Below, piece by piece: positions 1 to 49,304 of a stretch of DNA of 49,304 nucleotides. The notes beneath the pieces are model-generated. The model was given only the letters and a program-made list of their open reading frames with translations. It was not told the origin of the DNA and did not search any database. The stretch is from a virus: positions 1-49,304 of the IMG/VR virus record IMGVR_UViG_3300043399_000979; one strand, 5' to 3'. Numbering within the stretch: position 1 is the first letter of the stretch; the number at the start of each line of letters is the position of its first letter. Position numbers and translations under genes: made by a program.

Positions 1-1320
1 TAACCATTTATTCCCAATAGTATATGTTTCTATTTTTTTGGGTTCTTCTGAGCCTTCATGTGTTATAGGCGGTTCTATCAAACTTTCACTTTCATTTATA
101 ATGCTATCCCAATATAAATCTTTTACTTCTGGAAAACCATATTTTTTTGTGTTACATTCATCTAAATACAAATCTCTATTGAATACAATATCAATTTGAA
201 ACCAATTTTCATATAAAACGAAACCAGTGTTTTCAAAATCATCTAATATACCTTTCGTTGAACACCATTCATTAAAAGTTGCCCCTGTAACTTGAACAGT
301 ATCCCCGGATTGTGTTTGACAATCACCAGTTAAAGAATAAGTCCTTACGCAAATTTTTGGGTTTCCGCTATCTCCGCTAAATTTAACAGCAAAAGCATTT
401 GAAACAGAATCAAATATCGGGTCTTTTTCGCCTATTATTGATGAAGTATACCCAGATTGTGGATAAATAAAATTACAATCATTTGTATTACCAGAAGTTT
501 CACAAGCGCAAGTTTTTAAAGATTCCAAACCTTCCGTAACTCTAGTATACCCAGAATAAGGGCTACCATCTGCATAATGATAGAACTTGTTTTCAGCCCT
601 TGTTCCCATGAAAAAGAATATACCAGAATTTCCGCTATACCTTATATTAAGACCGTTGTTTTGTGGTGATACAAACCTTCTTCTTAATAAGAACTCTGCT
701 GTCCACCCTTTATTTACCCTTTCTGGGAAAACTTCATAATCATATCCAAAAAGTTTATAAAACCCTTGATAAAAACCACCTTTTAAACTTACATATGTGC
801 CAACATCATCACCATCATTTTCTGCTGTGATATTATAGGTGTAACTCCCATCATTGAATATTCTATTGTTTTCGTTGGTAAATCCGGTTATCGGTATCAT
901 TTTCATTCTTTTGTCGAATTTGTACCGATTAAATTTGTCTGTTGCCCCTGAGTATACGCCATTATAAGTTTGTATAGTAGCTCCGGTCATAACATTTACC
1001 AGACCATTATCCATCCCACAAAGTCCAATATCGCATATTTCGCTTTCTACTATATCTGGACTATCTACCCAATAATTCTTTGATACAATACTATTTTGAG
1101 TGAAACTTGTTAGGTTTTGTGAATTAAAAGAATCAACACTAGAAAAATCAAAATATATGGGCAACCTATTTCCGTCATTATAGGCCATCACTTGATTTGA
1201 AAATACTGTTTCTTCATCAAAATTCTTTTCATCAGAAGATAATGATATGTCAGTAATTTCCCTAGCCGGGAAAAGTTTTAATTTAACTAAATCGTTGCTA
1301 TTTATATTTTGATATGACAT
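1..1320 (-). CDS. Virion structural protein, probably tail/fibre type (C-terminus cut by window edge)
   Basis: An open frame starts with ATG at 1318-1320 and reads leftward for 440 codons without a stop, so the C-terminus lies outside the window. The protein is rich in Gly, Ser, Thr, Asn, Asp and aromatic residues with short beta-strand-like stretches, as in phage tail or appendage proteins. Around residues 175-205 the stretch GFYQGFYKLFGYDYEVFP, followed by GWTAEFLLRRR, resembles the concanavalin/laminin-G-like modules of large environmental phages. It contains several Cys pairs (for example CACE and DECN). It diverges from the plus-strand operon starting at 1394. The frame is certain; the role is inferred from composition and resemblance, and receptor binding is possible but not shown. 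Confidence 0.75.
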   Translation of the reverse strand, partial: MSYQNINSNDLVKLKLFPAREITDISLSSDEKNFDEETVFSNQVMAYNDGNRLPIYFDFSSVDSFNSQNLTSFTQNSIVSKNYWVDSPDIVESEICDIGLCGMDNGLVNVMTGATIQTYNGVYSGATDKFNRYKFDKRMKMIPITGFTNENNRIFNDGSYTYNITAENDGDDVGTYVSLKGGFYQGFYKLFGYDYEVFPERVNKGWTAEFLLRRRFVSPQNNGLNIRYSGNSGIFFFMGTRAENKFYHYADGSPYSGYTRVTEGLESLKTCACETSGNTNDCNFIYPQSGYTSSIIGEKDPIFDSVSNAFAVKFSGDSGNPKICVRTYSLTGDCQTQSGDTVQVTGATFNEWCSTKGILDDFENTGFVLYENWFQIDIVFNRDLYLDECNTKKYGFPEVKDLYWDSIINESESLIEPPITHEGSEEPKKIETYTIGNKWL

Positions 1321-1369
1321 ATCTACTCGTGGTTTTTCTTAAACCATCTTGAAGTAAATATTTTAAGGA

Positions 1370-1390
1370 AACAAAATATTTATAAAATAA
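1370..1390. promoter_or_regulatory. Candidate promoter element in divergent intergenic region
   Basis: The 73-base gap between the divergent starts at 1320 (minus) and 1394 (plus) contains AATATTTATA at 1376-1385, ten bases before the plus start. The same ATATTTAT core recurs before many other genes in the window. Read on the minus strand it is TATAAATA, identical to the T4 late promoter core, about 57 bases before the minus start. Either or both directions could be used; this is inference from motif recurrence. Confidence 0.4.
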
Positions 1391-1393
1391 AAA

Positions 1394-2170
1394 ATGATTA
1401 TCCCGGGTCAAGAATATTTTGAAAAGCCATATTACTTTTTTTTGAAGGAATCAAAAGAAGGGTATGTCTTATATTTTTCATCCTCTGAAACCATATTGGA
1501 AGCAAGAAGAAAAGAGAATAAAGTAAATGTACCAAAAAATAAGATTGGTTCATTAAGAAAATATATATCAAAACTTAAAGGAACTAACAAGAAGACTGGT
1601 ACAATCAAAAAGGAAATAGAAGAACTTGTTGATGCTGACGGTGCTTTTTTAAATTCAAAAGTACCCATTTTAGACCCAAATATATATCCAGAAAAAACTA
1701 TGGACCAGACGGTTGCTGCCGCAAGAATAACCAACGACCCGATAACGAGGGGATATAGGACGTATTATGGCGAATCGGTACAAGAAACAGATATGTCTAA
1801 GGCTTTTGGATATGAAGAAACCAAAGACATGGATGGTAAAGATACCTATGAATTTTTAAAGAAGAAAATGGGTATGAAACCGGATAAGGCTAAAGAAAGA
1901 ACTGAAGAATTTGGTAAAGACCCTTATGGTGATAAAGATAAAAAATCTAAATACAAAAAGAAAAAAGGTTTTGTTAGCAAAGGTACACTTTCAGAAATAA
2001 GCAGACAAAAAGCCTTTGAAATGTTAGAGGATATTGTTTTATCCAAAAAAACAAAAGAAGAAGGTGAAGAAATTTCTGATTTGTTGCGTAAACAAATTGA
2101 AAGGTTAAAAGCCAGAGCTAAAAAAGAAGGTTTGGAAATAAAAGATTTAATTTCACTACTTAGAAAATGA
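1394..2170 (+). CDS. Hypothetical lysine-rich protein
   Basis: This 258-residue protein is not recognised. The N-terminal 45 residues (starting MIIPGQEYFEKPYYFFLK) look globular and aromatic-rich. The middle and C-terminus are highly charged, with long Lys/Glu stretches (residues about 155-195 and 210-258) likely to form helices or coiled coil. ATG at 1394 follows the conserved AATATTTATA element. It overlaps the next gene by four bases (ATGA), so the two are probably translated together. It heads a run of small unknown genes and may be a virion or assembly protein, but nothing shows this directly. Confidence 0.7.
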   Translation: MIIPGQEYFEKPYYFFLKESKEGYVLYFSSSETILEARRKENKVNVPKNKIGSLRKYISKLKGTNKKTGTIKKEIEELVDADGAFLNSKVPILDPNIYPEKTMDQTVAAARITNDPITRGYRTYYGESVQETDMSKAFGYEETKDMDGKDTYEFLKKKMGMKPDKAKERTEEFGKDPYGDKDKKSKYKKKKGFVSKGTLSEISRQKAFEMLEDIVLSKKTKEEGEEISDLLRKQIERLKARAKKEGLEIKDLISLLRK

Positions 2171-2655
2171 ACAAAGATTTATATGGTAAAAACGTGATAA
2201 TACCTGATGCTATTAAAAAGCATCTAAAGGATTCATTAAACAATATAAAAGGTTTAGACCAAACGAGCGAAGGTTACAGGAGAAATATACAATTACAAAA
2301 CGCACAAACAATAGGCTACCCTCAGCTTAAAAGAATAAAAAACTTTTTTGATACATTTCAAGGGGATACCAAAGACGCCGATTTCTTATTGAACGGCGGT
2401 ATGGAGATGAAATCGTGGGTTGATACAACACTTCAAAGTATGAGGAGTGGTGTTGAAACAACAAAAAGGAATAAGAAAGAATCTGGTATGGGCAACCAAT
2501 ACATAAGACCACATGAAAAAAACAATAATGTACTAAGACCTTCAAAAAAACATTTAAAGGTAAGTCAAAGACATGAAACCAGTATTGGAAACTTACCAAG
2601 CCCTGTCATGGAACAAATTGACAGGATAAAAGAATTGATTTTAAAAAATATTTAA
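2167..2655 (+). CDS. Hypothetical protein
   Basis: 162 residues, mostly polar and predicted helical, with many Asn, Lys and Gln. No catalytic motif or membrane segment is visible. The middle (residues about 55-95) contains LKRIKNFFDTFQG and LLNGGMEMKSWVDTTL, which look like an amphipathic helical pair. It overlaps the upstream gene by an ATGA junction, and the next gene starts one base after its stop, so it belongs to the same transcript. The function is unknown; its place among small genes of a T4-like phage fits a minor structural or assembly role. Confidence 0.65.
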   Translation: MNKDLYGKNVIIPDAIKKHLKDSLNNIKGLDQTSEGYRRNIQLQNAQTIGYPQLKRIKNFFDTFQGDTKDADFLLNGGMEMKSWVDTTLQSMRSGVETTKRNKKESGMGNQYIRPHEKNNNVLRPSKKHLKVSQRHETSIGNLPSPVMEQIDRIKELILKNI

Positions 2656-2656
2656 T

Positions 2657-2950
2657 ATGCCATATGAAAACCCTGTTGATTTAACCCAAGATATCAACAA
2701 CAAACTAACAGAATATGCAAATGCCGAAAGAAGTAGGCTTTTACCAAAAAACGAATATTCAGATGATGTTTCAGAATATTCTAGTGTAAACCCTAACGCA
2801 ATAGCCGATGGTGATTCAAAAGGTCGCGGCACTGGCGTTTTTTTAGATGTTTATAATGAAAAGGCCGGTACAAGGGAGGATATTATAGAAAGAAAGGGTA
2901 TGTTAAAAATAAACAAGTGGAAATCAACAAATCAATATCCTGATTTTTAA
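2657..2950 (+). CDS. Small hypothetical protein
   Basis: 97 residues, acidic N-terminal half (NEYSDDVSEYSSVNPNAIAD) and a basic C-terminal helix ending WKSTNQYPDF. The motif GRGTGVFLDVYNEKAGT in the middle has the look of a compact phage structural protein, but no family is recognised. It starts one base after the previous stop, and its own stop overlaps the next ATG (TAATG), so it is tightly packed in the 1394-3453 operon. Confidence 0.6.
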   Translation: MPYENPVDLTQDINNKLTEYANAERSRLLPKNEYSDDVSEYSSVNPNAIADGDSKGRGTGVFLDVYNEKAGTREDIIERKGMLKINKWKSTNQYPDF

Positions 2951-3453
2951 TGAAGTTAACAAAATTATTAGAAAGCCTTATAATAGAAACCGCTTCTTAT
3001 GGGGATATATACAACTCCATAAAAGATAGGCAGGTTTTAGTTATTTATTATGACGGTGACGAACCGGGCGGTAAGGGCGAACGAGTTATTGAACCTGTTG
3101 CGTTGGGTGAAAGTACTGCCGGAAATAAAGTTTTAAGGGCTTGGGATTATGAAGGTGCGTCCCATTCTGCTTATATAGGTGAAAAACCATTGCCCGGATG
3201 GAGGATGTTTAGATTAGATAAAATTTTGTTTATGAAACAAGCCGGATATACTTTTGATACACCAAGACCCAATTATAATCCTACAGGGGATAGAAAAATG
3301 ACAAAAGTATATATAAACGCAAATTTTGCCACGCCAACGCCAGAACCACAGGCAGAACCAGAAACGACAAAAGCACCTGAAGAACCGACACAAAGTTGGA
3401 TTGATAGAGTTAAAAATAAATTTAAAGGCTTCTTTAGTAGATTCAAAAAGTAA
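2950..3453 (+). CDS. WYL-like domain protein with N-terminal LIIE tag
   Basis: 167 residues. Residues about 28-97 match the outline of a WYL domain: strand VLVIYYDGD, then RVIEPVALG, then VLRAWDYEG, then GWRMFRLDKIL. WYL domains are SH3/Sm-like folds that bind nucleic acid or nucleotide ligands, usually in regulators of defence systems. There is no helix-turn-helix here, so this is a bare WYL module. The N-terminus MKLTKLLESLIIE has the (L/I)-x-E ending shared by other accessory proteins in the window, a possible prohead-protease site after residue 13. The C-terminus has a Pro/Glu-rich linker followed by a Lys-rich helix (WIDRVKNKFKGFFSRFKK). The WYL assignment is moderate; a packaged or injected role is inference. 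Confidence 0.65.
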   Translation: MKLTKLLESLIIETASYGDIYNSIKDRQVLVIYYDGDEPGGKGERVIEPVALGESTAGNKVLRAWDYEGASHSAYIGEKPLPGWRMFRLDKILFMKQAGYTFDTPRPNYNPTGDRKMTKVYINANFATPTPEPQAEPETTKAPEEPTQSWIDRVKNKFKGFFSRFKK

Positions 3454-3501
3454 GAAACATTTAAAATATTTTTTTTCTAACTATTTTAATATTAAAAAAT
3501 T

Positions 3502-4041
3502 ATGAGTACTGATTTATTAGAAAAGTTGAAAATTTCAAAAGCCATAATGGACAAACATGATTCAATGGGTAGGGTCAATAGAGGCGCAACCCCCCAGTTG
3601 GATAATTTTGACGTCCCTCAAGCTGTATATAATATCCCACAGAATATTTCGGAATCAAATATCAACATAACCAAGCCAATGGGTTCGCCAAGTGTGGATG
3701 CCATACAGAATTCAAGACTTCCAGATTCAATTAAAAAGTTGATGTTGGAACACCCCATAAACACACCAGAACCAAATACATCTGTATTATCTGACGAATT
3801 AATAGAGAAGGCTTCAAAACTAATGGGTACCAATAAGCAAAAACCACCGCAAGTATCCGAGCAAAAAAACATTGAATATGGTAATATCCAACCCATCATA
3901 GAGCAAACAATAAAGAAAGTATTAAAAGAGAATGGTTTGTTAATTGAAAGTGTTGAAAAGTCAGATGAATTATTTTCTTTCCGGGTTGGAAACCACGTAT
4001 TTGAAGGTAAGATAACCAAAATAAAAAAGCTGAAAGGCTAG
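3502..4041 (+). CDS. Hypothetical protein with long disordered N-terminus
   Basis: 179 residues. Residues 1-130 are Pro, Asn, Ser and Gln rich and probably disordered. The last 45 residues form a compact-looking end: a helix PIIEQTIKKVLKENGLL followed by strands ELFSFRVGNHVFEGKITKIKK. This arrangement suggests a small folded C-terminal module on a flexible linker, as in a virion assembly protein. The ATG at 3502 follows a 48-base AT-rich gap. No family is recognised. Confidence 0.65.
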   Translation: MSTDLLEKLKISKAIMDKHDSMGRVNRGATPQLDNFDVPQAVYNIPQNISESNINITKPMGSPSVDAIQNSRLPDSIKKLMLEHPINTPEPNTSVLSDELIEKASKLMGTNKQKPPQVSEQKNIEYGNIQPIIEQTIKKVLKENGLLIESVEKSDELFSFRVGNHVFEGKITKIKKLKG

Positions 4042-4104
4042 GTTAACTTTTAACTATTTATTTTTTTCATTTTAAATTTATGTTGTTGACATAAATAATT
4101 TTTA
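4042..4104 (+). promoter_or_regulatory. Candidate promoter region before the glycosyltransferase operon
   Basis: This 63-base gap separates the small-gene operon from the glycan region. It contains TTGTTGACATAAATAATT just before the ATG at 4105; CATAAATA is one base from the T4 late promoter core TATAAATA. A weak inverted repeat (GTTAA and TTAAC) followed by a T-rich tract near 4042-4068 could act as a terminator. Both readings are tentative. Confidence 0.25.
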
Positions 4105-5319
4105 ATGTCAAAAATAAATGTTTTGGTTTTACCTTCTGACCATTCTGGTGTTGGTAAATTCCGTTCGGTTGACCCGCACATATGCTTACAAAACGAGTTT
4201 CCCGAAGATTTTCATGTTGACATAGACTATAACCCAGATTTAGATAACGATAATTTTTGGAAGAAGTATCAAATAGTTGCTTTTCACAGAAATATAGGGC
4301 AAGATTTTGATAAAGGCAATAAAATGATTCACAAACTGAATGCCATGGGTATTGTTACAGTATGTGATATTGACGATTATTGGATGCCGAACAAAGACCA
4401 CCCAATATACGACATTATAAAATTGCATAAAATCAATGAGAAAATTGTTGAAAACTTAAAAGCGTCAAAATATGTAACAACAACAACTGAACTATTTGCT
4501 GACGTTATCAAACACCACAACAAAAATGTTATTGTGTTCCCAAACGCAATAGACCCAAGGGAAGCTCAATTCAAAGAAAATACGCTACCTTCCGAAAGGG
4601 TTAGGATTGGATGGTTGGGCGGTAGTTCACACCTGAAAGACTTACAACTTTTGGATAAGTCTTTTTCTAAACTAACAAGTTTCAACAAAAGGGCGCAATT
4701 TGTTTTATGTGGTTTTGATACCAGAGGCAGCGTTACCGAAATAAATAAAGATACCGGAGAGCAACGGGTAAGAAACATCAAACCAGAGGAAACTGTTTGG
4801 GTTTCTTATGAAAAAATATTCACACAAAACTATAAAAATTTAACACCCGAATATATTGATTTTTTAAGGTCTTTTAGACAAGAACCTTATGCTAATGAAG
4901 AAAGCGAACCATACGTTAGGGTTTGGACAAAACCCGTTACATCTTACGCCAAAAATTATTCTAGGTTTGACATATCTTTGGCTCCCATAAAAGATAATAT
5001 TTTTAACAGGGTTAAGTCGCAACTAAAAGTTATTGAATCTGGTTTCTATAAAAAAGCGTTAATCGCCTCTAAAGTTGGACCTTATACCATTGATTTGAAA
5101 AATTCTTTAGATAAGGGAAACTTTACCGATGGTAATGCGTTATTAGTAGATGATGAAAAATCTAACTTAGATTGGGCAAAATATATTGAAAAATTGATAA
5201 AAAACCCTAACTTTGTGGTAGATTTGGGTGAAAGGTTATACGAAACGGTAAAAGATAAATACGATTTAAGAAACGTAACTAAAAATAGAGCAGAATTTTA
5301 TAAACAAATTAAATTTTAA
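4105..5319 (+). CDS. GT-B fold glycosyltransferase (GT4-like)
   Basis: 404 residues with the two-lobed GT-B layout. The N-terminal lobe (1-150) has Rossmann-like strands ending in CDIDDYW at 87-93, and the C-terminal lobe begins near RIGWLGGSSHLKDL at 167-180, the typical position of the nucleotide-sugar domain. The motif SRFDISLAPIKDN and the later KVIESGFYKKALIASKVGPY match the donor-site region of GT4-type enzymes. It should transfer a sugar from a nucleotide-sugar donor; donor and acceptor cannot be read from the sequence. It is separated from the main glycan cassette by the exonuclease and dUTPase genes and may share targets with the glycosyltransferases at 16405 and 17454. Confidence 0.85.
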   Translation: MSKINVLVLPSDHSGVGKFRSVDPHICLQNEFPEDFHVDIDYNPDLDNDNFWKKYQIVAFHRNIGQDFDKGNKMIHKLNAMGIVTVCDIDDYWMPNKDHPIYDIIKLHKINEKIVENLKASKYVTTTTELFADVIKHHNKNVIVFPNAIDPREAQFKENTLPSERVRIGWLGGSSHLKDLQLLDKSFSKLTSFNKRAQFVLCGFDTRGSVTEINKDTGEQRVRNIKPEETVWVSYEKIFTQNYKNLTPEYIDFLRSFRQEPYANEESEPYVRVWTKPVTSYAKNYSRFDISLAPIKDNIFNRVKSQLKVIESGFYKKALIASKVGPYTIDLKNSLDKGNFTDGNALLVDDEKSNLDWAKYIEKLIKNPNFVVDLGERLYETVKDKYDLRNVTKNRAEFYKQIKF

Positions 5320-5323
5320 AACA

Positions 5324-6028
5324 ATGATTAAGAAACAATTAGACAAGATGCTGTTCATAGACATCGAAACAGCAGGGGGTTACAAAGACCTTGAAACCCT
5401 CAAAAAAGAAAACCCAACACTAGCAACCATCTTTTCTAGATACCAATACTGGTTTAAAGATAGGTTTTCAGACATTGAAAATTCAGACGAAGAAACTGTT
5501 TATCTTAAAAAGTCTGCATTGATTCCTGAATTTGGTAGGATTGTATGTGTTTCATTCGGCCTAATGAAAGATTCAGAGTTTAAGGTATCTTCTTATTATG
5601 GCTATAATGAAAAGGATATCCTTGTAAAACTTCAAAAACTACTGAAAAGGGCAGAGGAACTGGATATGTTTTTGGTTGGCCATAACATAGAAAAGTTTGA
5701 TGCGCACTACATTTCCACACGAATGGTCATAAACGGTATTGAACCACCTAAAATCCTTCCTGACGAGAACAGCAAACCGTGGGAGACAAAACTTTTGGAT
5801 ACAAAAAAGATATGGCAAAGAAGCCAGTATAACTCCTTATCTTCTTTGGATTTACTTTGTACTGTTTTGGATGTTGATTCACCAAAGGTGGGTGAAGTGG
5901 TAGGGGATATGGTACATGAGAACTTTTGGAAGTATACAGATTATTCCATGCAAGAAATTGTTGAATATTGTGAAAGGGATGTTGTTGCAGTTCGCGACAT
6001 TGTTGTTAAACTTCAAAACTTAAAATAA
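5324..6028 (+). CDS. DnaQ-like 3'-5' exonuclease (DNA polymerase B exo2-like)
   Basis: 234 residues with all three DEDD exonuclease motifs: Exo I FIDIET (Asp13, Glu15), Exo II GHNIEKFD (119-126, Asp126) and Exo III EYCERD (Tyr215, Asp219), the last of the DEDDy type. The layout resembles the stand-alone 3'-5' exonucleases related to the PolB proofreading domain. The likely role is 3' end trimming or proofreading during phage replication. The start lies four bases after the previous stop, and the stop overlaps the dUTPase start (TAATG), so the two DNA-metabolism genes are coupled. The motifs are clear; the exact partner polymerase is not in the window. Confidence 0.9.
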   Translation: MIKKQLDKMLFIDIETAGGYKDLETLKKENPTLATIFSRYQYWFKDRFSDIENSDEETVYLKKSALIPEFGRIVCVSFGLMKDSEFKVSSYYGYNEKDILVKLQKLLKRAEELDMFLVGHNIEKFDAHYISTRMVINGIEPPKILPDENSKPWETKLLDTKKIWQRSQYNSLSSLDLLCTVLDVDSPKVGEVVGDMVHENFWKYTDYSMQEIVEYCERDVVAVRDIVVKLQNLK

Positions 6029-6579
6029 TGGAAAATTTTAATGAAACAGATGATGAAAAAGTAATCGAAAACTTTTTTAATTCCATAGAAAGTTCTTTTT
6101 CAAAAATGGAAGATGATTTTTTCGATTCTTACAACAGGGTAAACTTGGAATTCTTCAAAGCGCACCCAGACGCCAAAAAACCTGAATATTGTTATAATAC
6201 CGATTCTGGTTTTGACCTTTATTCAGTCGAAGATGATTTTATCCTTAAACCTATGGAAAGGAAAGGAGTTAGGACTGGGCTACATTTCAATATCCCAAAT
6301 GGATATGAAATTCAAGTTCGGCCAAAATCTGGTCTGGCATTGAAACACGGCATTTCTATCGTTAACTCGCCGGGTACTGTGGATAACGGATATACTGGTG
6401 AGGTTCTGGCTGTTCTTATAAACCTATCCACAGAGGATTATAAAGTGGTTAAAGGTTCAAAAATTGCACAAGGCGTTGTTTGTCCGGTCATGTGTGGTAA
6501 ACATGTGAATATCTTACCTCTAACAGAGGTTCCCGTCAAAAATCGCGGCGATAACGGTTTCGGTTCAACTGGATTATAA
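6028..6579 (+). CDS. dut: dUTPase (dUTP diphosphatase)
   Basis: 183 residues. It hydrolyses dUTP to dUMP and pyrophosphate, keeping uracil out of phage DNA and feeding dTMP synthesis. All five motifs of trimeric dUTPases are present: DSGFDLYS (59-66), RPKSGLA (98-104), GTVDNGYTGEV (116-126, catalytic Asp with Tyr), KGSKIAQGV (142-150) and RGDNGFGSTG (173-182). An acidic N-terminal extension of about 50 residues, absent from minimal dUTPases, precedes the catalytic core. The start overlaps the exonuclease stop, and the stop overlaps the next glycosyltransferase start. Confidence 0.96.
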   Translation: MENFNETDDEKVIENFFNSIESSFSKMEDDFFDSYNRVNLEFFKAHPDAKKPEYCYNTDSGFDLYSVEDDFILKPMERKGVRTGLHFNIPNGYEIQVRPKSGLALKHGISIVNSPGTVDNGYTGEVLAVLINLSTEDYKVVKGSKIAQGVVCPVMCGKHVNILPLTEVPVKNRGDNGFGSTGL

Positions 6580-8204
6580 TGATAACCATAGCTTATTCTA
6601 CGAGGTCTAAAAATGATACTTTTAAGAAACATTTATTAGATACTGTTGGTATAAAAAATGTCGAAATAATTGAAACAGTAAACAATGGTAATAAATCATT
6701 GACTGAAGTTTACAACAACGTTTTAGAACTGGCTAAAAATGATATCGTCGTGCTTTGTCACGACGATATTTTTTTTGATACTAAAAGTTGGGGTTTTAAA
6801 TTATTAAAACATTTTGAAAAAACAGATTTTGGTATTTTAGGTGTTGCGGGGACAACTCACTTGTTAGAAAGTGGAACTTGGTGGGAGAATAGGAATAAAA
6901 TGCTTGGTATTGTCGGTCATCAACAAGGAGACAAGAAATGGGTCTCAAAATATTCCACATCTTTGGGTAATGATATTGAAGAAGTTGTTATAGTTGACGG
7001 TCTTTTCATTGCCGTTAATAAAAAATTGATAAAAAATAAATTCAACGAAGATTTTAAAAATTTTCATTTCTATGATTTATCTTTTTGTTTAGATAATTTT
7101 TTGTCTGGATGTAAAATAGGTGTTATATATAATATAAACATAACCCACCTATCCATAGGTATAACCAATCAAAAATGGGAGGAAAATAGGCGACAATTCA
7201 TAGAAACATATAAAGATGTTTTACCCGTTAAATTACCTTTCAATTGGAAGCGAAAGCCTAAAGTATTGATTTCATGTTTAAGTTTCAAAAACTTAACTGG
7301 CTCTGAATTATATGTTTATGAACTATCTAAAGAACTCATAAAAATTGGATGGGAAGTTTATATTCTTTCAAATATAGGAAACCCACTACAAAGAATGGCA
7401 GAAAAAAATGGGGTGAAATGTTTTGAGTTAAAATCTCCTCCGGGTTATAAGATGGGAGACGGTGTTTGGTCTATTCAAACAGAAAAGGGTTTTGAGAAAT
7501 CACAACCTAATGTATTATATGCTGATAAACCAGTACATTTTGACATAATACACACCCAACATAAACCCATTACCGATTTTATACTTAGGTTATATCCTAA
7601 CATACCTAAAATTGCCACAATACACTCTGAAATAATAAATCTTGAAGAACCAGTAAAAGACAATAGTATAAAGAATTACATAGCCATAAGACAAAGCATA
7701 AAAGATTACATTCAAGAAAAAATAAACATAGAAGAAGATAAAATATCCATAATATATAATCCCATTGATAATGGAAGGTTCAATAATGAAAAAACAAAAG
7801 ATAATGGGTATTATTTATTTGTGGGGACTATTGATTATCTAAGGATAAACTCGATAAAAGACATAATTGAAAAATCAGAAGTAGAGGGTAGGAAAGTTTT
7901 AATAATAGGAGAGGATAGCAATGGCTATTTAAAAAACATAGATAATAAAAATTTTGAGCATATAAATTCGACTTGGGATAATTTACCCAAATACGTTAAA
8001 GAATGTTATAAAGTTGTTGGCATAAAAATGGGTAGGACTACCATAGAAGGTTGGTTGTGTGGCAAGACAGCGATAATCTACGATGTTGATGAATCTGGAA
8101 ACATTATATCAATATCTGAAGAAAATCCACCATTGGATTTATCTGTTTATCGGGGAGAAAATGTGGCAATGCAATTAAATGAAATATATATTAAAAACAT
8201 ATGA
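6579..8204 (+). CDS. Two-domain glycosyltransferase: GT2-like GT-A plus GT4-like GT-B
   Basis: 541 residues. Residues 1-215 form a GT-A domain of the family-2-like type: N-terminal strand TIAYSTRS, a DxD-like metal site in LCHDDIFFD (59-67), and HFYDLSFCLDNFLSG around 163-177. Residues 227-541 form a GT-B unit: KVLISCLSFKNLTGSELYVYELS, then IIHTQHKP, then YNPIDNGRF and YLFVGTIDYLR, with VGIKMGRTTIEGWLCGKTAIIYD as the donor-site region. The fusion suggests two successive sugar additions. It opens the core glycan cassette. A perfect terminator-like hairpin lies inside the gene at 6742-6776 and is listed separately. Confidence 0.88.
   Translation: MITIAYSTRSKNDTFKKHLLDTVGIKNVEIIETVNNGNKSLTEVYNNVLELAKNDIVVLCHDDIFFDTKSWGFKLLKHFEKTDFGILGVAGTTHLLESGTWWENRNKMLGIVGHQQGDKKWVSKYSTSLGNDIEEVVIVDGLFIAVNKKLIKNKFNEDFKNFHFYDLSFCLDNFLSGCKIGVIYNINITHLSIGITNQKWEENRRQFIETYKDVLPVKLPFNWKRKPKVLISCLSFKNLTGSELYVYELSKELIKIGWEVYILSNIGNPLQRMAEKNGVKCFELKSPPGYKMGDGVWSIQTEKGFEKSQPNVLYADKPVHFDIIHTQHKPITDFILRLYPNIPKIATIHSEIINLEEPVKDNSIKNYIAIRQSIKDYIQEKINIEEDKISIIYNPIDNGRFNNEKTKDNGYYLFVGTIDYLRINSIKDIIEKSEVEGRKVLIIGEDSNGYLKNIDNKNFEHINSTWDNLPKYVKECYKVVGIKMGRTTIEGWLCGKTAIIYDVDESGNIISISEENPPLDLSVYRGENVAMQLNEIYIKNI
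6742..6776 (+). terminator. Terminator-like hairpin inside a coding sequence
   Basis: An 11-base perfect stem (ATATCGTCGTG at 6742-6752 and CACGACGATAT at 6759-6769) with a six-base loop is followed directly by eight T residues (6769-6776, counting the last stem base). This is the form of an intrinsic terminator on the plus strand, but it lies within codons 55-66 of the glycosyltransferase, encoding DIVVLCHDDIFF. It could act as a polarity or attenuation site for the glycan cassette when translation lags, or be an accident of codon choice around the DxD motif. No activity is shown. Confidence 0.5.
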
Positions 8205-8839
8205 GTGAAAAATTTTTTGATTTTTTTGATAGGGCATATTGTATAAATTTAAAAAAAAGGCCAGACAGATTAGAGCATATAAAAAAAGAAATTGAAAAAT
8301 ATGATTTGGGGGATATATTTTTTTTTGAAGCCATAGATGGGGATAGTATAAGTAATACAGATTTTAATAAAAATTTAAAAAATGGTGAAATAGGATTAAT
8401 ATTGTCTGTCTTGGAAATTATTAAAGATTGTAAAAGAAATAATTATAAAAATGTAATAATAATTGAAGATGATTGTGTGTTTTCACCAGAAATAAACAAA
8501 CATAAATTATATTTAGATAATTTACCTAACGATTGGGATATGTTCTATTTGGGTGGGAATCATAATACGCATGAAGGGACGTCACCACCAATAAGTGTAA
8601 ATGATTACTATACAAAACTACATAGAACTTACACTACCCATTTTGTAGCAATTAAAAATACTGTTTTTGACCATATAGAGGCTATTTTAGAAAAATTTAA
8701 AGAACCGTTAGATGTTTCTTATGTTAGAATTCAGAATATATTTAATGTATACTGCACAAAAAAAACAATAGCAACACAAAAAGAAGGCTACTCTGATATT
8801 TTGCGTTATAATGTGAATTATGATAGTTTAATAAGATAA
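8201..8839 (+). CDS. Glycosyltransferase family 25 (LPS-type)
   Basis: 212 residues, the usual size for bacterial GT25 domains. The start has the family signature FDRAYCINLKKRPDRLEHI, in which the conserved Asn-Leu and Arg-Asp residues bind the donor. The middle has NVIIIEDDCVFSP (about 86-98), the acidic motif of GT25, followed by WDMFYLGGNHN. GT25 enzymes add galactose or other hexoses to lipooligosaccharide-like acceptors. It overlaps the previous gene by ATGA and precedes the nucleotide-sugar dehydrogenase by three bases. Base composition is strongly AT-rich. The family is clear; the substrate is not. Confidence 0.9.
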   Translation: MSEKFFDFFDRAYCINLKKRPDRLEHIKKEIEKYDLGDIFFFEAIDGDSISNTDFNKNLKNGEIGLILSVLEIIKDCKRNNYKNVIIIEDDCVFSPEINKHKLYLDNLPNDWDMFYLGGNHNTHEGTSPPISVNDYYTKLHRTYTTHFVAIKNTVFDHIEAILEKFKEPLDVSYVRIQNIFNVYCTKKTIATQKEGYSDILRYNVNYDSLIR

Positions 8840-8842
8840 AAA

Positions 8843-9946
8843 ATGGAAAAAATATCAATAATAGGTATAGGTAAATTAGGAATTTGTTTGGCTTTAAATT
8901 TAGAAAAGAATGGATATTACGTATTAGGAGTAGATAAAAACGAATATTATGTAAAATCCATAAATGAAAAAACTTTTTTTTCAAATGAAAAAGGTGTGAA
9001 TAATTTATTAAAAGAATCTAAAAATTTAGTTGCAACAACATCTATTGTTGATGCTGTTAATTTTTCGGATATTCTATTTGTTATGGTTGCAACCCCATCA
9101 TTAGAAAATGGAAAATACGACCATTCTCAAGTAGAAATTTTAGTCAATGATTTAAAAAAAATAGGTAAACAAAAAAATAGAAAACTTTTCATTTTGGGCT
9201 GCACAACATATCCCGGATATTGCGAATCTTTAAGAAAAGAATTGGAACCACTGAATTATGAAATTTTATATAATCCAGAGTTTATCGCACAAGGAGATAT
9301 TTTAAATGGACAAACAAACCCAGATTTGGTACTAATTGGTGAAACAAGTGAATATGGGGGCAAGATTGTTGAAAATATACACAAAAAAATTTCAAACAAT
9401 AACCCATTTATATCGAGAATTTCATTAACCGAAGCAGAACTTGCAAAATTAGCCATGAATTGCTTTATCACCACAAAAATATCTTTTGCTAATATGATTG
9501 GTGATTTATGCAATAATTTAGATATATCTCACGAAAATGTCCTTACTGCTGTTGGTGCATCCAAAAGAATTGGATGGGATGCATTAAAATGGGGTTTTGG
9601 TTTTGGAGGGCCTTGCTTTCCTAGAGATAACCGAGCATTAGGTATTCTATGTGAAGAAAATAATATAGAACCCTTAATACCAAAGGCTTCCGATGAATAT
9701 AATAAATTACATTTAGATTATCAAATAAGTGATTTTATAAATAAAAACGACAAAAAAGAAATCGCTATTCGAGGTGTGACATATAAAGAAGGTTCTTTTT
9801 TGATAGAAGAATCTCAACAATTAAATTTTGCTGTTGGTCTAACAAAAAATGGCTATGAAGTTACAATTATTGACGATGAATTTGTTTTAAATGAAGTTAG
9901 AAAAATATATGGTGAAATTTTTAAATATGAAAAAAGAAATTATTAA
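8843..9946 (+). CDS. UDP-glucose/GDP-mannose 6-dehydrogenase
   Basis: 367 residues. It oxidises a nucleotide sugar to the uronic acid form with two NAD+, typically UDP-glucose to UDP-glucuronate. Visible features are the N-terminal NAD site GIGKLG (8-13), YNPEF at 143-147, a central helix KLAMNCFITTKISFANM (203-218), and the catalytic loop FGGPCFPRDN with nucleophile Cys258. The length is short for the family (often 390-450), and the C-terminal nucleotide-binding domain is reduced, though EIAIRGVTYKEGS (306-318) is present. The following NAD synthase overlaps the last 20 bases. UDP-glucose is the most usual substrate, but GDP-mannose or others cannot be excluded. Confidence 0.9.
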   Translation: MEKISIIGIGKLGICLALNLEKNGYYVLGVDKNEYYVKSINEKTFFSNEKGVNNLLKESKNLVATTSIVDAVNFSDILFVMVATPSLENGKYDHSQVEILVNDLKKIGKQKNRKLFILGCTTYPGYCESLRKELEPLNYEILYNPEFIAQGDILNGQTNPDLVLIGETSEYGGKIVENIHKKISNNNPFISRISLTEAELAKLAMNCFITTKISFANMIGDLCNNLDISHENVLTAVGASKRIGWDALKWGFGFGGPCFPRDNRALGILCEENNIEPLIPKASDEYNKLHLDYQISDFINKNDKKEIAIRGVTYKEGSFLIEESQQLNFAVGLTKNGYEVTIIDDEFVLNEVRKIYGEIFKYEKRNY

Positions 9947-10676
9947 TTGGATTAAAGATTATGCTTCAACGGATTTTAAATTAGTTGTTGGTGTTTCTGG
10001 CGGTATTGATTCGGCTGTCGTATCAACATTGTGTGCTATGACCGAAATAGAAACTCATGTTTTATCGATGCCTATACAACAAGAAAAAAATCAATTACAA
10101 AGAGCTATGAACCATATTTATTGGTTGGAAAATAATCATTCAAACGTTATTTCCCATCATTATGATTTGACAGATGTTTTTGATTGTTTTAAGTTAAAGT
10201 TTGAAAAACCATTTAATAGTGAACATTCTTTTGCTAATTCTAAAAGTAGAATCAGAATGTTGACCTTATATCAAGTAGCATCATCAATAAATGGTCTTGT
10301 TGTTGGAACTGGAAATAAAATAGAAGATTTTGGTATTGGTTTTTATACTAAATATGGAGATGGTGGTGTGGATATTTCCCCAATAGCAGATTTAACCAAA
10401 AGCGAAGTAAGGGAGCTTGCTAAAATACTTAACATAAATAAAGAAATTATAGATGCGAAACCAACCGATGGTTTATGGTCTGATAATAGAACTGACGAAG
10501 ACCAAATTGGGGCAACCTATGAAGAATTAGAATGGGCTATGTCTTTTTTATCTGAAAATAAAGATTTTAAAATTGAAAAATTAAGTAATAGAGAATTAGA
10601 AATTTTAAATATATATAAAAAACATAATAGTAAAAATAAACATAAAATGCTTCCAATACCAATTTATAAAAAATGA
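9927..10676 (+). CDS. nadE: Ammonia-dependent NAD+ synthase
   Basis: 249 residues from ATG at 9927. An upstream frame from 9891 lies inside the dehydrogenase gene and adds nothing conserved, so the later start is chosen. The enzyme amidates nicotinic acid adenine dinucleotide to NAD+ with ATP. Evidence is the N-type ATP pyrophosphatase P-loop SGGIDS (24-29), VVGTGNKIEDFGIGF, the motif YGDGGVDISPIADLTKSEV, and the family block GLWSDNRTDEDQIGATYEEL. No glutaminase domain is present, so free ammonia would be used. In this cassette it could supply NAD+ to the adjacent dehydrogenase and the NAD-dependent epimerase. A related ATP-PPase acting on a sugar is a less likely alternative. Confidence 0.88.
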   Translation: MKKEIINWIKDYASTDFKLVVGVSGGIDSAVVSTLCAMTEIETHVLSMPIQQEKNQLQRAMNHIYWLENNHSNVISHHYDLTDVFDCFKLKFEKPFNSEHSFANSKSRIRMLTLYQVASSINGLVVGTGNKIEDFGIGFYTKYGDGGVDISPIADLTKSEVRELAKILNINKEIIDAKPTDGLWSDNRTDEDQIGATYEELEWAMSFLSENKDFKIEKLSNRELEILNIYKKHNSKNKHKMLPIPIYKK

Positions 10677-11506
10677 AAGGATTTGCAAATTTACAGATTT
10701 TAGACCATACCCAAGGCAGATTTGGAAACCAATTATTTAGAGTTTCCACAATAATTGGTATGGCTTTAAAAAATAATTCTGAATATTATATACCAATTGA
10801 GTGGGAACATTCTGATTTGTTTCCAAATTTAAAAAATAAAATATCAAAATTTGAAATTGATAAAAATATAAAAAAGAAACACAATGAAGTCTCTTTTGCA
10901 TATCATGATATTCCATATTTTGAAGATGAATTATTAGAAATTGTTGGATATTTCCAATCCTATAAATACTTTGAAGGGAATGATTCAGTTATCAAAAATT
11001 CTTTTTTAATAAATAAAAATAGTAATTACGATTTTAGTGAAGATAAAATAAGGCTTTGTATACATGTTAGACATGGGGATTTTTATGATAAAAATGTTGG
11101 CGGCGGCCACAAGGGAAATGAAGAATACCACCCAGTAATGACTATAAATTTTTATATAAATTCTATAAATAAAATTTTATCATTAACAAAAATAGATGAA
11201 TTTTTAGTTTTCACAGACCATCCAGAAACCAAAAATTTTATTTTCGGGGAATTTGAAATTTTTAATATACCAATTAAATATTTTGATTATAGCGATGACT
11301 ATATTTCTGATTTTATTGCCCAAAAAAATTGTGACCATTTTATAATACCAAACAGTACATTTTCTTGGTGGTCTTCTTTTTTAAGTGAAAAAAACAAAAA
11401 CAAAATTGTTTGTTGCCCGATGGAATCTGATTGGTTAGGTCCGAGATATTCACATTTTGATAAAAGTACACTATTACCAAAAGATTGGATAAGAATTGAA
11501 CAATAA
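10673..11506 (+). CDS. Glycosyltransferase family 11 (alpha-1,2-fucosyltransferase type)
   Basis: 277 residues, close to the family length of about 280-300. It has the N-terminal motif GRFGNQLFRVSTIIGMAL (15-32), the donor-binding motif HVRHGDF (131-137, the HxRxGD block shared by GT11 enzymes), and the C-terminal block IIPNSTFSWWSSFLSEK (224-240). GT11 enzymes normally transfer L-fucose from GDP-L-fucose to galactose or GalNAc. No GDP-fucose synthesis genes are seen here, but a GDP-mannose 3,5-epimerase is, so GDP-L-galactose could be the donor. It overlaps the NAD synthase by ATGA. Confidence 0.93.
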   Translation: MKGFANLQILDHTQGRFGNQLFRVSTIIGMALKNNSEYYIPIEWEHSDLFPNLKNKISKFEIDKNIKKKHNEVSFAYHDIPYFEDELLEIVGYFQSYKYFEGNDSVIKNSFLINKNSNYDFSEDKIRLCIHVRHGDFYDKNVGGGHKGNEEYHPVMTINFYINSINKILSLTKIDEFLVFTDHPETKNFIFGEFEIFNIPIKYFDYSDDYISDFIAQKNCDHFIIPNSTFSWWSSFLSEKNKNKIVCCPMESDWLGPRYSHFDKSTLLPKDWIRIEQ

Positions 11507-11511
11507 TTAAT

Positions 11512-12975
11512 ATGGAAATTAAATTAGATAATATTGATTTTTTTTATATAAATTTATCAAATAGGGAAGATAGAAATTCACATATTTTACTTGAATTAGA
11601 TAAAATAAACATTTCGGCAAAAAGATTTGAAGCGCTAACCAAACAAGATAATTTTTTAAACTTTGAATTACCAGAATTAATGAATGATGGTAACAAAGGC
11701 TGTGCTTTATCTCATATAAAAATATTAGAGGATAGTAAAAACTCTGATAAAATAATTGGTATATTTGAAGATGATGCTGTATTTTGTGAAGATTTTATAG
11801 AAAGGTTTAAATATATAGAAGAAAATTTTGATAAAGATTGGGATATTTTTTTCCTATCTAGTTTTTACCATTTAAATGACGATAAAAATTTTAAATGGAA
11901 AGAGATAGAATTTGAATTTACAGACGTAAAATATATACATAGGGTGTATAGTAGTTTTACAACCCATTCATATTTGGTAAACCCTAAATCTATAAATAAA
12001 ATATTGGATTTAATTTATAGCGAAATACAAAACGCATATGCTATAGACCATTTGTATATTTTGATACAAGATAAATTGAATTGTTTCTCTTTCACTCCGG
12101 GAATGACAATGCAATACTCAAACATAAGTGACATATCTAACGATTTCAAATCACAAGAATCTTTTGCAGAAAAATTAGGAGAACATGTTTACGCAAAAAA
12201 TATTAAAGATTTTAATTACGACAAATATTTCAATTTAAAAAAAGAAATTTCAAATGAAATAATGAAATATTATTTCAGAAATAATGATTTTCAATATACT
12301 ATATATAATTTTGACTATTTCACTAAAATTTATGGAATAAATTCAGAAAGAAATATTGCGGAAATTTTGCAGTATAATCTAATGATGAATATTGTAAATA
12401 AATTAGATAAAGATAGAAAAATAATAGATGTTGGGGGTAATTGTGGTTTGTTTTGCATACCAGCCTCTTTGTACGGTTACAAAGTTTATTCTTTTGAGCC
12501 GATATCAATGAACAATGAGTTATTATTGTTGGGTAAAAATGAAAATAATTGTGAAAATCTTGAAATTGTAAATGTTGCTTTGTCAGATAAAAATGAAAGT
12601 AAAAACATTTACATACCATATTGTTCAGACAATACTTCTTTCAATAAAGAAGTTGCTATCAGCAATATGTCTAATAAAAACTATGTGGTCGAAAAAGTAA
12701 AGTGTATTTCATTTGATACTTGGTTATCGGAAAATAAAGTTGAAAATATAGGGTTTATAAAAATAGACGTTCAAGGATTTGAAAAAAATGTAATAGACGG
12801 AATGTTTAATTTTTTAAACGATTGTAGTGATGTTTTCTTACTGATTGAATGGGACCAAAACCACACAGAAAAATCTGGCCACAATTTGAAGGATATCTAT
12901 GATACATTAATTTCGTTAAATTTTGAAGAAGTTGGTTATGAATCCACTGAAGATAAATTATTTTATAAAAAATGA
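11512..12975 (+). CDS. Fusion of GT25 glycosyltransferase and FkbM methyltransferase
   Basis: 487 residues. Residues 1-200 are a GT25 domain with FFYINLSNREDRNSHIL (10-26), KGCALSHIKILE (62-73) and the acidic site IGIFEDDAVF (82-91). Residues about 270-487 are an FkbM-type SAM-dependent methyltransferase with motif I IIDVGGNCGLF (304-314), VYSFEP (325-330), and later IGFIKIDVQGFEKNVIDG, the family hallmark. A polar, aromatic-rich linker joins them. FkbM enzymes O-methylate sugars or peptides, so this protein may add a hexose and cap it by methylation. The downstream methyltransferase overlaps it by ATGA. Confidence 0.9.
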   Translation: MEIKLDNIDFFYINLSNREDRNSHILLELDKINISAKRFEALTKQDNFLNFELPELMNDGNKGCALSHIKILEDSKNSDKIIGIFEDDAVFCEDFIERFKYIEENFDKDWDIFFLSSFYHLNDDKNFKWKEIEFEFTDVKYIHRVYSSFTTHSYLVNPKSINKILDLIYSEIQNAYAIDHLYILIQDKLNCFSFTPGMTMQYSNISDISNDFKSQESFAEKLGEHVYAKNIKDFNYDKYFNLKKEISNEIMKYYFRNNDFQYTIYNFDYFTKIYGINSERNIAEILQYNLMMNIVNKLDKDRKIIDVGGNCGLFCIPASLYGYKVYSFEPISMNNELLLLGKNENNCENLEIVNVALSDKNESKNIYIPYCSDNTSFNKEVAISNMSNKNYVVEKVKCISFDTWLSENKVENIGFIKIDVQGFEKNVIDGMFNFLNDCSDVFLLIEWDQNHTEKSGHNLKDIYDTLISLNFEEVGYESTEDKLFYKK

Positions 12976-13754
12976 ACAGAAAAAAATTTAAAAACAAAAC
13001 TTCAATATCGGATATAAATAGTTTTAAGGAAATATGCTCATTAGCATATAATTATGACTTTTTTTTCAATAATTTTAAATCATTAAAAGATTTTACATTT
13101 GTTCTGGAACATGTAACCCAAGAATTGGGTGAAGAATATATTTTAGAGTTAGAGAAAAATTTAAAAATTGATTTAAAATACATTGAAAAATTTAAAGAAA
13201 ATGATATTCAGGGCTCGCCTAAAAAATTCAATTATAAAGAACCATATGGCTTAATATCTCCGACAACATTAAGATATATTAAAATTTTAAATGATTTGGT
13301 TTGTAATTTTGGTTCTTTAGATGGTTTATCAATTGTCGAAATAGGTGTCGGATATGGTGGTCAGGCTAAATTAATACAAGATTATTTTGATATTAAATCT
13401 TATCATTTTGTTGATTTACCAGAAGTAAATAATTTAGCCAACAAATACTTAAAGATATTTGAATACAAAAATAATTATTTTTTGGATTTTGAAAATTTAC
13501 CAAACTATGAATATGACTTGGTAATATCTAATTACGCTCTAACTGAATGTACGAAAAAAATGCAAGATTATTACTATAATAAAATAATCAAAAAAAGTAA
13601 ACATGGGTACATAACTGGAAATGACATTGGTTATCATTATAAAATAAAAAATTACAATAAAGAAGATTGGGAAAACAAAATTAATAATTGTAAAATATAT
13701 CCTGAAAAACCCTCTTCTGATAGTGAAAATAGAAATTATATATTAGTTTTTTAA
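12972..13754 (+). CDS. Putative sugar O-methyltransferase
   Basis: 260 residues. The SAM-binding motif IVEIGVGYGGQAKLIQ (121-136) is clear, followed by YHFVDLPEVNNLANKYL, a motif II/post-I region with an Asp-Leu-Pro seen in the putative sugar O-methyltransferases of polysaccharide clusters. LVISNYALTEC matches the motif IV region, and the block YGLISPTTLRYIKIL precedes the domain, as in that family. It probably O-methylates a sugar of the glycan made by this cassette. It is very AT-rich like its neighbours. The upstream overlap with the GT25-FkbM gene supports joint expression. Confidence 0.85.
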   Translation: MNRKKFKNKTSISDINSFKEICSLAYNYDFFFNNFKSLKDFTFVLEHVTQELGEEYILELEKNLKIDLKYIEKFKENDIQGSPKKFNYKEPYGLISPTTLRYIKILNDLVCNFGSLDGLSIVEIGVGYGGQAKLIQDYFDIKSYHFVDLPEVNNLANKYLKIFEYKNNYFLDFENLPNYEYDLVISNYALTECTKKMQDYYYNKIIKKSKHGYITGNDIGYHYKIKNYNKEDWENKINNCKIYPEKPSSDSENRNYILVF

Positions 13755-13766
13755 AATTAAAATCTT

Positions 13767-14810
13767 ATGAAAAATATATTAATACTTGGTGGTGGAGGTT
13801 TCATTGGAGGCCATTTAGCCAAAAGATTAAAAAATGAAGGGAATTGGGTTAGAATTGTTGACATAAAAACACATGAATATTTTAAACAAGAAGATATTTG
13901 CGACCAATTTATTGTAGGAGATTTAAGAGATGAACGTTTAGTTTCTTCTGCAACTTATACTCCAATTCAAAACTCAATACATGATAAAGTAAATTCTTTT
14001 GACGAAGTTTACCAACTTGCGGCAGATATGGGTGGTGCAGGATATATATTTACAGGTGATAATGACGCAAATGTTATGCACAATTCTGCATTAATAAATT
14101 TAAATGTAGCAAAAAAAGCATCTTTACATAGTGTTAAAAGAGTATTTTATTCTTCTTCTGCTTGCATGTATCCAGAACACAACCAATTAGACCCAGATAA
14201 TCCCAATTGTGAGGAAAGCAGTGCTTACCCAGCAAATCCTGATTCTGAATATGGTTGGGAAAAACTATTCAGTGAAAGGTTATATCTTTCTTTCCAAAGA
14301 AATTATGGTTTGGATGTTAGAATAGGTCGTTTTCATAATATATTCGGTCCATATGGAACTTGGAAAGGAGGTAAGGAAAAAGCCCCCGCTGCTATGTGTA
14401 GAAAAGTCGCTGAAACCCCAGATGGTGGAACAATAGATGTTTGGGGCGATGGTAAACAAACAAGGTCTTTTTTGTATATTGATGATTGTGTAGACGCCAT
14501 ATTAGCTTTTATGAGGCAAGACAACTTTACGGGGCCTGTTAACATAGGTTCTGAGCAAATGGTTACAATTAACGAGTTGGCGCAATTAGCAATATATGCT
14601 TCTGGTAAAAACATACAAATTGAAAATATAATGGGTGACGCTTTTTTTGAAAAATACGGTCACAAATGTCCAGTTGGTGTCAGGGGTAGAAACTCTGATA
14701 ACAAACTATATACAGAAAAAATGGGTAAAACTTTCGACCGACCACTAAAAGAGGGGATTAAATTAACCTATGACTGGATAGAATCCCAAGTGATTAAATT
14801 AAATTATTAA
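13767..14810 (+). CDS. GDP-mannose 3,5-epimerase-like NAD-dependent epimerase
   Basis: 347 residues of the extended short-chain dehydrogenase family. It has NAD motif GGGGFIGG (8-15), ADMGGAGYIF (86-95), the catalytic triad region SSSACMYPE (129-137) with Cys133, YGWEK (162-166) with Tyr162 and Lys166, and GRFHNIFGPYGTWKGGKEKA (187-206). These blocks resemble plant GDP-mannose 3,5-epimerase closely, including the Cys and Lys that act as acid/base pair, and GVRGRNSDN near the C-terminus. The reaction would convert GDP-D-mannose to GDP-L-galactose (and GDP-L-gulose). The GC content is higher than in the genes just upstream. Another GDP-sugar epimerase activity is possible. Confidence 0.88.
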   Translation: MKNILILGGGGFIGGHLAKRLKNEGNWVRIVDIKTHEYFKQEDICDQFIVGDLRDERLVSSATYTPIQNSIHDKVNSFDEVYQLAADMGGAGYIFTGDNDANVMHNSALINLNVAKKASLHSVKRVFYSSSACMYPEHNQLDPDNPNCEESSAYPANPDSEYGWEKLFSERLYLSFQRNYGLDVRIGRFHNIFGPYGTWKGGKEKAPAAMCRKVAETPDGGTIDVWGDGKQTRSFLYIDDCVDAILAFMRQDNFTGPVNIGSEQMVTINELAQLAIYASGKNIQIENIMGDAFFEKYGHKCPVGVRGRNSDNKLYTEKMGKTFDRPLKEGIKLTYDWIESQVIKLNY

Positions 14811-15526
14811 TGAGTAGAACAAAAAAAAATTTAGAGGTTGGTGTTGGAACGACAAAAACAAGAAAAGAGATAATATTAGACTTAATAAAAAACAAACAGA
14901 AGAGTAGTTTTTTAAACGAAAATCAAAAAGATTACTATAACAAAATCAGAGACTATGAAATAACGATATGTTACGGACCAGCCGGTTCTGGTAAGAGTTA
15001 CATTGGGATGAAATGCGCCTTAGATTTGATTTCAGACCCTAAAACACCTTACGATAAGATAATCATAACCAGAGCTGCGGTCGAAGCATCTGATTCAAAA
15101 CTTGGCCTTCTTCCGGGAACGTTTGAGGAAAAATTGATGCCTTATGTTTATCCTTCATATTATATTATTGATAAGATTTTGGGGAGGGACGTTAGGTCAA
15201 AATTGAAAGAAAACAACATTATTGAAATATTACCCATATCTTTTATGAGGGGCATGACAATAGATAATTCAATAGTCCTATTAGAAGAAGCTCAAAACTG
15301 CACTCCTAACGAGCTTAAAATGTTCCTAACAAGGATTGGTGAAAACAGCAAATTTTTAATATCGGGGGATATTGAACAATCCGATAAATACAAAAACAAA
15401 TCAAAATCTGGGTTATATGATGTTTTAACCCGATTGGAAGGCATTGATGAAATTTGTATTTACAATTTTTCCATAGATGATATAGTTAGAAATAAGATAA
15501 TAACTAAAATCTTGGAAAGATATTAA
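14810..15526 (+). CDS. phoH: PhoH-like P-loop ATPase
   Basis: 238 residues. The Walker A motif is CYGPAGSGKS (54-63) and the Walker B motif SIVLLEEAQN (154-163), with IIITRAAVEASDSKLGLLPG between them, all standard for PhoH proteins. PhoH is a common phage-encoded ATPase of the helicase superfamily; its role in phages is still debated (RNA metabolism or phosphate stress). The start overlaps the epimerase stop (TAATG), and the next gene begins directly after the stop. Confidence 0.93.
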   Translation: MSRTKKNLEVGVGTTKTRKEIILDLIKNKQKSSFLNENQKDYYNKIRDYEITICYGPAGSGKSYIGMKCALDLISDPKTPYDKIIITRAAVEASDSKLGLLPGTFEEKLMPYVYPSYYIIDKILGRDVRSKLKENNIIEILPISFMRGMTIDNSIVLLEEAQNCTPNELKMFLTRIGENSKFLISGDIEQSDKYKNKSKSGLYDVLTRLEGIDEICIYNFSIDDIVRNKIITKILERY

Positions 15527-16123
15527 ATGGAGATAGGCATAGAAGTTAATGGTGTATTAAGGGATACTATTGGTAAGATAAAAATAACGTATGAAAAGTA
15601 TTATTCACAGCCAGTCGAATTGGAAGGCGCGGAAGAAGATACTTTTGAATATAAAATAATCGAACCAATAGACTCCCTTGATATATCCAAACATTTCACT
15701 TTTCCCGACAAAGATTCTATTTACGATTTTTTGTATGTCCAACATCCAATGGATGTTTTTGGCTATGCGAATTGTATGGAAAATTCCTCTATTAGAGATT
15801 TAAATGACATTTATTACGATTTTAGGGATAACCATAACTTAAAAATAGTTTCTGATGAGATAGGTAAATCGAAACCAGCCACTCTTTATTTCCTTTCAAG
15901 GTACGGTTGTCTTTTGGAAGAAGTTTTGTTTTATAGCGAACAAACATTAGAAAATATTTGGGGTAAAGTTGATATTTTGGTAACAGCCAATCCAAATATT
16001 CTTGCAAATCATCCAAAGGACAAAATAATTGTTAAATATGAAACATTTTACAATAAAGAAGTAAAATCAAAACTTTCAATTACAGAATTGAAAGAATTGC
16101 ATAACATAATAAAAACTTTATAA
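15527..16123 (+). CDS. HAD-like phage protein with degenerate motif I
   Basis: 198 residues. The N-terminus MEIGIEVNGVLRDTIGKI has the placement of HAD motif I (hhDxDGxL), but both Asp residues are replaced (Glu-Val-Asn), so the usual phosphoryl nucleophile is missing. A middle segment LKIVSDEIGKSKPATLYFLSR followed by EEVLFYSE and KVDILVTANP fits the Rossmannoid order of HAD motifs II to IV. Such proteins occur next to phoH in T4-like phages. It is probably a catalytically inactive or altered HAD-fold protein. The resemblance is modest. Confidence 0.6.
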   Translation: MEIGIEVNGVLRDTIGKIKITYEKYYSQPVELEGAEEDTFEYKIIEPIDSLDISKHFTFPDKDSIYDFLYVQHPMDVFGYANCMENSSIRDLNDIYYDFRDNHNLKIVSDEIGKSKPATLYFLSRYGCLLEEVLFYSEQTLENIWGKVDILVTANPNILANHPKDKIIVKYETFYNKEVKSKLSITELKELHNIIKTL

Positions 16124-16124
16124 A

Positions 16125-16403
16125 ATGGTTAAAATTTTTGGTGAACATTATTATCTCGATTTAGACGAGATTGAAAAATATGTTGAAATAAATACAACCT
16201 TAAAATCTGAAAAAGATGGCGATTCCTCAGAAACGCATGTTAACGTTGTAAAATATGAATTGCTTAAAAATTTGTTAGATGTTCTTTTCACAGAATCTGA
16301 TGAAGTAGATGAAAAAATGGGTATAAATAGCAGTGAAATCTCAATACCTTTCAAACTAGCATTTAACACGTTATTGAATAAAAAATTACTCAAACATTAT
16401 TAA
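16125..16403 (+). CDS. Small hypothetical protein
   Basis: 92 residues, acidic, predicted alpha/beta at the start (VKIFGEHYYLDLDEIEKYV) and helical at the end (KLAFNTLLNKKLLKHY). It lies one base after the HAD-like gene and one base before a glycosyltransferase, so it is clearly within the operon. No family is recognised. Confidence 0.65.
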   Translation: MVKIFGEHYYLDLDEIEKYVEINTTLKSEKDGDSSETHVNVVKYELLKNLLDVLFTESDEVDEKMGINSSEISIPFKLAFNTLLNKKLLKHY

Positions 16404-16404
16404 T

Positions 16405-17454
16405 ATGGATAACAATTTAGATAAAGTAAAAGTATCTATTCAAAATCTTGAAGAGAAAAAATGCAGGATTTATTTTCTAACACAAGACGTTAAAAATAAC
16501 CCAAAAGGTTCTGTAAAATACATTTACCAAATGGCCATGACTTTAAAAAAGAATGGCTACAACCCAATTATTTTACACGAGAAAAACGATTACACCGGTG
16601 TTTCCGAGTGGATGGGAGAAGAGTATATGACAGAATTGCCGCACAAAAGCATTGAAAACCAAAATTTGGAAATTAGTCCAGAAGATTTCATAATCATTCC
16701 TGAGATTTATGCTTTTGTTATGGACCAGTTAAAAAATTTGCCTTGCGGTAAAATTGTTTTAGCACAAACCGCTGCTTATATGTTGGAAACATTGCAGCCC
16801 GGTCAAACTTGGCAGCAATTCGGTTTTTTCAAGTGTATTACCACTAGTGAAAGACAAAAGGAATATATGTCTTCAATAATGAAAAATATTTCTTATGACA
16901 TAGTTGAACCATTTGTACCAACAGTATTCCGAAAAGATGATAAACCCCCAAAAACAGTTATTGCTATAAATACTAGAAACCATAGTGATACGGCCAACTT
17001 AATCAAAGCATTCTATTTGAAATACCCACAATTCCGTTTCTTTACGTTTAAAGACATGAGAAACATGACGGAACTTGAGTTTGCTAACAGTTTCCATGAT
17101 TGTTGTTTAAGCGTTTGGATTGACGATGATAGTGGTTTTGGTACATTCCCCATTGAATCAATGGCTTCTGGTGTCCCTGTTTTGTGTAAGATACCTGATA
17201 TTATCCCAGATTGGATGGCAGAAGACAACGGGATATATAGCAGGGATAAGATAACTATGATTGACCAAATTGCCATTTTCATTCAAAGCTGGATGGAAGA
17301 TAGCATAAAAGATGAACTTTACGTTAACATTGAAAATACCGCTAAAAAATACCAAGACCAATCTGCTTATGAAAATAAAGTTTTGACGTTGTTTGATGGG
17401 TATGTTAATAACAGGTTAGAATCATTCAGCGAACAATTAAAAAAATTACAATAA
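16405..17454 (+). CDS. GT-B fold glycosyltransferase (GT4-like)
   Basis: 349 residues. The N-terminal lobe begins after a short charged leader with CRIYFLTQDVKNNPKGSVKY, a GT4-like opening, then a helix and NPIILHEK. The C-terminal lobe contains TVIAINTRNHSDTANLIKAF and the donor-site region SVWIDDDSGFGTFPIESMAS, with the conserved Pro-Ile-Glu-Ser followed by GVPVLCK. This is the E-x7-E-type area of GT4 enzymes. It is followed without a gap by a GT2 enzyme, so the pair probably act on the same glycan. Sugar specificity is unknown. Confidence 0.85.
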   Translation: MDNNLDKVKVSIQNLEEKKCRIYFLTQDVKNNPKGSVKYIYQMAMTLKKNGYNPIILHEKNDYTGVSEWMGEEYMTELPHKSIENQNLEISPEDFIIIPEIYAFVMDQLKNLPCGKIVLAQTAAYMLETLQPGQTWQQFGFFKCITTSERQKEYMSSIMKNISYDIVEPFVPTVFRKDDKPPKTVIAINTRNHSDTANLIKAFYLKYPQFRFFTFKDMRNMTELEFANSFHDCCLSVWIDDDSGFGTFPIESMASGVPVLCKIPDIIPDWMAEDNGIYSRDKITMIDQIAIFIQSWMEDSIKDELYVNIENTAKKYQDQSAYENKVLTLFDGYVNNRLESFSEQLKKLQ

Positions 17455-18254
17455 TGAAAAACATTTTTCCAGTATCAGTAATACTACCAATTAAATCAAG
17501 CAAAGCCAAAGATTTTGAAGAATACTTTGAAAAAGCCATAAATTCTTGCATTAATCAATCTGATGTTGCAATTGAAGAATTGTTGATTGTTCACACACCA
17601 GAAGAAACTTTGGTTAATTTTTTGGACAGTTATGACTTTAAGGATTTAAATGTAAGGAAAATCCTATTTGAAGATGAGCCAAATTTTTGTTCGCAAATTA
17701 ACTACGGTGTTCAAAATGCTAAATCAGAATGGGTTTCATTTTTGGAATTTGATGATGAATACGCTACCATCTGGTTTAGGAACGTTGCAAAATATGCGAA
17801 GTATTATAAAGAAGAATCTGCTTTTATGCCATTAGTTATAGATACCGAGGGTAAGAACAATTTCGTTGGTTTCACAAACGAAGCGGCATTCGCTGCAAAC
17901 TTCAGCCAAGAAATGGGGGTTTTAACGAATGAAATGTTACAGAATTACCAAAACTTTCAGAGTTCTGGTATGGTGATTAAAAAGAGTGTTTTTGAGGAAT
18001 TTGGAGGGTTTAAACCTTCTTTTAAATTGACGTTTGTATATGAGTTTTTGTTGAGGATGACGTACAATTCGGTCAACCCTATTGTTATACCTAGAGTTGG
18101 ATATAAGCATATTAATATGCGAGAGGGTTCCATTTTCTGGAACTATAAATTTGGAGATAATAAAATAACAGAAGACGAAGTGAAATTCTGGCTACAAGCC
18201 GCTAAAAAAGAATACTTCTTTACCGCCGACAGAAAAGTAAAATATGGCGAATAA
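17454..18254 (+). CDS. Family 2-like glycosyltransferase (GT-A)
   Basis: 266 residues. The start FPVSVILPIKSSKAKDFEEY, the helix FEKAINSCINQS, and NYGVQNAKSEWVSFLEFDDE (positions about 83-102) are the GT2 opening, nucleotide-binding helix and DxD-like block (here EFDDE). FQSSGMVIKKSVFEEFGGF is the typical acceptor-side region. It should be a metal-dependent inverting transferase. The start overlaps the upstream glycosyltransferase stop (TAATG), and its stop overlaps the sigma factor start. Confidence 0.87.
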   Translation: MKNIFPVSVILPIKSSKAKDFEEYFEKAINSCINQSDVAIEELLIVHTPEETLVNFLDSYDFKDLNVRKILFEDEPNFCSQINYGVQNAKSEWVSFLEFDDEYATIWFRNVAKYAKYYKEESAFMPLVIDTEGKNNFVGFTNEAAFAANFSQEMGVLTNEMLQNYQNFQSSGMVIKKSVFEEFGGFKPSFKLTFVYEFLLRMTYNSVNPIVIPRVGYKHINMREGSIFWNYKFGDNKITEDEVKFWLQAAKKEYFFTADRKVKYGE

Positions 18255-19000
18255 TGGTTGATGTTATTTCTGGTAACACAGAAAATCAAACATTAAAGAA
18301 GAGAGGAAGAAAAAGTAAAAAAGATAATTACTTTGATGTAAGGGAAGAAACAGCAGTAATAGATTTTATAAATTCAAACAATGAACAAGAAAGGAATAAA
18401 ATATACAATGAATATCTAAGAGCGCCGTTGGATAAAATGATTTCCTCAATAATCAGAAGGTATAAATTGTACCGAAAAGAAATGGATTTTGAGGAAGTAC
18501 ATAACGACACCCACTCTTTTTTAATGACAAAAGTTGAAAAGTTTAAGCCTTCAAAGAACAAGAAGGCTTATTCTTATTTTGGGACAATATGTAAAAACTA
18601 TCTCATGGGTCAAATAATGAAAGACCAAAAAGAGATAAATAGGAAAATATCCTATGACGACATATCACCCAGTTTAGAGGAGAGGCCGGACATGGTTTAC
18701 ACCATAGATGGTGATTTGCCCAACCCAGAAGATATTTTGATGGAGTATTCAAAATATCTGAAAAAATTCATGGAAGAAGAAGAGTTAAACGATTCTGAAA
18801 TTAAATTGGGTATTGCCCTAATTGATATTTTTGATAACTATAAAACAATATTCTTAGCTTCTGACAATAACAAGTTCAACAAAAATATGATACTTCTATC
18901 CATAAGGGAGATGACCAATTTATCTACCAAAGAAATAAGGTTTACAATAAGGAAATTCAAGAAATTATATGTTTTTGTCCAAGGCATAATTCACGAATGA
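18254..19000 (+). CDS. Phage RNA polymerase sigma factor (T4 gp55-like)
   Basis: 248 residues. The centre has a sigma region 2-like block: LDKMISSIIRRYKLYRKEMD, then EVHNDTHSFLMTKVEKFKPS, then KAYSYFGTICKNYLMGQI and MKDQKEINRKISYDD, which matches the core-binding and -10 recognition helices of compact sigma-70 proteins such as T4 gp55. The C-terminal third (REMTNLSTKEIRFTIRKFKK) looks like a helix-turn-helix. The N-terminus is basic (KKRGRKSKK). It would direct host polymerase to late promoters, possibly the recurrent AATATTTAT element found before many genes here. It directly precedes the tail/baseplate block. Confidence 0.8.
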   Translation: MVDVISGNTENQTLKKRGRKSKKDNYFDVREETAVIDFINSNNEQERNKIYNEYLRAPLDKMISSIIRRYKLYRKEMDFEEVHNDTHSFLMTKVEKFKPSKNKKAYSYFGTICKNYLMGQIMKDQKEINRKISYDDISPSLEERPDMVYTIDGDLPNPEDILMEYSKYLKKFMEEEELNDSEIKLGIALIDIFDNYKTIFLASDNNKFNKNMILLSIREMTNLSTKEIRFTIRKFKKLYVFVQGIIHE

Positions 19001-19010
19001 TATATTTATA
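19001..19010 (+). promoter_or_regulatory. Recurrent upstream element before tail/baseplate block
   Basis: TATATTTATA lies eight bases before the ATG at 19018 in the only gap (17 bases) between the sigma factor gene and the tail block. It is the same ATATTTAT core seen before 1394, 23178, 28370, 37873, 39859 and 42223. It may be a late promoter -10 element; this is inferred from recurrence. Confidence 0.4.
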
Positions 19011-19017
19011 ATAAAAA

Positions 19018-19389
19018 ATGAAAAATCCCAATAGTAAAAAAGATATATCTTTATCAAAAGATTCTATTTTGGTTTTGATGCAGGAAGTATATAACGAACT
19101 CATAGAGCAAAGAAACACCGCATTGAAAATACAAAATAAAATGATTTCCATGATGAGGGAAGCTGAAGATTTAATAACAATAGGTCCCGTATTAGAAAAA
19201 CAACAGAAAATAATAAACGAGTGTGCCGAAAAAAAATTGACAATAACTAAAATCTTATCAAATCTTTGGCAAAAAACTTCTACTAATCAAGAAAATTTTT
19301 CTTTTTCGGATTTGGATGAAGAAGCTCTGGAAAACCTATTAAATAAAGACTTAACAAGTGATTTGGGTAAATATAAAACCAAAAACTAA
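19018..19389 (+). CDS. Small helical hypothetical protein
   Basis: 123 residues, almost wholly helical and coiled-coil-like from residue 10 to 85 (KDSILVLMQEVYNELIEQRN and EKQQKIINECAEKKLTITKI). The C-terminus is acidic (DLDEEALENLL) and short. It heads the tail/baseplate block and overlaps the following large gene by one base (TAATG), so it may be a chaperone or adaptor for it. No family is recognised. Confidence 0.65.
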   Translation: MKNPNSKKDISLSKDSILVLMQEVYNELIEQRNTALKIQNKMISMMREAEDLITIGPVLEKQQKIINECAEKKLTITKILSNLWQKTSTNQENFSFSDLDEEALENLLNKDLTSDLGKYKTKN

Positions 19390-21443
19390 TGCCCATAGAT
19401 ATATTATCGGATTTCAAAGATGCTGCTAACAAAATAAATGCCTATAAAACATACAAAGATGTTTCTGAATCCATAAAAGAGGCGAGTAGAAGACAAGCAT
19501 CAAATGTTGAAAGTTCTTTAAATGAGCCGTTAGGTTCTTTAAACTCTTTAAAGGAATTTCAATCTAAGGTATTTAGAGGGGCTCCCACATCATTAGACCA
19601 ACTATTAAACCTAATTGGTATAACCAAAGGTAAGGGTAACAATACATCCAGTTATATTAGGAAGAAACTAATAGAGGCATCCATAGCGTCGCAAACTGAG
19701 GTAAAAAATATAATAAGGGAAGAGGCTTTTAAGATATTGGGTTGCTCCCAACAACAAACATATAGAGGTATAGATAAATCATTATTGGGCAATGTTCAAT
19801 CATTTTCTGATAGTGATTCTTTATTAATACCTTTAAAAAGTATAGACTTATTTGGTAACTTAAAAAATAACCCAAATAATATACTTGGTAAACTTTTCTA
19901 TGAAAAAGAAACCCCATCTACAAGTTCTGAGTTCATACCATACGGGGGCAATAAATACTACCCGGTAAATAAAGAAATATTTAACCGTACACAGCAATTA
20001 GATAAAAGTTTCTCTTCTGAATATGGAGACTTTTATAGAGGCAAATCTTCCCAGCCTTTAATGGATTTATCTTATGTAAAAAGAGATAATGTTGATTACT
20101 TAAAGGTAACACTTATAAATAGGTCTGGAGATAACTTAATTGCCGATTTTCTATTCGACTATTACGAAACAATTAATTTTTATGAATCATATGATATATT
20201 GAATAACATATTGAATATTGTTTTAAATAGTGTAAACATTCAAGGCAAGATTGGTTTTGGCCAATTAAAAACCCAATCAAAGTTTAACCTTATTGTTAAT
20301 AGGATACTTGGTCTTTGTTTTGACGATAGGAAAGAAATAGATGTTAGCGGGACAGCTAAAATATCGGAAGTTGATGATTTTGATGATAGCATATTTGAAT
20401 TAACTGAAATTGATTTAAAGAACATAGATGAAGAAATATCCAATATACAGCTTGGTGTGACAAAATTTCAAACATGTGGGGATGTGTTACTACCCATAGA
20501 TAGCGATAGTATAGTTAATTCTGTTTCTTCATTTATTGATGATTATTCAGATAAACCAATAGAAACCCAGATAGATAGAATTGATAAAACAATAGATTCT
20601 GTGAGTGAAAACCCTGCTTGGAAAGAATTGTTCCCAGACACTTTAACATTAAAATTGGCGATAGATACTGAAATTATAAAGAAGTTGCCTTTGGCTTTAG
20701 TTTCGTCTGTTTTGACGCCTAAAGTATTGTTACCTATATTTGTATCGTTAAAAACATTGGAAAGGCAAGCCAAAACTGATGCCAATGAAGTTATAAACGA
20801 TTTGAATAGGGTTGTTACAACAGAAAATGAATTAAATTCTGAAGTAAATAACTTTGTAAACGATTCCATGGACTTTTTGGTAAAGTTTAAAAAGTTTTCC
20901 ATACAGGTAGTGTCTAGAATTAGTGCTGTTTACTTAAAAACTCTATTTAACATATTGAAAAAAGATTTATTGAATTTAATAAAATCATTAATTTCAGATG
21001 TTAGCAAAAGTAGGATTTTGAAAAAGTACACCATGGTACTAACACTATCTTCAATATTGATATCTGTGGCTAAAATTATTTTGGACTATAGGAAATGTAG
21101 GTCTTTGGTTGACGAAATAAAAAATATTTTAAACCTAATAAGCACATCATTTATAAATAAAAGCGGAATATCTATAGGTACTGACCCAATACCTGCGGTT
21201 TTATTACCCTTTACTCAGTTTCTGCCCGGATATTCCCCAGAGAGGGCTGCGATAAACATAATAGAACAAATGCAGAAAATTGGACTACCTACCGGCCCCA
21301 TGCCAGATGGTTCACCGAACCTAATGTTACAATTTATGATAGCATCAGAAATTGGTTCAGATAAAGAAGAAAGCGAAAACGGTAAAGTGGTTGGTGTGAT
21401 TGACCCAAACCTACCTTTTGTAATAAGGGCTAAAAAAATATAA
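19389..21443 (+). CDS. Large tail/baseplate-block protein, unassigned
   Basis: 684 residues, not assignable to a named T4 protein by eye. The N-terminal 150 residues are polar and helical. The middle has beta-rich segments (DYLKVTLINRSGDNLIADFL), and residues about 465-600 are a long helical region (TLERQAKTDANEVINDLNRV and later) with a hydrophobic stretch YTMVLTLSSILISVAKIIL. The C-terminus is Pro/Gly-rich (LPTGPMPDGSPNLMLQF). Its size, its position before the OB-fold baseplate protein and the tight gene packing suggest a baseplate component. The role is inferred from context only. Confidence 0.65.
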   Translation: MPIDILSDFKDAANKINAYKTYKDVSESIKEASRRQASNVESSLNEPLGSLNSLKEFQSKVFRGAPTSLDQLLNLIGITKGKGNNTSSYIRKKLIEASIASQTEVKNIIREEAFKILGCSQQQTYRGIDKSLLGNVQSFSDSDSLLIPLKSIDLFGNLKNNPNNILGKLFYEKETPSTSSEFIPYGGNKYYPVNKEIFNRTQQLDKSFSSEYGDFYRGKSSQPLMDLSYVKRDNVDYLKVTLINRSGDNLIADFLFDYYETINFYESYDILNNILNIVLNSVNIQGKIGFGQLKTQSKFNLIVNRILGLCFDDRKEIDVSGTAKISEVDDFDDSIFELTEIDLKNIDEEISNIQLGVTKFQTCGDVLLPIDSDSIVNSVSSFIDDYSDKPIETQIDRIDKTIDSVSENPAWKELFPDTLTLKLAIDTEIIKKLPLALVSSVLTPKVLLPIFVSLKTLERQAKTDANEVINDLNRVVTTENELNSEVNNFVNDSMDFLVKFKKFSIQVVSRISAVYLKTLFNILKKDLLNLIKSLISDVSKSRILKKYTMVLTLSSILISVAKIILDYRKCRSLVDEIKNILNLISTSFINKSGISIGTDPIPAVLLPFTQFLPGYSPERAAINIIEQMQKIGLPTGPMPDGSPNLMLQFMIASEIGSDKEESENGKVVGVIDPNLPFVIRAKKI

Positions 21444-21444
21444 T

Positions 21445-21663
21445 ATGACAAAAACAGATTTTGAAAACATAAAAAATAAAATTTTAGACATAAAAAACCA
21501 ACCAAACTCTGAGTTATATGAAGTTTTGGAGAAAATAAGTGTGGAGTTTGACATAACCAAAAATTCTATTTTAAGCCTATCGTCATATTTAGATGAATTA
21601 GAAAATATTTACAACACCACATTAAAAGAATACGAAAAAAGAACCAATGTTAAACGACAATAA
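21445..21663 (+). CDS. Small coiled-coil hypothetical protein
   Basis: 72 residues, helical throughout, heptad-like (FENIKNKILDIKNQ and SSYLDELENIYNTTLKEYEK). It is one base after the large structural gene and overlaps the start of the OB-fold baseplate gene by 17 bases, which makes translational coupling likely. It could be a baseplate assembly factor. No family is recognised. Confidence 0.6.
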   Translation: MTKTDFENIKNKILDIKNQPNSELYEVLEKISVEFDITKNSILSLSSYLDELENIYNTTLKEYEKRTNVKRQ

Positions 21664-23158
21664 AATATTAGAACCAGCAGTTGTTTTGGATGTTGAAGAC
21701 CCTATGATGTTAAACAGGATTAGGGCTAGGGTTTTGACATTAGACTATGAGGCCATAATAAAGAGCATAGACCCCGTATTTGACGAATCTAAAGATAAAT
21801 GGGGGGAGAGAGACCCTTTTGTTTTCACCCCTTTATTACCTTTTTATATATATTCCACCCCCAAAAAAGATGAATTGGTTCAAGTATTATTTGCAAATAA
21901 AGATTACAAATTTGATAACCAATACTATATACAATCCAACATTTCATCCCCAATGGTTTCTGGTTTTGATTATTATGTTCAAGGTACAAAATACACTGGC
22001 ACTGGTAAAAGATACAAGGAGGGTATAAGTATAAAAAATATTGATGGTACACATAGGGAGCCTTCAAAGACTTATGGTGTTTTCCCAGAGCCGGGGGATA
22101 ATGCCGTAATGGGAAGGGGAAATTCAGATATTGTTATAAAGGAAAATGAAATACTTATTCGTTCTGGTAAAATAAAAGGTGGTTTATCCAAAAATAAATT
22201 ACCTGTTTCTAACACACAAAGAGGTTTTATACAATTATCAAAATTTGATTCTGAAATAGTAAAGAATCAAAAAGAAAAATTCTACGAGGTAAGTGAAACA
22301 ATATTAAAAACAAAATATTTAATTGAGTGGCATGTAACAAATCCTGAAAACACTCAGAATGTTTTTAATGGTTCTGTTTATTTATACAAACTTAAATCAA
22401 GCGATAAAATAGATACTGATAAAATTTCAGTAAATAGTGATTTAGAAGATTTAAAATCTATAACCGCTAAGGTTGAGTTTACAAATTTATCATTAGATGA
22501 TACTATTGTTTTTATCAATGGTTTTATTTCGGACTGCAACTCCAAGACAAAAACGTCAAATGGTCAGGTTTTATTTGAAAACGAAGATAAATTTCCGATG
22601 TTTTTTAGACCTTCTCTGTTGAATTATAGTATAATTAATTCTAATGAATCCAATTTTATTATTGCTAAAAATAACCTTATTAAAATATATGATAAGGTAA
22701 AATTATTTGATTCTGTCAAAAATGGTGGTTTTGGCCTTATATTTAATAAAAACTTATTGGGTAATCAATTTGACATAAAGGAAAAAACGATAGAACCCAG
22801 AACTTTTACAACAATAAACAGAACTTATGCCACAATAGGTTCTGATAAGGTTTATCTTTTATCACATTTAAGTTCTATACCCAGAAAGGGTAAAATAAAC
22901 TTCGATGGTACAATATATGGGATAAATGCTGAAACATTTTCTAACGAAATAGAGCCTAAAACATCCTCTATGGTTAGGGGTGAGGAACTTCTTGAATTAT
23001 TGAATCTAATGATACGTTTCATGGTTAGCCATACCCACGCATATCCCGGTTTACCTCCCGTTCCGGTAACAGAAGACGGTTCTACTTCCGCATCTATATT
23101 GGAAGAATTTGCAAATGCGGTAAATAAAATTTTAAATCAAAATATTCGGATAAATTAA
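21647..23158 (+). CDS. Baseplate protein with gp5-type OB-fold
   Basis: 503 residues. The N-terminus ILEPAVVLDVEDPMMLNRIR continuing ARVLTLD, then DPFVFTPLLPFYIYSTPKK and DELVQVLFAN, has the order of the OB-fold at the start of T4 gp5 and related spike-hub proteins (variation in which DP.. NRIRARV is typical). No lysozyme domain is seen. The middle is beta-rich and Lys-rich. The C-terminal part RGEELLELLNLMIRFMVSHT followed by HAYPGLPPVP is like the end of phage baseplate hub proteins that lead into the spike. It should be part of the baseplate hub or wedge. Confidence 0.72.
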   Translation: MLNDNKILEPAVVLDVEDPMMLNRIRARVLTLDYEAIIKSIDPVFDESKDKWGERDPFVFTPLLPFYIYSTPKKDELVQVLFANKDYKFDNQYYIQSNISSPMVSGFDYYVQGTKYTGTGKRYKEGISIKNIDGTHREPSKTYGVFPEPGDNAVMGRGNSDIVIKENEILIRSGKIKGGLSKNKLPVSNTQRGFIQLSKFDSEIVKNQKEKFYEVSETILKTKYLIEWHVTNPENTQNVFNGSVYLYKLKSSDKIDTDKISVNSDLEDLKSITAKVEFTNLSLDDTIVFINGFISDCNSKTKTSNGQVLFENEDKFPMFFRPSLLNYSIINSNESNFIIAKNNLIKIYDKVKLFDSVKNGGFGLIFNKNLLGNQFDIKEKTIEPRTFTTINRTYATIGSDKVYLLSHLSSIPRKGKINFDGTIYGINAETFSNEIEPKTSSMVRGEELLELLNLMIRFMVSHTHAYPGLPPVPVTEDGSTSASILEEFANAVNKILNQNIRIN

Positions 23159-23170
23159 ATATTTATGTTT
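23159..23170 (+). promoter_or_regulatory. Recurrent upstream element
   Basis: ATATTTATGTTT lies 11 bases before the ATG at 23178 (measured from the ATATTTAT core). The same string, extended to ATATTTATGTTTAAAAG, is found on the minus strand before the start at 28370, which supports a shared control element rather than chance. Confidence 0.4.
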
Positions 23171-23177
23171 AAAAGAA

Positions 23178-24638
23178 ATGTCATCGCATTTTTCATATTT
23201 TAATAAAAATAACACTATAATATATAATTCAGATACAAATACTGGTAGAAACCCTGTAACTGAATTATTTTTCGGCTCTTCCGGCATAAATCCAATTAAT
23301 TTCAGTCGCTTCATTTTTAACATTGATACGACAGCTTTATTATCCAAAATACAAAGCGGCGTAATATCAACTGGTTGTTCTTCTGACATAAAACATTATC
23401 TCAGGATGAGAAACACTTCTTCTTTTGATGAGAAGTTGTTAAATGAAAAAACATCATCTGGTAAAAGAAGGGCGACATCTTTTGATTTGGTATTATTTAG
23501 GATTCCAAATAATCAAAACTGGGATGAGGGTGTTGGTTATGATTATATAAACTATGATAGTAGTGCCAACCCAATTGGTAATGATGATAAATCTTTTTCT
23601 CAAAGACCTTCAAATTGGCATTATGCGACAAACATAAGCGGATGGACAACCCCCGGTTTATATGATAATAAAAATCAATCAACTGGTAGTAGCATAAATT
23701 TTTCTGCATTAACTATTGTTGACACACAACATTTTGAATTTGGTAATGAAGACATAGAGTTTGACATGACCAATGAAATAAATGGGATAATAAGCGGTTC
23801 TACAACAGGTGTAACAGGATGGGGTATTGCTTATTATCCTCAACTTGAAAACTTAGCCAACCTTTCAGAAAGTTACAGTGTAGGGTTTTTCACAAGGCAC
23901 ACCCAAACATTTTATGAACCTTATTTAGAAACTGTATACGACGATTTAGTAGATGATGATAGAGATTTTTTTACAACCTATAAAATTAATAAACTATATT
24001 TGTCTTTTTATAAAAATGGGGATTACGTTAATTTGGACTATAATCCGATTGTTGATTTAATAAATTCTAATGGGGATTTAATACCTAATTGCACAGGTCT
24101 AACAACTTGTAAGATTACCAAAGGGGTTTATAAAGTAGAAATACCAAATCAATTAACTGGTTTTACAACTCCTTGCGTTATATATGATTATTGGAGAAAT
24201 ATTTATTTAAACGGAATAGAAATGCCAAATATTGAAAAACAAATTATAGTGCAACCATATGACAGAATGCTAACAACTTCTGACGATGTTTCAGCAACAA
24301 GGTATTCGTTTGTGATAAACGGTATAATGCAAAATGAAAAGATAATAAATACAGATGTCAGAAGGGTTAGTTTAGAAATTAAAAAGTTATATAACAAATA
24401 TCCTCTTTTAGATAAACTAAAAATTTATTATCGTATTTTTGTCAAAGAGGGTACAACACAAGTAATCGTAAAAGATTGGGGTAGGTTAAATTCTACATCT
24501 AACAATAATTATTATTTTAATTTTGATACCAGAGATAAGATACCAAATGAGTATCATTTAGACATTATGATTGATAATTGTGGGTCTTCTGTAGTATATA
24601 ACAAACAATTAACTTTTCAAATAGTAAATCAAAAATGA
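23178..24638 (+). CDS. Virion structural protein (DNRLRE-like, tail/baseplate)
   Basis: 486 residues, beta-rich, rich in Asn, Ser, Thr and Tyr. The N-terminal half (residues about 25-210) has FSRFIFNIDTTALLSKIQSG, ATSFDLVLFRIPNNQNWDEG and FDMTNEINGIISG, an order like the DNRLRE-type jelly-roll domains in phage tail and surface proteins. The C-terminal half has repeated strand-like segments (IYLNGIEMPNIEKQIIVQPY) suggestive of Ig-like modules. It overlaps the next gene by ATGA. Its position after the baseplate OB-fold protein suggests an exposed tail or baseplate attachment. Confidence 0.65.
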   Translation: MSSHFSYFNKNNTIIYNSDTNTGRNPVTELFFGSSGINPINFSRFIFNIDTTALLSKIQSGVISTGCSSDIKHYLRMRNTSSFDEKLLNEKTSSGKRRATSFDLVLFRIPNNQNWDEGVGYDYINYDSSANPIGNDDKSFSQRPSNWHYATNISGWTTPGLYDNKNQSTGSSINFSALTIVDTQHFEFGNEDIEFDMTNEINGIISGSTTGVTGWGIAYYPQLENLANLSESYSVGFFTRHTQTFYEPYLETVYDDLVDDDRDFFTTYKINKLYLSFYKNGDYVNLDYNPIVDLINSNGDLIPNCTGLTTCKITKGVYKVEIPNQLTGFTTPCVIYDYWRNIYLNGIEMPNIEKQIIVQPYDRMLTTSDDVSATRYSFVINGIMQNEKIINTDVRRVSLEIKKLYNKYPLLDKLKIYYRIFVKEGTTQVIVKDWGRLNSTSNNNYYFNFDTRDKIPNEYHLDIMIDNCGSSVVYNKQLTFQIVNQK

Positions 24639-25564
24639 GGGATTCGATAAAAAATACACCTTTTGGTAGGTTAAAAGAGTTGGTAAATAGTGCCCCTGAA
24701 GAATTAAGGGTCGTTCTTTTCGCGAATAAGTCAGTACCGCAAAGATTAGACAAACACCCAGAAGGAAATGTTTTAAAACATATCATGGTCGTTACGATGC
24801 GGGCTTTAGACCAATATCCAGATGATATGGATTTGATATTGGCTGCATTTTTTCACGATTTGGGTAAATATGAAACCGCAGATATAAACCCAAAGACTGG
24901 TTATCCGAACGCTTTGGGGCATGAAGATATTTCAGCAAATTATGTCGAAAAATATTCTGATTGGGTTTATGACATGGGTGGTCGGCCAGATATAGTCCAA
25001 GATATAGTCCAAGACCATATGAGGGTCAAAAATCTGGATAATATGGAACGTAAGAAACAAACAGATTTTTACGGAAAGAAAAATTTTGATAAAATTATGA
25101 AATTTTCTAAGTTAGACAAAGGTGGTTGGTTTGAACCGTCTTTAAAAGAGCAATTAAAAAAAAGATTGGTTTCAATCTTAAAAGAAGAGGAAGAGCGTTA
25201 TATGTTTTTTAGCAATCTAGAACAAATGAAACGACAAATAGAACTTCTTTTGGATTTGGAGAAAGAATACGTAGAGCAGACATTAGATGATAACCACGAC
25301 TGGGCGCAAGACCATATAGCCGTCGCCAAAGAAAATATTGACCAAGTTTTCGATTTCTTTATGAACGAAAAAGAAATGCAAAACGAATCTAAAGATGAGG
25401 GTAAAAAACAATTGGTAGAAAAAAATGTACCAACAAATCCGGCATTATGGAAAAAAGCCTTATCTTGGGCGCGTTCTCGCTACAAAGTATGTCCGAGCGC
25501 ATATTGTAACGGGGCTGCTGCTAAAAGATACAAGTCAATGGGTGGTAAATGGAAAACAAAATGA
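24635..25564 (+). CDS. HD-domain phosphohydrolase with basic C-terminal domain
   Basis: 309 residues. The HD metal-binding residues are visible as GNVLKHIMVV (His49), FFHDLGKYE (His74-Asp75) and GHEDISANY (His96), an arrangement like that in tRNA nucleotidyltransferase-type HD domains that cut phosphoesters of nucleotides or RNA. A helical charged linker (150-250) leads to a compact basic C-terminal module, NPALWKKALSWARSRYK then PSAYCNGAAAKRYKSMGG, which resembles the small domain called DUF5872 in phage proteins. Substrate is unknown. It closes the tail block and overlaps the following ART-like gene. Confidence 0.8.
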   Translation: MRDSIKNTPFGRLKELVNSAPEELRVVLFANKSVPQRLDKHPEGNVLKHIMVVTMRALDQYPDDMDLILAAFFHDLGKYETADINPKTGYPNALGHEDISANYVEKYSDWVYDMGGRPDIVQDIVQDHMRVKNLDNMERKKQTDFYGKKNFDKIMKFSKLDKGGWFEPSLKEQLKKRLVSILKEEEERYMFFSNLEQMKRQIELLLDLEKEYVEQTLDDNHDWAQDHIAVAKENIDQVFDFFMNEKEMQNESKDEGKKQLVEKNVPTNPALWKKALSWARSRYKVCPSAYCNGAAAKRYKSMGGKWKTK

Positions 25565-26067
25565 ATTATAGAATAATATCAGTTAGAGAAGTAAGGCAAT
25601 ATTTAAACGAATCCATTAGTGATTATCGCAGATGGAAAAGAAAAAATGTTACATTAAGGGGCATAAAAGAACTTGGAAAACCAAATGATGGGGGTGCTTA
25701 CCTTGGAGAAGGTTTATACAGCGTTCCGTTAAGCAATAAACCAATGGCCAGACAATATGGTGATGTTTATTTTTTGGTAAACGCAATTCCCAAAAAACCT
25801 AAAGTTGTGAGCAGCTTAAATATTGCTGAAATTTTTTTATACGAAGTCAAAAAAAATTTTTGTGAACAACATAACCAAGAATATTCTACTTCATTTTTTA
25901 ATCAACATACTGATATTAGAACCGAAATGTTGAAACTTGGTTATGATGGTTTGATTGTTAAAGGTAGGGAAATGGTAAATTATGCACCGGAGGATGTTAG
26001 GTATTTTCAAACAGAAAATCAACTAATCCAATATTATGAATCTTTTGTTGAAAATAAAAATGGATAA
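25561..26067 (+). CDS. ADP-ribosyltransferase-like protein with N-terminal LNE tag
   Basis: 168 residues from ATG at 25561 (ATGA overlap with the HD gene; an in-frame ATG at 25549 would add four residues). The N-terminus MNYRIISVREVRQYLNE ends in (L/I)-x-E, a possible prohead protease site after residue 17. The rest reads like a small ART fold: GAYLGEGLYSVPLSNKPMAR (45-64), YGDVYFLVNAIPKKPKVV, then LGYDGLIVKG followed by VNYAPEDVRYF (near 140-149), the closing strands common to phage and toxin ARTs. The NAD-binding residues are not certain. It may be a packaged, injected host modifier like T4 Alt; that is inference. Confidence 0.6.
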   Translation: MNYRIISVREVRQYLNESISDYRRWKRKNVTLRGIKELGKPNDGGAYLGEGLYSVPLSNKPMARQYGDVYFLVNAIPKKPKVVSSLNIAEIFLYEVKKNFCEQHNQEYSTSFFNQHTDIRTEMLKLGYDGLIVKGREMVNYAPEDVRYFQTENQLIQYYESFVENKNG

Positions 26068-26075
26068 TTAACAAC

Positions 26076-26243
26076 ATGAAAAACTTTGACTTTTTGGACA
26101 GTTACATTACAAAAGAATTCCTTAAAAAGGCTAAAAAAATAAAGCCTGTAAAGGTTAAAAAAAAGAAACCTAAATTCGGAAGGAAAGAATATGAGGAATC
26201 AATAAGGATAATAGAAAATATGAAAACAGATGAAAATTTTTGA
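26076..26243 (+). CDS. Small basic hypothetical protein
   Basis: A 55-codon frame from ATG at 26076 to TGA at 26241-26243. The protein starts MKNFDFLDSYITKEFLKKAK, has a Lys/Pro-rich centre (KPVKVKKKKPKFGRKEY) and ends in a helix (ESIRIIENMKTDENF). It fills the gap between the ART-like gene and the next reading frame with the same spacing as its neighbours. It is possibly nucleic-acid binding by charge. It is short, so the call is tentative. Confidence 0.5.
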   Translation: MKNFDFLDSYITKEFLKKAKKIKPVKVKKKKPKFGRKEYEESIRIIENMKTDENF

Positions 26244-26287
26244 TTTAAAAAAAATTTTTTCATCTTATATTTTCTTAAAACATAAAT

Positions 26288-26680
26288 ATGGATTCTTTTA
26301 TTGAGAGCAGCAAAAAAATATTTGACTACTTAAAGGTTAATTTTTTCTACATGAAAGACCCAACCCCAGAAGAAATATATTGCTATCAAGTTGTAAAATA
26401 TCTCCTTTCAGATGAAAACACAAAATTAGTCGTGTCCAATGAAAGAGACCAGAAGGGTTTAATTTCCTCTGATAGAGAAATTATGGTTTTAATTTCTCAC
26501 AGACAATTTATCATAATCCATAATGGCGAGCATAGAGCTTGTTTTATTGATAATACTAAATTATACAATGAATTAGTATCTATGATTGAGCAAAGAGTGG
26601 AGGTTGATTTAAAACTTATCGGAGAAAAACTTGAAAAATCAAAAGAGAAGTTTTTCTCTGACATATTGAAAATAATGTGA
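26288..26680 (+). CDS. Hypothetical protein
   Basis: 130 residues of mixed alpha/beta appearance: helix FIESSKKIFDYLKVNFFYM, helix EEIYCYQVVKYLLS, then strands REIMVLISHRQFIIIHNGEH and a C-terminal charged helix. No family is recognised. It lies alone before a convergent pair: the minus-strand zincin gene ends 13 bases beyond its stop. The 44-base leader is AT-rich, and CATAAATA directly abuts the ATG. Confidence 0.65.
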   Translation: MDSFIESSKKIFDYLKVNFFYMKDPTPEEIYCYQVVKYLLSDENTKLVVSNERDQKGLISSDREIMVLISHRQFIIIHNGEHRACFIDNTKLYNELVSMIEQRVEVDLKLIGEKLEKSKEKFFSDILKIM

Positions 26681-26692
26681 TTATTGCTTATG

Positions 26693-27730
26693 TTATTTGT
26701 TTTTTTTCCTTTTATCAATTAAAACTTTAATCTTATAACTTAGCATCTGGTAAAAAACTTTGTAAAGATAACGCCTAAATTTATCGATTGGTATTTCAAT
26801 TTTTTCATCTAATTTTAACTGGTTTATTCTATTCATAATAACACTTTCGAAAAATCTTTTAGCCCAATCATGTATTATATAGTGGCCAGAAACCATTTCT
26901 TTGTAGAAGAAAATTAAATGTTCTGGATTTTCCAAATTCATAGTATTAAAGTATTGCTGAATCCTGCCCCATATTTCACGTTTTTCAAAATGATATTTAA
27001 TTAATTCTTTTATTCTCTCATCTTCTATTTTATTTTCATTGAATTTTATTTTTAATAAATCATTTTTTAATGTTTTTTTATAAAAATTATAAAAATCTTT
27101 ATCTGATTTAACAATTTCTTTTTCATCCGAAGCCTTCCAAGAATTGAAAGAATCGTACACATGTTGTAATTCATGTGTAATTATATTAATTAATCTATTT
27201 TTTAAATCTAAAATTATTTCTGAAGTTTTATAATCTGTGTTTTTAATTTTATCTTTTAATCCATATGTTATGAAAGAATTCCGATATAATGTAATATTAA
27301 AAAAAGATAATTTATTTTCAGAAAAATGATTATTTGTACTCGCATCTTTTTCTAGCTTAAAACTAAAATCAACGCCAAAATATGCTACCAATTTATTGTT
27401 ATATATTCTATTGATAAAATCAATCAATTTCCTATTATCTTTATCTATTAGTTTTAGATATTCTTCTAATTCATTCTTTTTAACTATATCATTAACTCTA
27501 AATAAGTATTTTGGCCACAAATTCATATCTCTAATTTTACGAAGTTCAATTTCTGGATTTTCTGCAATTGTTTTTACCAATTCGTAAAAATTATTTTCTT
27601 CTAATGGGGCTTTAACGTATTCATAAAACTCATCAAATAAATCACCGGCCAATTTGAAAAACAGTGGATTAGAATATCTTCCTTCTCTAATTATAGATTT
27701 TAACTGTTCTTCCGTTATTAATATATCCAT
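26693..27730 (-). CDS. Zincin-like metalloprotease with N-terminal ITE tag
   Basis: 345 residues. The HExxH zinc motif is INIITHELQHVYDSF (HELQH at 186-190), preceded by a polar strand region and followed by helices containing KREIWGRIQQYF, where a Glu could be the third ligand. The N-terminus MDILITEEQLKSIIREG carries two (L/I)-x-E sites (after residues 7 and 16) and shares its first seven codons almost exactly with the genes starting at 41515, 46372 and 48045. If cut and packaged, this would be an injected protease acting on host proteins. The zincin motif is clear; the target and the packaging are inference. Confidence 0.72.
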   Translation of the reverse strand: MDILITEEQLKSIIREGRYSNPLFFKLAGDLFDEFYEYVKAPLEENNFYELVKTIAENPEIELRKIRDMNLWPKYLFRVNDIVKKNELEEYLKLIDKDNRKLIDFINRIYNNKLVAYFGVDFSFKLEKDASTNNHFSENKLSFFNITLYRNSFITYGLKDKIKNTDYKTSEIILDLKNRLINIITHELQHVYDSFNSWKASDEKEIVKSDKDFYNFYKKTLKNDLLKIKFNENKIEDERIKELIKYHFEKREIWGRIQQYFNTMNLENPEHLIFFYKEMVSGHYIIHDWAKRFFESVIMNRINQLKLDEKIEIPIDKFRRYLYKVFYQMLSYKIKVLIDKRKKNK

Positions 27731-27734
27731 TGAT

Positions 27735-28370
27735 TTATTTTTTGTGGCTTACCATTTTAGGCTTGTTTCCAGTACCAGATTTATTATGTGATTTTTCTGC
27801 TCTTCTTTTCTGTTGACAAGCAGATTTTTTCTCGGCGTCGCTCATCTTTGAAGCAACCCCAGCAGCCCTACATTTTGGATATGCGGTATCTTTTGCGCTT
27901 TCCCTACCGCAAGGTGGGTGTTTACCGTTTTCGTCTTTCCTACAAATGTTTACCCACGGCCCCTTTGGTTGGGAACTTCCCTTTGGTTTTTTCTTTTTGC
28001 CAAACCAAACCCTTAAATCTTCATTTATAACCCTATCTAATATGAATTTATTTGGCCACACCTGTTCTGTTAAATTTGCCCCGTCATCATCATTTTTAAC
28101 ATCATCTTTCCCCTTTTCGTTATGGACTTTATCTACCATACTCCTCATCCTATCATCTATATTTCTGGCTTCTTTTTCATCTACCGACAAATCGCCGTCC
28201 ATTTCATCATGTGATAAATTAGGTTCCACATAATCTGAAACGGGGATACCGAATGGTTTTAATTGATTATTTTCCCATTTTTGGGGAACCATTATGATTT
28301 TTGCGTAGTATGTTCCGACATCTCTGGTTGACGTTATTTCTTTTAGAAATTGCTTTTTAGTTATTTCCAT
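27735..28370 (-). CDS. Small protein with basic Cys-containing C-terminal domain and LKE/INE sites
   Basis: 211 residues. The N-terminus MEITKKQFLKE has an (L/I)-x-E site, and the acidic central part ends in DRVINE, again such a site, directly before a very basic domain: DLRVWFGKKKKPKG, then GPWVNICRKD, HPPCGRESA, AYPKCRAAG and KSACQQKRRAEK. That C-terminal pattern with spaced Cys residues recurs in large-phage proteins and may bind DNA or zinc. Cleavage at INE would free the basic domain. The ATG at 28370 is preceded by the recurrent ATATTTAT element. The function is unknown. Confidence 0.68.
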   Translation of the reverse strand: MEITKKQFLKEITSTRDVGTYYAKIIMVPQKWENNQLKPFGIPVSDYVEPNLSHDEMDGDLSVDEKEARNIDDRMRSMVDKVHNEKGKDDVKNDDDGANLTEQVWPNKFILDRVINEDLRVWFGKKKKPKGSSQPKGPWVNICRKDENGKHPPCGRESAKDTAYPKCRAAGVASKMSDAEKKSACQQKRRAEKSHNKSGTGNKPKMVSHKK

Positions 28371-28742
28371 TTAACCTTTTAAACATAAATATTTGTTAAT
28401 TTCGGTTTCATTTAACCAGTTTAAAAGGTTATTTAGTTTTGTAAATTCAAAGGAATCTTGAATAGGTTTGTTATTATCTGAGAACAAAACTTGAATTGAC
28501 CTATTTTCGTAAAATATTATTTCAATAGATTTTGAATTATTTTCATTTCGGATGTTTAACATTATCTCACCATTTGGCCCCGGAGCAACATGGTAAATAT
28601 TTTGATTCAGATTTGTTAACTCCTCTGTTAAATATATTGCCTGATTTAATGAAAAAAGATTAGGTTTTTTTGCACCCTCACCATCCCAATTATCTTCAAG
28701 TTCTCCATAATCTTTCAGTAATGATATGATTGTTTGGTTCAT
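28371..28742 (-). CDS. Small protein of the WDGxGA type
   Basis: 123 residues. The block LEDNWDGEGAKKPNLFSLNQ followed by a helix and PGPNGEIMLNIRNENNSKSIE matches a widespread family of small bacterial proteins with the signature NWDGxGAxP...GxIxLxW, often found next to small unknown or toxin-like genes. The biochemical role is not known. It directly abuts the next minus gene (stop at 28371, next start at 28370), and its start is nine bases from the previous stop. It could be an accessory or immunity partner of an adjacent gene; that is speculation. Confidence 0.65.
   Translation of the reverse strand: MNQTIISLLKDYGELEDNWDGEGAKKPNLFSLNQAIYLTEELTNLNQNIYHVAPGPNGEIMLNIRNENNSKSIEIIFYENRSIQVLFSDNNKPIQDSFEFTKLNNLLNWLNETEINKYLCLKG
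28385..28392 (-). promoter_or_regulatory. Recurrent upstream element before the 28370 start
   Basis: On the minus strand the sequence ATATTTATGTTTAAAAG precedes the start at 28370, with the ATATTTAT core ending 14 bases before it. It lies within the end of the previous gene (28371-28742). The same extended string precedes 23178 on the plus strand. Confidence 0.4.
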
Positions 28743-28751
28743 TGTTCACTA

Positions 28752-29348
28752 TTATTTAAAATATAAATCATATGTAATATCATCAAGGGTAATATCTTCA
28801 CCATCTTTATTTATCCTATAAACGAAAAGTAAATCTTCCTTTTTAACATCTTTAACAGAGTAGCCCAGTCCGGTGTAACCTAAAGAACTATCAATCACAA
28901 AATCCCCGACAGAATATTCAATCCCTCGTTCTTTTAAAAAATCAACCATTCTCAAATTCAAAAACTCCTTATCCTCTCCGTTTATCCCCAAAAGATATAA
29001 GTTACCTGATAGTCTTCCATTTTTTCCCCATCTAATACCAGCGTTAATTGCATCTTCTCTAGAACCAGTAAAAGAAGGGCCGAAATCTCTTTCTGATTTT
29101 ATGGAAAAATCACCTCCAGTTATATTTTCACTATTACCTTTAAATATTATATCAAATTCATTTTGGTCAATAACTCGCCAAAGCAATATGGGTGACAAAA
29201 AAGTACCTATTCCAAGTTTATTATTGTACATAGAATGTTTTTGTAACTCTTTTGCTTGTTTATAATTATCTTCGGTTACTTCTATTATAACTTCTTTAAA
29301 ACCGTATAAATCATTAATTGCTTCTTTTAAAGTACTAATTAATTCCAT
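28752..29348 (-). CDS. Possible ART-like accessory protein with LKE tag
   Basis: 198 residues from ATG at 29348; a TTG start three codons earlier is less likely. The N-terminus MELISTLKEAINDLYGF has an (L/I)-x-E site after residue 9. Later segments, GTFLSPILLWRVIDQNEFDI, then GGDFSIKSERDFGPSFTGS, EDAINAGIRWG and LYLLGING, have the spacing of a divergent ART fold (Arg strand, S-F-T helix start, long helix, strands). The closing strands YSVKDVKKEDLLFVYRI fit as well. The catalytic Glu is not identified. It diverges from the ART-ParB gene at 29403. Confidence 0.5.
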   Translation of the reverse strand: MELISTLKEAINDLYGFKEVIIEVTEDNYKQAKELQKHSMYNNKLGIGTFLSPILLWRVIDQNEFDIIFKGNSENITGGDFSIKSERDFGPSFTGSREDAINAGIRWGKNGRLSGNLYLLGINGEDKEFLNLRMVDFLKERGIEYSVGDFVIDSSLGYTGLGYSVKDVKKEDLLFVYRINKDGEDITLDDITYDLYFK

Positions 29349-29357
29349 TTTAAACAA

Positions 29358-29378
29358 ATATTTATATAAATATATTTG
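29358..29378. promoter_or_regulatory. Palindromic divergent promoter element
   Basis: The 54-base gap between divergent starts (29348 minus, 29403 plus) contains TATTTATATAAATATATTTG at 29359-29378. It carries TATAAATA on the plus strand (29365-29372, about 30 bases before the ATG) and on the minus strand (29359-29366), and also the ATATTTAT core in both directions. TATATTTG at 29371-29378 matches the Bacteroidota -7 element TAnnTTTG for the plus gene. One or more overlapping promoters probably serve both genes. Confidence 0.5.
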
Positions 29379-29402
29379 AAAATTTAAATAATTAAAAGCA
29401 TA

Positions 29403-30668
29403 ATGAAATTAAAAAAAATAATAAAATCAAACATTCATCAATATTTGAACGAGCAAAAGATAATCAGAGAAAGCTGGTTTCATGGTACCCCTGATTCAAG
29501 GGAAATAGAAAAAGAGGGTGGTTTCAAACATAAAACAATGAGGGTTAATTATGTCAAAGACTTAAAAAAATTTAAAGACACAGAACAAAAAATGATTGAG
29601 GCGAGAGAACATGGGGATGATGACTTATATTTCAAATTGTTGGACAAAATAATAGATTTTAAGGAATATTATGAATATAAAAAACCATTGTTTTTGACTG
29701 ATAAATATGATGTGGCGAAAACATATGCTGACCCAAGAAGGGCATTTGATTATCAATCCGCGATAGAAAAAGTTTACGAGGTGGAAGTTGATTGTGAAAA
29801 AATTGTTAAAATTGATGCAACTGGCGATAGATTTAAATTCATAAGCACTGATAAAGTTAAAAATGGTTTCGTGAATGCTGGCATCCCAGAAGATGAAATT
29901 GATAGAGCAATTTCAATGTTCAATTATTACATCCCTGATAATAAAGGTATTAAAACAGACGTTATTGCTGCAATAGGAAACTGGTTTGATTTTGATTGCA
30001 TTGATGTTATTGGGGTTTTTGACTCCTATCACGGAGGAAAAATAAAATCAACGGTTAGAATGGTTCTTGACCCAACAAAAGTTAAAATTAAAAAATTTGG
30101 TTCGCAACCAATCAAGGAAAGTTTGGAAAAGATGCATGGCTGGTATCAATCATTCAAAGAAAGATATTACCCAAGCATCGAATCCGCAAAAAATGATATC
30201 AGGAAAGCGGTAAACCACAACAACAAACAATTTTCAGCCATTTTTGGCGAGGATAATCCAGAAGAAATTGTGGGATTGTTTAATTTCATTGAAACCAATA
30301 AAGGCGTTAAGATAATGCCAAAACAACCCAAACGAACAAAAAAGAAAAAAATTGATTGGAATGATTTTGATTTTATAAAAACGCCATTGGATAAACTACA
30401 TTTAATTGCATCTTCAAATTTTGATGATTATGAAATTGACAATAAACCATCCATAGTAAAAATTGATGAATATATTGGCGATGATGATTATTTTGACCAC
30501 AAAAATAGAATTATTAAATTATCCAAAGAAATTATCAATAATATGGAATTTGAACCAATTGTTGTTGAACCAAATGAAAAATATGTTATTGAGGGGCAGC
30601 ATAGAATAAGGGCGATGAAACTTTTGGGTTTTAAAACAATTATGGCTTATAAAATAATTGAAAAATAA
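29403..30668 (+). CDS. ART-like and ParB-like fusion protein with N-terminal LNE/IRE tag
   Basis: 421 residues. The tag MKLKKIIKSNIHQYLNE then QKIIRE has (L/I)-x-E sites after residues 17 and 23. An ART-like domain begins right after it at SWFHGTPDSREIEKEGGF, with HGT at 27-29, PLFLTDKYDVAKTYADP, then YEVEVDCEKIVKIDATG and MVLDPTKVKIKKFGS as closing strands. This resembles the HxT/Y class of ART folds. The last 80 residues are a ParB N-terminal-like domain: IVKIDEYIGDD, then EPIVVEPNEKYVIEGQHRIR (about 381-400, GQHR box) and LLGFKTIMAYKI. ParB-like domains bind CTP or act as nucleases or kinases. The fusion is clear, but the activity of each half is inferred. Confidence 0.7.
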   Translation: MKLKKIIKSNIHQYLNEQKIIRESWFHGTPDSREIEKEGGFKHKTMRVNYVKDLKKFKDTEQKMIEAREHGDDDLYFKLLDKIIDFKEYYEYKKPLFLTDKYDVAKTYADPRRAFDYQSAIEKVYEVEVDCEKIVKIDATGDRFKFISTDKVKNGFVNAGIPEDEIDRAISMFNYYIPDNKGIKTDVIAAIGNWFDFDCIDVIGVFDSYHGGKIKSTVRMVLDPTKVKIKKFGSQPIKESLEKMHGWYQSFKERYYPSIESAKNDIRKAVNHNNKQFSAIFGEDNPEEIVGLFNFIETNKGVKIMPKQPKRTKKKKIDWNDFDFIKTPLDKLHLIASSNFDDYEIDNKPSIVKIDEYIGDDDYFDHKNRIIKLSKEIINNMEFEPIVVEPNEKYVIEGQHRIRAMKLLGFKTIMAYKIIEK

Positions 30669-30681
30669 TAAATTAAAAAAC

Positions 30682-31191
30682 ATGAATTTACAAGAACAAA
30701 TTTCAAGGATTAAAGGGATAATGGGATTGAAAGAATCTTTTTTAATAAATTCAGATATAAAGAATAATATTGAAAAAGCGCTCGGAAAAGATTTTTTAAC
30801 CATAGCCGAAACACATCCTGACTTTGTTCTCTTACCATCCCATGATGTGAAGCGTAAACAATATGTCCATGGAGAATTGAACAAATGTGAAACAAACTCT
30901 TTTAATTATGTTTTGGGAGGTATTAAAAAAGATAAAAAAATATATCCGGTTGGAGGTTATGCTTTTACGGAATCATATTTTCCAATTGAACATTGGTGGG
31001 TCTATGATGCCGATAATGATATTTTTTTGGAAGTAACCCCATTTGAAATAGATGATATTATTTGCTACGCAGGAGTTATAGGATATGATGTTAGACAACA
31101 AATGATTGATTCAAAAGCCGAATTTAACAAACCATACGATAAAGTTGATTTTTTTAAGGGGGGTTATATTCAATTTAAATATTTTCAATAG
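30682..31191 (+). CDS. Papain-like/transglutaminase-like protein with LKE tag
   Basis: 169 residues from ATG at 30682; a TTG eight codons upstream is rejected because it overlaps the previous gene. The N-terminus MNLQEQISRIKGIMGLKE ends in (L/I)-x-E, and LQEQISRIKxIM-type starts are recurrent in large phages of this kind. The core has the order Cys (ELNKCETNSFNYVLGG, Cys69), GYAF, His (PIEHWWVYD, His104) and an acidic strand (DIFLEVTP), like papain-fold or transglutaminase-like proteins in which Cys-His-Asp/Glu form the active site. Protease or amidase activity is possible but not proven. Confidence 0.6.
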   Translation: MNLQEQISRIKGIMGLKESFLINSDIKNNIEKALGKDFLTIAETHPDFVLLPSHDVKRKQYVHGELNKCETNSFNYVLGGIKKDKKIYPVGGYAFTESYFPIEHWWVYDADNDIFLEVTPFEIDDIICYAGVIGYDVRQQMIDSKAEFNKPYDKVDFFKGGYIQFKYFQ

Positions 31192-31208
31192 TAAATTAAA
31201 AACTTTCT

Positions 31209-31216
31209 TATCTTTG
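31209..31216 (+). promoter_or_regulatory. Candidate Bacteroidota -7 element (TATCTTTG)
   Basis: TATCTTTG lies ten bases before the ATG at 31227 and matches TAnnTTTG, the -7 box read by the Bacteroidota primary sigma factor. A clear TTG at the -33 position was not found, so the match is partial. It would give the endonuclease gene its own host-type promoter. Confidence 0.4.
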
Positions 31217-31226
31217 CAAAAAAAAG

Positions 31227-32852
31227 ATGAAAGAAGAAATAATTGAAAAATATAACAACGGACATTCATTTAACAACCTAACATCAGAATACAGAATCGG
31301 CAAGAAGAAACTAAGGTCAATATTAACAGAGAATGGGATAACCATTAATAAAAAGGGTGGAAAAATAAAAAATAACATAATAGATTTCGATATATCATTT
31401 TTGGATGACAAAAATGTGAAATGTAACTATTGTGAAAAAACATTCTCTGATTCTCACAACAAAAGCGGTGCCTTAACATCACATATATCCTCATGCCAAC
31501 CGCATATTGAAATACCATCACAATTCAAACGTTCCATGTTTTTGAAAACTACTGGAAATTATTGGCATATGCAATATTTTTCAGTTGAAGATAAGCAAGA
31601 AAAGCAATTATTTAATTGCCCATTATGTGATTATAAAACCCCAGACTTGGATAACAAAACTGGCGCAATAACAAAACATATCCAAAAAAATCATGGTACA
31701 ATATTGGAATTTAACAAAAAATTCCCGGGATTAAACTATCTTTTCAACAAACAAATATCACATTTAAATAGAAAAGAAGAATTTGAATCAGATGAAAATT
31801 CTTTTGTTGTTTGCCAAATATGTGAGCAAAAAATGGTCTCCATTACAGAAACCCATTTAGCAAAACATTCCACAAACTTAGAAGAATATCGAAAAAATTA
31901 CCCAAAAAGCGATGTGGTTTCCAACAATTTAAAAGAAACCATAAAAAATAACATCATAAATTCAGAATATAACCCAGAATATAGAAGCAAAGGTGAAATA
32001 GAATTATTTGAATTTGTACAATCAATAGATAATGAAGCAATTCGATGTGATAAAAAAACTTTAAGCGGTATAGAGTTGGACATATTGTGCAAAAAGCATA
32101 ATATTGCCATAGAATATAATGGCCTTTTTTGGCATTCGGAAAAACAAGGGAAAAATAAAAACTATCATCTCGACAAAACTGAAATGTGCCTTAAAAAGGG
32201 CATTAGGTTAATCCACATATTTTCTGATGAATGGGAATGTAAAAAAGAAATTGTTAAATCCAGATTGTTACATTTATTCGGACAAGACACTGAAAAAATA
32301 TATGCCAGAAAATGTGAAATAAAACAACTTGAATCAAAGACAAAATCTGCATTTTTAAATGAATACCACCTCCAAGGTGATGATAAATCTAACATTTCCT
32401 ATGGATTGTACCATAATGGCGAATTGGTCAGCGTGGCGACATTTGGTAAACTCAGAGTAAATCTTGGCCATAAGAATAGAGCTACTAATAGCTGGGAATT
32501 ATATAGGTTCTGTGGTAAAAACGTAGTTGGTGGGTTTTCAAAATTACTTAAAAAATTTATCAAAGAAAATAATCCACAAAAGATAATAACGTATAGTGAT
32601 AGAAATTGGTCGCCTTCGCCCGAACATTCTTTTTATGGTAAGGTGGGTTTTTCATTCCTCTCTTATACAAAACCAAATTACTACTACATGCTTAAATATA
32701 AAAAAAGAGAAAATAGATTCAATTACAGAAAGAGTGTTTTAATCAGTAAAGGTTTTAATGCCAATAAAACTGAAAGGGAAATAATGTTTGAAAACGGATA
32801 TGATGTAATATGGGATTGTGGTAATTTAAAATATGAGATGAATTTTCATTAA
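31227..32852 (+). CDS. Vsr-like (EDxHD) homing endonuclease with zinc fingers and GNAT-like C-terminus
   Basis: 541 residues. Residues 1-40 are a short helix-turn-helix (EYRIGKKKLRSILTENGI). Three zinc-finger-like units follow: Cys66/Cys69/His86/Cys90, Cys131/Cys134/His151/His156 and Cys196/Cys199/His210/His214. The nuclease core at 254-340 has SKGEIELFEF (Glu257), SGIELDILCK (Asp285), IAIEYNGLFWHSE (His303), YHLDKTEM and IRLIHIFSDEW, the layout of Vsr-like homing endonucleases such as I-Bth0305I. The C-terminal 190 residues (ARKCEIKQLESKTKSAFLNE, then ELYRFCGKNVVGGFSKLL and IITYSDR) are the companion GNAT-like domain. It converges on the HNH gene downstream. Confidence 0.85.
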   Translation: MKEEIIEKYNNGHSFNNLTSEYRIGKKKLRSILTENGITINKKGGKIKNNIIDFDISFLDDKNVKCNYCEKTFSDSHNKSGALTSHISSCQPHIEIPSQFKRSMFLKTTGNYWHMQYFSVEDKQEKQLFNCPLCDYKTPDLDNKTGAITKHIQKNHGTILEFNKKFPGLNYLFNKQISHLNRKEEFESDENSFVVCQICEQKMVSITETHLAKHSTNLEEYRKNYPKSDVVSNNLKETIKNNIINSEYNPEYRSKGEIELFEFVQSIDNEAIRCDKKTLSGIELDILCKKHNIAIEYNGLFWHSEKQGKNKNYHLDKTEMCLKKGIRLIHIFSDEWECKKEIVKSRLLHLFGQDTEKIYARKCEIKQLESKTKSAFLNEYHLQGDDKSNISYGLYHNGELVSVATFGKLRVNLGHKNRATNSWELYRFCGKNVVGGFSKLLKKFIKENNPQKIITYSDRNWSPSPEHSFYGKVGFSFLSYTKPNYYYMLKYKKRENRFNYRKSVLISKGFNANKTEREIMFENGYDVIWDCGNLKYEMNFH

Positions 32853-32883
32853 AAAAAATGGGGATTAATAACCCCCATTTTTT
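32853..32883. terminator. Bidirectional intrinsic terminator between convergent endonuclease genes
   Basis: An inverted repeat with stem AAAAAATGGGG (32853-32863) and CCCCATTTTTT (32873-32883), loop of nine bases, lies exactly between the plus-strand stop at 32852 and the minus-strand stop at 32883. A-rich and T-rich flanks give a U-tract on either strand. Confidence 0.85.
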
Positions 32884-34295
32884 TATTTTTTAGGATAAGG
32901 TTTTATTAAATTTTCAATTGATTTAATTAACTCATTATTTTCTTTTTTAGTACCTATAAAGGTAAAATATCTTTTCTTACGACCCAAATTAACAACTTGG
33001 GCTTCTGGAAAATGTTTCATAACATTTTCTTTAGCTGCCGAGCCAATTCGCTCCCTTATGTGTCTTTGGTTGTAAATCTTATCGCCTATCTTGTAACCAT
33101 ATCTAATCCTTTCTTTACCGGTTTTAGTTAAATTACCCCCAAATAATCCAACATAATGCCAGTTTAATGATTGATATATAACACCTATCTCACCAGCAGA
33201 AGAATCTACAGTAGCAGTAACAACTTTATATGAACTATTCTTTTTCAAATATTCTAAAGTTCTTTGTATGAAAAACGATGCTGTATTCTTTGGTGTCCAC
33301 CATAAACAAACCCCCCTACTTAATTGAATGATTTTATTCGTGAAGCCATATTTGTCCCACACCCCTAAGTTCTCGCCATATTCGGGTTGATATGCAACAA
33401 CCCCACCTAAATGATACTTACCATCAACTTCAAAATAAATTCCGAAATGCAGGTTTGTATACCTTGGCATGTAACCTAACCATTCATATTCATCTATTAT
33501 TTTTTCGCAAGTTCTTCTATCAATAACTTCTATTTTAGTTTTATTTAATGATACGTTATTTGGATTAAAGGTTAAACTGTCCCTTTCTTCCATTTCTTTT
33601 TGTTTTCTTATCTTATATTGATGGGCAACAATTCTGTTATTTTTAGAATAATTATCCTTAGCCCACATGGGTTGCAAATTACTCAGAGACCAACATTCTT
33701 TGAAATCCTCACAATCAATACTTTTGAAATTAAATTTTGATGTTGGTATTATATGGTCAATATGCCATTCGCCATAATTTTCCCATGACATACCATCAGT
33801 AAATAGCAGTTCCAAATGCGCCATTAGCTCATCTAAAGTATAACCTAAATAACTGAAATATGATAATTCTTTTTTTTGTTTAATTGAATCCCACACAGCA
33901 GTTTTAAATCTACTTGACAACTTATATTTTATATTTTTATTAATTAATTTTTTTTGATATTCTCTTTTATATTCTTTTAAATACAATTTATTATCCTCCC
34001 TCCATTTTTGGTGGTAATTTTTTATAGTTGTTTTATTATTTTGATAATATTCTTTTTTATATGATTTTAATTTTTCCTTATGTTTTTGATAATATCTTTT
34101 ACAAACTTCTAATTTCCCACCTTTAAATCTCTGTCCGGGTTTAATTATATCAACCCCATTTTCCGAAAGGATTCTTCTTATAGTTGGTTTACTAATACCA
34201 TATTTTTCACCTATTTTAGCCAACCCAATATTATCATTTTTATAAATGTTAGCTATTTCATCTATTTGTTCTTTAGATAATACTATTTTCTTCAT
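32883..34295 (-). CDS. HNH homing endonuclease with Mom/GNAT-like C-terminal domain
   Basis: 470 residues. Residues 1-50 contain a helix-turn-helix (KIGEKYGISKPTIRRILSEN) much like that of the neighbouring Vsr-like endonuclease. A basic Tyr/Lys-rich helical region (65-125) follows. The HNH core is WHIDHIIPTSKFNFKSID (177-194; HIDH 178-181) and SLSNLQPMWAKDN (203-215). Residues 260-470 resemble the Mom-type GNAT-like fold: GGVVAYQPEYG, IIQLSRGVCLWWTPKNTASF, then AGEIGVIYQSLNWHYVGL. Mom modifies adenine in Mu DNA, and its relatives occur fused to phage nucleases. This is probably a selfish homing gene next to the capsid gene; base-modifying activity is unproven. Confidence 0.8.
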   Translation of the reverse strand: MKKIVLSKEQIDEIANIYKNDNIGLAKIGEKYGISKPTIRRILSENGVDIIKPGQRFKGGKLEVCKRYYQKHKEKLKSYKKEYYQNNKTTIKNYHQKWREDNKLYLKEYKREYQKKLINKNIKYKLSSRFKTAVWDSIKQKKELSYFSYLGYTLDELMAHLELLFTDGMSWENYGEWHIDHIIPTSKFNFKSIDCEDFKECWSLSNLQPMWAKDNYSKNNRIVAHQYKIRKQKEMEERDSLTFNPNNVSLNKTKIEVIDRRTCEKIIDEYEWLGYMPRYTNLHFGIYFEVDGKYHLGGVVAYQPEYGENLGVWDKYGFTNKIIQLSRGVCLWWTPKNTASFFIQRTLEYLKKNSSYKVVTATVDSSAGEIGVIYQSLNWHYVGLFGGNLTKTGKERIRYGYKIGDKIYNQRHIRERIGSAAKENVMKHFPEAQVVNLGRKKRYFTFIGTKKENNELIKSIENLIKPYPKK

Positions 34296-34371
34296 ATATG
34301 TTTATTTTTATGTAAATATACACATTATTCCGAAAAAACAAATATTATCGCACAATTTTTTATAAAAAAAA
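34296..34371 (-). promoter_or_regulatory. AT-rich region with possible promoter for the HNH gene
   Basis: Minus-strand sequence before the start at 34295 contains TATATTTACATAAAAATAAAC, a one-base variant of the recurrent ATATTTAT core about 20 bases upstream of the ATG. The rest of the gap up to the capsid-gene terminator is plain AT-rich sequence in which nothing else is seen. Confidence 0.25.
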
Positions 34372-34395
34372 TGGGGATGCCAAAAGGCATCCCCA
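34372..34395 (-). terminator. Intrinsic terminator of the major capsid gene
   Basis: A ten-base perfect stem, TGGGGATGCC (34372-34381) and GGCATCCCCA (34386-34395) with a four-base loop, follows the capsid gene stop at 34420 on the minus strand and is continued by a T-run there (eight A residues on the plus strand just before the stem). It is strong and well placed to stop the head-gene transcript before the HNH gene. Confidence 0.92.
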
Positions 34396-34419
34396 AATAA
34401 AAATCTAATAATCAGTAGT

Positions 34420-36219
34420 TTATCTCAATTCTCTCAGGTCAAAAGTGCGAACACCATCAACAGTAATTTTACCATAGAAGCGATTATTAACAATGCGTTT
34501 AGCATAGCGTGTCATTATCCCCTTTATAGGTGTGAAGTTGAATGGGTTATACATCGTAGGCGTGAGTTGTAACGGCACATACGGAGCGTAGATATAACCG
34601 GTGTCAAGTAAGGACGTACCTTTATGACCCATGATAATCGTGTTAGCAGGGAAATAAGGGTCGCGATATACCTGATAACGACCAGCAAGCGTACCTACTC
34701 TTTCGATACCCATGTTGTATTGGTCTTGCTCAGGAGCTGCGTTCGATACGTGGAAGTATTCGAGGTCGTCAAAGATTGCGCTGATTTCAGAAGAAACGAC
34801 AATCCAGTTTGCACCGCCACGGAGCGTTGATTTGTGGATTTGCGCAGAGATTTGGTTGATAGTCGTGATAAGGGTTTGGTTCCAGTCTTTTTGCGTGTAA
34901 GGAATTGCGTTTGCTCCGAGACGCTTCCAGCCGTTGTAATCCCAACGTAAAGTCCAAGCTGCGCCTTTGCGAAGGTCACGCAGGATTTCACGGTCGATTT
35001 CGGCTGCGATTTGCTCAGAAAGCAATGCCGTAAGTTCGGCTTCGGCGTCAATGTTGTGGAAAGCCGCAACGTCTTGAGCCATTTCAGGCGACCATTGTGC
35101 GCGAAGTTTGCGCTCGGTAACGGATACCGTAACAGATTGAAGGTCGAAAGAAACTTCACCGATTTTATCTTCAAATTCAAGTTCTTTGTAGATTCTGTAA
35201 GTTGCTGTGAACTGTGCAGAAGAAACGCCGGAGATAGTTGTTGTGAAACCACTATAACCGTCTAACGAGTTTGCACCAACGGTAGCAGGAACTTGTAAAT
35301 CAACCTCAAGGTAGATTTTACCTTCTGCGTCGCAAACGTTAGGATAAGAACCGCCGCCAGTTAAATCATTCGGGAACGTGCTGGTTGCTTTGTTGCCATA
35401 CTGTACGATACCTTTGCCGTACTTTTGGGTTACAACGCGGAACAACAGCGGGTTGCCAATACCTGCGCTAGTTACACCAGAGAAAGCACCCCCAGCGGTA
35501 GTTACTGCGTTTATTTGCAAGTCAGCTAAGAACGATTCGTTGTCCATCGGATGACCGTCAGGACCGATAAGTTTACCAGCACCGTCACCGGAGAAACCAG
35601 AGAGTACTACAAGGGCTTTTCTGTAAGTACCGGCACCGTACCCAGATACCACCAAGTTGCCATTGCTCCAAACAACAGTGTTAACCGTTGCGCTTACAGC
35701 AGAATATTGACCTTTGGAGTAATCAAACAAGCCGGGAGGGTCTAAGCTAGGCTCAGTACCTTCGTAGAAACGGTCGTAAAGGTTCTTATCGTTATTCCAG
35801 TCGTAACCGCTATCAGGTGTTTGACCATTGGCAGCATTCGGGGAACCGAAAGGTGCATAATGCTCGGTAGAGTTGGATTGATAACCTTGGATATTGGGCA
35901 CAAAGTAGAACAACTTACCGATAGGCAGGTTCATGGCTTGTACCGAAACAATATCGTTTGCAAGCAGTTTGGAGAATACCCGGCGAACAATCGGGAAAAC
36001 AACCGTTTCAAAAGAGCCGGTGTCGCTAGTTGATGCAGCTTCATTGATTAAATAAGTGGCTTGGTTTTCATAAAGCTGTGCAATGTTCTCTTTGCGATGG
36101 CCAGAAAGACCTTCCAAGAAACCAAGTTTGTCCCACTTGTTGATAGTGTCTTCTTTAATGACTTTGAGGTGTTTTAAACCGATATTACCTACAAGTCCAG
36201 ATTCTAATAAACTTCCCAT
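34420..36219 (-). CDS. Major capsid protein (T4 gp23-like)
   Basis: 599 residues. The N-terminal 62 or so residues are a likely propeptide: the helix NIAQLYENQATYLINE ends in (L/I)-x-E and is followed by AASTSDTGSFETVVFPIVRR, matching the T4 gp23 processing region (FLTE before AEIGG) and the start of the mature shell protein. Later hallmarks are VQAMNLPIGKLFYFVPNIQG, the region KLRAQWSPEMAQDVAAFHNI, a helix LTALLSEQIAAEIDREIL, and GVRTFDLREL at the end. Two 60-base samples at 34741 and 34981 have 27 and 31 G/C, far above neighbours, with codon choice to match; high expression may explain it. The gene follows the scaffold gene by 22 bases and ends in a strong terminator. Confidence 0.92.
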   Translation of the reverse strand: MGSLLESGLVGNIGLKHLKVIKEDTINKWDKLGFLEGLSGHRKENIAQLYENQATYLINEAASTSDTGSFETVVFPIVRRVFSKLLANDIVSVQAMNLPIGKLFYFVPNIQGYQSNSTEHYAPFGSPNAANGQTPDSGYDWNNDKNLYDRFYEGTEPSLDPPGLFDYSKGQYSAVSATVNTVVWSNGNLVVSGYGAGTYRKALVVLSGFSGDGAGKLIGPDGHPMDNESFLADLQINAVTTAGGAFSGVTSAGIGNPLLFRVVTQKYGKGIVQYGNKATSTFPNDLTGGGSYPNVCDAEGKIYLEVDLQVPATVGANSLDGYSGFTTTISGVSSAQFTATYRIYKELEFEDKIGEVSFDLQSVTVSVTERKLRAQWSPEMAQDVAAFHNIDAEAELTALLSEQIAAEIDREILRDLRKGAAWTLRWDYNGWKRLGANAIPYTQKDWNQTLITTINQISAQIHKSTLRGGANWIVVSSEISAIFDDLEYFHVSNAAPEQDQYNMGIERVGTLAGRYQVYRDPYFPANTIIMGHKGTSLLDTGYIYAPYVPLQLTPTMYNPFNFTPIKGIMTRYAKRIVNNRFYGKITVDGVRTFDLRELR

Positions 36220-36241
36220 TTTTTTATTTGTTTTTAAATTT

Positions 36242-37873
36242 TTATTTTAATTTGCCCATCAAGTCTTTCATTCTCAAGAACTGCGGGTTCTCGTAAGTCT
36301 TGGACTCAATTAAGCTGGATGACGAACCTGTGTTCGCCGTATTATTTATTTTCTTGCTAACAGATTCTGTTAAACTTTTATCCAAATTTTCGCCTAACTC
36401 GTTTTTAATTGCATTGTAAAGATTTTTGCTTTCTTTCAATGTCTGTACATCATCAAAACGTCTAAGAATGTTAATCTTTTCTTTCTTAGTTGTAGAGTGT
36501 TCAGTAAACAATCTGGTGGCGTATGCCAAATTTGAATTGAATACTGCAACTTCGTTCAATTTCTCCCTGAAAACATTAAGTGCCTTGCGGTACTCTTCGT
36601 TCTTTTCGCGTAATGCTTTTATTTCGTTTTCGTAAACGTGGTTTCTATTTGGTGTAACACCTTTTCTTAAACCTCTATTTTCTTTTGAACCCATGGCGTA
36701 AGTCCTTGCAGCCTCCTTTGTTTCAGTTTTTTTCATGGCGGGTTTTACAGTTTTTGTTTTCCCTTCCATGTTTTCACCTTTTTTATAATCAAATTTAGCT
36801 TTGCCAGTACCTTTTGTTTTAGGGGCTTCTTTCATTTTCTCGTTGAAACCGCCATCTTGGTTTGGCTTCTTCTTGAACTTGAATTTGGAAGGTGTCCCCA
36901 TACCCACGCCTTTGGGCTTAACAGACATTTTCTTTTTGGATTCTTCCAAATTGTATGTTTCGTTAGGTCTGCGAGACTTGCTTTCACCCATGTAGCCTTC
37001 GTGTCTTTTGGCTCTATCAATCATGCGCTCAATATCACGGACAGAATAGTTTTTGGGTCTATCAAAGGAATCTTCATCCTCATCGTCTTCAAAATCGATT
37101 TCATAAACAGCTTCCTCATCCATTTCTTCCTCGTCCATTTCTTCTTCATTGAGGTCTTCCTCTTCCTCGTCCATTTCCTCTTCCTCATCCATTTCCTCTT
37201 CCTCATCCATTTCTTCTTCCTCGTCCATTTCTTCTTCGTGCATCATGGCTTCAAATTCCATTTCTTCCTCTTCTTCATCACCTTCCTCTTCCTCATCATC
37301 TTCAAAACCATATACACTGTTTGGAACATAAGTTTTATCGTCAAAATCATAAATAGATTCAAAGTCGTAATCTTCCTGTTCGACCATATCTTCTTCCATT
37401 TCTTCTTTTAATTTTCTTTTCTTTATTGATTCGCCAAGTTTAATTAGATATTCGGCATCCGAATTCTCATCTTCCAAATGGATATCGCCGTTCTTTTTTG
37501 ATACGATAATCCCGTCATCTTTTTTCATGGCTTTAAATACTTTAACCAATGTTTCTGAATCCACATCCCTTAAATCCAAAACGTCTGTTTCTTCATCTTC
37601 AGATGCGTCCAAATCTACTTCATCTTCTTCTGGCTCAATCCCGCCCATATCGGGTTCATCTCCAAGCTCACCCATATCGGGTTCCACATTAGTATCAACC
37701 TCCTCATCATCTTCCACATCCATTGCGAATTGTTCTGACAGAGATTCTTTTACCAAAGAATTGATTTCTTCCTTCATAGTAGAAGCAAGTATTCCTTTTG
37801 CGTTTTCGGCCACCATATTTTCAATATCTTTCATTTGAAGCATGGCCTTTTCCACCAAATTATCTTTGCTCAT
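36242..37873 (-). CDS. Prohead core scaffold protein (gp22-like), acidic
   Basis: 543 residues. The N-terminus is helical, residues about 50-250 are extremely acidic and include tandem MDEEEE repeats, then comes a basic Lys/Gly/Pro-rich part (300-390), and the C-terminal 150 residues form a coiled coil (EIKALREKNEEYRKALNVFR, then REKLNEVAVFNSNLAYATRL). That C-terminal segment is typical of scaffold proteins next to T4-like capsid genes. Many (L/I)-x-E sites (LKE, LNE, LTE, LIE) are present, fitting destruction by the gp21-type protease. It lies between protease and capsid genes, as in T4, although an ART-like gene on the other strand interrupts the run. An ATATTTAT element precedes the start. 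Confidence 0.82.
   Translation of the reverse strand: MSKDNLVEKAMLQMKDIENMVAENAKGILASTMKEEINSLVKESLSEQFAMDVEDDEEVDTNVEPDMGELGDEPDMGGIEPEEDEVDLDASEDEETDVLDLRDVDSETLVKVFKAMKKDDGIIVSKKNGDIHLEDENSDAEYLIKLGESIKKRKLKEEMEEDMVEQEDYDFESIYDFDDKTYVPNSVYGFEDDEEEEGDEEEEEMEFEAMMHEEEMDEEEEMDEEEEMDEEEEMDEEEEDLNEEEMDEEEMDEEAVYEIDFEDDEDEDSFDRPKNYSVRDIERMIDRAKRHEGYMGESKSRRPNETYNLEESKKKMSVKPKGVGMGTPSKFKFKKKPNQDGGFNEKMKEAPKTKGTGKAKFDYKKGENMEGKTKTVKPAMKKTETKEAARTYAMGSKENRGLRKGVTPNRNHVYENEIKALREKNEEYRKALNVFREKLNEVAVFNSNLAYATRLFTEHSTTKKEKINILRRFDDVQTLKESKNLYNAIKNELGENLDKSLTESVSKKINNTANTGSSSSLIESKTYENPQFLRMKDLMGKLK
37111..37245 (-). repeat. Acidic MDEEEE tandem repeats in the scaffold gene
   Basis: About seven near-copies of an 18-base unit (or shortened 12-15 base versions) encode MDEEEE, MDEEE and MDEE in a row in the scaffold protein. 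The plus strand reads as alternating TCCTC, TTCC and CATTTC blocks. Such repeats can change in number by slippage, altering the length of the acidic core region. Confidence 0.85.
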
Positions 37874-37890
37874 TATTTTTTAAATTTACA

Positions 37891-37899
37891 TATAAATAT
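37891..37899. promoter_or_regulatory. Late-promoter-like element in the gap between scaffold gene and opposite-strand gene
   Basis: TATAAATA on the plus strand at 37891-37898 equals the T4 late promoter core and lies about 86 bases before the plus-strand start at 37984. On the minus strand the overlapping ATATTTAT core (37892-37899) ends 18 bases before the scaffold start at 37873. The 110-base divergent gap is otherwise plain AT-rich sequence. Confidence 0.4.
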
Positions 37900-37983
37900 A
37901 TTGATTTATGAAAAAAAACATTTTCATAATAAAAACCTTGAAAAAATTGAATTTTTACCATATATATTGGAAATATATCAATT

Positions 37984-38841
37984 ATGAATCTTAGGGAGGT
38001 CATAAAAAAACATCTGAATGAACACAAAATATTGAATGAATATCTGATAAATGATGAAATAAGCCTTTACCACTATCTTTCATCATCAAAAGAAAGTAGA
38101 ATGGAGTCTTTACCACATGAATATGATTATTTTTTTGATGATTTTTTAGATGAAGAAGAGGTTGATTTTAATAAACCAACAACAACCAGACCGGGCTTAG
38201 CTGTGGATGAGCCAGATGAAGAAGTTGAAATGTTTGAAAATAATCTTGAATTGATTAATTGGCTTGAATATAATCAACCAGAAATATACAAAGCATTTGC
38301 AGAATATCTTTACAAAAAAATAGAATATGGTACATTACCAATCCCCGATGAAGAATATCCTTCTTGGGTTTTTTACGATAATTCGCCGAAAATTATCAAA
38401 AATCAATGGTTAATACATTTTACGGATAATGCAGAATCAATAGCAAAAGAAGGGTTTATATATGGAATTGATGATTTAACAAAACTAGGATTAACAACAT
38501 ATTTTAGTGACTACTATAGAAAATATGGCGGCTATAACTTTGCTTTTTTACTATCGGATTTTGGAAATTATAAACGTTCTGATAAATCTTATCCGTATGG
38601 CCGAGATGCTGTAATTTTTAATGCTTCAGGAATAAGAGTTTGGCACCGCAATGATGAACAATATCAAGTAATATTTAAAGGTTCAACAGCAACAAATATA
38701 ATTCCAATCACAAAAGGTGAAAACGAAATATGGGGGGTTTATAATAAAAGCGACAGGTTATTATACGAAAATGATGATTTGAGGAAAGTTGCTGATTGGG
38801 TTGTTAATAATTTTTCCCAGTATAGAAAAAATTTAAAATAA
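37984..38841 (+). CDS. ADP-ribosyltransferase-like accessory protein with LNE tag, inserted in the head operon
   Basis: 285 residues, on the plus strand inside an otherwise minus-strand head module. The N-terminus MNLREVIKKHLNE then HKILNE has (L/I)-x-E sites after residues 13 and 19. An acidic helical middle part leads to an ART-like domain at about 140-245: NQWLIHFTDNAESIAKEGFI (HFTD at 145-148), LTTYFSDYYRKYGG, AFLLSDFGNYK, DAVIFNASGIRVWH, then QYQVIFKGSTATNIIPI. It resembles the H-F-T type NAD-binding strand of bacterial and phage ARTs; the catalytic Glu is uncertain. It has its own AT-rich leader and terminator, so it behaves like a moron cassette. Confidence 0.62.
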   Translation: MNLREVIKKHLNEHKILNEYLINDEISLYHYLSSSKESRMESLPHEYDYFFDDFLDEEEVDFNKPTTTRPGLAVDEPDEEVEMFENNLELINWLEYNQPEIYKAFAEYLYKKIEYGTLPIPDEEYPSWVFYDNSPKIIKNQWLIHFTDNAESIAKEGFIYGIDDLTKLGLTTYFSDYYRKYGGYNFAFLLSDFGNYKRSDKSYPYGRDAVIFNASGIRVWHRNDEQYQVIFKGSTATNIIPITKGENEIWGVYNKSDRLLYENDDLRKVADWVVNNFSQYRKNLK

Positions 38842-38843
38842 AA

Positions 38844-38874
38844 AAAGGGGCGCAGTTTTTGACCACGCCCCTTT
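38844..38874. terminator. Bidirectional intrinsic terminator
   Basis: A nine-base perfect stem AAAGGGGCG (38844-38852) and CGCCCCTTT (38866-38874), loop of 13 bases, sits between the ART-like gene stop (38841, plus) and the convergent small gene (stop at 38896, minus). A-rich sequence precedes it and T-rich follows on each strand. It separates the inserted plus-strand gene from the minus-strand head genes. Confidence 0.85.
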
Positions 38875-38895
38875 CCAATAAAATTTGATTTAGAT

Positions 38896-39105
38896 TTACT
38901 CAATAAAATCCACAATTTTTGTTTCGTTGATTGAAACAACCCGCCAGTCAGCCATTAAGTTTTCATTCCTTTTGTACATTTTGGCCTCAACGTCAGTGGG
39001 GGAAACGGCTTTAACCAAAAATTGTTCGGTCAATGTCTTTTTCTTGCCGTTTTCATCTTCAAAATCTGTTTTGGTTTTCACCACGAAATACATCAATTCT
39101 TCCAT
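38896..39105 (-). CDS. DUF4494-like small protein
   Basis: 69 residues. The order YFVVKTKTDFEDENGKKKTL, then TEQFLVKAVSPTDVEAKMY, then DWRVVSINETKIVDFIE matches the outline of DUF4494, a small beta-alpha-beta family known mostly from Bacteroidota and their phages. The function is unknown. It has its own host-type promoter just upstream (39132-39162) and may be expressed apart from the late head genes. Confidence 0.7.
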   Translation of the reverse strand: MEELMYFVVKTKTDFEDENGKKKTLTEQFLVKAVSPTDVEAKMYKRNENLMADWRVVSINETKIVDFIE

Positions 39106-39131
39106 AATAACATGTTTTTATTGGTTCGCCA

Positions 39132-39162
39132 CAAAGGTAAAAACTTTTTCTTTATCTTCCAA
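39132..39162 (-). promoter_or_regulatory. Bacteroidota-type promoter (TTG-N20-TACCTTTG)
   Basis: On the minus strand TTG (39162-39160) is followed after 20 bases by TACCTTTG (39139-39132), which fits the Bacteroidota consensus TTTG-N19-21-TAnnTTTG. It lies 26 bases before the start of the DUF4494-like gene at 39105, and its -33 box overlaps the end of the protease gene. Host sigma recognition would allow early or constant expression. Confidence 0.65.
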
Positions 39163-39859
39163 GATAATGTGTAAGTTTTTTCATTAAATCTATTCCGGGA
39201 ACCGCTTCCACTATTTCTTCTTCCAGTTTTTCATCATATAATTTCCTATCTTCTTTCTTTGAGAAAAGATAAGCGCCGGGTGTTGAAGGAGAATGCACCA
39301 AATCAAAACATATCAATTCAAAATCTTCTTGCACTTCGTTTTTCTCCCCATTCTTTTTTAGTGTGCCAACACCTCTTGACGAAATACCCAAAGTTGCACC
39401 ATGTCTGATTAGATTCGCCGCTTGGTCTCCTTTTGTGCTTACAATTCCCATTTCATGAAAAGCCGGGGATGTCATAAGTTTTAATTTCCCCATCATGATA
39501 TTACCGTCCCACCACACTTCTGTTATTATGTGTGAAACTCTGTCCAAATCTATGAGGGAAGATTCTGGGTGGTTTAATTCAGAGGTAGATAAACCTTTTT
39601 TGATTAATTCTTTGTATTTATCTGCCTCCCTTCTTAATATCTTATCTGGATACCAACGACCGTTTCTATTTTGAGTATCTGCTTTTTGTAATACTGCGTA
39701 GAACTCAAAAGGGTTTTTATAATCAACTTCTTTGTTTTCCTTTAATATATCTATGTTTTTGGGGTCTTTTGGGTTTATATACCCAGCATCCATTTCTATT
39801 AAAATTCCGGTTCCCAGTTCATGGGCTTCTAATATTCTCAAACTCTTATTATCCAACAT
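39152..39859 (-). CDS. Prohead core protease (T4 gp21-like)
   Basis: 235 residues, close to T4 gp21 (212). It is a serine protease of the herpesvirus-assemblin-like prohead group. Visible blocks are FYAVLQKADTQNRNGRWYPD (54-73), the His motif STSELNHPESSLID (His96), GNIMMGKLKLMTSP, and the Ser motif ATLGISSRGVGTL (Ser160), then FELICFDLVHSPSTPGAYLF. The protease matures the head by cutting scaffold, capsid and internal proteins after Glu in (L/I)-x-E-like sites. Its own C-terminus has EIVE, a possible self-cleavage site. The ATATTTAT element ends ten bases before its start. Confidence 0.92.
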   Translation of the reverse strand: MLDNKSLRILEAHELGTGILIEMDAGYINPKDPKNIDILKENKEVDYKNPFEFYAVLQKADTQNRNGRWYPDKILRREADKYKELIKKGLSTSELNHPESSLIDLDRVSHIITEVWWDGNIMMGKLKLMTSPAFHEMGIVSTKGDQAANLIRHGATLGISSRGVGTLKKNGEKNEVQEDFELICFDLVHSPSTPGAYLFSKKEDRKLYDEKLEEEIVEAVPGIDLMKKLTHYLGR

Positions 39860-39869
39860 TTTTTATTTA

Positions 39870-39877
39870 ATAAATAT
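39870..39877 (-). promoter_or_regulatory. Recurrent upstream element before the prohead protease gene
   Basis: On the minus strand ATATTTAT at 39877-39870 lies ten bases before the ATG at 39859, in the 29-base gap after the upstream gene stop. It is the same spacing as at 1394 and 23178. Confidence 0.4.
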
Positions 39878-39888
39878 TCATTTGAATA

Positions 39889-40329
39889 TTATTTGTTGGT
39901 TGGTTTTTTTGTTCTATGAAAAGAAAAGTGCTGGTTTTTGTTTATTATTTCTTTTTGTATTTCTTTTATCAGTTCTGTGATATGATTTTTTATCTCTTCT
40001 GATTTAAATGTTTGTCCTTCTTTTGGGTAAAGTATTATTTCTATGTTCATAAAAGACCTTTTGTTTTCGCTAATCCCGCTATCCCTTAAATCTAAATCCA
40101 GTATGAAATTTTTTTTGAATAAATCCTTACTAATTTTGTTTAAAACCAAGTGCTTTGTTGACCTACTCAAAACCCCAATTGTGTTTTTCCAGTTATCTGA
40201 TTTTGATTTAGGGGATGCCCAAGTAGATATACTAACATATAGGGATTTAAAGTTTTTAGAATCTACTGTTCCATAACAACATTTTAATTCGTTAAATAAT
40301 TTTAGACTGATGTTTTTACCTGTTTTCAT
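39889..40329 (-). CDS. Hypothetical protein of the head module
   Basis: 146 residues of alpha/beta appearance: strands SLYVSISTWASPKS and NIEIILYPKEGQTF with helices SEEIKNHITELIKEIQKEI between basic stretches. No family is recognised, but its place between an LRR insertion and the prohead protease fits a minor head-assembly protein. TATATTTG at 40346-40353 on the minus strand, 16 bases before its start, matches the Bacteroidota -7 box TAnnTTTG. Confidence 0.62.
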   Translation of the reverse strand: MKTGKNISLKLFNELKCCYGTVDSKNFKSLYVSISTWASPKSKSDNWKNTIGVLSRSTKHLVLNKISKDLFKKNFILDLDLRDSGISENKRSFMNIEIILYPKEGQTFKSEEIKNHITELIKEIQKEIINKNQHFSFHRTKKPTNK

Positions 40330-40363
40330 TTAAATGATTTAAATGCAAATATACAAAAAAAAT

Positions 40364-41515
40364 TTAAATTTTCCATTTACCTTTTAATTTTGGATACATT
40401 ACATCTAATTCTTCTATTGAATATTTTTCTAAACCAGAATTTTTTATGTAAATATGGTTTCCAACTTCCAAGTTTTCAGGTAACGATTCTATTTTTATGC
40501 AACCTTCTAAATTCAAATCCCACACGACTGTTTTAAGGTTTTCAAGACTAGTTAATGAGGTACAATTTTTTAAATTCAAATCCCAAACCAATTCAAGTTT
40601 CCCAAGGCTTTTTAAAGAATAACAACCTTCTAAATTTAACAAACCCCCAACTCTTTTAAGTTTTCCAAGGCTTGTTAATGAGGTGCAATTTCTTAAATCC
40701 AACCCCTTCCCAACCCTTTCAAGTTTTCCGAGGTCAATTAGTGAGGCGCAATCCCTTAAATCCAAATACCCACCTACTTTTTCAAGTTTTCCAAGGGTTT
40801 TGATTGCCCATCCCCATAAAATTATATCCCCAACAGAACCATTTTTAACATAATCATCTATTACATTTTTTTCAAAATATGTGACAAAATTGTTTATAAC
40901 ACAATTTAACAAATTTTTATTAACCAAAATAGTTTCAAAATATAATTTAAAATTGTTTATTATGGAAACATCATCTATACGTTCTAAAAATTTTTCATAG
41001 ATTTCTTCATCTACCATAACATAGCCTTCAATTCTTTTTAAATAAGAATCATAGAATAATTTTTTTTGTCTCCTCTCCTTTTTAGTATTCCCTAATGCTT
41101 CGAAATATATAATATCAGGAATTCCAATTCTTTTGAATATGATATTTTCTTTAATTGAATCCTTAACAAATTTAATAACAGTTGATATAGTTTTATATTG
41201 TTTGTTATTTTTGGTTGATAGATATGAAGACGTTGCTTCTTCATCCTCTTCATATGCTCTTTTTGTTCTAAAACCTATTTTTAAAATATTCAAACCTTCC
41301 TCGCAACCAATTTTGTGTAATTTTAATGATGAATCATTTTCAATTTCTAATTTAACTTCAATAGTATCTATAACTTCTCCGTCGTCAGATGTGACATCAA
41401 ACGTAGCCTCGATACTATCAACATTTGTTTTTATATTTTTAAGGGGGTATGGCTTCACGCCTTCCCCACTTTCCATTATAGAATAAAGTTGACTTTCAGT
41501 TATTAATATTTCCAT
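40364..41515 (-). CDS. Leucine-rich-repeat protein with N-terminal ITE tag
   Basis: 383 residues. The tag MEILITESQLYSIMES carries (L/I)-x-E-type sites (after residues 7 and about 15). Residues about 25-160 form an unknown domain (SIEATFDVTSDDGEVID, then YKTISTVIKFVKDSIKEN and GIPDIIYFEALGNTKKERRQ). The C-terminal half has about six 21-residue repeats of the form LGKLERVGKGLDLRNCTSLTS, with a cap ending MYPKLKGKWKI. The repeats and cap are close to those of the protein at 46360-48045, so the two are paralogues with different middle domains. It is a candidate packaged effector with a protein-binding repeat domain. Confidence 0.75.
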   Translation of the reverse strand: MEILITESQLYSIMESGEGVKPYPLKNIKTNVDSIEATFDVTSDDGEVIDTIEVKLEIENDSSLKLHKIGCEEGLNILKIGFRTKRAYEEDEEATSSYLSTKNNKQYKTISTVIKFVKDSIKENIIFKRIGIPDIIYFEALGNTKKERRQKKLFYDSYLKRIEGYVMVDEEIYEKFLERIDDVSIINNFKLYFETILVNKNLLNCVINNFVTYFEKNVIDDYVKNGSVGDIILWGWAIKTLGKLEKVGGYLDLRDCASLIDLGKLERVGKGLDLRNCTSLTSLGKLKRVGGLLNLEGCYSLKSLGKLELVWDLNLKNCTSLTSLENLKTVVWDLNLEGCIKIESLPENLEVGNHIYIKNSGLEKYSIEELDVMYPKLKGKWKI

Positions 41516-41527
41516 TAAATTAAAAAA

Positions 41528-42223
41528 TTAAAGGTTGTTCATCAATTCTTTCAATCTATAATAATTTATTTTGTTATAACCTTCATTTTTCACCTTTTCA
41601 ATTGTGGCATTAATTGTTTCAATATTTTTATCTTCCTTTTCTTCTTTTATTAAACTTTCAAGTTTATCCAAAACTTCAGTTTTTTTAAGTTCAAAATCTT
41701 TTTCAAGTTTGCTATCTTCTTCTGCTAAAAGAAAAATTAAATCATTTCTTGTGGACTCATCCAATGATTCAATATATTCAGATATTGATTTATTTGCCAT
41801 TTTAACAACAGAAGAAATTGGCCAAAAAACATTTGTTTCGTATATTTTAGGTTTTTCCATCAATAGATTCATTATATTGGTTTTATGTTCCAATATTTCA
41901 CCTATTGATAAATTTTTATTGTTTGTAACAGCGTCAATGTCTTTATACTTGCTGGTCACATCAATATCCACTTTAGGTATTTCAACGTTTGACAATAATT
42001 CTTTTATTTGACCAATACCTTCCTCAATAAAATCTTTGGCTTGTTCCTTAGTTAAACCTTTGGGTGTGCTTAATTCGTCATATAACAAATATAACTTAGC
42101 CAAATCTTTATTTGACAAAAAGTTCTTTTTGAAACCTTTTACATTTTCTGAGAAAACTTCCTTATTGGTGTAGGAGTTCACAAAATTCTCTTCTATTATT
42201 GTTTTTATTTGACCGAAAACCAT
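41528..42223 (-). CDS. Hypothetical helical protein between portal and protease genes
   Basis: 231 residues, mostly helical and highly charged with coiled-coil-like stretches (KDFELKKTEVLDKLESLIKE, and NIETINATIEKVKNEG). No motif of known function is visible. It sits immediately after the portal gene in transcription order, where T4 has small prohead core genes (67 and 68), so a core or assembly role is plausible. The start is preceded by ATATTTAT (42244-42237). Confidence 0.62.
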   Translation of the reverse strand: MVFGQIKTIIEENFVNSYTNKEVFSENVKGFKKNFLSNKDLAKLYLLYDELSTPKGLTKEQAKDFIEEGIGQIKELLSNVEIPKVDIDVTSKYKDIDAVTNNKNLSIGEILEHKTNIMNLLMEKPKIYETNVFWPISSVVKMANKSISEYIESLDESTRNDLIFLLAEEDSKLEKDFELKKTEVLDKLESLIKEEKEDKNIETINATIEKVKNEGYNKINYYRLKELMNNL

Positions 42224-42236
42224 ATTTTTTTGTTAT

Positions 42237-42244
42237 ATAAATAT
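42237..42244 (-). promoter_or_regulatory. Recurrent upstream element before the 42223 start
   Basis: On the minus strand ATATTTAT at 42244-42237 lies 13 bases before the ATG at 42223, in the short gap after the portal gene stop at 42245. Confidence 0.4.
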
Positions 42245-45200
42245 CTATTTATCTGAACTAATTATTTTATCCACATCTTTTTCAATTTCCAATAAAGATT
42301 TTACTCCCTGTCCGAAGTCAATATGTTTGGCACCTTTCAATATATCATTTTCAATTAAAAGATTTAAACTATTAAACCTATTTTCTGCCGCCACTTCTGG
42401 TTGCGGCGTTTCACCACCTGCTGGGGGCGGCGTTTCTGGCAATCCACCCAATTCGCCACCGCCCATTTCTGGCAACCCACCAGTTGGCGGCGTCTCTGTG
42501 GTTTGTTGTGCGGTTGTTGCACCAGAGGTGCTTCCATATAATTTATCCAAATTATCAAAAAGACCAGTTTTCTTTATAATTAAAGGTGTTGCTTTAAGTT
42601 CCTCACCAACAGCCCTTTCTATTCTTTGTTGTTGTAAATCAATTCTAATTTCCTCGTCTGAAAAACCAAATATATGTTTTTTAGCCCAAGTAGCCGATAC
42701 CGGTTGAATACCACTTCCGGGGTCGGCAGTAGCGTCTTTATATAACAACATTTTTTCTTTCCAAATATCAATTTTTAATAAATCGGCCTGTGTGGATGGG
42801 TTAGTTAATGTTAAAGTAAAGTTTGTTAATTCATCTTCAAAACCCAATAGGTATAAATGTACTATCGCTATTTTGTTCAACTCTGCAATCATTGACTTTT
42901 GTATCCTGTTTATAGTCCTTGCAAACCTTATATCTTGTAAAGCCAATGTTTTACCGTCCCCTACAGCTTCTTCAAAACCCAAAAACGCTTTTGGTATCCT
43001 AAGTGCTGTAACCATTTTTTTCTGTATGTATTCTATATCCGCTATCTCCCCTAAATTTGAATTTTTGATGAAAATACCAGATTCAATTGCAAATGTATGA
43101 TAATTGTGGAATATTTCGTTACCATCAACTGTTATTGTGCCGGTATCTAACTTTTCATTTAAAATTTCAATGTTTGTAATTTTATGGTTATGTAACTTTT
43201 CTACAATTTTAAATTTACGCTTTCTTTTTGAATTTTTAGTTATTTTGGTTAATTTTTTATTGCTTTCGCTTTTAAAGTCTATCCATCTATGTTCATTAAT
43301 ACTCCACACTTTTTTTGTATTGGAAATATCTTCCTTCTTTGAATAAAATGGCATTAATGAATCCCCAACCTTTAAATCCTTTGCTTCTATAAAACCATAA
43401 TATCTATGTACAAATTTATGGTCTGGGGTTGATATGACAGTTTTACCGTTATCTAAAGTTATTTTAATTACATCTGCATTTTTTCTGGTCACACCAGCCC
43501 ATGTTATTAAACCCGGTGCGACATCCCCAGTTTCTGGATTACAAGAATAAACCCACAAACCCCTAACACCAGAATCCCACTCTTGTATTATATCTGAAAG
43601 TGAAAGGGTTCTACCGTCCAATAAAGGAATTTTTGTATCTAAAGAAATGCAAGCCCCTGCCAATGTTTCAATTGGATTTGGTGCCGCTGGGTCTCTAACC
43701 GGAATAAAATAATCTTGGTCGACGGCCATTTGATTATATCTTAAATCAACATTTCCTGTTTTAGAATCTACTATTTGCTCCCTTTTAAACTTGTTTGCCA
43801 CCCTTTGTACATAAGCCTCCACGTCATTATCATCCATATTCCCTACAAATACTTTAAAAACCCTTCTTTCTGGAGCCCTTGAAGTTCTATATATTAACAT
43901 AGCATCTTCCGCAAGCAATAATTGTTTCCATGTGCGTCTGGCTTTTTCTAACATGGAATTATGTACAACTATTCCGTTTGCATAAAAATTATGATTTTCG
44001 TTTTCAACGTATATGTCGTGTGTTTCAAATTCACCCACGTCTATGATTTTAACAATAGGTTCCAAAACATATTCATCCGATAATCTATTTGGGTTATCAT
44101 GTTTTTTTGTTTGTTCTAAATAAGAATCATAGAATGTTAAGGAATACGAGTTTGAAGGATTTAATATCTTTCTCCCCTCAATTACAATATTTTTTCTAGG
44201 TTCCCTCTTTCTTATACTACCACTCTTATAGCCTATTTTTTGACATAATGTTTTAACATCGTTTACAAGCGGTTCATTACACAATTCTATATTTATGTGG
44301 GTTGACCATTTATCTTCAGTAATCCACCCGTCTGCATCAATTATTCCTGTTAAAAATGATTTTTGTATATCAATATTAGCTTCGTATATCCATAATGGCA
44401 ATCTTTTTGTGTGTGCTTTTCCCACAAAATCCATTCTTTTAAGGACAGTTGATAAACATTTAGAATTAACTAAAACCTGAATTTCTACATCATTTTTATT
44501 TTTTATTATTTTCGCCGGATTATTACTAAATCTATTTAGTAGCCCAATATAATAGTCGTTTAAATCATCATATTCGGATAATGCGAAATAAACCGCATTA
44601 TTTGAAATCCAACCATCACCATATAGAAAACCTAAAAGTCTGGCAAAATCCGCATCAACATAATCTGGTAACGCATCAATATCATTAAACCATCCATTTT
44701 TATTCTCGGTTGGTTTAGTTTTGTCAATTTTTATTTCTTTTGACAGATTTTTAGAATTATTAATAACTAAAACGTCGCCAACTCTTATATCCAAAACGTT
44801 TTTATAAACAAAATCTCCATTCTCAAAAATCAAGATTTTATGTTCATTAGAGGCTTCAACAAAATTATGTTTTGTGTGTAATTTAAAACATGGTTTAACA
44901 CCTGATTTAACCACATCTAAAACTTTTGATAATTCCCTTTTTTGGGTTTTTAAATCAAAAGACCAAACTAAATCCCCTTTCTGAATATCTTTTATTTCTT
45001 TAATTCCATATTCTGTATCAATTTTAGTATCATATTTTAAACAAGTCCCATACGGAAGTTTCCTATCATCCCCCAACAATCTAAAGTGGGCAATTTCCCA
45101 TGGTTGGAACTCCATGTTTCTATTTGTCCATCTAAAATGTAGGCTTTTTGTTGGTTCTGATTTTTCTAAATATAAAGGCGATTTTTCAGAACTGCCCGGT

Positions 45201-45751
45201 TCAATCCTTTGTATTTCAATATTTGGTAATTGATGGCAACCAACAATACCTTTTTCTGGGTCTAATTTAAGATATACAAAATTATCACCATATTTACAGG
45301 TGTTCCTTGTCCACATGGTTAGGTTTGTGTTTATGTCCAACACATTAACAAATAAATCGGTTAATATGGATTGTATCCTGCTCGATTCAGAAAATATGCT
45401 CAATATATGACCATCTTCGTTTGTGCTTGTCGATTCTTCAGCGTATATATCCAATGCAGCAGATATTTCAGGCGTATATTCCATTGATTCGTAATCATAC
45501 ACACTGGATAATCTGGTGGGTTCATAATATACAGCCTGAGAATACATATTATGTTCCACTTTAGCCCATTGGCCGGATAAATACCAAGTTTGTTGTGCTT
45601 GTAATTTTTCTTTTTCAAACTCAGCCTTGCTGGTTGTCCTTAAAAGTTCTTTTTTATCAAAACTATAAACAGGATAATCCTGATTTGATAATCCGTGTGG
45701 CCCGAAATAGCGTGACAGTTTCTGCCAAATAGTTAAATTATTATTTTCCAT
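42245..45751 (-). CDS. Portal protein (T4 gp20-like) containing two inteins
   Basis: 1168 codons; removing two inteins (residues 237-598 and 701-897) leaves 609 residues, near T4 gp20 (524) plus a Pro/Gly-rich tail. Extein blocks match gp20: YTPEISAALDIYAEES, FRLLGDDRKLPYGT joined to SMLEKARRTWKQLLLAEDAM, then YRTSRAPERRVFKVFVGNMD, and IETLAGA joined to SNLGEIADIEYIQKKM. The portal forms the dodecameric DNA gate and packaging-motor dock. The C-terminal region has a low-complexity run (GGLPEMGGGELGGLPETPPP). Both inteins sit in conserved portal segments, so splicing is needed for function. The gene follows an ART-like accessory gene by 42 bases. Confidence 0.93.
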   Translation of the reverse strand: MENNNLTIWQKLSRYFGPHGLSNQDYPVYSFDKKELLRTTSKAEFEKEKLQAQQTWYLSGQWAKVEHNMYSQAVYYEPTRLSSVYDYESMEYTPEISAALDIYAEESTSTNEDGHILSIFSESSRIQSILTDLFVNVLDINTNLTMWTRNTCKYGDNFVYLKLDPEKGIVGCHQLPNIEIQRIEPGSSEKSPLYLEKSEPTKSLHFRWTNRNMEFQPWEIAHFRLLGDDRKLPYGTCLKYDTKIDTEYGIKEIKDIQKGDLVWSFDLKTQKRELSKVLDVVKSGVKPCFKLHTKHNFVEASNEHKILIFENGDFVYKNVLDIRVGDVLVINNSKNLSKEIKIDKTKPTENKNGWFNDIDALPDYVDADFARLLGFLYGDGWISNNAVYFALSEYDDLNDYYIGLLNRFSNNPAKIIKNKNDVEIQVLVNSKCLSTVLKRMDFVGKAHTKRLPLWIYEANIDIQKSFLTGIIDADGWITEDKWSTHINIELCNEPLVNDVKTLCQKIGYKSGSIRKREPRKNIVIEGRKILNPSNSYSLTFYDSYLEQTKKHDNPNRLSDEYVLEPIVKIIDVGEFETHDIYVENENHNFYANGIVVHNSMLEKARRTWKQLLLAEDAMLIYRTSRAPERRVFKVFVGNMDDNDVEAYVQRVANKFKREQIVDSKTGNVDLRYNQMAVDQDYFIPVRDPAAPNPIETLAGACISLDTKIPLLDGRTLSLSDIIQEWDSGVRGLWVYSCNPETGDVAPGLITWAGVTRKNADVIKITLDNGKTVISTPDHKFVHRYYGFIEAKDLKVGDSLMPFYSKKEDISNTKKVWSINEHRWIDFKSESNKKLTKITKNSKRKRKFKIVEKLHNHKITNIEILNEKLDTGTITVDGNEIFHNYHTFAIESGIFIKNSNLGEIADIEYIQKKMVTALRIPKAFLGFEEAVGDGKTLALQDIRFARTINRIQKSMIAELNKIAIVHLYLLGFEDELTNFTLTLTNPSTQADLLKIDIWKEKMLLYKDATADPGSGIQPVSATWAKKHIFGFSDEEIRIDLQQQRIERAVGEELKATPLIIKKTGLFDNLDKLYGSTSGATTAQQTTETPPTGGLPEMGGGELGGLPETPPPAGGETPQPEVAAENRFNSLNLLIENDILKGAKHIDFGQGVKSLLEIEKDVDKIISSDK
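43061..43651 (-). mobile_element. Intein 2 of portal gene (mini-intein, 197 residues)
   Basis: Starts with Cys701 (CISLDTKIPLLDGRTLSL, block A), has VISTPDHKFVHR (block B with TxxH) and ends IESGIFIKN before an extein Ser. There is no LAGLIDADG block; the centre is a short basic segment, so it is a mini-intein without an endonuclease. The penultimate residue is Lys rather than the usual His, while the final Asn and +1 Ser are kept. It is inserted between ETLAGA and SNLGEI of the portal. Confidence 0.9.
43958..45043 (-). mobile_element. Intein 1 of portal gene (large intein with LAGLIDADG endonuclease, 362 residues)
   Basis: Starts with Cys237 (CLKYDTKIDTEYGIKEIKDI, block A), has FVEASNEHKILIF (block B), two LAGLIDADG-type motifs LLGFLYGDGWIS and FLTGIIDADGWIT, block F VGEFETHDIYVENENHNFY, and ends NGIVVHN (block G with His-Asn) before an extein Ser. 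It is a complete bifunctional intein that could splice and home. The site is the gp20 motif KLPYG, between PYGT and SMLEKARR. Confidence 0.95.
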
Positions 45752-45793
45752 ATTCTAAAATTATATGATATATTTTAAAAGTAGAGGGTTAAT

Positions 45794-46372
45794 TCATATA
45801 TTGAAAAACCACTTTTTCTTATTCTTGAATTTTTTGAAAAGTTTTAAGTCTTTTTCGGAACCAAGGATATGGGTTTCTGCAAATTTATTCTTTACCGCAA
45901 TTGTTTTCCCACCATATTTTTCTTGCCTATAGTCAACCCCTATTACCGAATCATATTCTTCTGGTGTGTAGGCAGGAGATGTTATTTCCGGGTCTAATTC
46001 TGGGTCTGATGAACCTAAAGGTTTATCTGAAAACATCGGGTTTTTTGTATTTATGATTGCTGCCGTTATATTGCCTTTCCATAAATTTGAACTCATAACA
46101 TAATCCAAAGACGTTGACCAAAATGTTATATAATATCTTTTGTCAATTTCTTTTAATTCTTTTAAACTTCCGTGGTAAACAATATCTTTAAATTTTGAGT
46201 TTAGAAAGAATTGATTCAAATATTCTTCATATTGTTTTTTTGTTCCAATAGATGCGAGCAATGGATTTTTGTTAAAAACAAAATCAATTCCAGATTGCAT
46301 TTCATATGAATTGCTTTCAATTAATATATTTGATAATTCCCTAAACTGATTTTCTGTTATTAATATTTCCAT
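45794..46372 (-). CDS. ADP-ribosyltransferase-like protein with N-terminal ITE tag
   Basis: 192 residues. The N-terminus MEILITENQFRELSNILIES has (L/I)-x-E sites after residues 7 and 19. The first 38 bases of the gene equal those of the neighbouring LRR gene. An ART-like fold follows: FKDIVYHGSLKELKEI (YHGS at 66-69), YITFWSTSLDYVMSS (81-95), ITAAIINTKNPMFSD, then EEYDSVIGVDYRQEKYGGKT and AETHILGSEKDLKLFKKF. These match the H-strand, STS strand and closing strands of ART proteins in phages; the catalytic Glu is not sure. It lies between the LRR and portal genes and overlaps the LRR stop by 13 bases. Confidence 0.68.
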   Translation of the reverse strand: MEILITENQFRELSNILIESNSYEMQSGIDFVFNKNPLLASIGTKKQYEEYLNQFFLNSKFKDIVYHGSLKELKEIDKRYYITFWSTSLDYVMSSNLWKGNITAAIINTKNPMFSDKPLGSSDPELDPEITSPAYTPEEYDSVIGVDYRQEKYGGKTIAVKNKFAETHILGSEKDLKLFKKFKNKKKWFFNI

Positions 46373-48045
46373 TTTCCTTTTAATTTTGGGTACATTTCAT
46401 CTAATTCTTCTTTTGAATATTTTGCCAAACCAGAATGTCTTATGTAAATTTCTCCTTTAACTTCCAAGTTTTCTGGTAACGATTCTATTTTTATACAATT
46501 TTCTAAATTCAAACTTCCTCCAATCATTTCAAGTTTCTCCAAACTGTTCAATGACGTACAATTTCTTAAACTTAAATCACCCCCAACTGTTTGAAGGTTT
46601 CCAAGGTCTATTAATGAGGTGCAATTAAATAAATACAAATTTTCCTCAACTCTTTCAAGTTTTCCAAGACTTTTTAAGGAGATGCATTTACGTAAATCCA
46701 AACCCTCACCAACTGTTTGAAGGTTTCCGAGGCTTGTTAAAGATGTACAACCATATAAATTTAAATTGCTACCAATTGTTTGAAGATTTTCAAGGCTTGT
46801 TAATGAGGTGCAATTTTCTAAATTCAAACTTCCTCCAATCATTTCAAGTTTCTCCAAACTGTTCAATGACGTACAATTTCTTAAACTTAAATCACCCCCA
46901 ACTGTTTGAAGGTTTCCAAGGTCTATTAATGAGGTGCAATTAAATAAATACAAATTTTCCTCAACTCTTTCAAGTTTTCCAAGACTTTTTAAGGAGATGC
47001 AATTTTCTAAATCAAACAATCCATTAACCGTTTGAAGATTCTCAAGGCTTATTAATGAGGTGCAACGATTCAAAGACAAATACTCCCCAACTGTTTGAAT
47101 ATTTCCAAGACTTTTTAATAACTTACAACTGTATAAATCAATACTCCCATATATTATTTTCCAATGTTCTGGAAATTTTTCTATGTTTTTATAAGATAAA
47201 TCTAAATGTCCCTTAAACCCTTTTTCTTCAAAATTTTTTAATTTAAGTTCAACTATGTTTTCTTTTGGTATATTAAATAAAATTATTATATCGTTTGATA
47301 TGCCACTTGAATTTTTTAATATTTCTTTTCTAAAAATATTAAATAAATCTTCATTATTATATAAAAATTGTTCCCATTCTCCCAAATCTTCATCGTCTTT
47401 ATCTCTAAATTGTTCATCTTCAAAATGAAATTGATATTTTTCTGATTCATCTTGTTTATTTATGACAATATAAAGATTCCCGCTTGAATTATAATCATCA
47501 AAATGATTTTCTCTGTCTTGATAATCTGGATTTAAGCAATATTGTCCATCTGCTGTACACCATTCTGTATTTACCCCCAGATAAGCAGCTCCTTTTTCGG
47601 TTTTTGGAATAAAAACCCACCAATTGTCAGAACCTTTAAGTTCTTCATAATCAACTCCAGAATCTAATTTCTCAAGTATATCTTCAATTGATGAATCTAT
47701 ATTTAATATCTTGTCTTCTATTATATTATAAATCTCCGGTAATGTTTGAACTGTATTTGGAATTGAACGATTATATTTATAAACAAGTTTTAAATAATAT
47801 TTTGCTTTCGATAAATCTTCCAAAGGTAAATTATCGTTCTTAAACATGTTAATAAGCAACTTCGCATATCTTCCCACTTTGACACCTTTAATTGTTTTCG
47901 GGTCTGCTTCTACTATTTGGTCAAATATCCTTCTGTTTATGTCAGAATAATATTTCTGATATATTTCATCTGGAGATAAAGTTTTATCTTCAACCAAATG
48001 ATTAACAAATTCCCTAAACTGATTTTCTGTTATTAATATTTCCAT
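46360..48045 (-). CDS. Leucine-rich-repeat protein with WCT-type phage domain and N-terminal ITE tag
   Basis: 561 residues. The tag MEILITENQFREFVNHLVED is followed by a helical part, then a recurrent phage domain at about 125-235: DNWWVFIPKTEKGAAYLG, NTEWCTADGQY, NLYIVINKQDESEKYQFHFE and EQFRDKDDEDLG. This WCT-type domain occurs in many large-phage proteins but has no known activity that I can name. Residues about 295-515 are eleven or so 21-residue repeats (LGNLQTVGGDLSLRNCTSLN), then a cap ending MYPKLKGKWKY. A 191-base stretch of the repeat region is duplicated exactly. The cap codons overlap the tag of the next gene. Confidence 0.78.
   Translation of the reverse strand: MEILITENQFREFVNHLVEDKTLSPDEIYQKYYSDINRRIFDQIVEADPKTIKGVKVGRYAKLLINMFKNDNLPLEDLSKAKYYLKLVYKYNRSIPNTVQTLPEIYNIIEDKILNIDSSIEDILEKLDSGVDYEELKGSDNWWVFIPKTEKGAAYLGVNTEWCTADGQYCLNPDYQDRENHFDDYNSSGNLYIVINKQDESEKYQFHFEDEQFRDKDDEDLGEWEQFLYNNEDLFNIFRKEILKNSSGISNDIIILFNIPKENIVELKLKNFEEKGFKGHLDLSYKNIEKFPEHWKIIYGSIDLYSCKLLKSLGNIQTVGEYLSLNRCTSLISLENLQTVNGLFDLENCISLKSLGKLERVEENLYLFNCTSLIDLGNLQTVGGDLSLRNCTSLNSLEKLEMIGGSLNLENCTSLTSLENLQTIGSNLNLYGCTSLTSLGNLQTVGEGLDLRKCISLKSLGKLERVEENLYLFNCTSLIDLGNLQTVGGDLSLRNCTSLNSLEKLEMIGGSLNLENCIKIESLPENLEVKGEIYIRHSGLAKYSKEELDEMYPKLKGKWKY
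46496..47001 (-). repeat. Exact 191-base direct repeat in LRR gene (period 315 bases)
   Basis: Bases 46496-46686 equal 46811-47001 over all positions read. The distance is 315 bases, five 63-base units, so a block of five 21-residue repeats has been duplicated, and three of the five units remain identical. Elsewhere the repeats have diverged, which points to a recent duplication by recombination. Confidence 0.9.
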
Positions 48046-48054
48046 TGACTATAA

Positions 48055-49304
48055 TTATTTTTTACCTCCGCCAAATAACCAATTGTATTTCATATAATCA
48101 TCTCTAGTGGCAGTATTTTGAAATTGTCTATGTCTTGCCTCAGTTTGTGGTATCATGGGATTAAAGAAATCAGAACGGTCTTTGAATGGGTTTTCTGTTG
48201 ATTGCCAAGAATTTAACATTGCTTTTGTGTGGTTTGTAACTTTTTCCAAAGATTGAAAAGACTTCTCCGCAACATACAAAGCCATTGAAATTGCCATTAT
48301 GCAATCGTCATGGTGTCCTTTTTGATGGTCTGGCCTTCCGTTTATATAAATAAATGTGTTCATTTCATTATATAAGCGTTTTGAATATATTTTAAAACCA
48401 TGTCTCAAACCTTCCTCAAAAGATGCTATTATTTGAACCCTTTTATTATTAAAATTTATTCCCGGTATTTTTTCCAATAATTTTGGGTCGTACTTCCATT
48501 TATTTGTCGTGTCTGAATTGTCATAGTACATATTGGTATAACCTAATTCCTGTAATTTTCTTGCTGTCGCAACCCCCATACCTCCGGTCAAATCTACAAC
48601 AACAAAAGCCTTGTACATGGTCGCCCATTTAAAAACCACTTCTGCAAGAACGTCTGGCGGTATTTTACCCACAAATTCAAGAACTTGTTCGTTTGTATCA
48701 AAATCAATTATTTCTATGGAAGAAAAATCTTCAGAATCCCCACGGCTAACATCCGCACCCAACACATATCTATGCCCATTTTCAGGTTCTTTAAATATCC
48801 ACAATGCGTTACCCATTAGTTTTGTCGGCGCATCGGTTATCATATTTTTACCTACGTTCTGTATTATTTCTGCGCTAAATACGTTATCACCAGAACCCAA
48901 AAACCTTCCTTCAATTTCTTGTGATACTTTTCTCCTGTCATATTTCAGTTTTTTAACCATCCCCTCAAACCAAGTTGAACTTGGCTGATAACCCTGCTCA
49001 ATATATCTTGTCACCATATCTTGGTCTCTGTCATAAGAGTTGGTATGTGATAAATCTACTATTAAATCATTGGAATATTGTTCTCTATTGAGTAAAAAAT
49101 GTATAATGTCATCAGTTTTCACCATGTATAAATCTTTGGTGTACCTTGGGTCTCGATGCCACAACATTTCTGTTATCTTAAATTCATTTATACCCCTTAA
49201 TGCTTGGTCGTATATTTCGTAATATATTGGGTCATAACCGTTTGGTGTTGATATAACAATAACCTTACCACCAGTGTTGTGCGAAATTATCCCATTGCTA
49301 ATAA
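48055..49304 (-). CDS. Terminase large subunit (T4 gp17-like), N-terminus outside window
   Basis: 416 codons visible; the frame is open to the right edge, so the ATPase Walker motifs lie outside. The first visible codons give GGKVIVISTPNGYDPIYYEI, which includes the STPNG coupling motif of the ATPase domain; an internal ATG at 49167 is not the start. The RNase H-like nuclease domain follows with acidic sites in RYVLGADVSRGDSEDF, VVVDLTGGMG and KGHHDDCIMAISMAL. The enzyme pumps and cuts DNA during packaging at the portal. The stop is ten bases before the LRR gene start. In T4, genes 18 and 19 lie between 17 and 20; here accessory genes take that place. Confidence 0.95.
   Translation of the reverse strand, partial: ISNGIISHNTGGKVIVISTPNGYDPIYYEIYDQALRGINEFKITEMLWHRDPRYTKDLYMVKTDDIIHFLLNREQYSNDLIVDLSHTNSYDRDQDMVTRYIEQGYQPSSTWFEGMVKKLKYDRRKVSQEIEGRFLGSGDNVFSAEIIQNVGKNMITDAPTKLMGNALWIFKEPENGHRYVLGADVSRGDSEDFSSIEIIDFDTNEQVLEFVGKIPPDVLAEVVFKWATMYKAFVVVDLTGGMGVATARKLQELGYTNMYYDNSDTTNKWKYDPKLLEKIPGINFNNKRVQIIASFEEGLRHGFKIYSKRLYNEMNTFIYINGRPDHQKGHHDDCIMAISMALYVAEKSFQSLEKVTNHTKAMLNSWQSTENPFKDRSDFFNPMIPQTEARHRQFQNTATRDDYMKYNWLFGGGKK

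Follow-up and report, generated by a model that had tools for sequence, protein, structure and literature searches.

Inteins in phage portal genes have been described in mycobacteriophages, including some in which the penultimate residue is Gly, Lys or Ser (Kelley et al. 2016, PMC5050341), two inteins within one gene of the packaging motor are known from the large terminase of cyanophage Mic1 (PMC7156551), and crAss-like phages have intein-rich genomes (PMC7886860). Portal inteins, inteins ending in Lys-Asn and twin inteins in a motor gene have all been described before, and the pair analyzed here, from the T4-type portal gene (gp20) of a viral sequence of 49,304 nucleotides (IMGVR_UViG_3300043399_000979; hereafter the window, whose source record is a 49-kb fragment), are further examples. 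Like the mycobacteriophage inteins (Kelley et al. 2016, PMC5050341), among which the penultimate His is often replaced, they are of class 1 and have a portal gene as host, but here the portal is a member of the T4 gp20 family, and throughout one site-specific intein family the Lys state is fixed. The likeness to Mic1 (PMC7156551) lies in two inteins per motor gene, of which the large one bears a homing endonuclease domain; there, however, the host is the terminase of a long-tailed phage, whereas the window has portal gp20 plus one terminase intein. Independent sites at which empty and filled alleles coexist, as in gp20, are also seen in the haloarchaeal MCM gene with its four intein sites (PMC10643990), although MCM is an archaeal helicase and gp20 a viral structural gene with at least ten sites among the relatives. 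In named phage records, the only intein-bearing T4-like portal among the matches listed was that of the uncultured 484-kb phage LR756508.1, which harbors three inteins, one of them at our intein 1 site; its second and third sites are different and its portal is about 35-42% identical to that of the window. No description of a gp20 portal intein was found in a limited sample of the literature (PMC5259590, PMC3185647).

The portal ORF of the window encodes 1168 aa, of which 609 aa are predicted to make up the extein after splicing, and its reading frame is unbroken through both inteins. The Portal_T4 match (PF07230) reaches 224.6 bits against a cut-off of 22.9 for the curated profile and falls into three pieces, with Intein_splicing and LAGLIDADG_3 matches (Pfam) between them. 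By alignment, the inteins are located near residues 251/252 and 353/354 in T4 gp20 numbering. The principal features are:

42245-45751, minus strand: ORF of the T4-type portal protein (gp20) with two inteins inside (Pfam Portal_T4, 2.7e-66; PHROG portal)
43958-45043, minus strand: intein 1, 362 aa (portal ORF aa 237-598), class 1, site LPYGT/SMLEK, with LAGLIDADG endonuclease and His-Asn end (sequence and AlphaFold model)
43061-43651, minus strand: intein 2, 197 aa (portal ORF aa 701-897), mini-intein, site LAGA/SNLGE, with Cys1 and Lys-Asn end and without endonuclease (sequence and AlphaFold model)
43058-43060, minus strand: Ser+1 nucleophile of site 2, mostly Gln in intein-free relatives (empty-site comparison)

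A scan of viral contigs yielded 523 relatives. We retained the best 80, about 60 of which have intein-free portals. These are about 70% identical to the extein of the window, and in them both sites are empty, the inserts being absent precisely at the splice junctions. Empty site 1 reads LPYG-x/Ser in all 73 distinct sequences, LPYGT/S being the junction in the window, so that intein 1 restores the original protein, its Ser nucleophile being already present in the empty gene. At site 2, by contrast, the 47 distinct empty sequences read TL(P/A)GA followed by Gln (43), Ala (2), Ser (1) or Thr (1), whereas Ser+1 occurs in all complete filled alleles, as read by a parser that accepted Ser or Thr. 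This implies a Gln-to-Ser change in the spliced portal. The lone empty site 2 with Ser, at position 338 (window extein numbering) of the L021 portal, may be a trace left by an intein since lost. The initial annotation had proposed two inteins in the portal gene, one full with a LAGLIDADG endonuclease and one mini-intein, both within conserved portal segments, and had suggested alignment to intein-free gp20 proteins. Splice residues, motifs and empty sites agree with it in every one of these points, with identical coordinates and junctions. An assembly artefact is unlikely, as both inteins recur, in unchanged order and at 74% DNA identity, in a contig from another metagenome (L004).

Intein 1 has the residues by which we recognized class 1, namely Cys, Ser or Thr at position 1, a C-terminal Asn and Cys, Ser or Thr at +1 (here Cys1, Asn362 and Ser+1); the normal splice residues and the two dodecapeptide motifs reported earlier are indeed there:

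44603-44638, minus strand: LAGLIDADG motif 1, LLGFLYGDGWIS, intein 1 aa 136-147 (read from sequence)
44324-44356, minus strand: LAGLIDADG motif 2 around TGIIDADG, intein 1 aa 230-240 (Pfam LAGLIDADG_3, 1.3e-7)

Thirteen alleles of the site could be aligned over their full length, and the L060 intein from a neighboring site aligns as well. Cys1, His68 of block B, Asp343 and His351 of block F and the terminal His361-Asn362 are invariant in the 13 to 15 alleles covering them; block B has Ser in place of Thr. Gly142-Asp143-Gly144 of motif 1 (LLGFLYGDGWI) is invariant in 15 alleles, and Gly233, Asp238 and Gly239 of motif 2 (FLTGIIDADGW) are likewise invariant. The Hint fold and the LAGLIDADG endonuclease domain were both found by Pfam, in the AlphaFold model (pLDDT 91.5) and by structure comparison, with matches to the TliVMA intein with its endonuclease (7qsu; VIA Z 30.1 over 315 residues) and to the PhoVMA intein (7qst; Z 27.1). 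These two share the architecture of intein 1 but belong to an archaeal V-ATPase gene and are only 17-20% identical to it. Between the window and L004, dN/dS is 0.13 for intein 1 overall and 0.15 for its endonuclease part, values that are approximate because dS is near saturation for the window's own pairs; the endonuclease seems, from this, to be under constraint.

Intein 2 also carries the class 1 residues (Cys1, Thr75-Pro-Asp-His78 in block B, Asn197 and Ser+1), and Thr75, His78, His185 and Asn197 are invariant across 39 aligned alleles. As first annotated, it has no endonuclease and ends in Lys-Asn rather than His-Asn. The penultimate His is usual but not universal, and class 1 membership does not depend on it, since exceptions are known (PMC5050341, PMC4031507).

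43205-43342, minus strand: linker of intein 2, aa 104-149, where full alleles have an HNH endonuclease (low model confidence, neutral drift)
43061-43066, minus strand: codons of penultimate Lys196 and Asn197 (allele comparison)
43097-43099, minus strand: codon of His185 (block F), candidate stand-in for the penultimate His (invariant in 39 aligned alleles)

Its model (pLDDT 88.3 overall, about 97 in the core and 47-52 in the linker) has the Hint fold (Foldseek 1.8e-7; VIA Z 20.9 to NrdJ-1 and 20.2 to Mtu RecA). Since the models of both inteins match solved inteins (Z 30.1 for intein 1), chance resemblance can be excluded. The best named-family match of intein 2 is NCBIfam NF052663 (RtcB_rel_intein2), at 4.7e-28 over its N-terminal half, although this family models an intein-bearing RtcB-like protein and the score is far below the full-length cut-off. 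For the window against L004, dN/dS is about 0.12 in the splicing halves and 0.97 in the linker, with the same near-saturated dS, a pattern expected of a functional splicing domain that encloses a dead insertion point.

The relatives provide a view of how this state may have come about. At the intein 2 site they harbor either inteins of about 390-500 aa, most of which have an HNH endonuclease where intein 2 has its linker, or shorter ones that lack the endonuclease. In a phylogeny of the splicing halves the short alleles are scattered among the full ones, the nearest to that of the window being a full allele (L089), and explaining the eight short alleles takes eight changes, of which three or more are forced by well-supported branches. 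The endonuclease has been lost repeatedly at this site, and a single origin of the mini alleles is unsupported. One natural pair is L004 and L095, which have 96-99% identical extein DNA and yet differ in intein content. Of positions 92, 151, 236 and 338, the L095 portal is occupied only at the last, by a full HNH intein, whereas in L004 all four are filled: 338 holds a mini-intein, 151 and 236 each have an intein, and at 92 there is the end of one within which the contig begins; the splicing halves of the two inteins at 338 are separated by eight synonymous and no amino-acid changes. In another pair of inteins at 338 (L126:3239-4576 and L135:4001-5497) the splicing halves are nearly identical while the central endonuclease parts are different, which suggests an exchange of endonucleases.

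A third intein, which the initial annotation did not mention, reaches into the window from its edge:

49276-49302, minus strand: C-terminal end (ISNGIISHN) of an intein in the large terminase gene, the rest being cut off by the window edge (comparison with L165-L167)
48055-49275, minus strand: C-extein of the large terminase (gp17; PHROG terminase large subunit, 1.5e-13, and translation)

The junction reads ISNGIISHN/TGGKVIVISTPNG, the extein resuming at TGGKVIVISTPNG. At the same terminase site L165 has a complete LAGLIDADG-type intein ending in SNGIISHN, and L166 and L167 have its end; 77 of the best 80 relatives have an empty SLS/TGGKV site with no insert. Taken with the portal inteins, this end points to a phage with inteins in both packaging-motor genes. 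Elsewhere in the window, the proteins starting at 48045, 46372 and 41515 (minus strand) have the N-terminus MEILITE(N/S)Q in common, and two have tails similar to leucine-rich repeats; as the I-x-E motif is reminiscent of the sites cleaved by the T4 prohead protease, all three may be packaged head proteins. A 541-aa protein (31227-32852, plus strand) with a BED zinc finger matches a homing endonuclease PHROG, and adjoining it is a protein with parts resembling endonuclease VII and Mom (32883-34295, minus strand).

We consider it very probable that both inserts are class 1 cis-splicing inteins, intein 1 being mobile and intein 2 a former HNH intein with an ancestral Lys-Asn end. We infer that both excise themselves from the portal precursor, joining PYGT-SMLE and LAGA-SNLG to give the 609-aa portal. 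Intein 1 would be complete and mobile, and the empty LPYGT-S site is most likely still a target of its LAGLIDADG endonuclease. Judged from sequence, intein 2 most likely splices actively and goes back to an HNH-bearing ancestor; loss of the endonuclease would have left a drifting linker, and the intein would persist because failed splicing would destroy the portal. That the two segments are instead portal domains, or Hint domains that do not splice, is extremely unlikely: the continuous reading frame would fit such a view, but it is contradicted by the many portals that lack both segments exactly at the splice junctions, by the presence of every splice residue and by the fold of intein 1, which is that of an intein with endonuclease. 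The end of intein 2 deserves more attention, as the initial annotation regarded Lys-Asn as a sign that this intein may splice slowly or need a compensating change. Asn cyclisation is normally helped by the penultimate His (PMC5050341) and the linker is poorly ordered in the model, so intein 2 might be a decaying, slow splicer in which His was changed to Lys by damage and which limits the supply of portal. However, of 43 distinct complete alleles, 40 have Lys at the penultimate position and one each has Phe, Ser or Leu (the allele with Leu-Asn being the 370-aa intein of L149), but none has His. Lys is thus typical of the family, also in alleles retaining the HNH endonuclease, and hence ancestral. 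The strong purifying selection on the splicing halves also speaks against decay, as does the finding that introducing His into a mycobacteriophage intein with penultimate Gly made splicing slower (PMC5050341). On allele conservation and selection we reject the damage explanation, which we hold to be very unlikely, nor do they support Lys-Asn as the mark of a slow or impaired intein. The idea of a compensating residue fares better, as the invariant His185 of block F is a plausible one and would probably help Asn cyclisation; in inteins without a penultimate His, that role can reportedly fall to the block F His (PMC5050341). The splicing rates of intein 1, with its block B Ser, and of intein 2, with Lys196, could nevertheless differ from those of textbook inteins.

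Another possibility is that the inteins are kept as a post-translational switch by which regulated splicing times portal assembly. Their presence in both portal and terminase, the two genes of the packaging motor, would be in keeping with this, and such control has been proposed for the two terminase inteins of Mic1 (PMC7156551). One would then hardly expect intein presence to be as erratic among near-identical genes as it is in L004 and L095, and the many intein-free relatives are what parasites would predict rather than a needed switch. We regard a switch as unlikely.

Twin inteins in a head gene had been thought unusual, a view that the relatives do not bear out. In a spliced alignment of representative relatives, portal inteins occur at at least ten positions (about 88, 92, 97, 106, 151, 236, 248, 313, 324, 338, 372 and 378 in window extein numbering), those one or two residues apart being not all separable and the parse of the L110 insertion near 106 being unreliable. 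The L149 portal has four complete inteins, those of L004 and L159 have at least four when partial ones are counted, and several others have three, counts that do not measure prevalence because the relatives were found with intein-bearing queries.

Some of these inteins start with Pro (L107:2513-3013, L004:245-1516, L022:5874-7115 and others). Class 3 inteins have been attributed to one origin and marked by a Trp-Cys-Thr triplet with rare deviations (PMC4031507, PMC7891396); we took a position 1 without nucleophile and a Cys at block F position 4 as diagnostic. Intein 2 itself is not of class 3, as it has Cys1, and Thr172 aligns with the block F position. Among the inteins sampled at 151 and 313, Pro1 was found in 14 of 15 and the block F Cys was invariant, while the class 3 Trp position is occupied by Tyr or Phe where readable and the Thr position by a hydrophobic residue; the intein of L161 retains Cys1 beside the block F Cys. 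A profile built on the N-terminal halves of intein 2 and its family detects most inteins at 151 and 313 (about 1e-16 to 1e-27), and a sequence search of the PDB for a relative of the Pro1 inteins gave weak class 1-type matches only. On a more speculative view, somewhat less likely than not, gp20 of these uncultivated T4-like phages would be an intein hub, with at least ten positions and as many as four inteins in a single gene, and the 151/313 inteins would have changed their chemistry independently and so represent a second origin of class-3-type splicing, from the family of intein 2.

With a full intein and one lacking the endonuclease side by side in a single gene, the pair in the window is a well-defined natural case, and the relatives supply before-and-after pairs for the gain of inteins, for the loss of endonucleases and perhaps for their exchange. 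The family with Lys-Asn ends is a good test set for splicing without the penultimate His. With the Gln-to-Ser change at site 2, the predicted peptide would separate portals with a spliced intein from those never invaded. Because the inteins reside in conserved parts of gp20, surveys based on this gene may miss or misassemble such phages.
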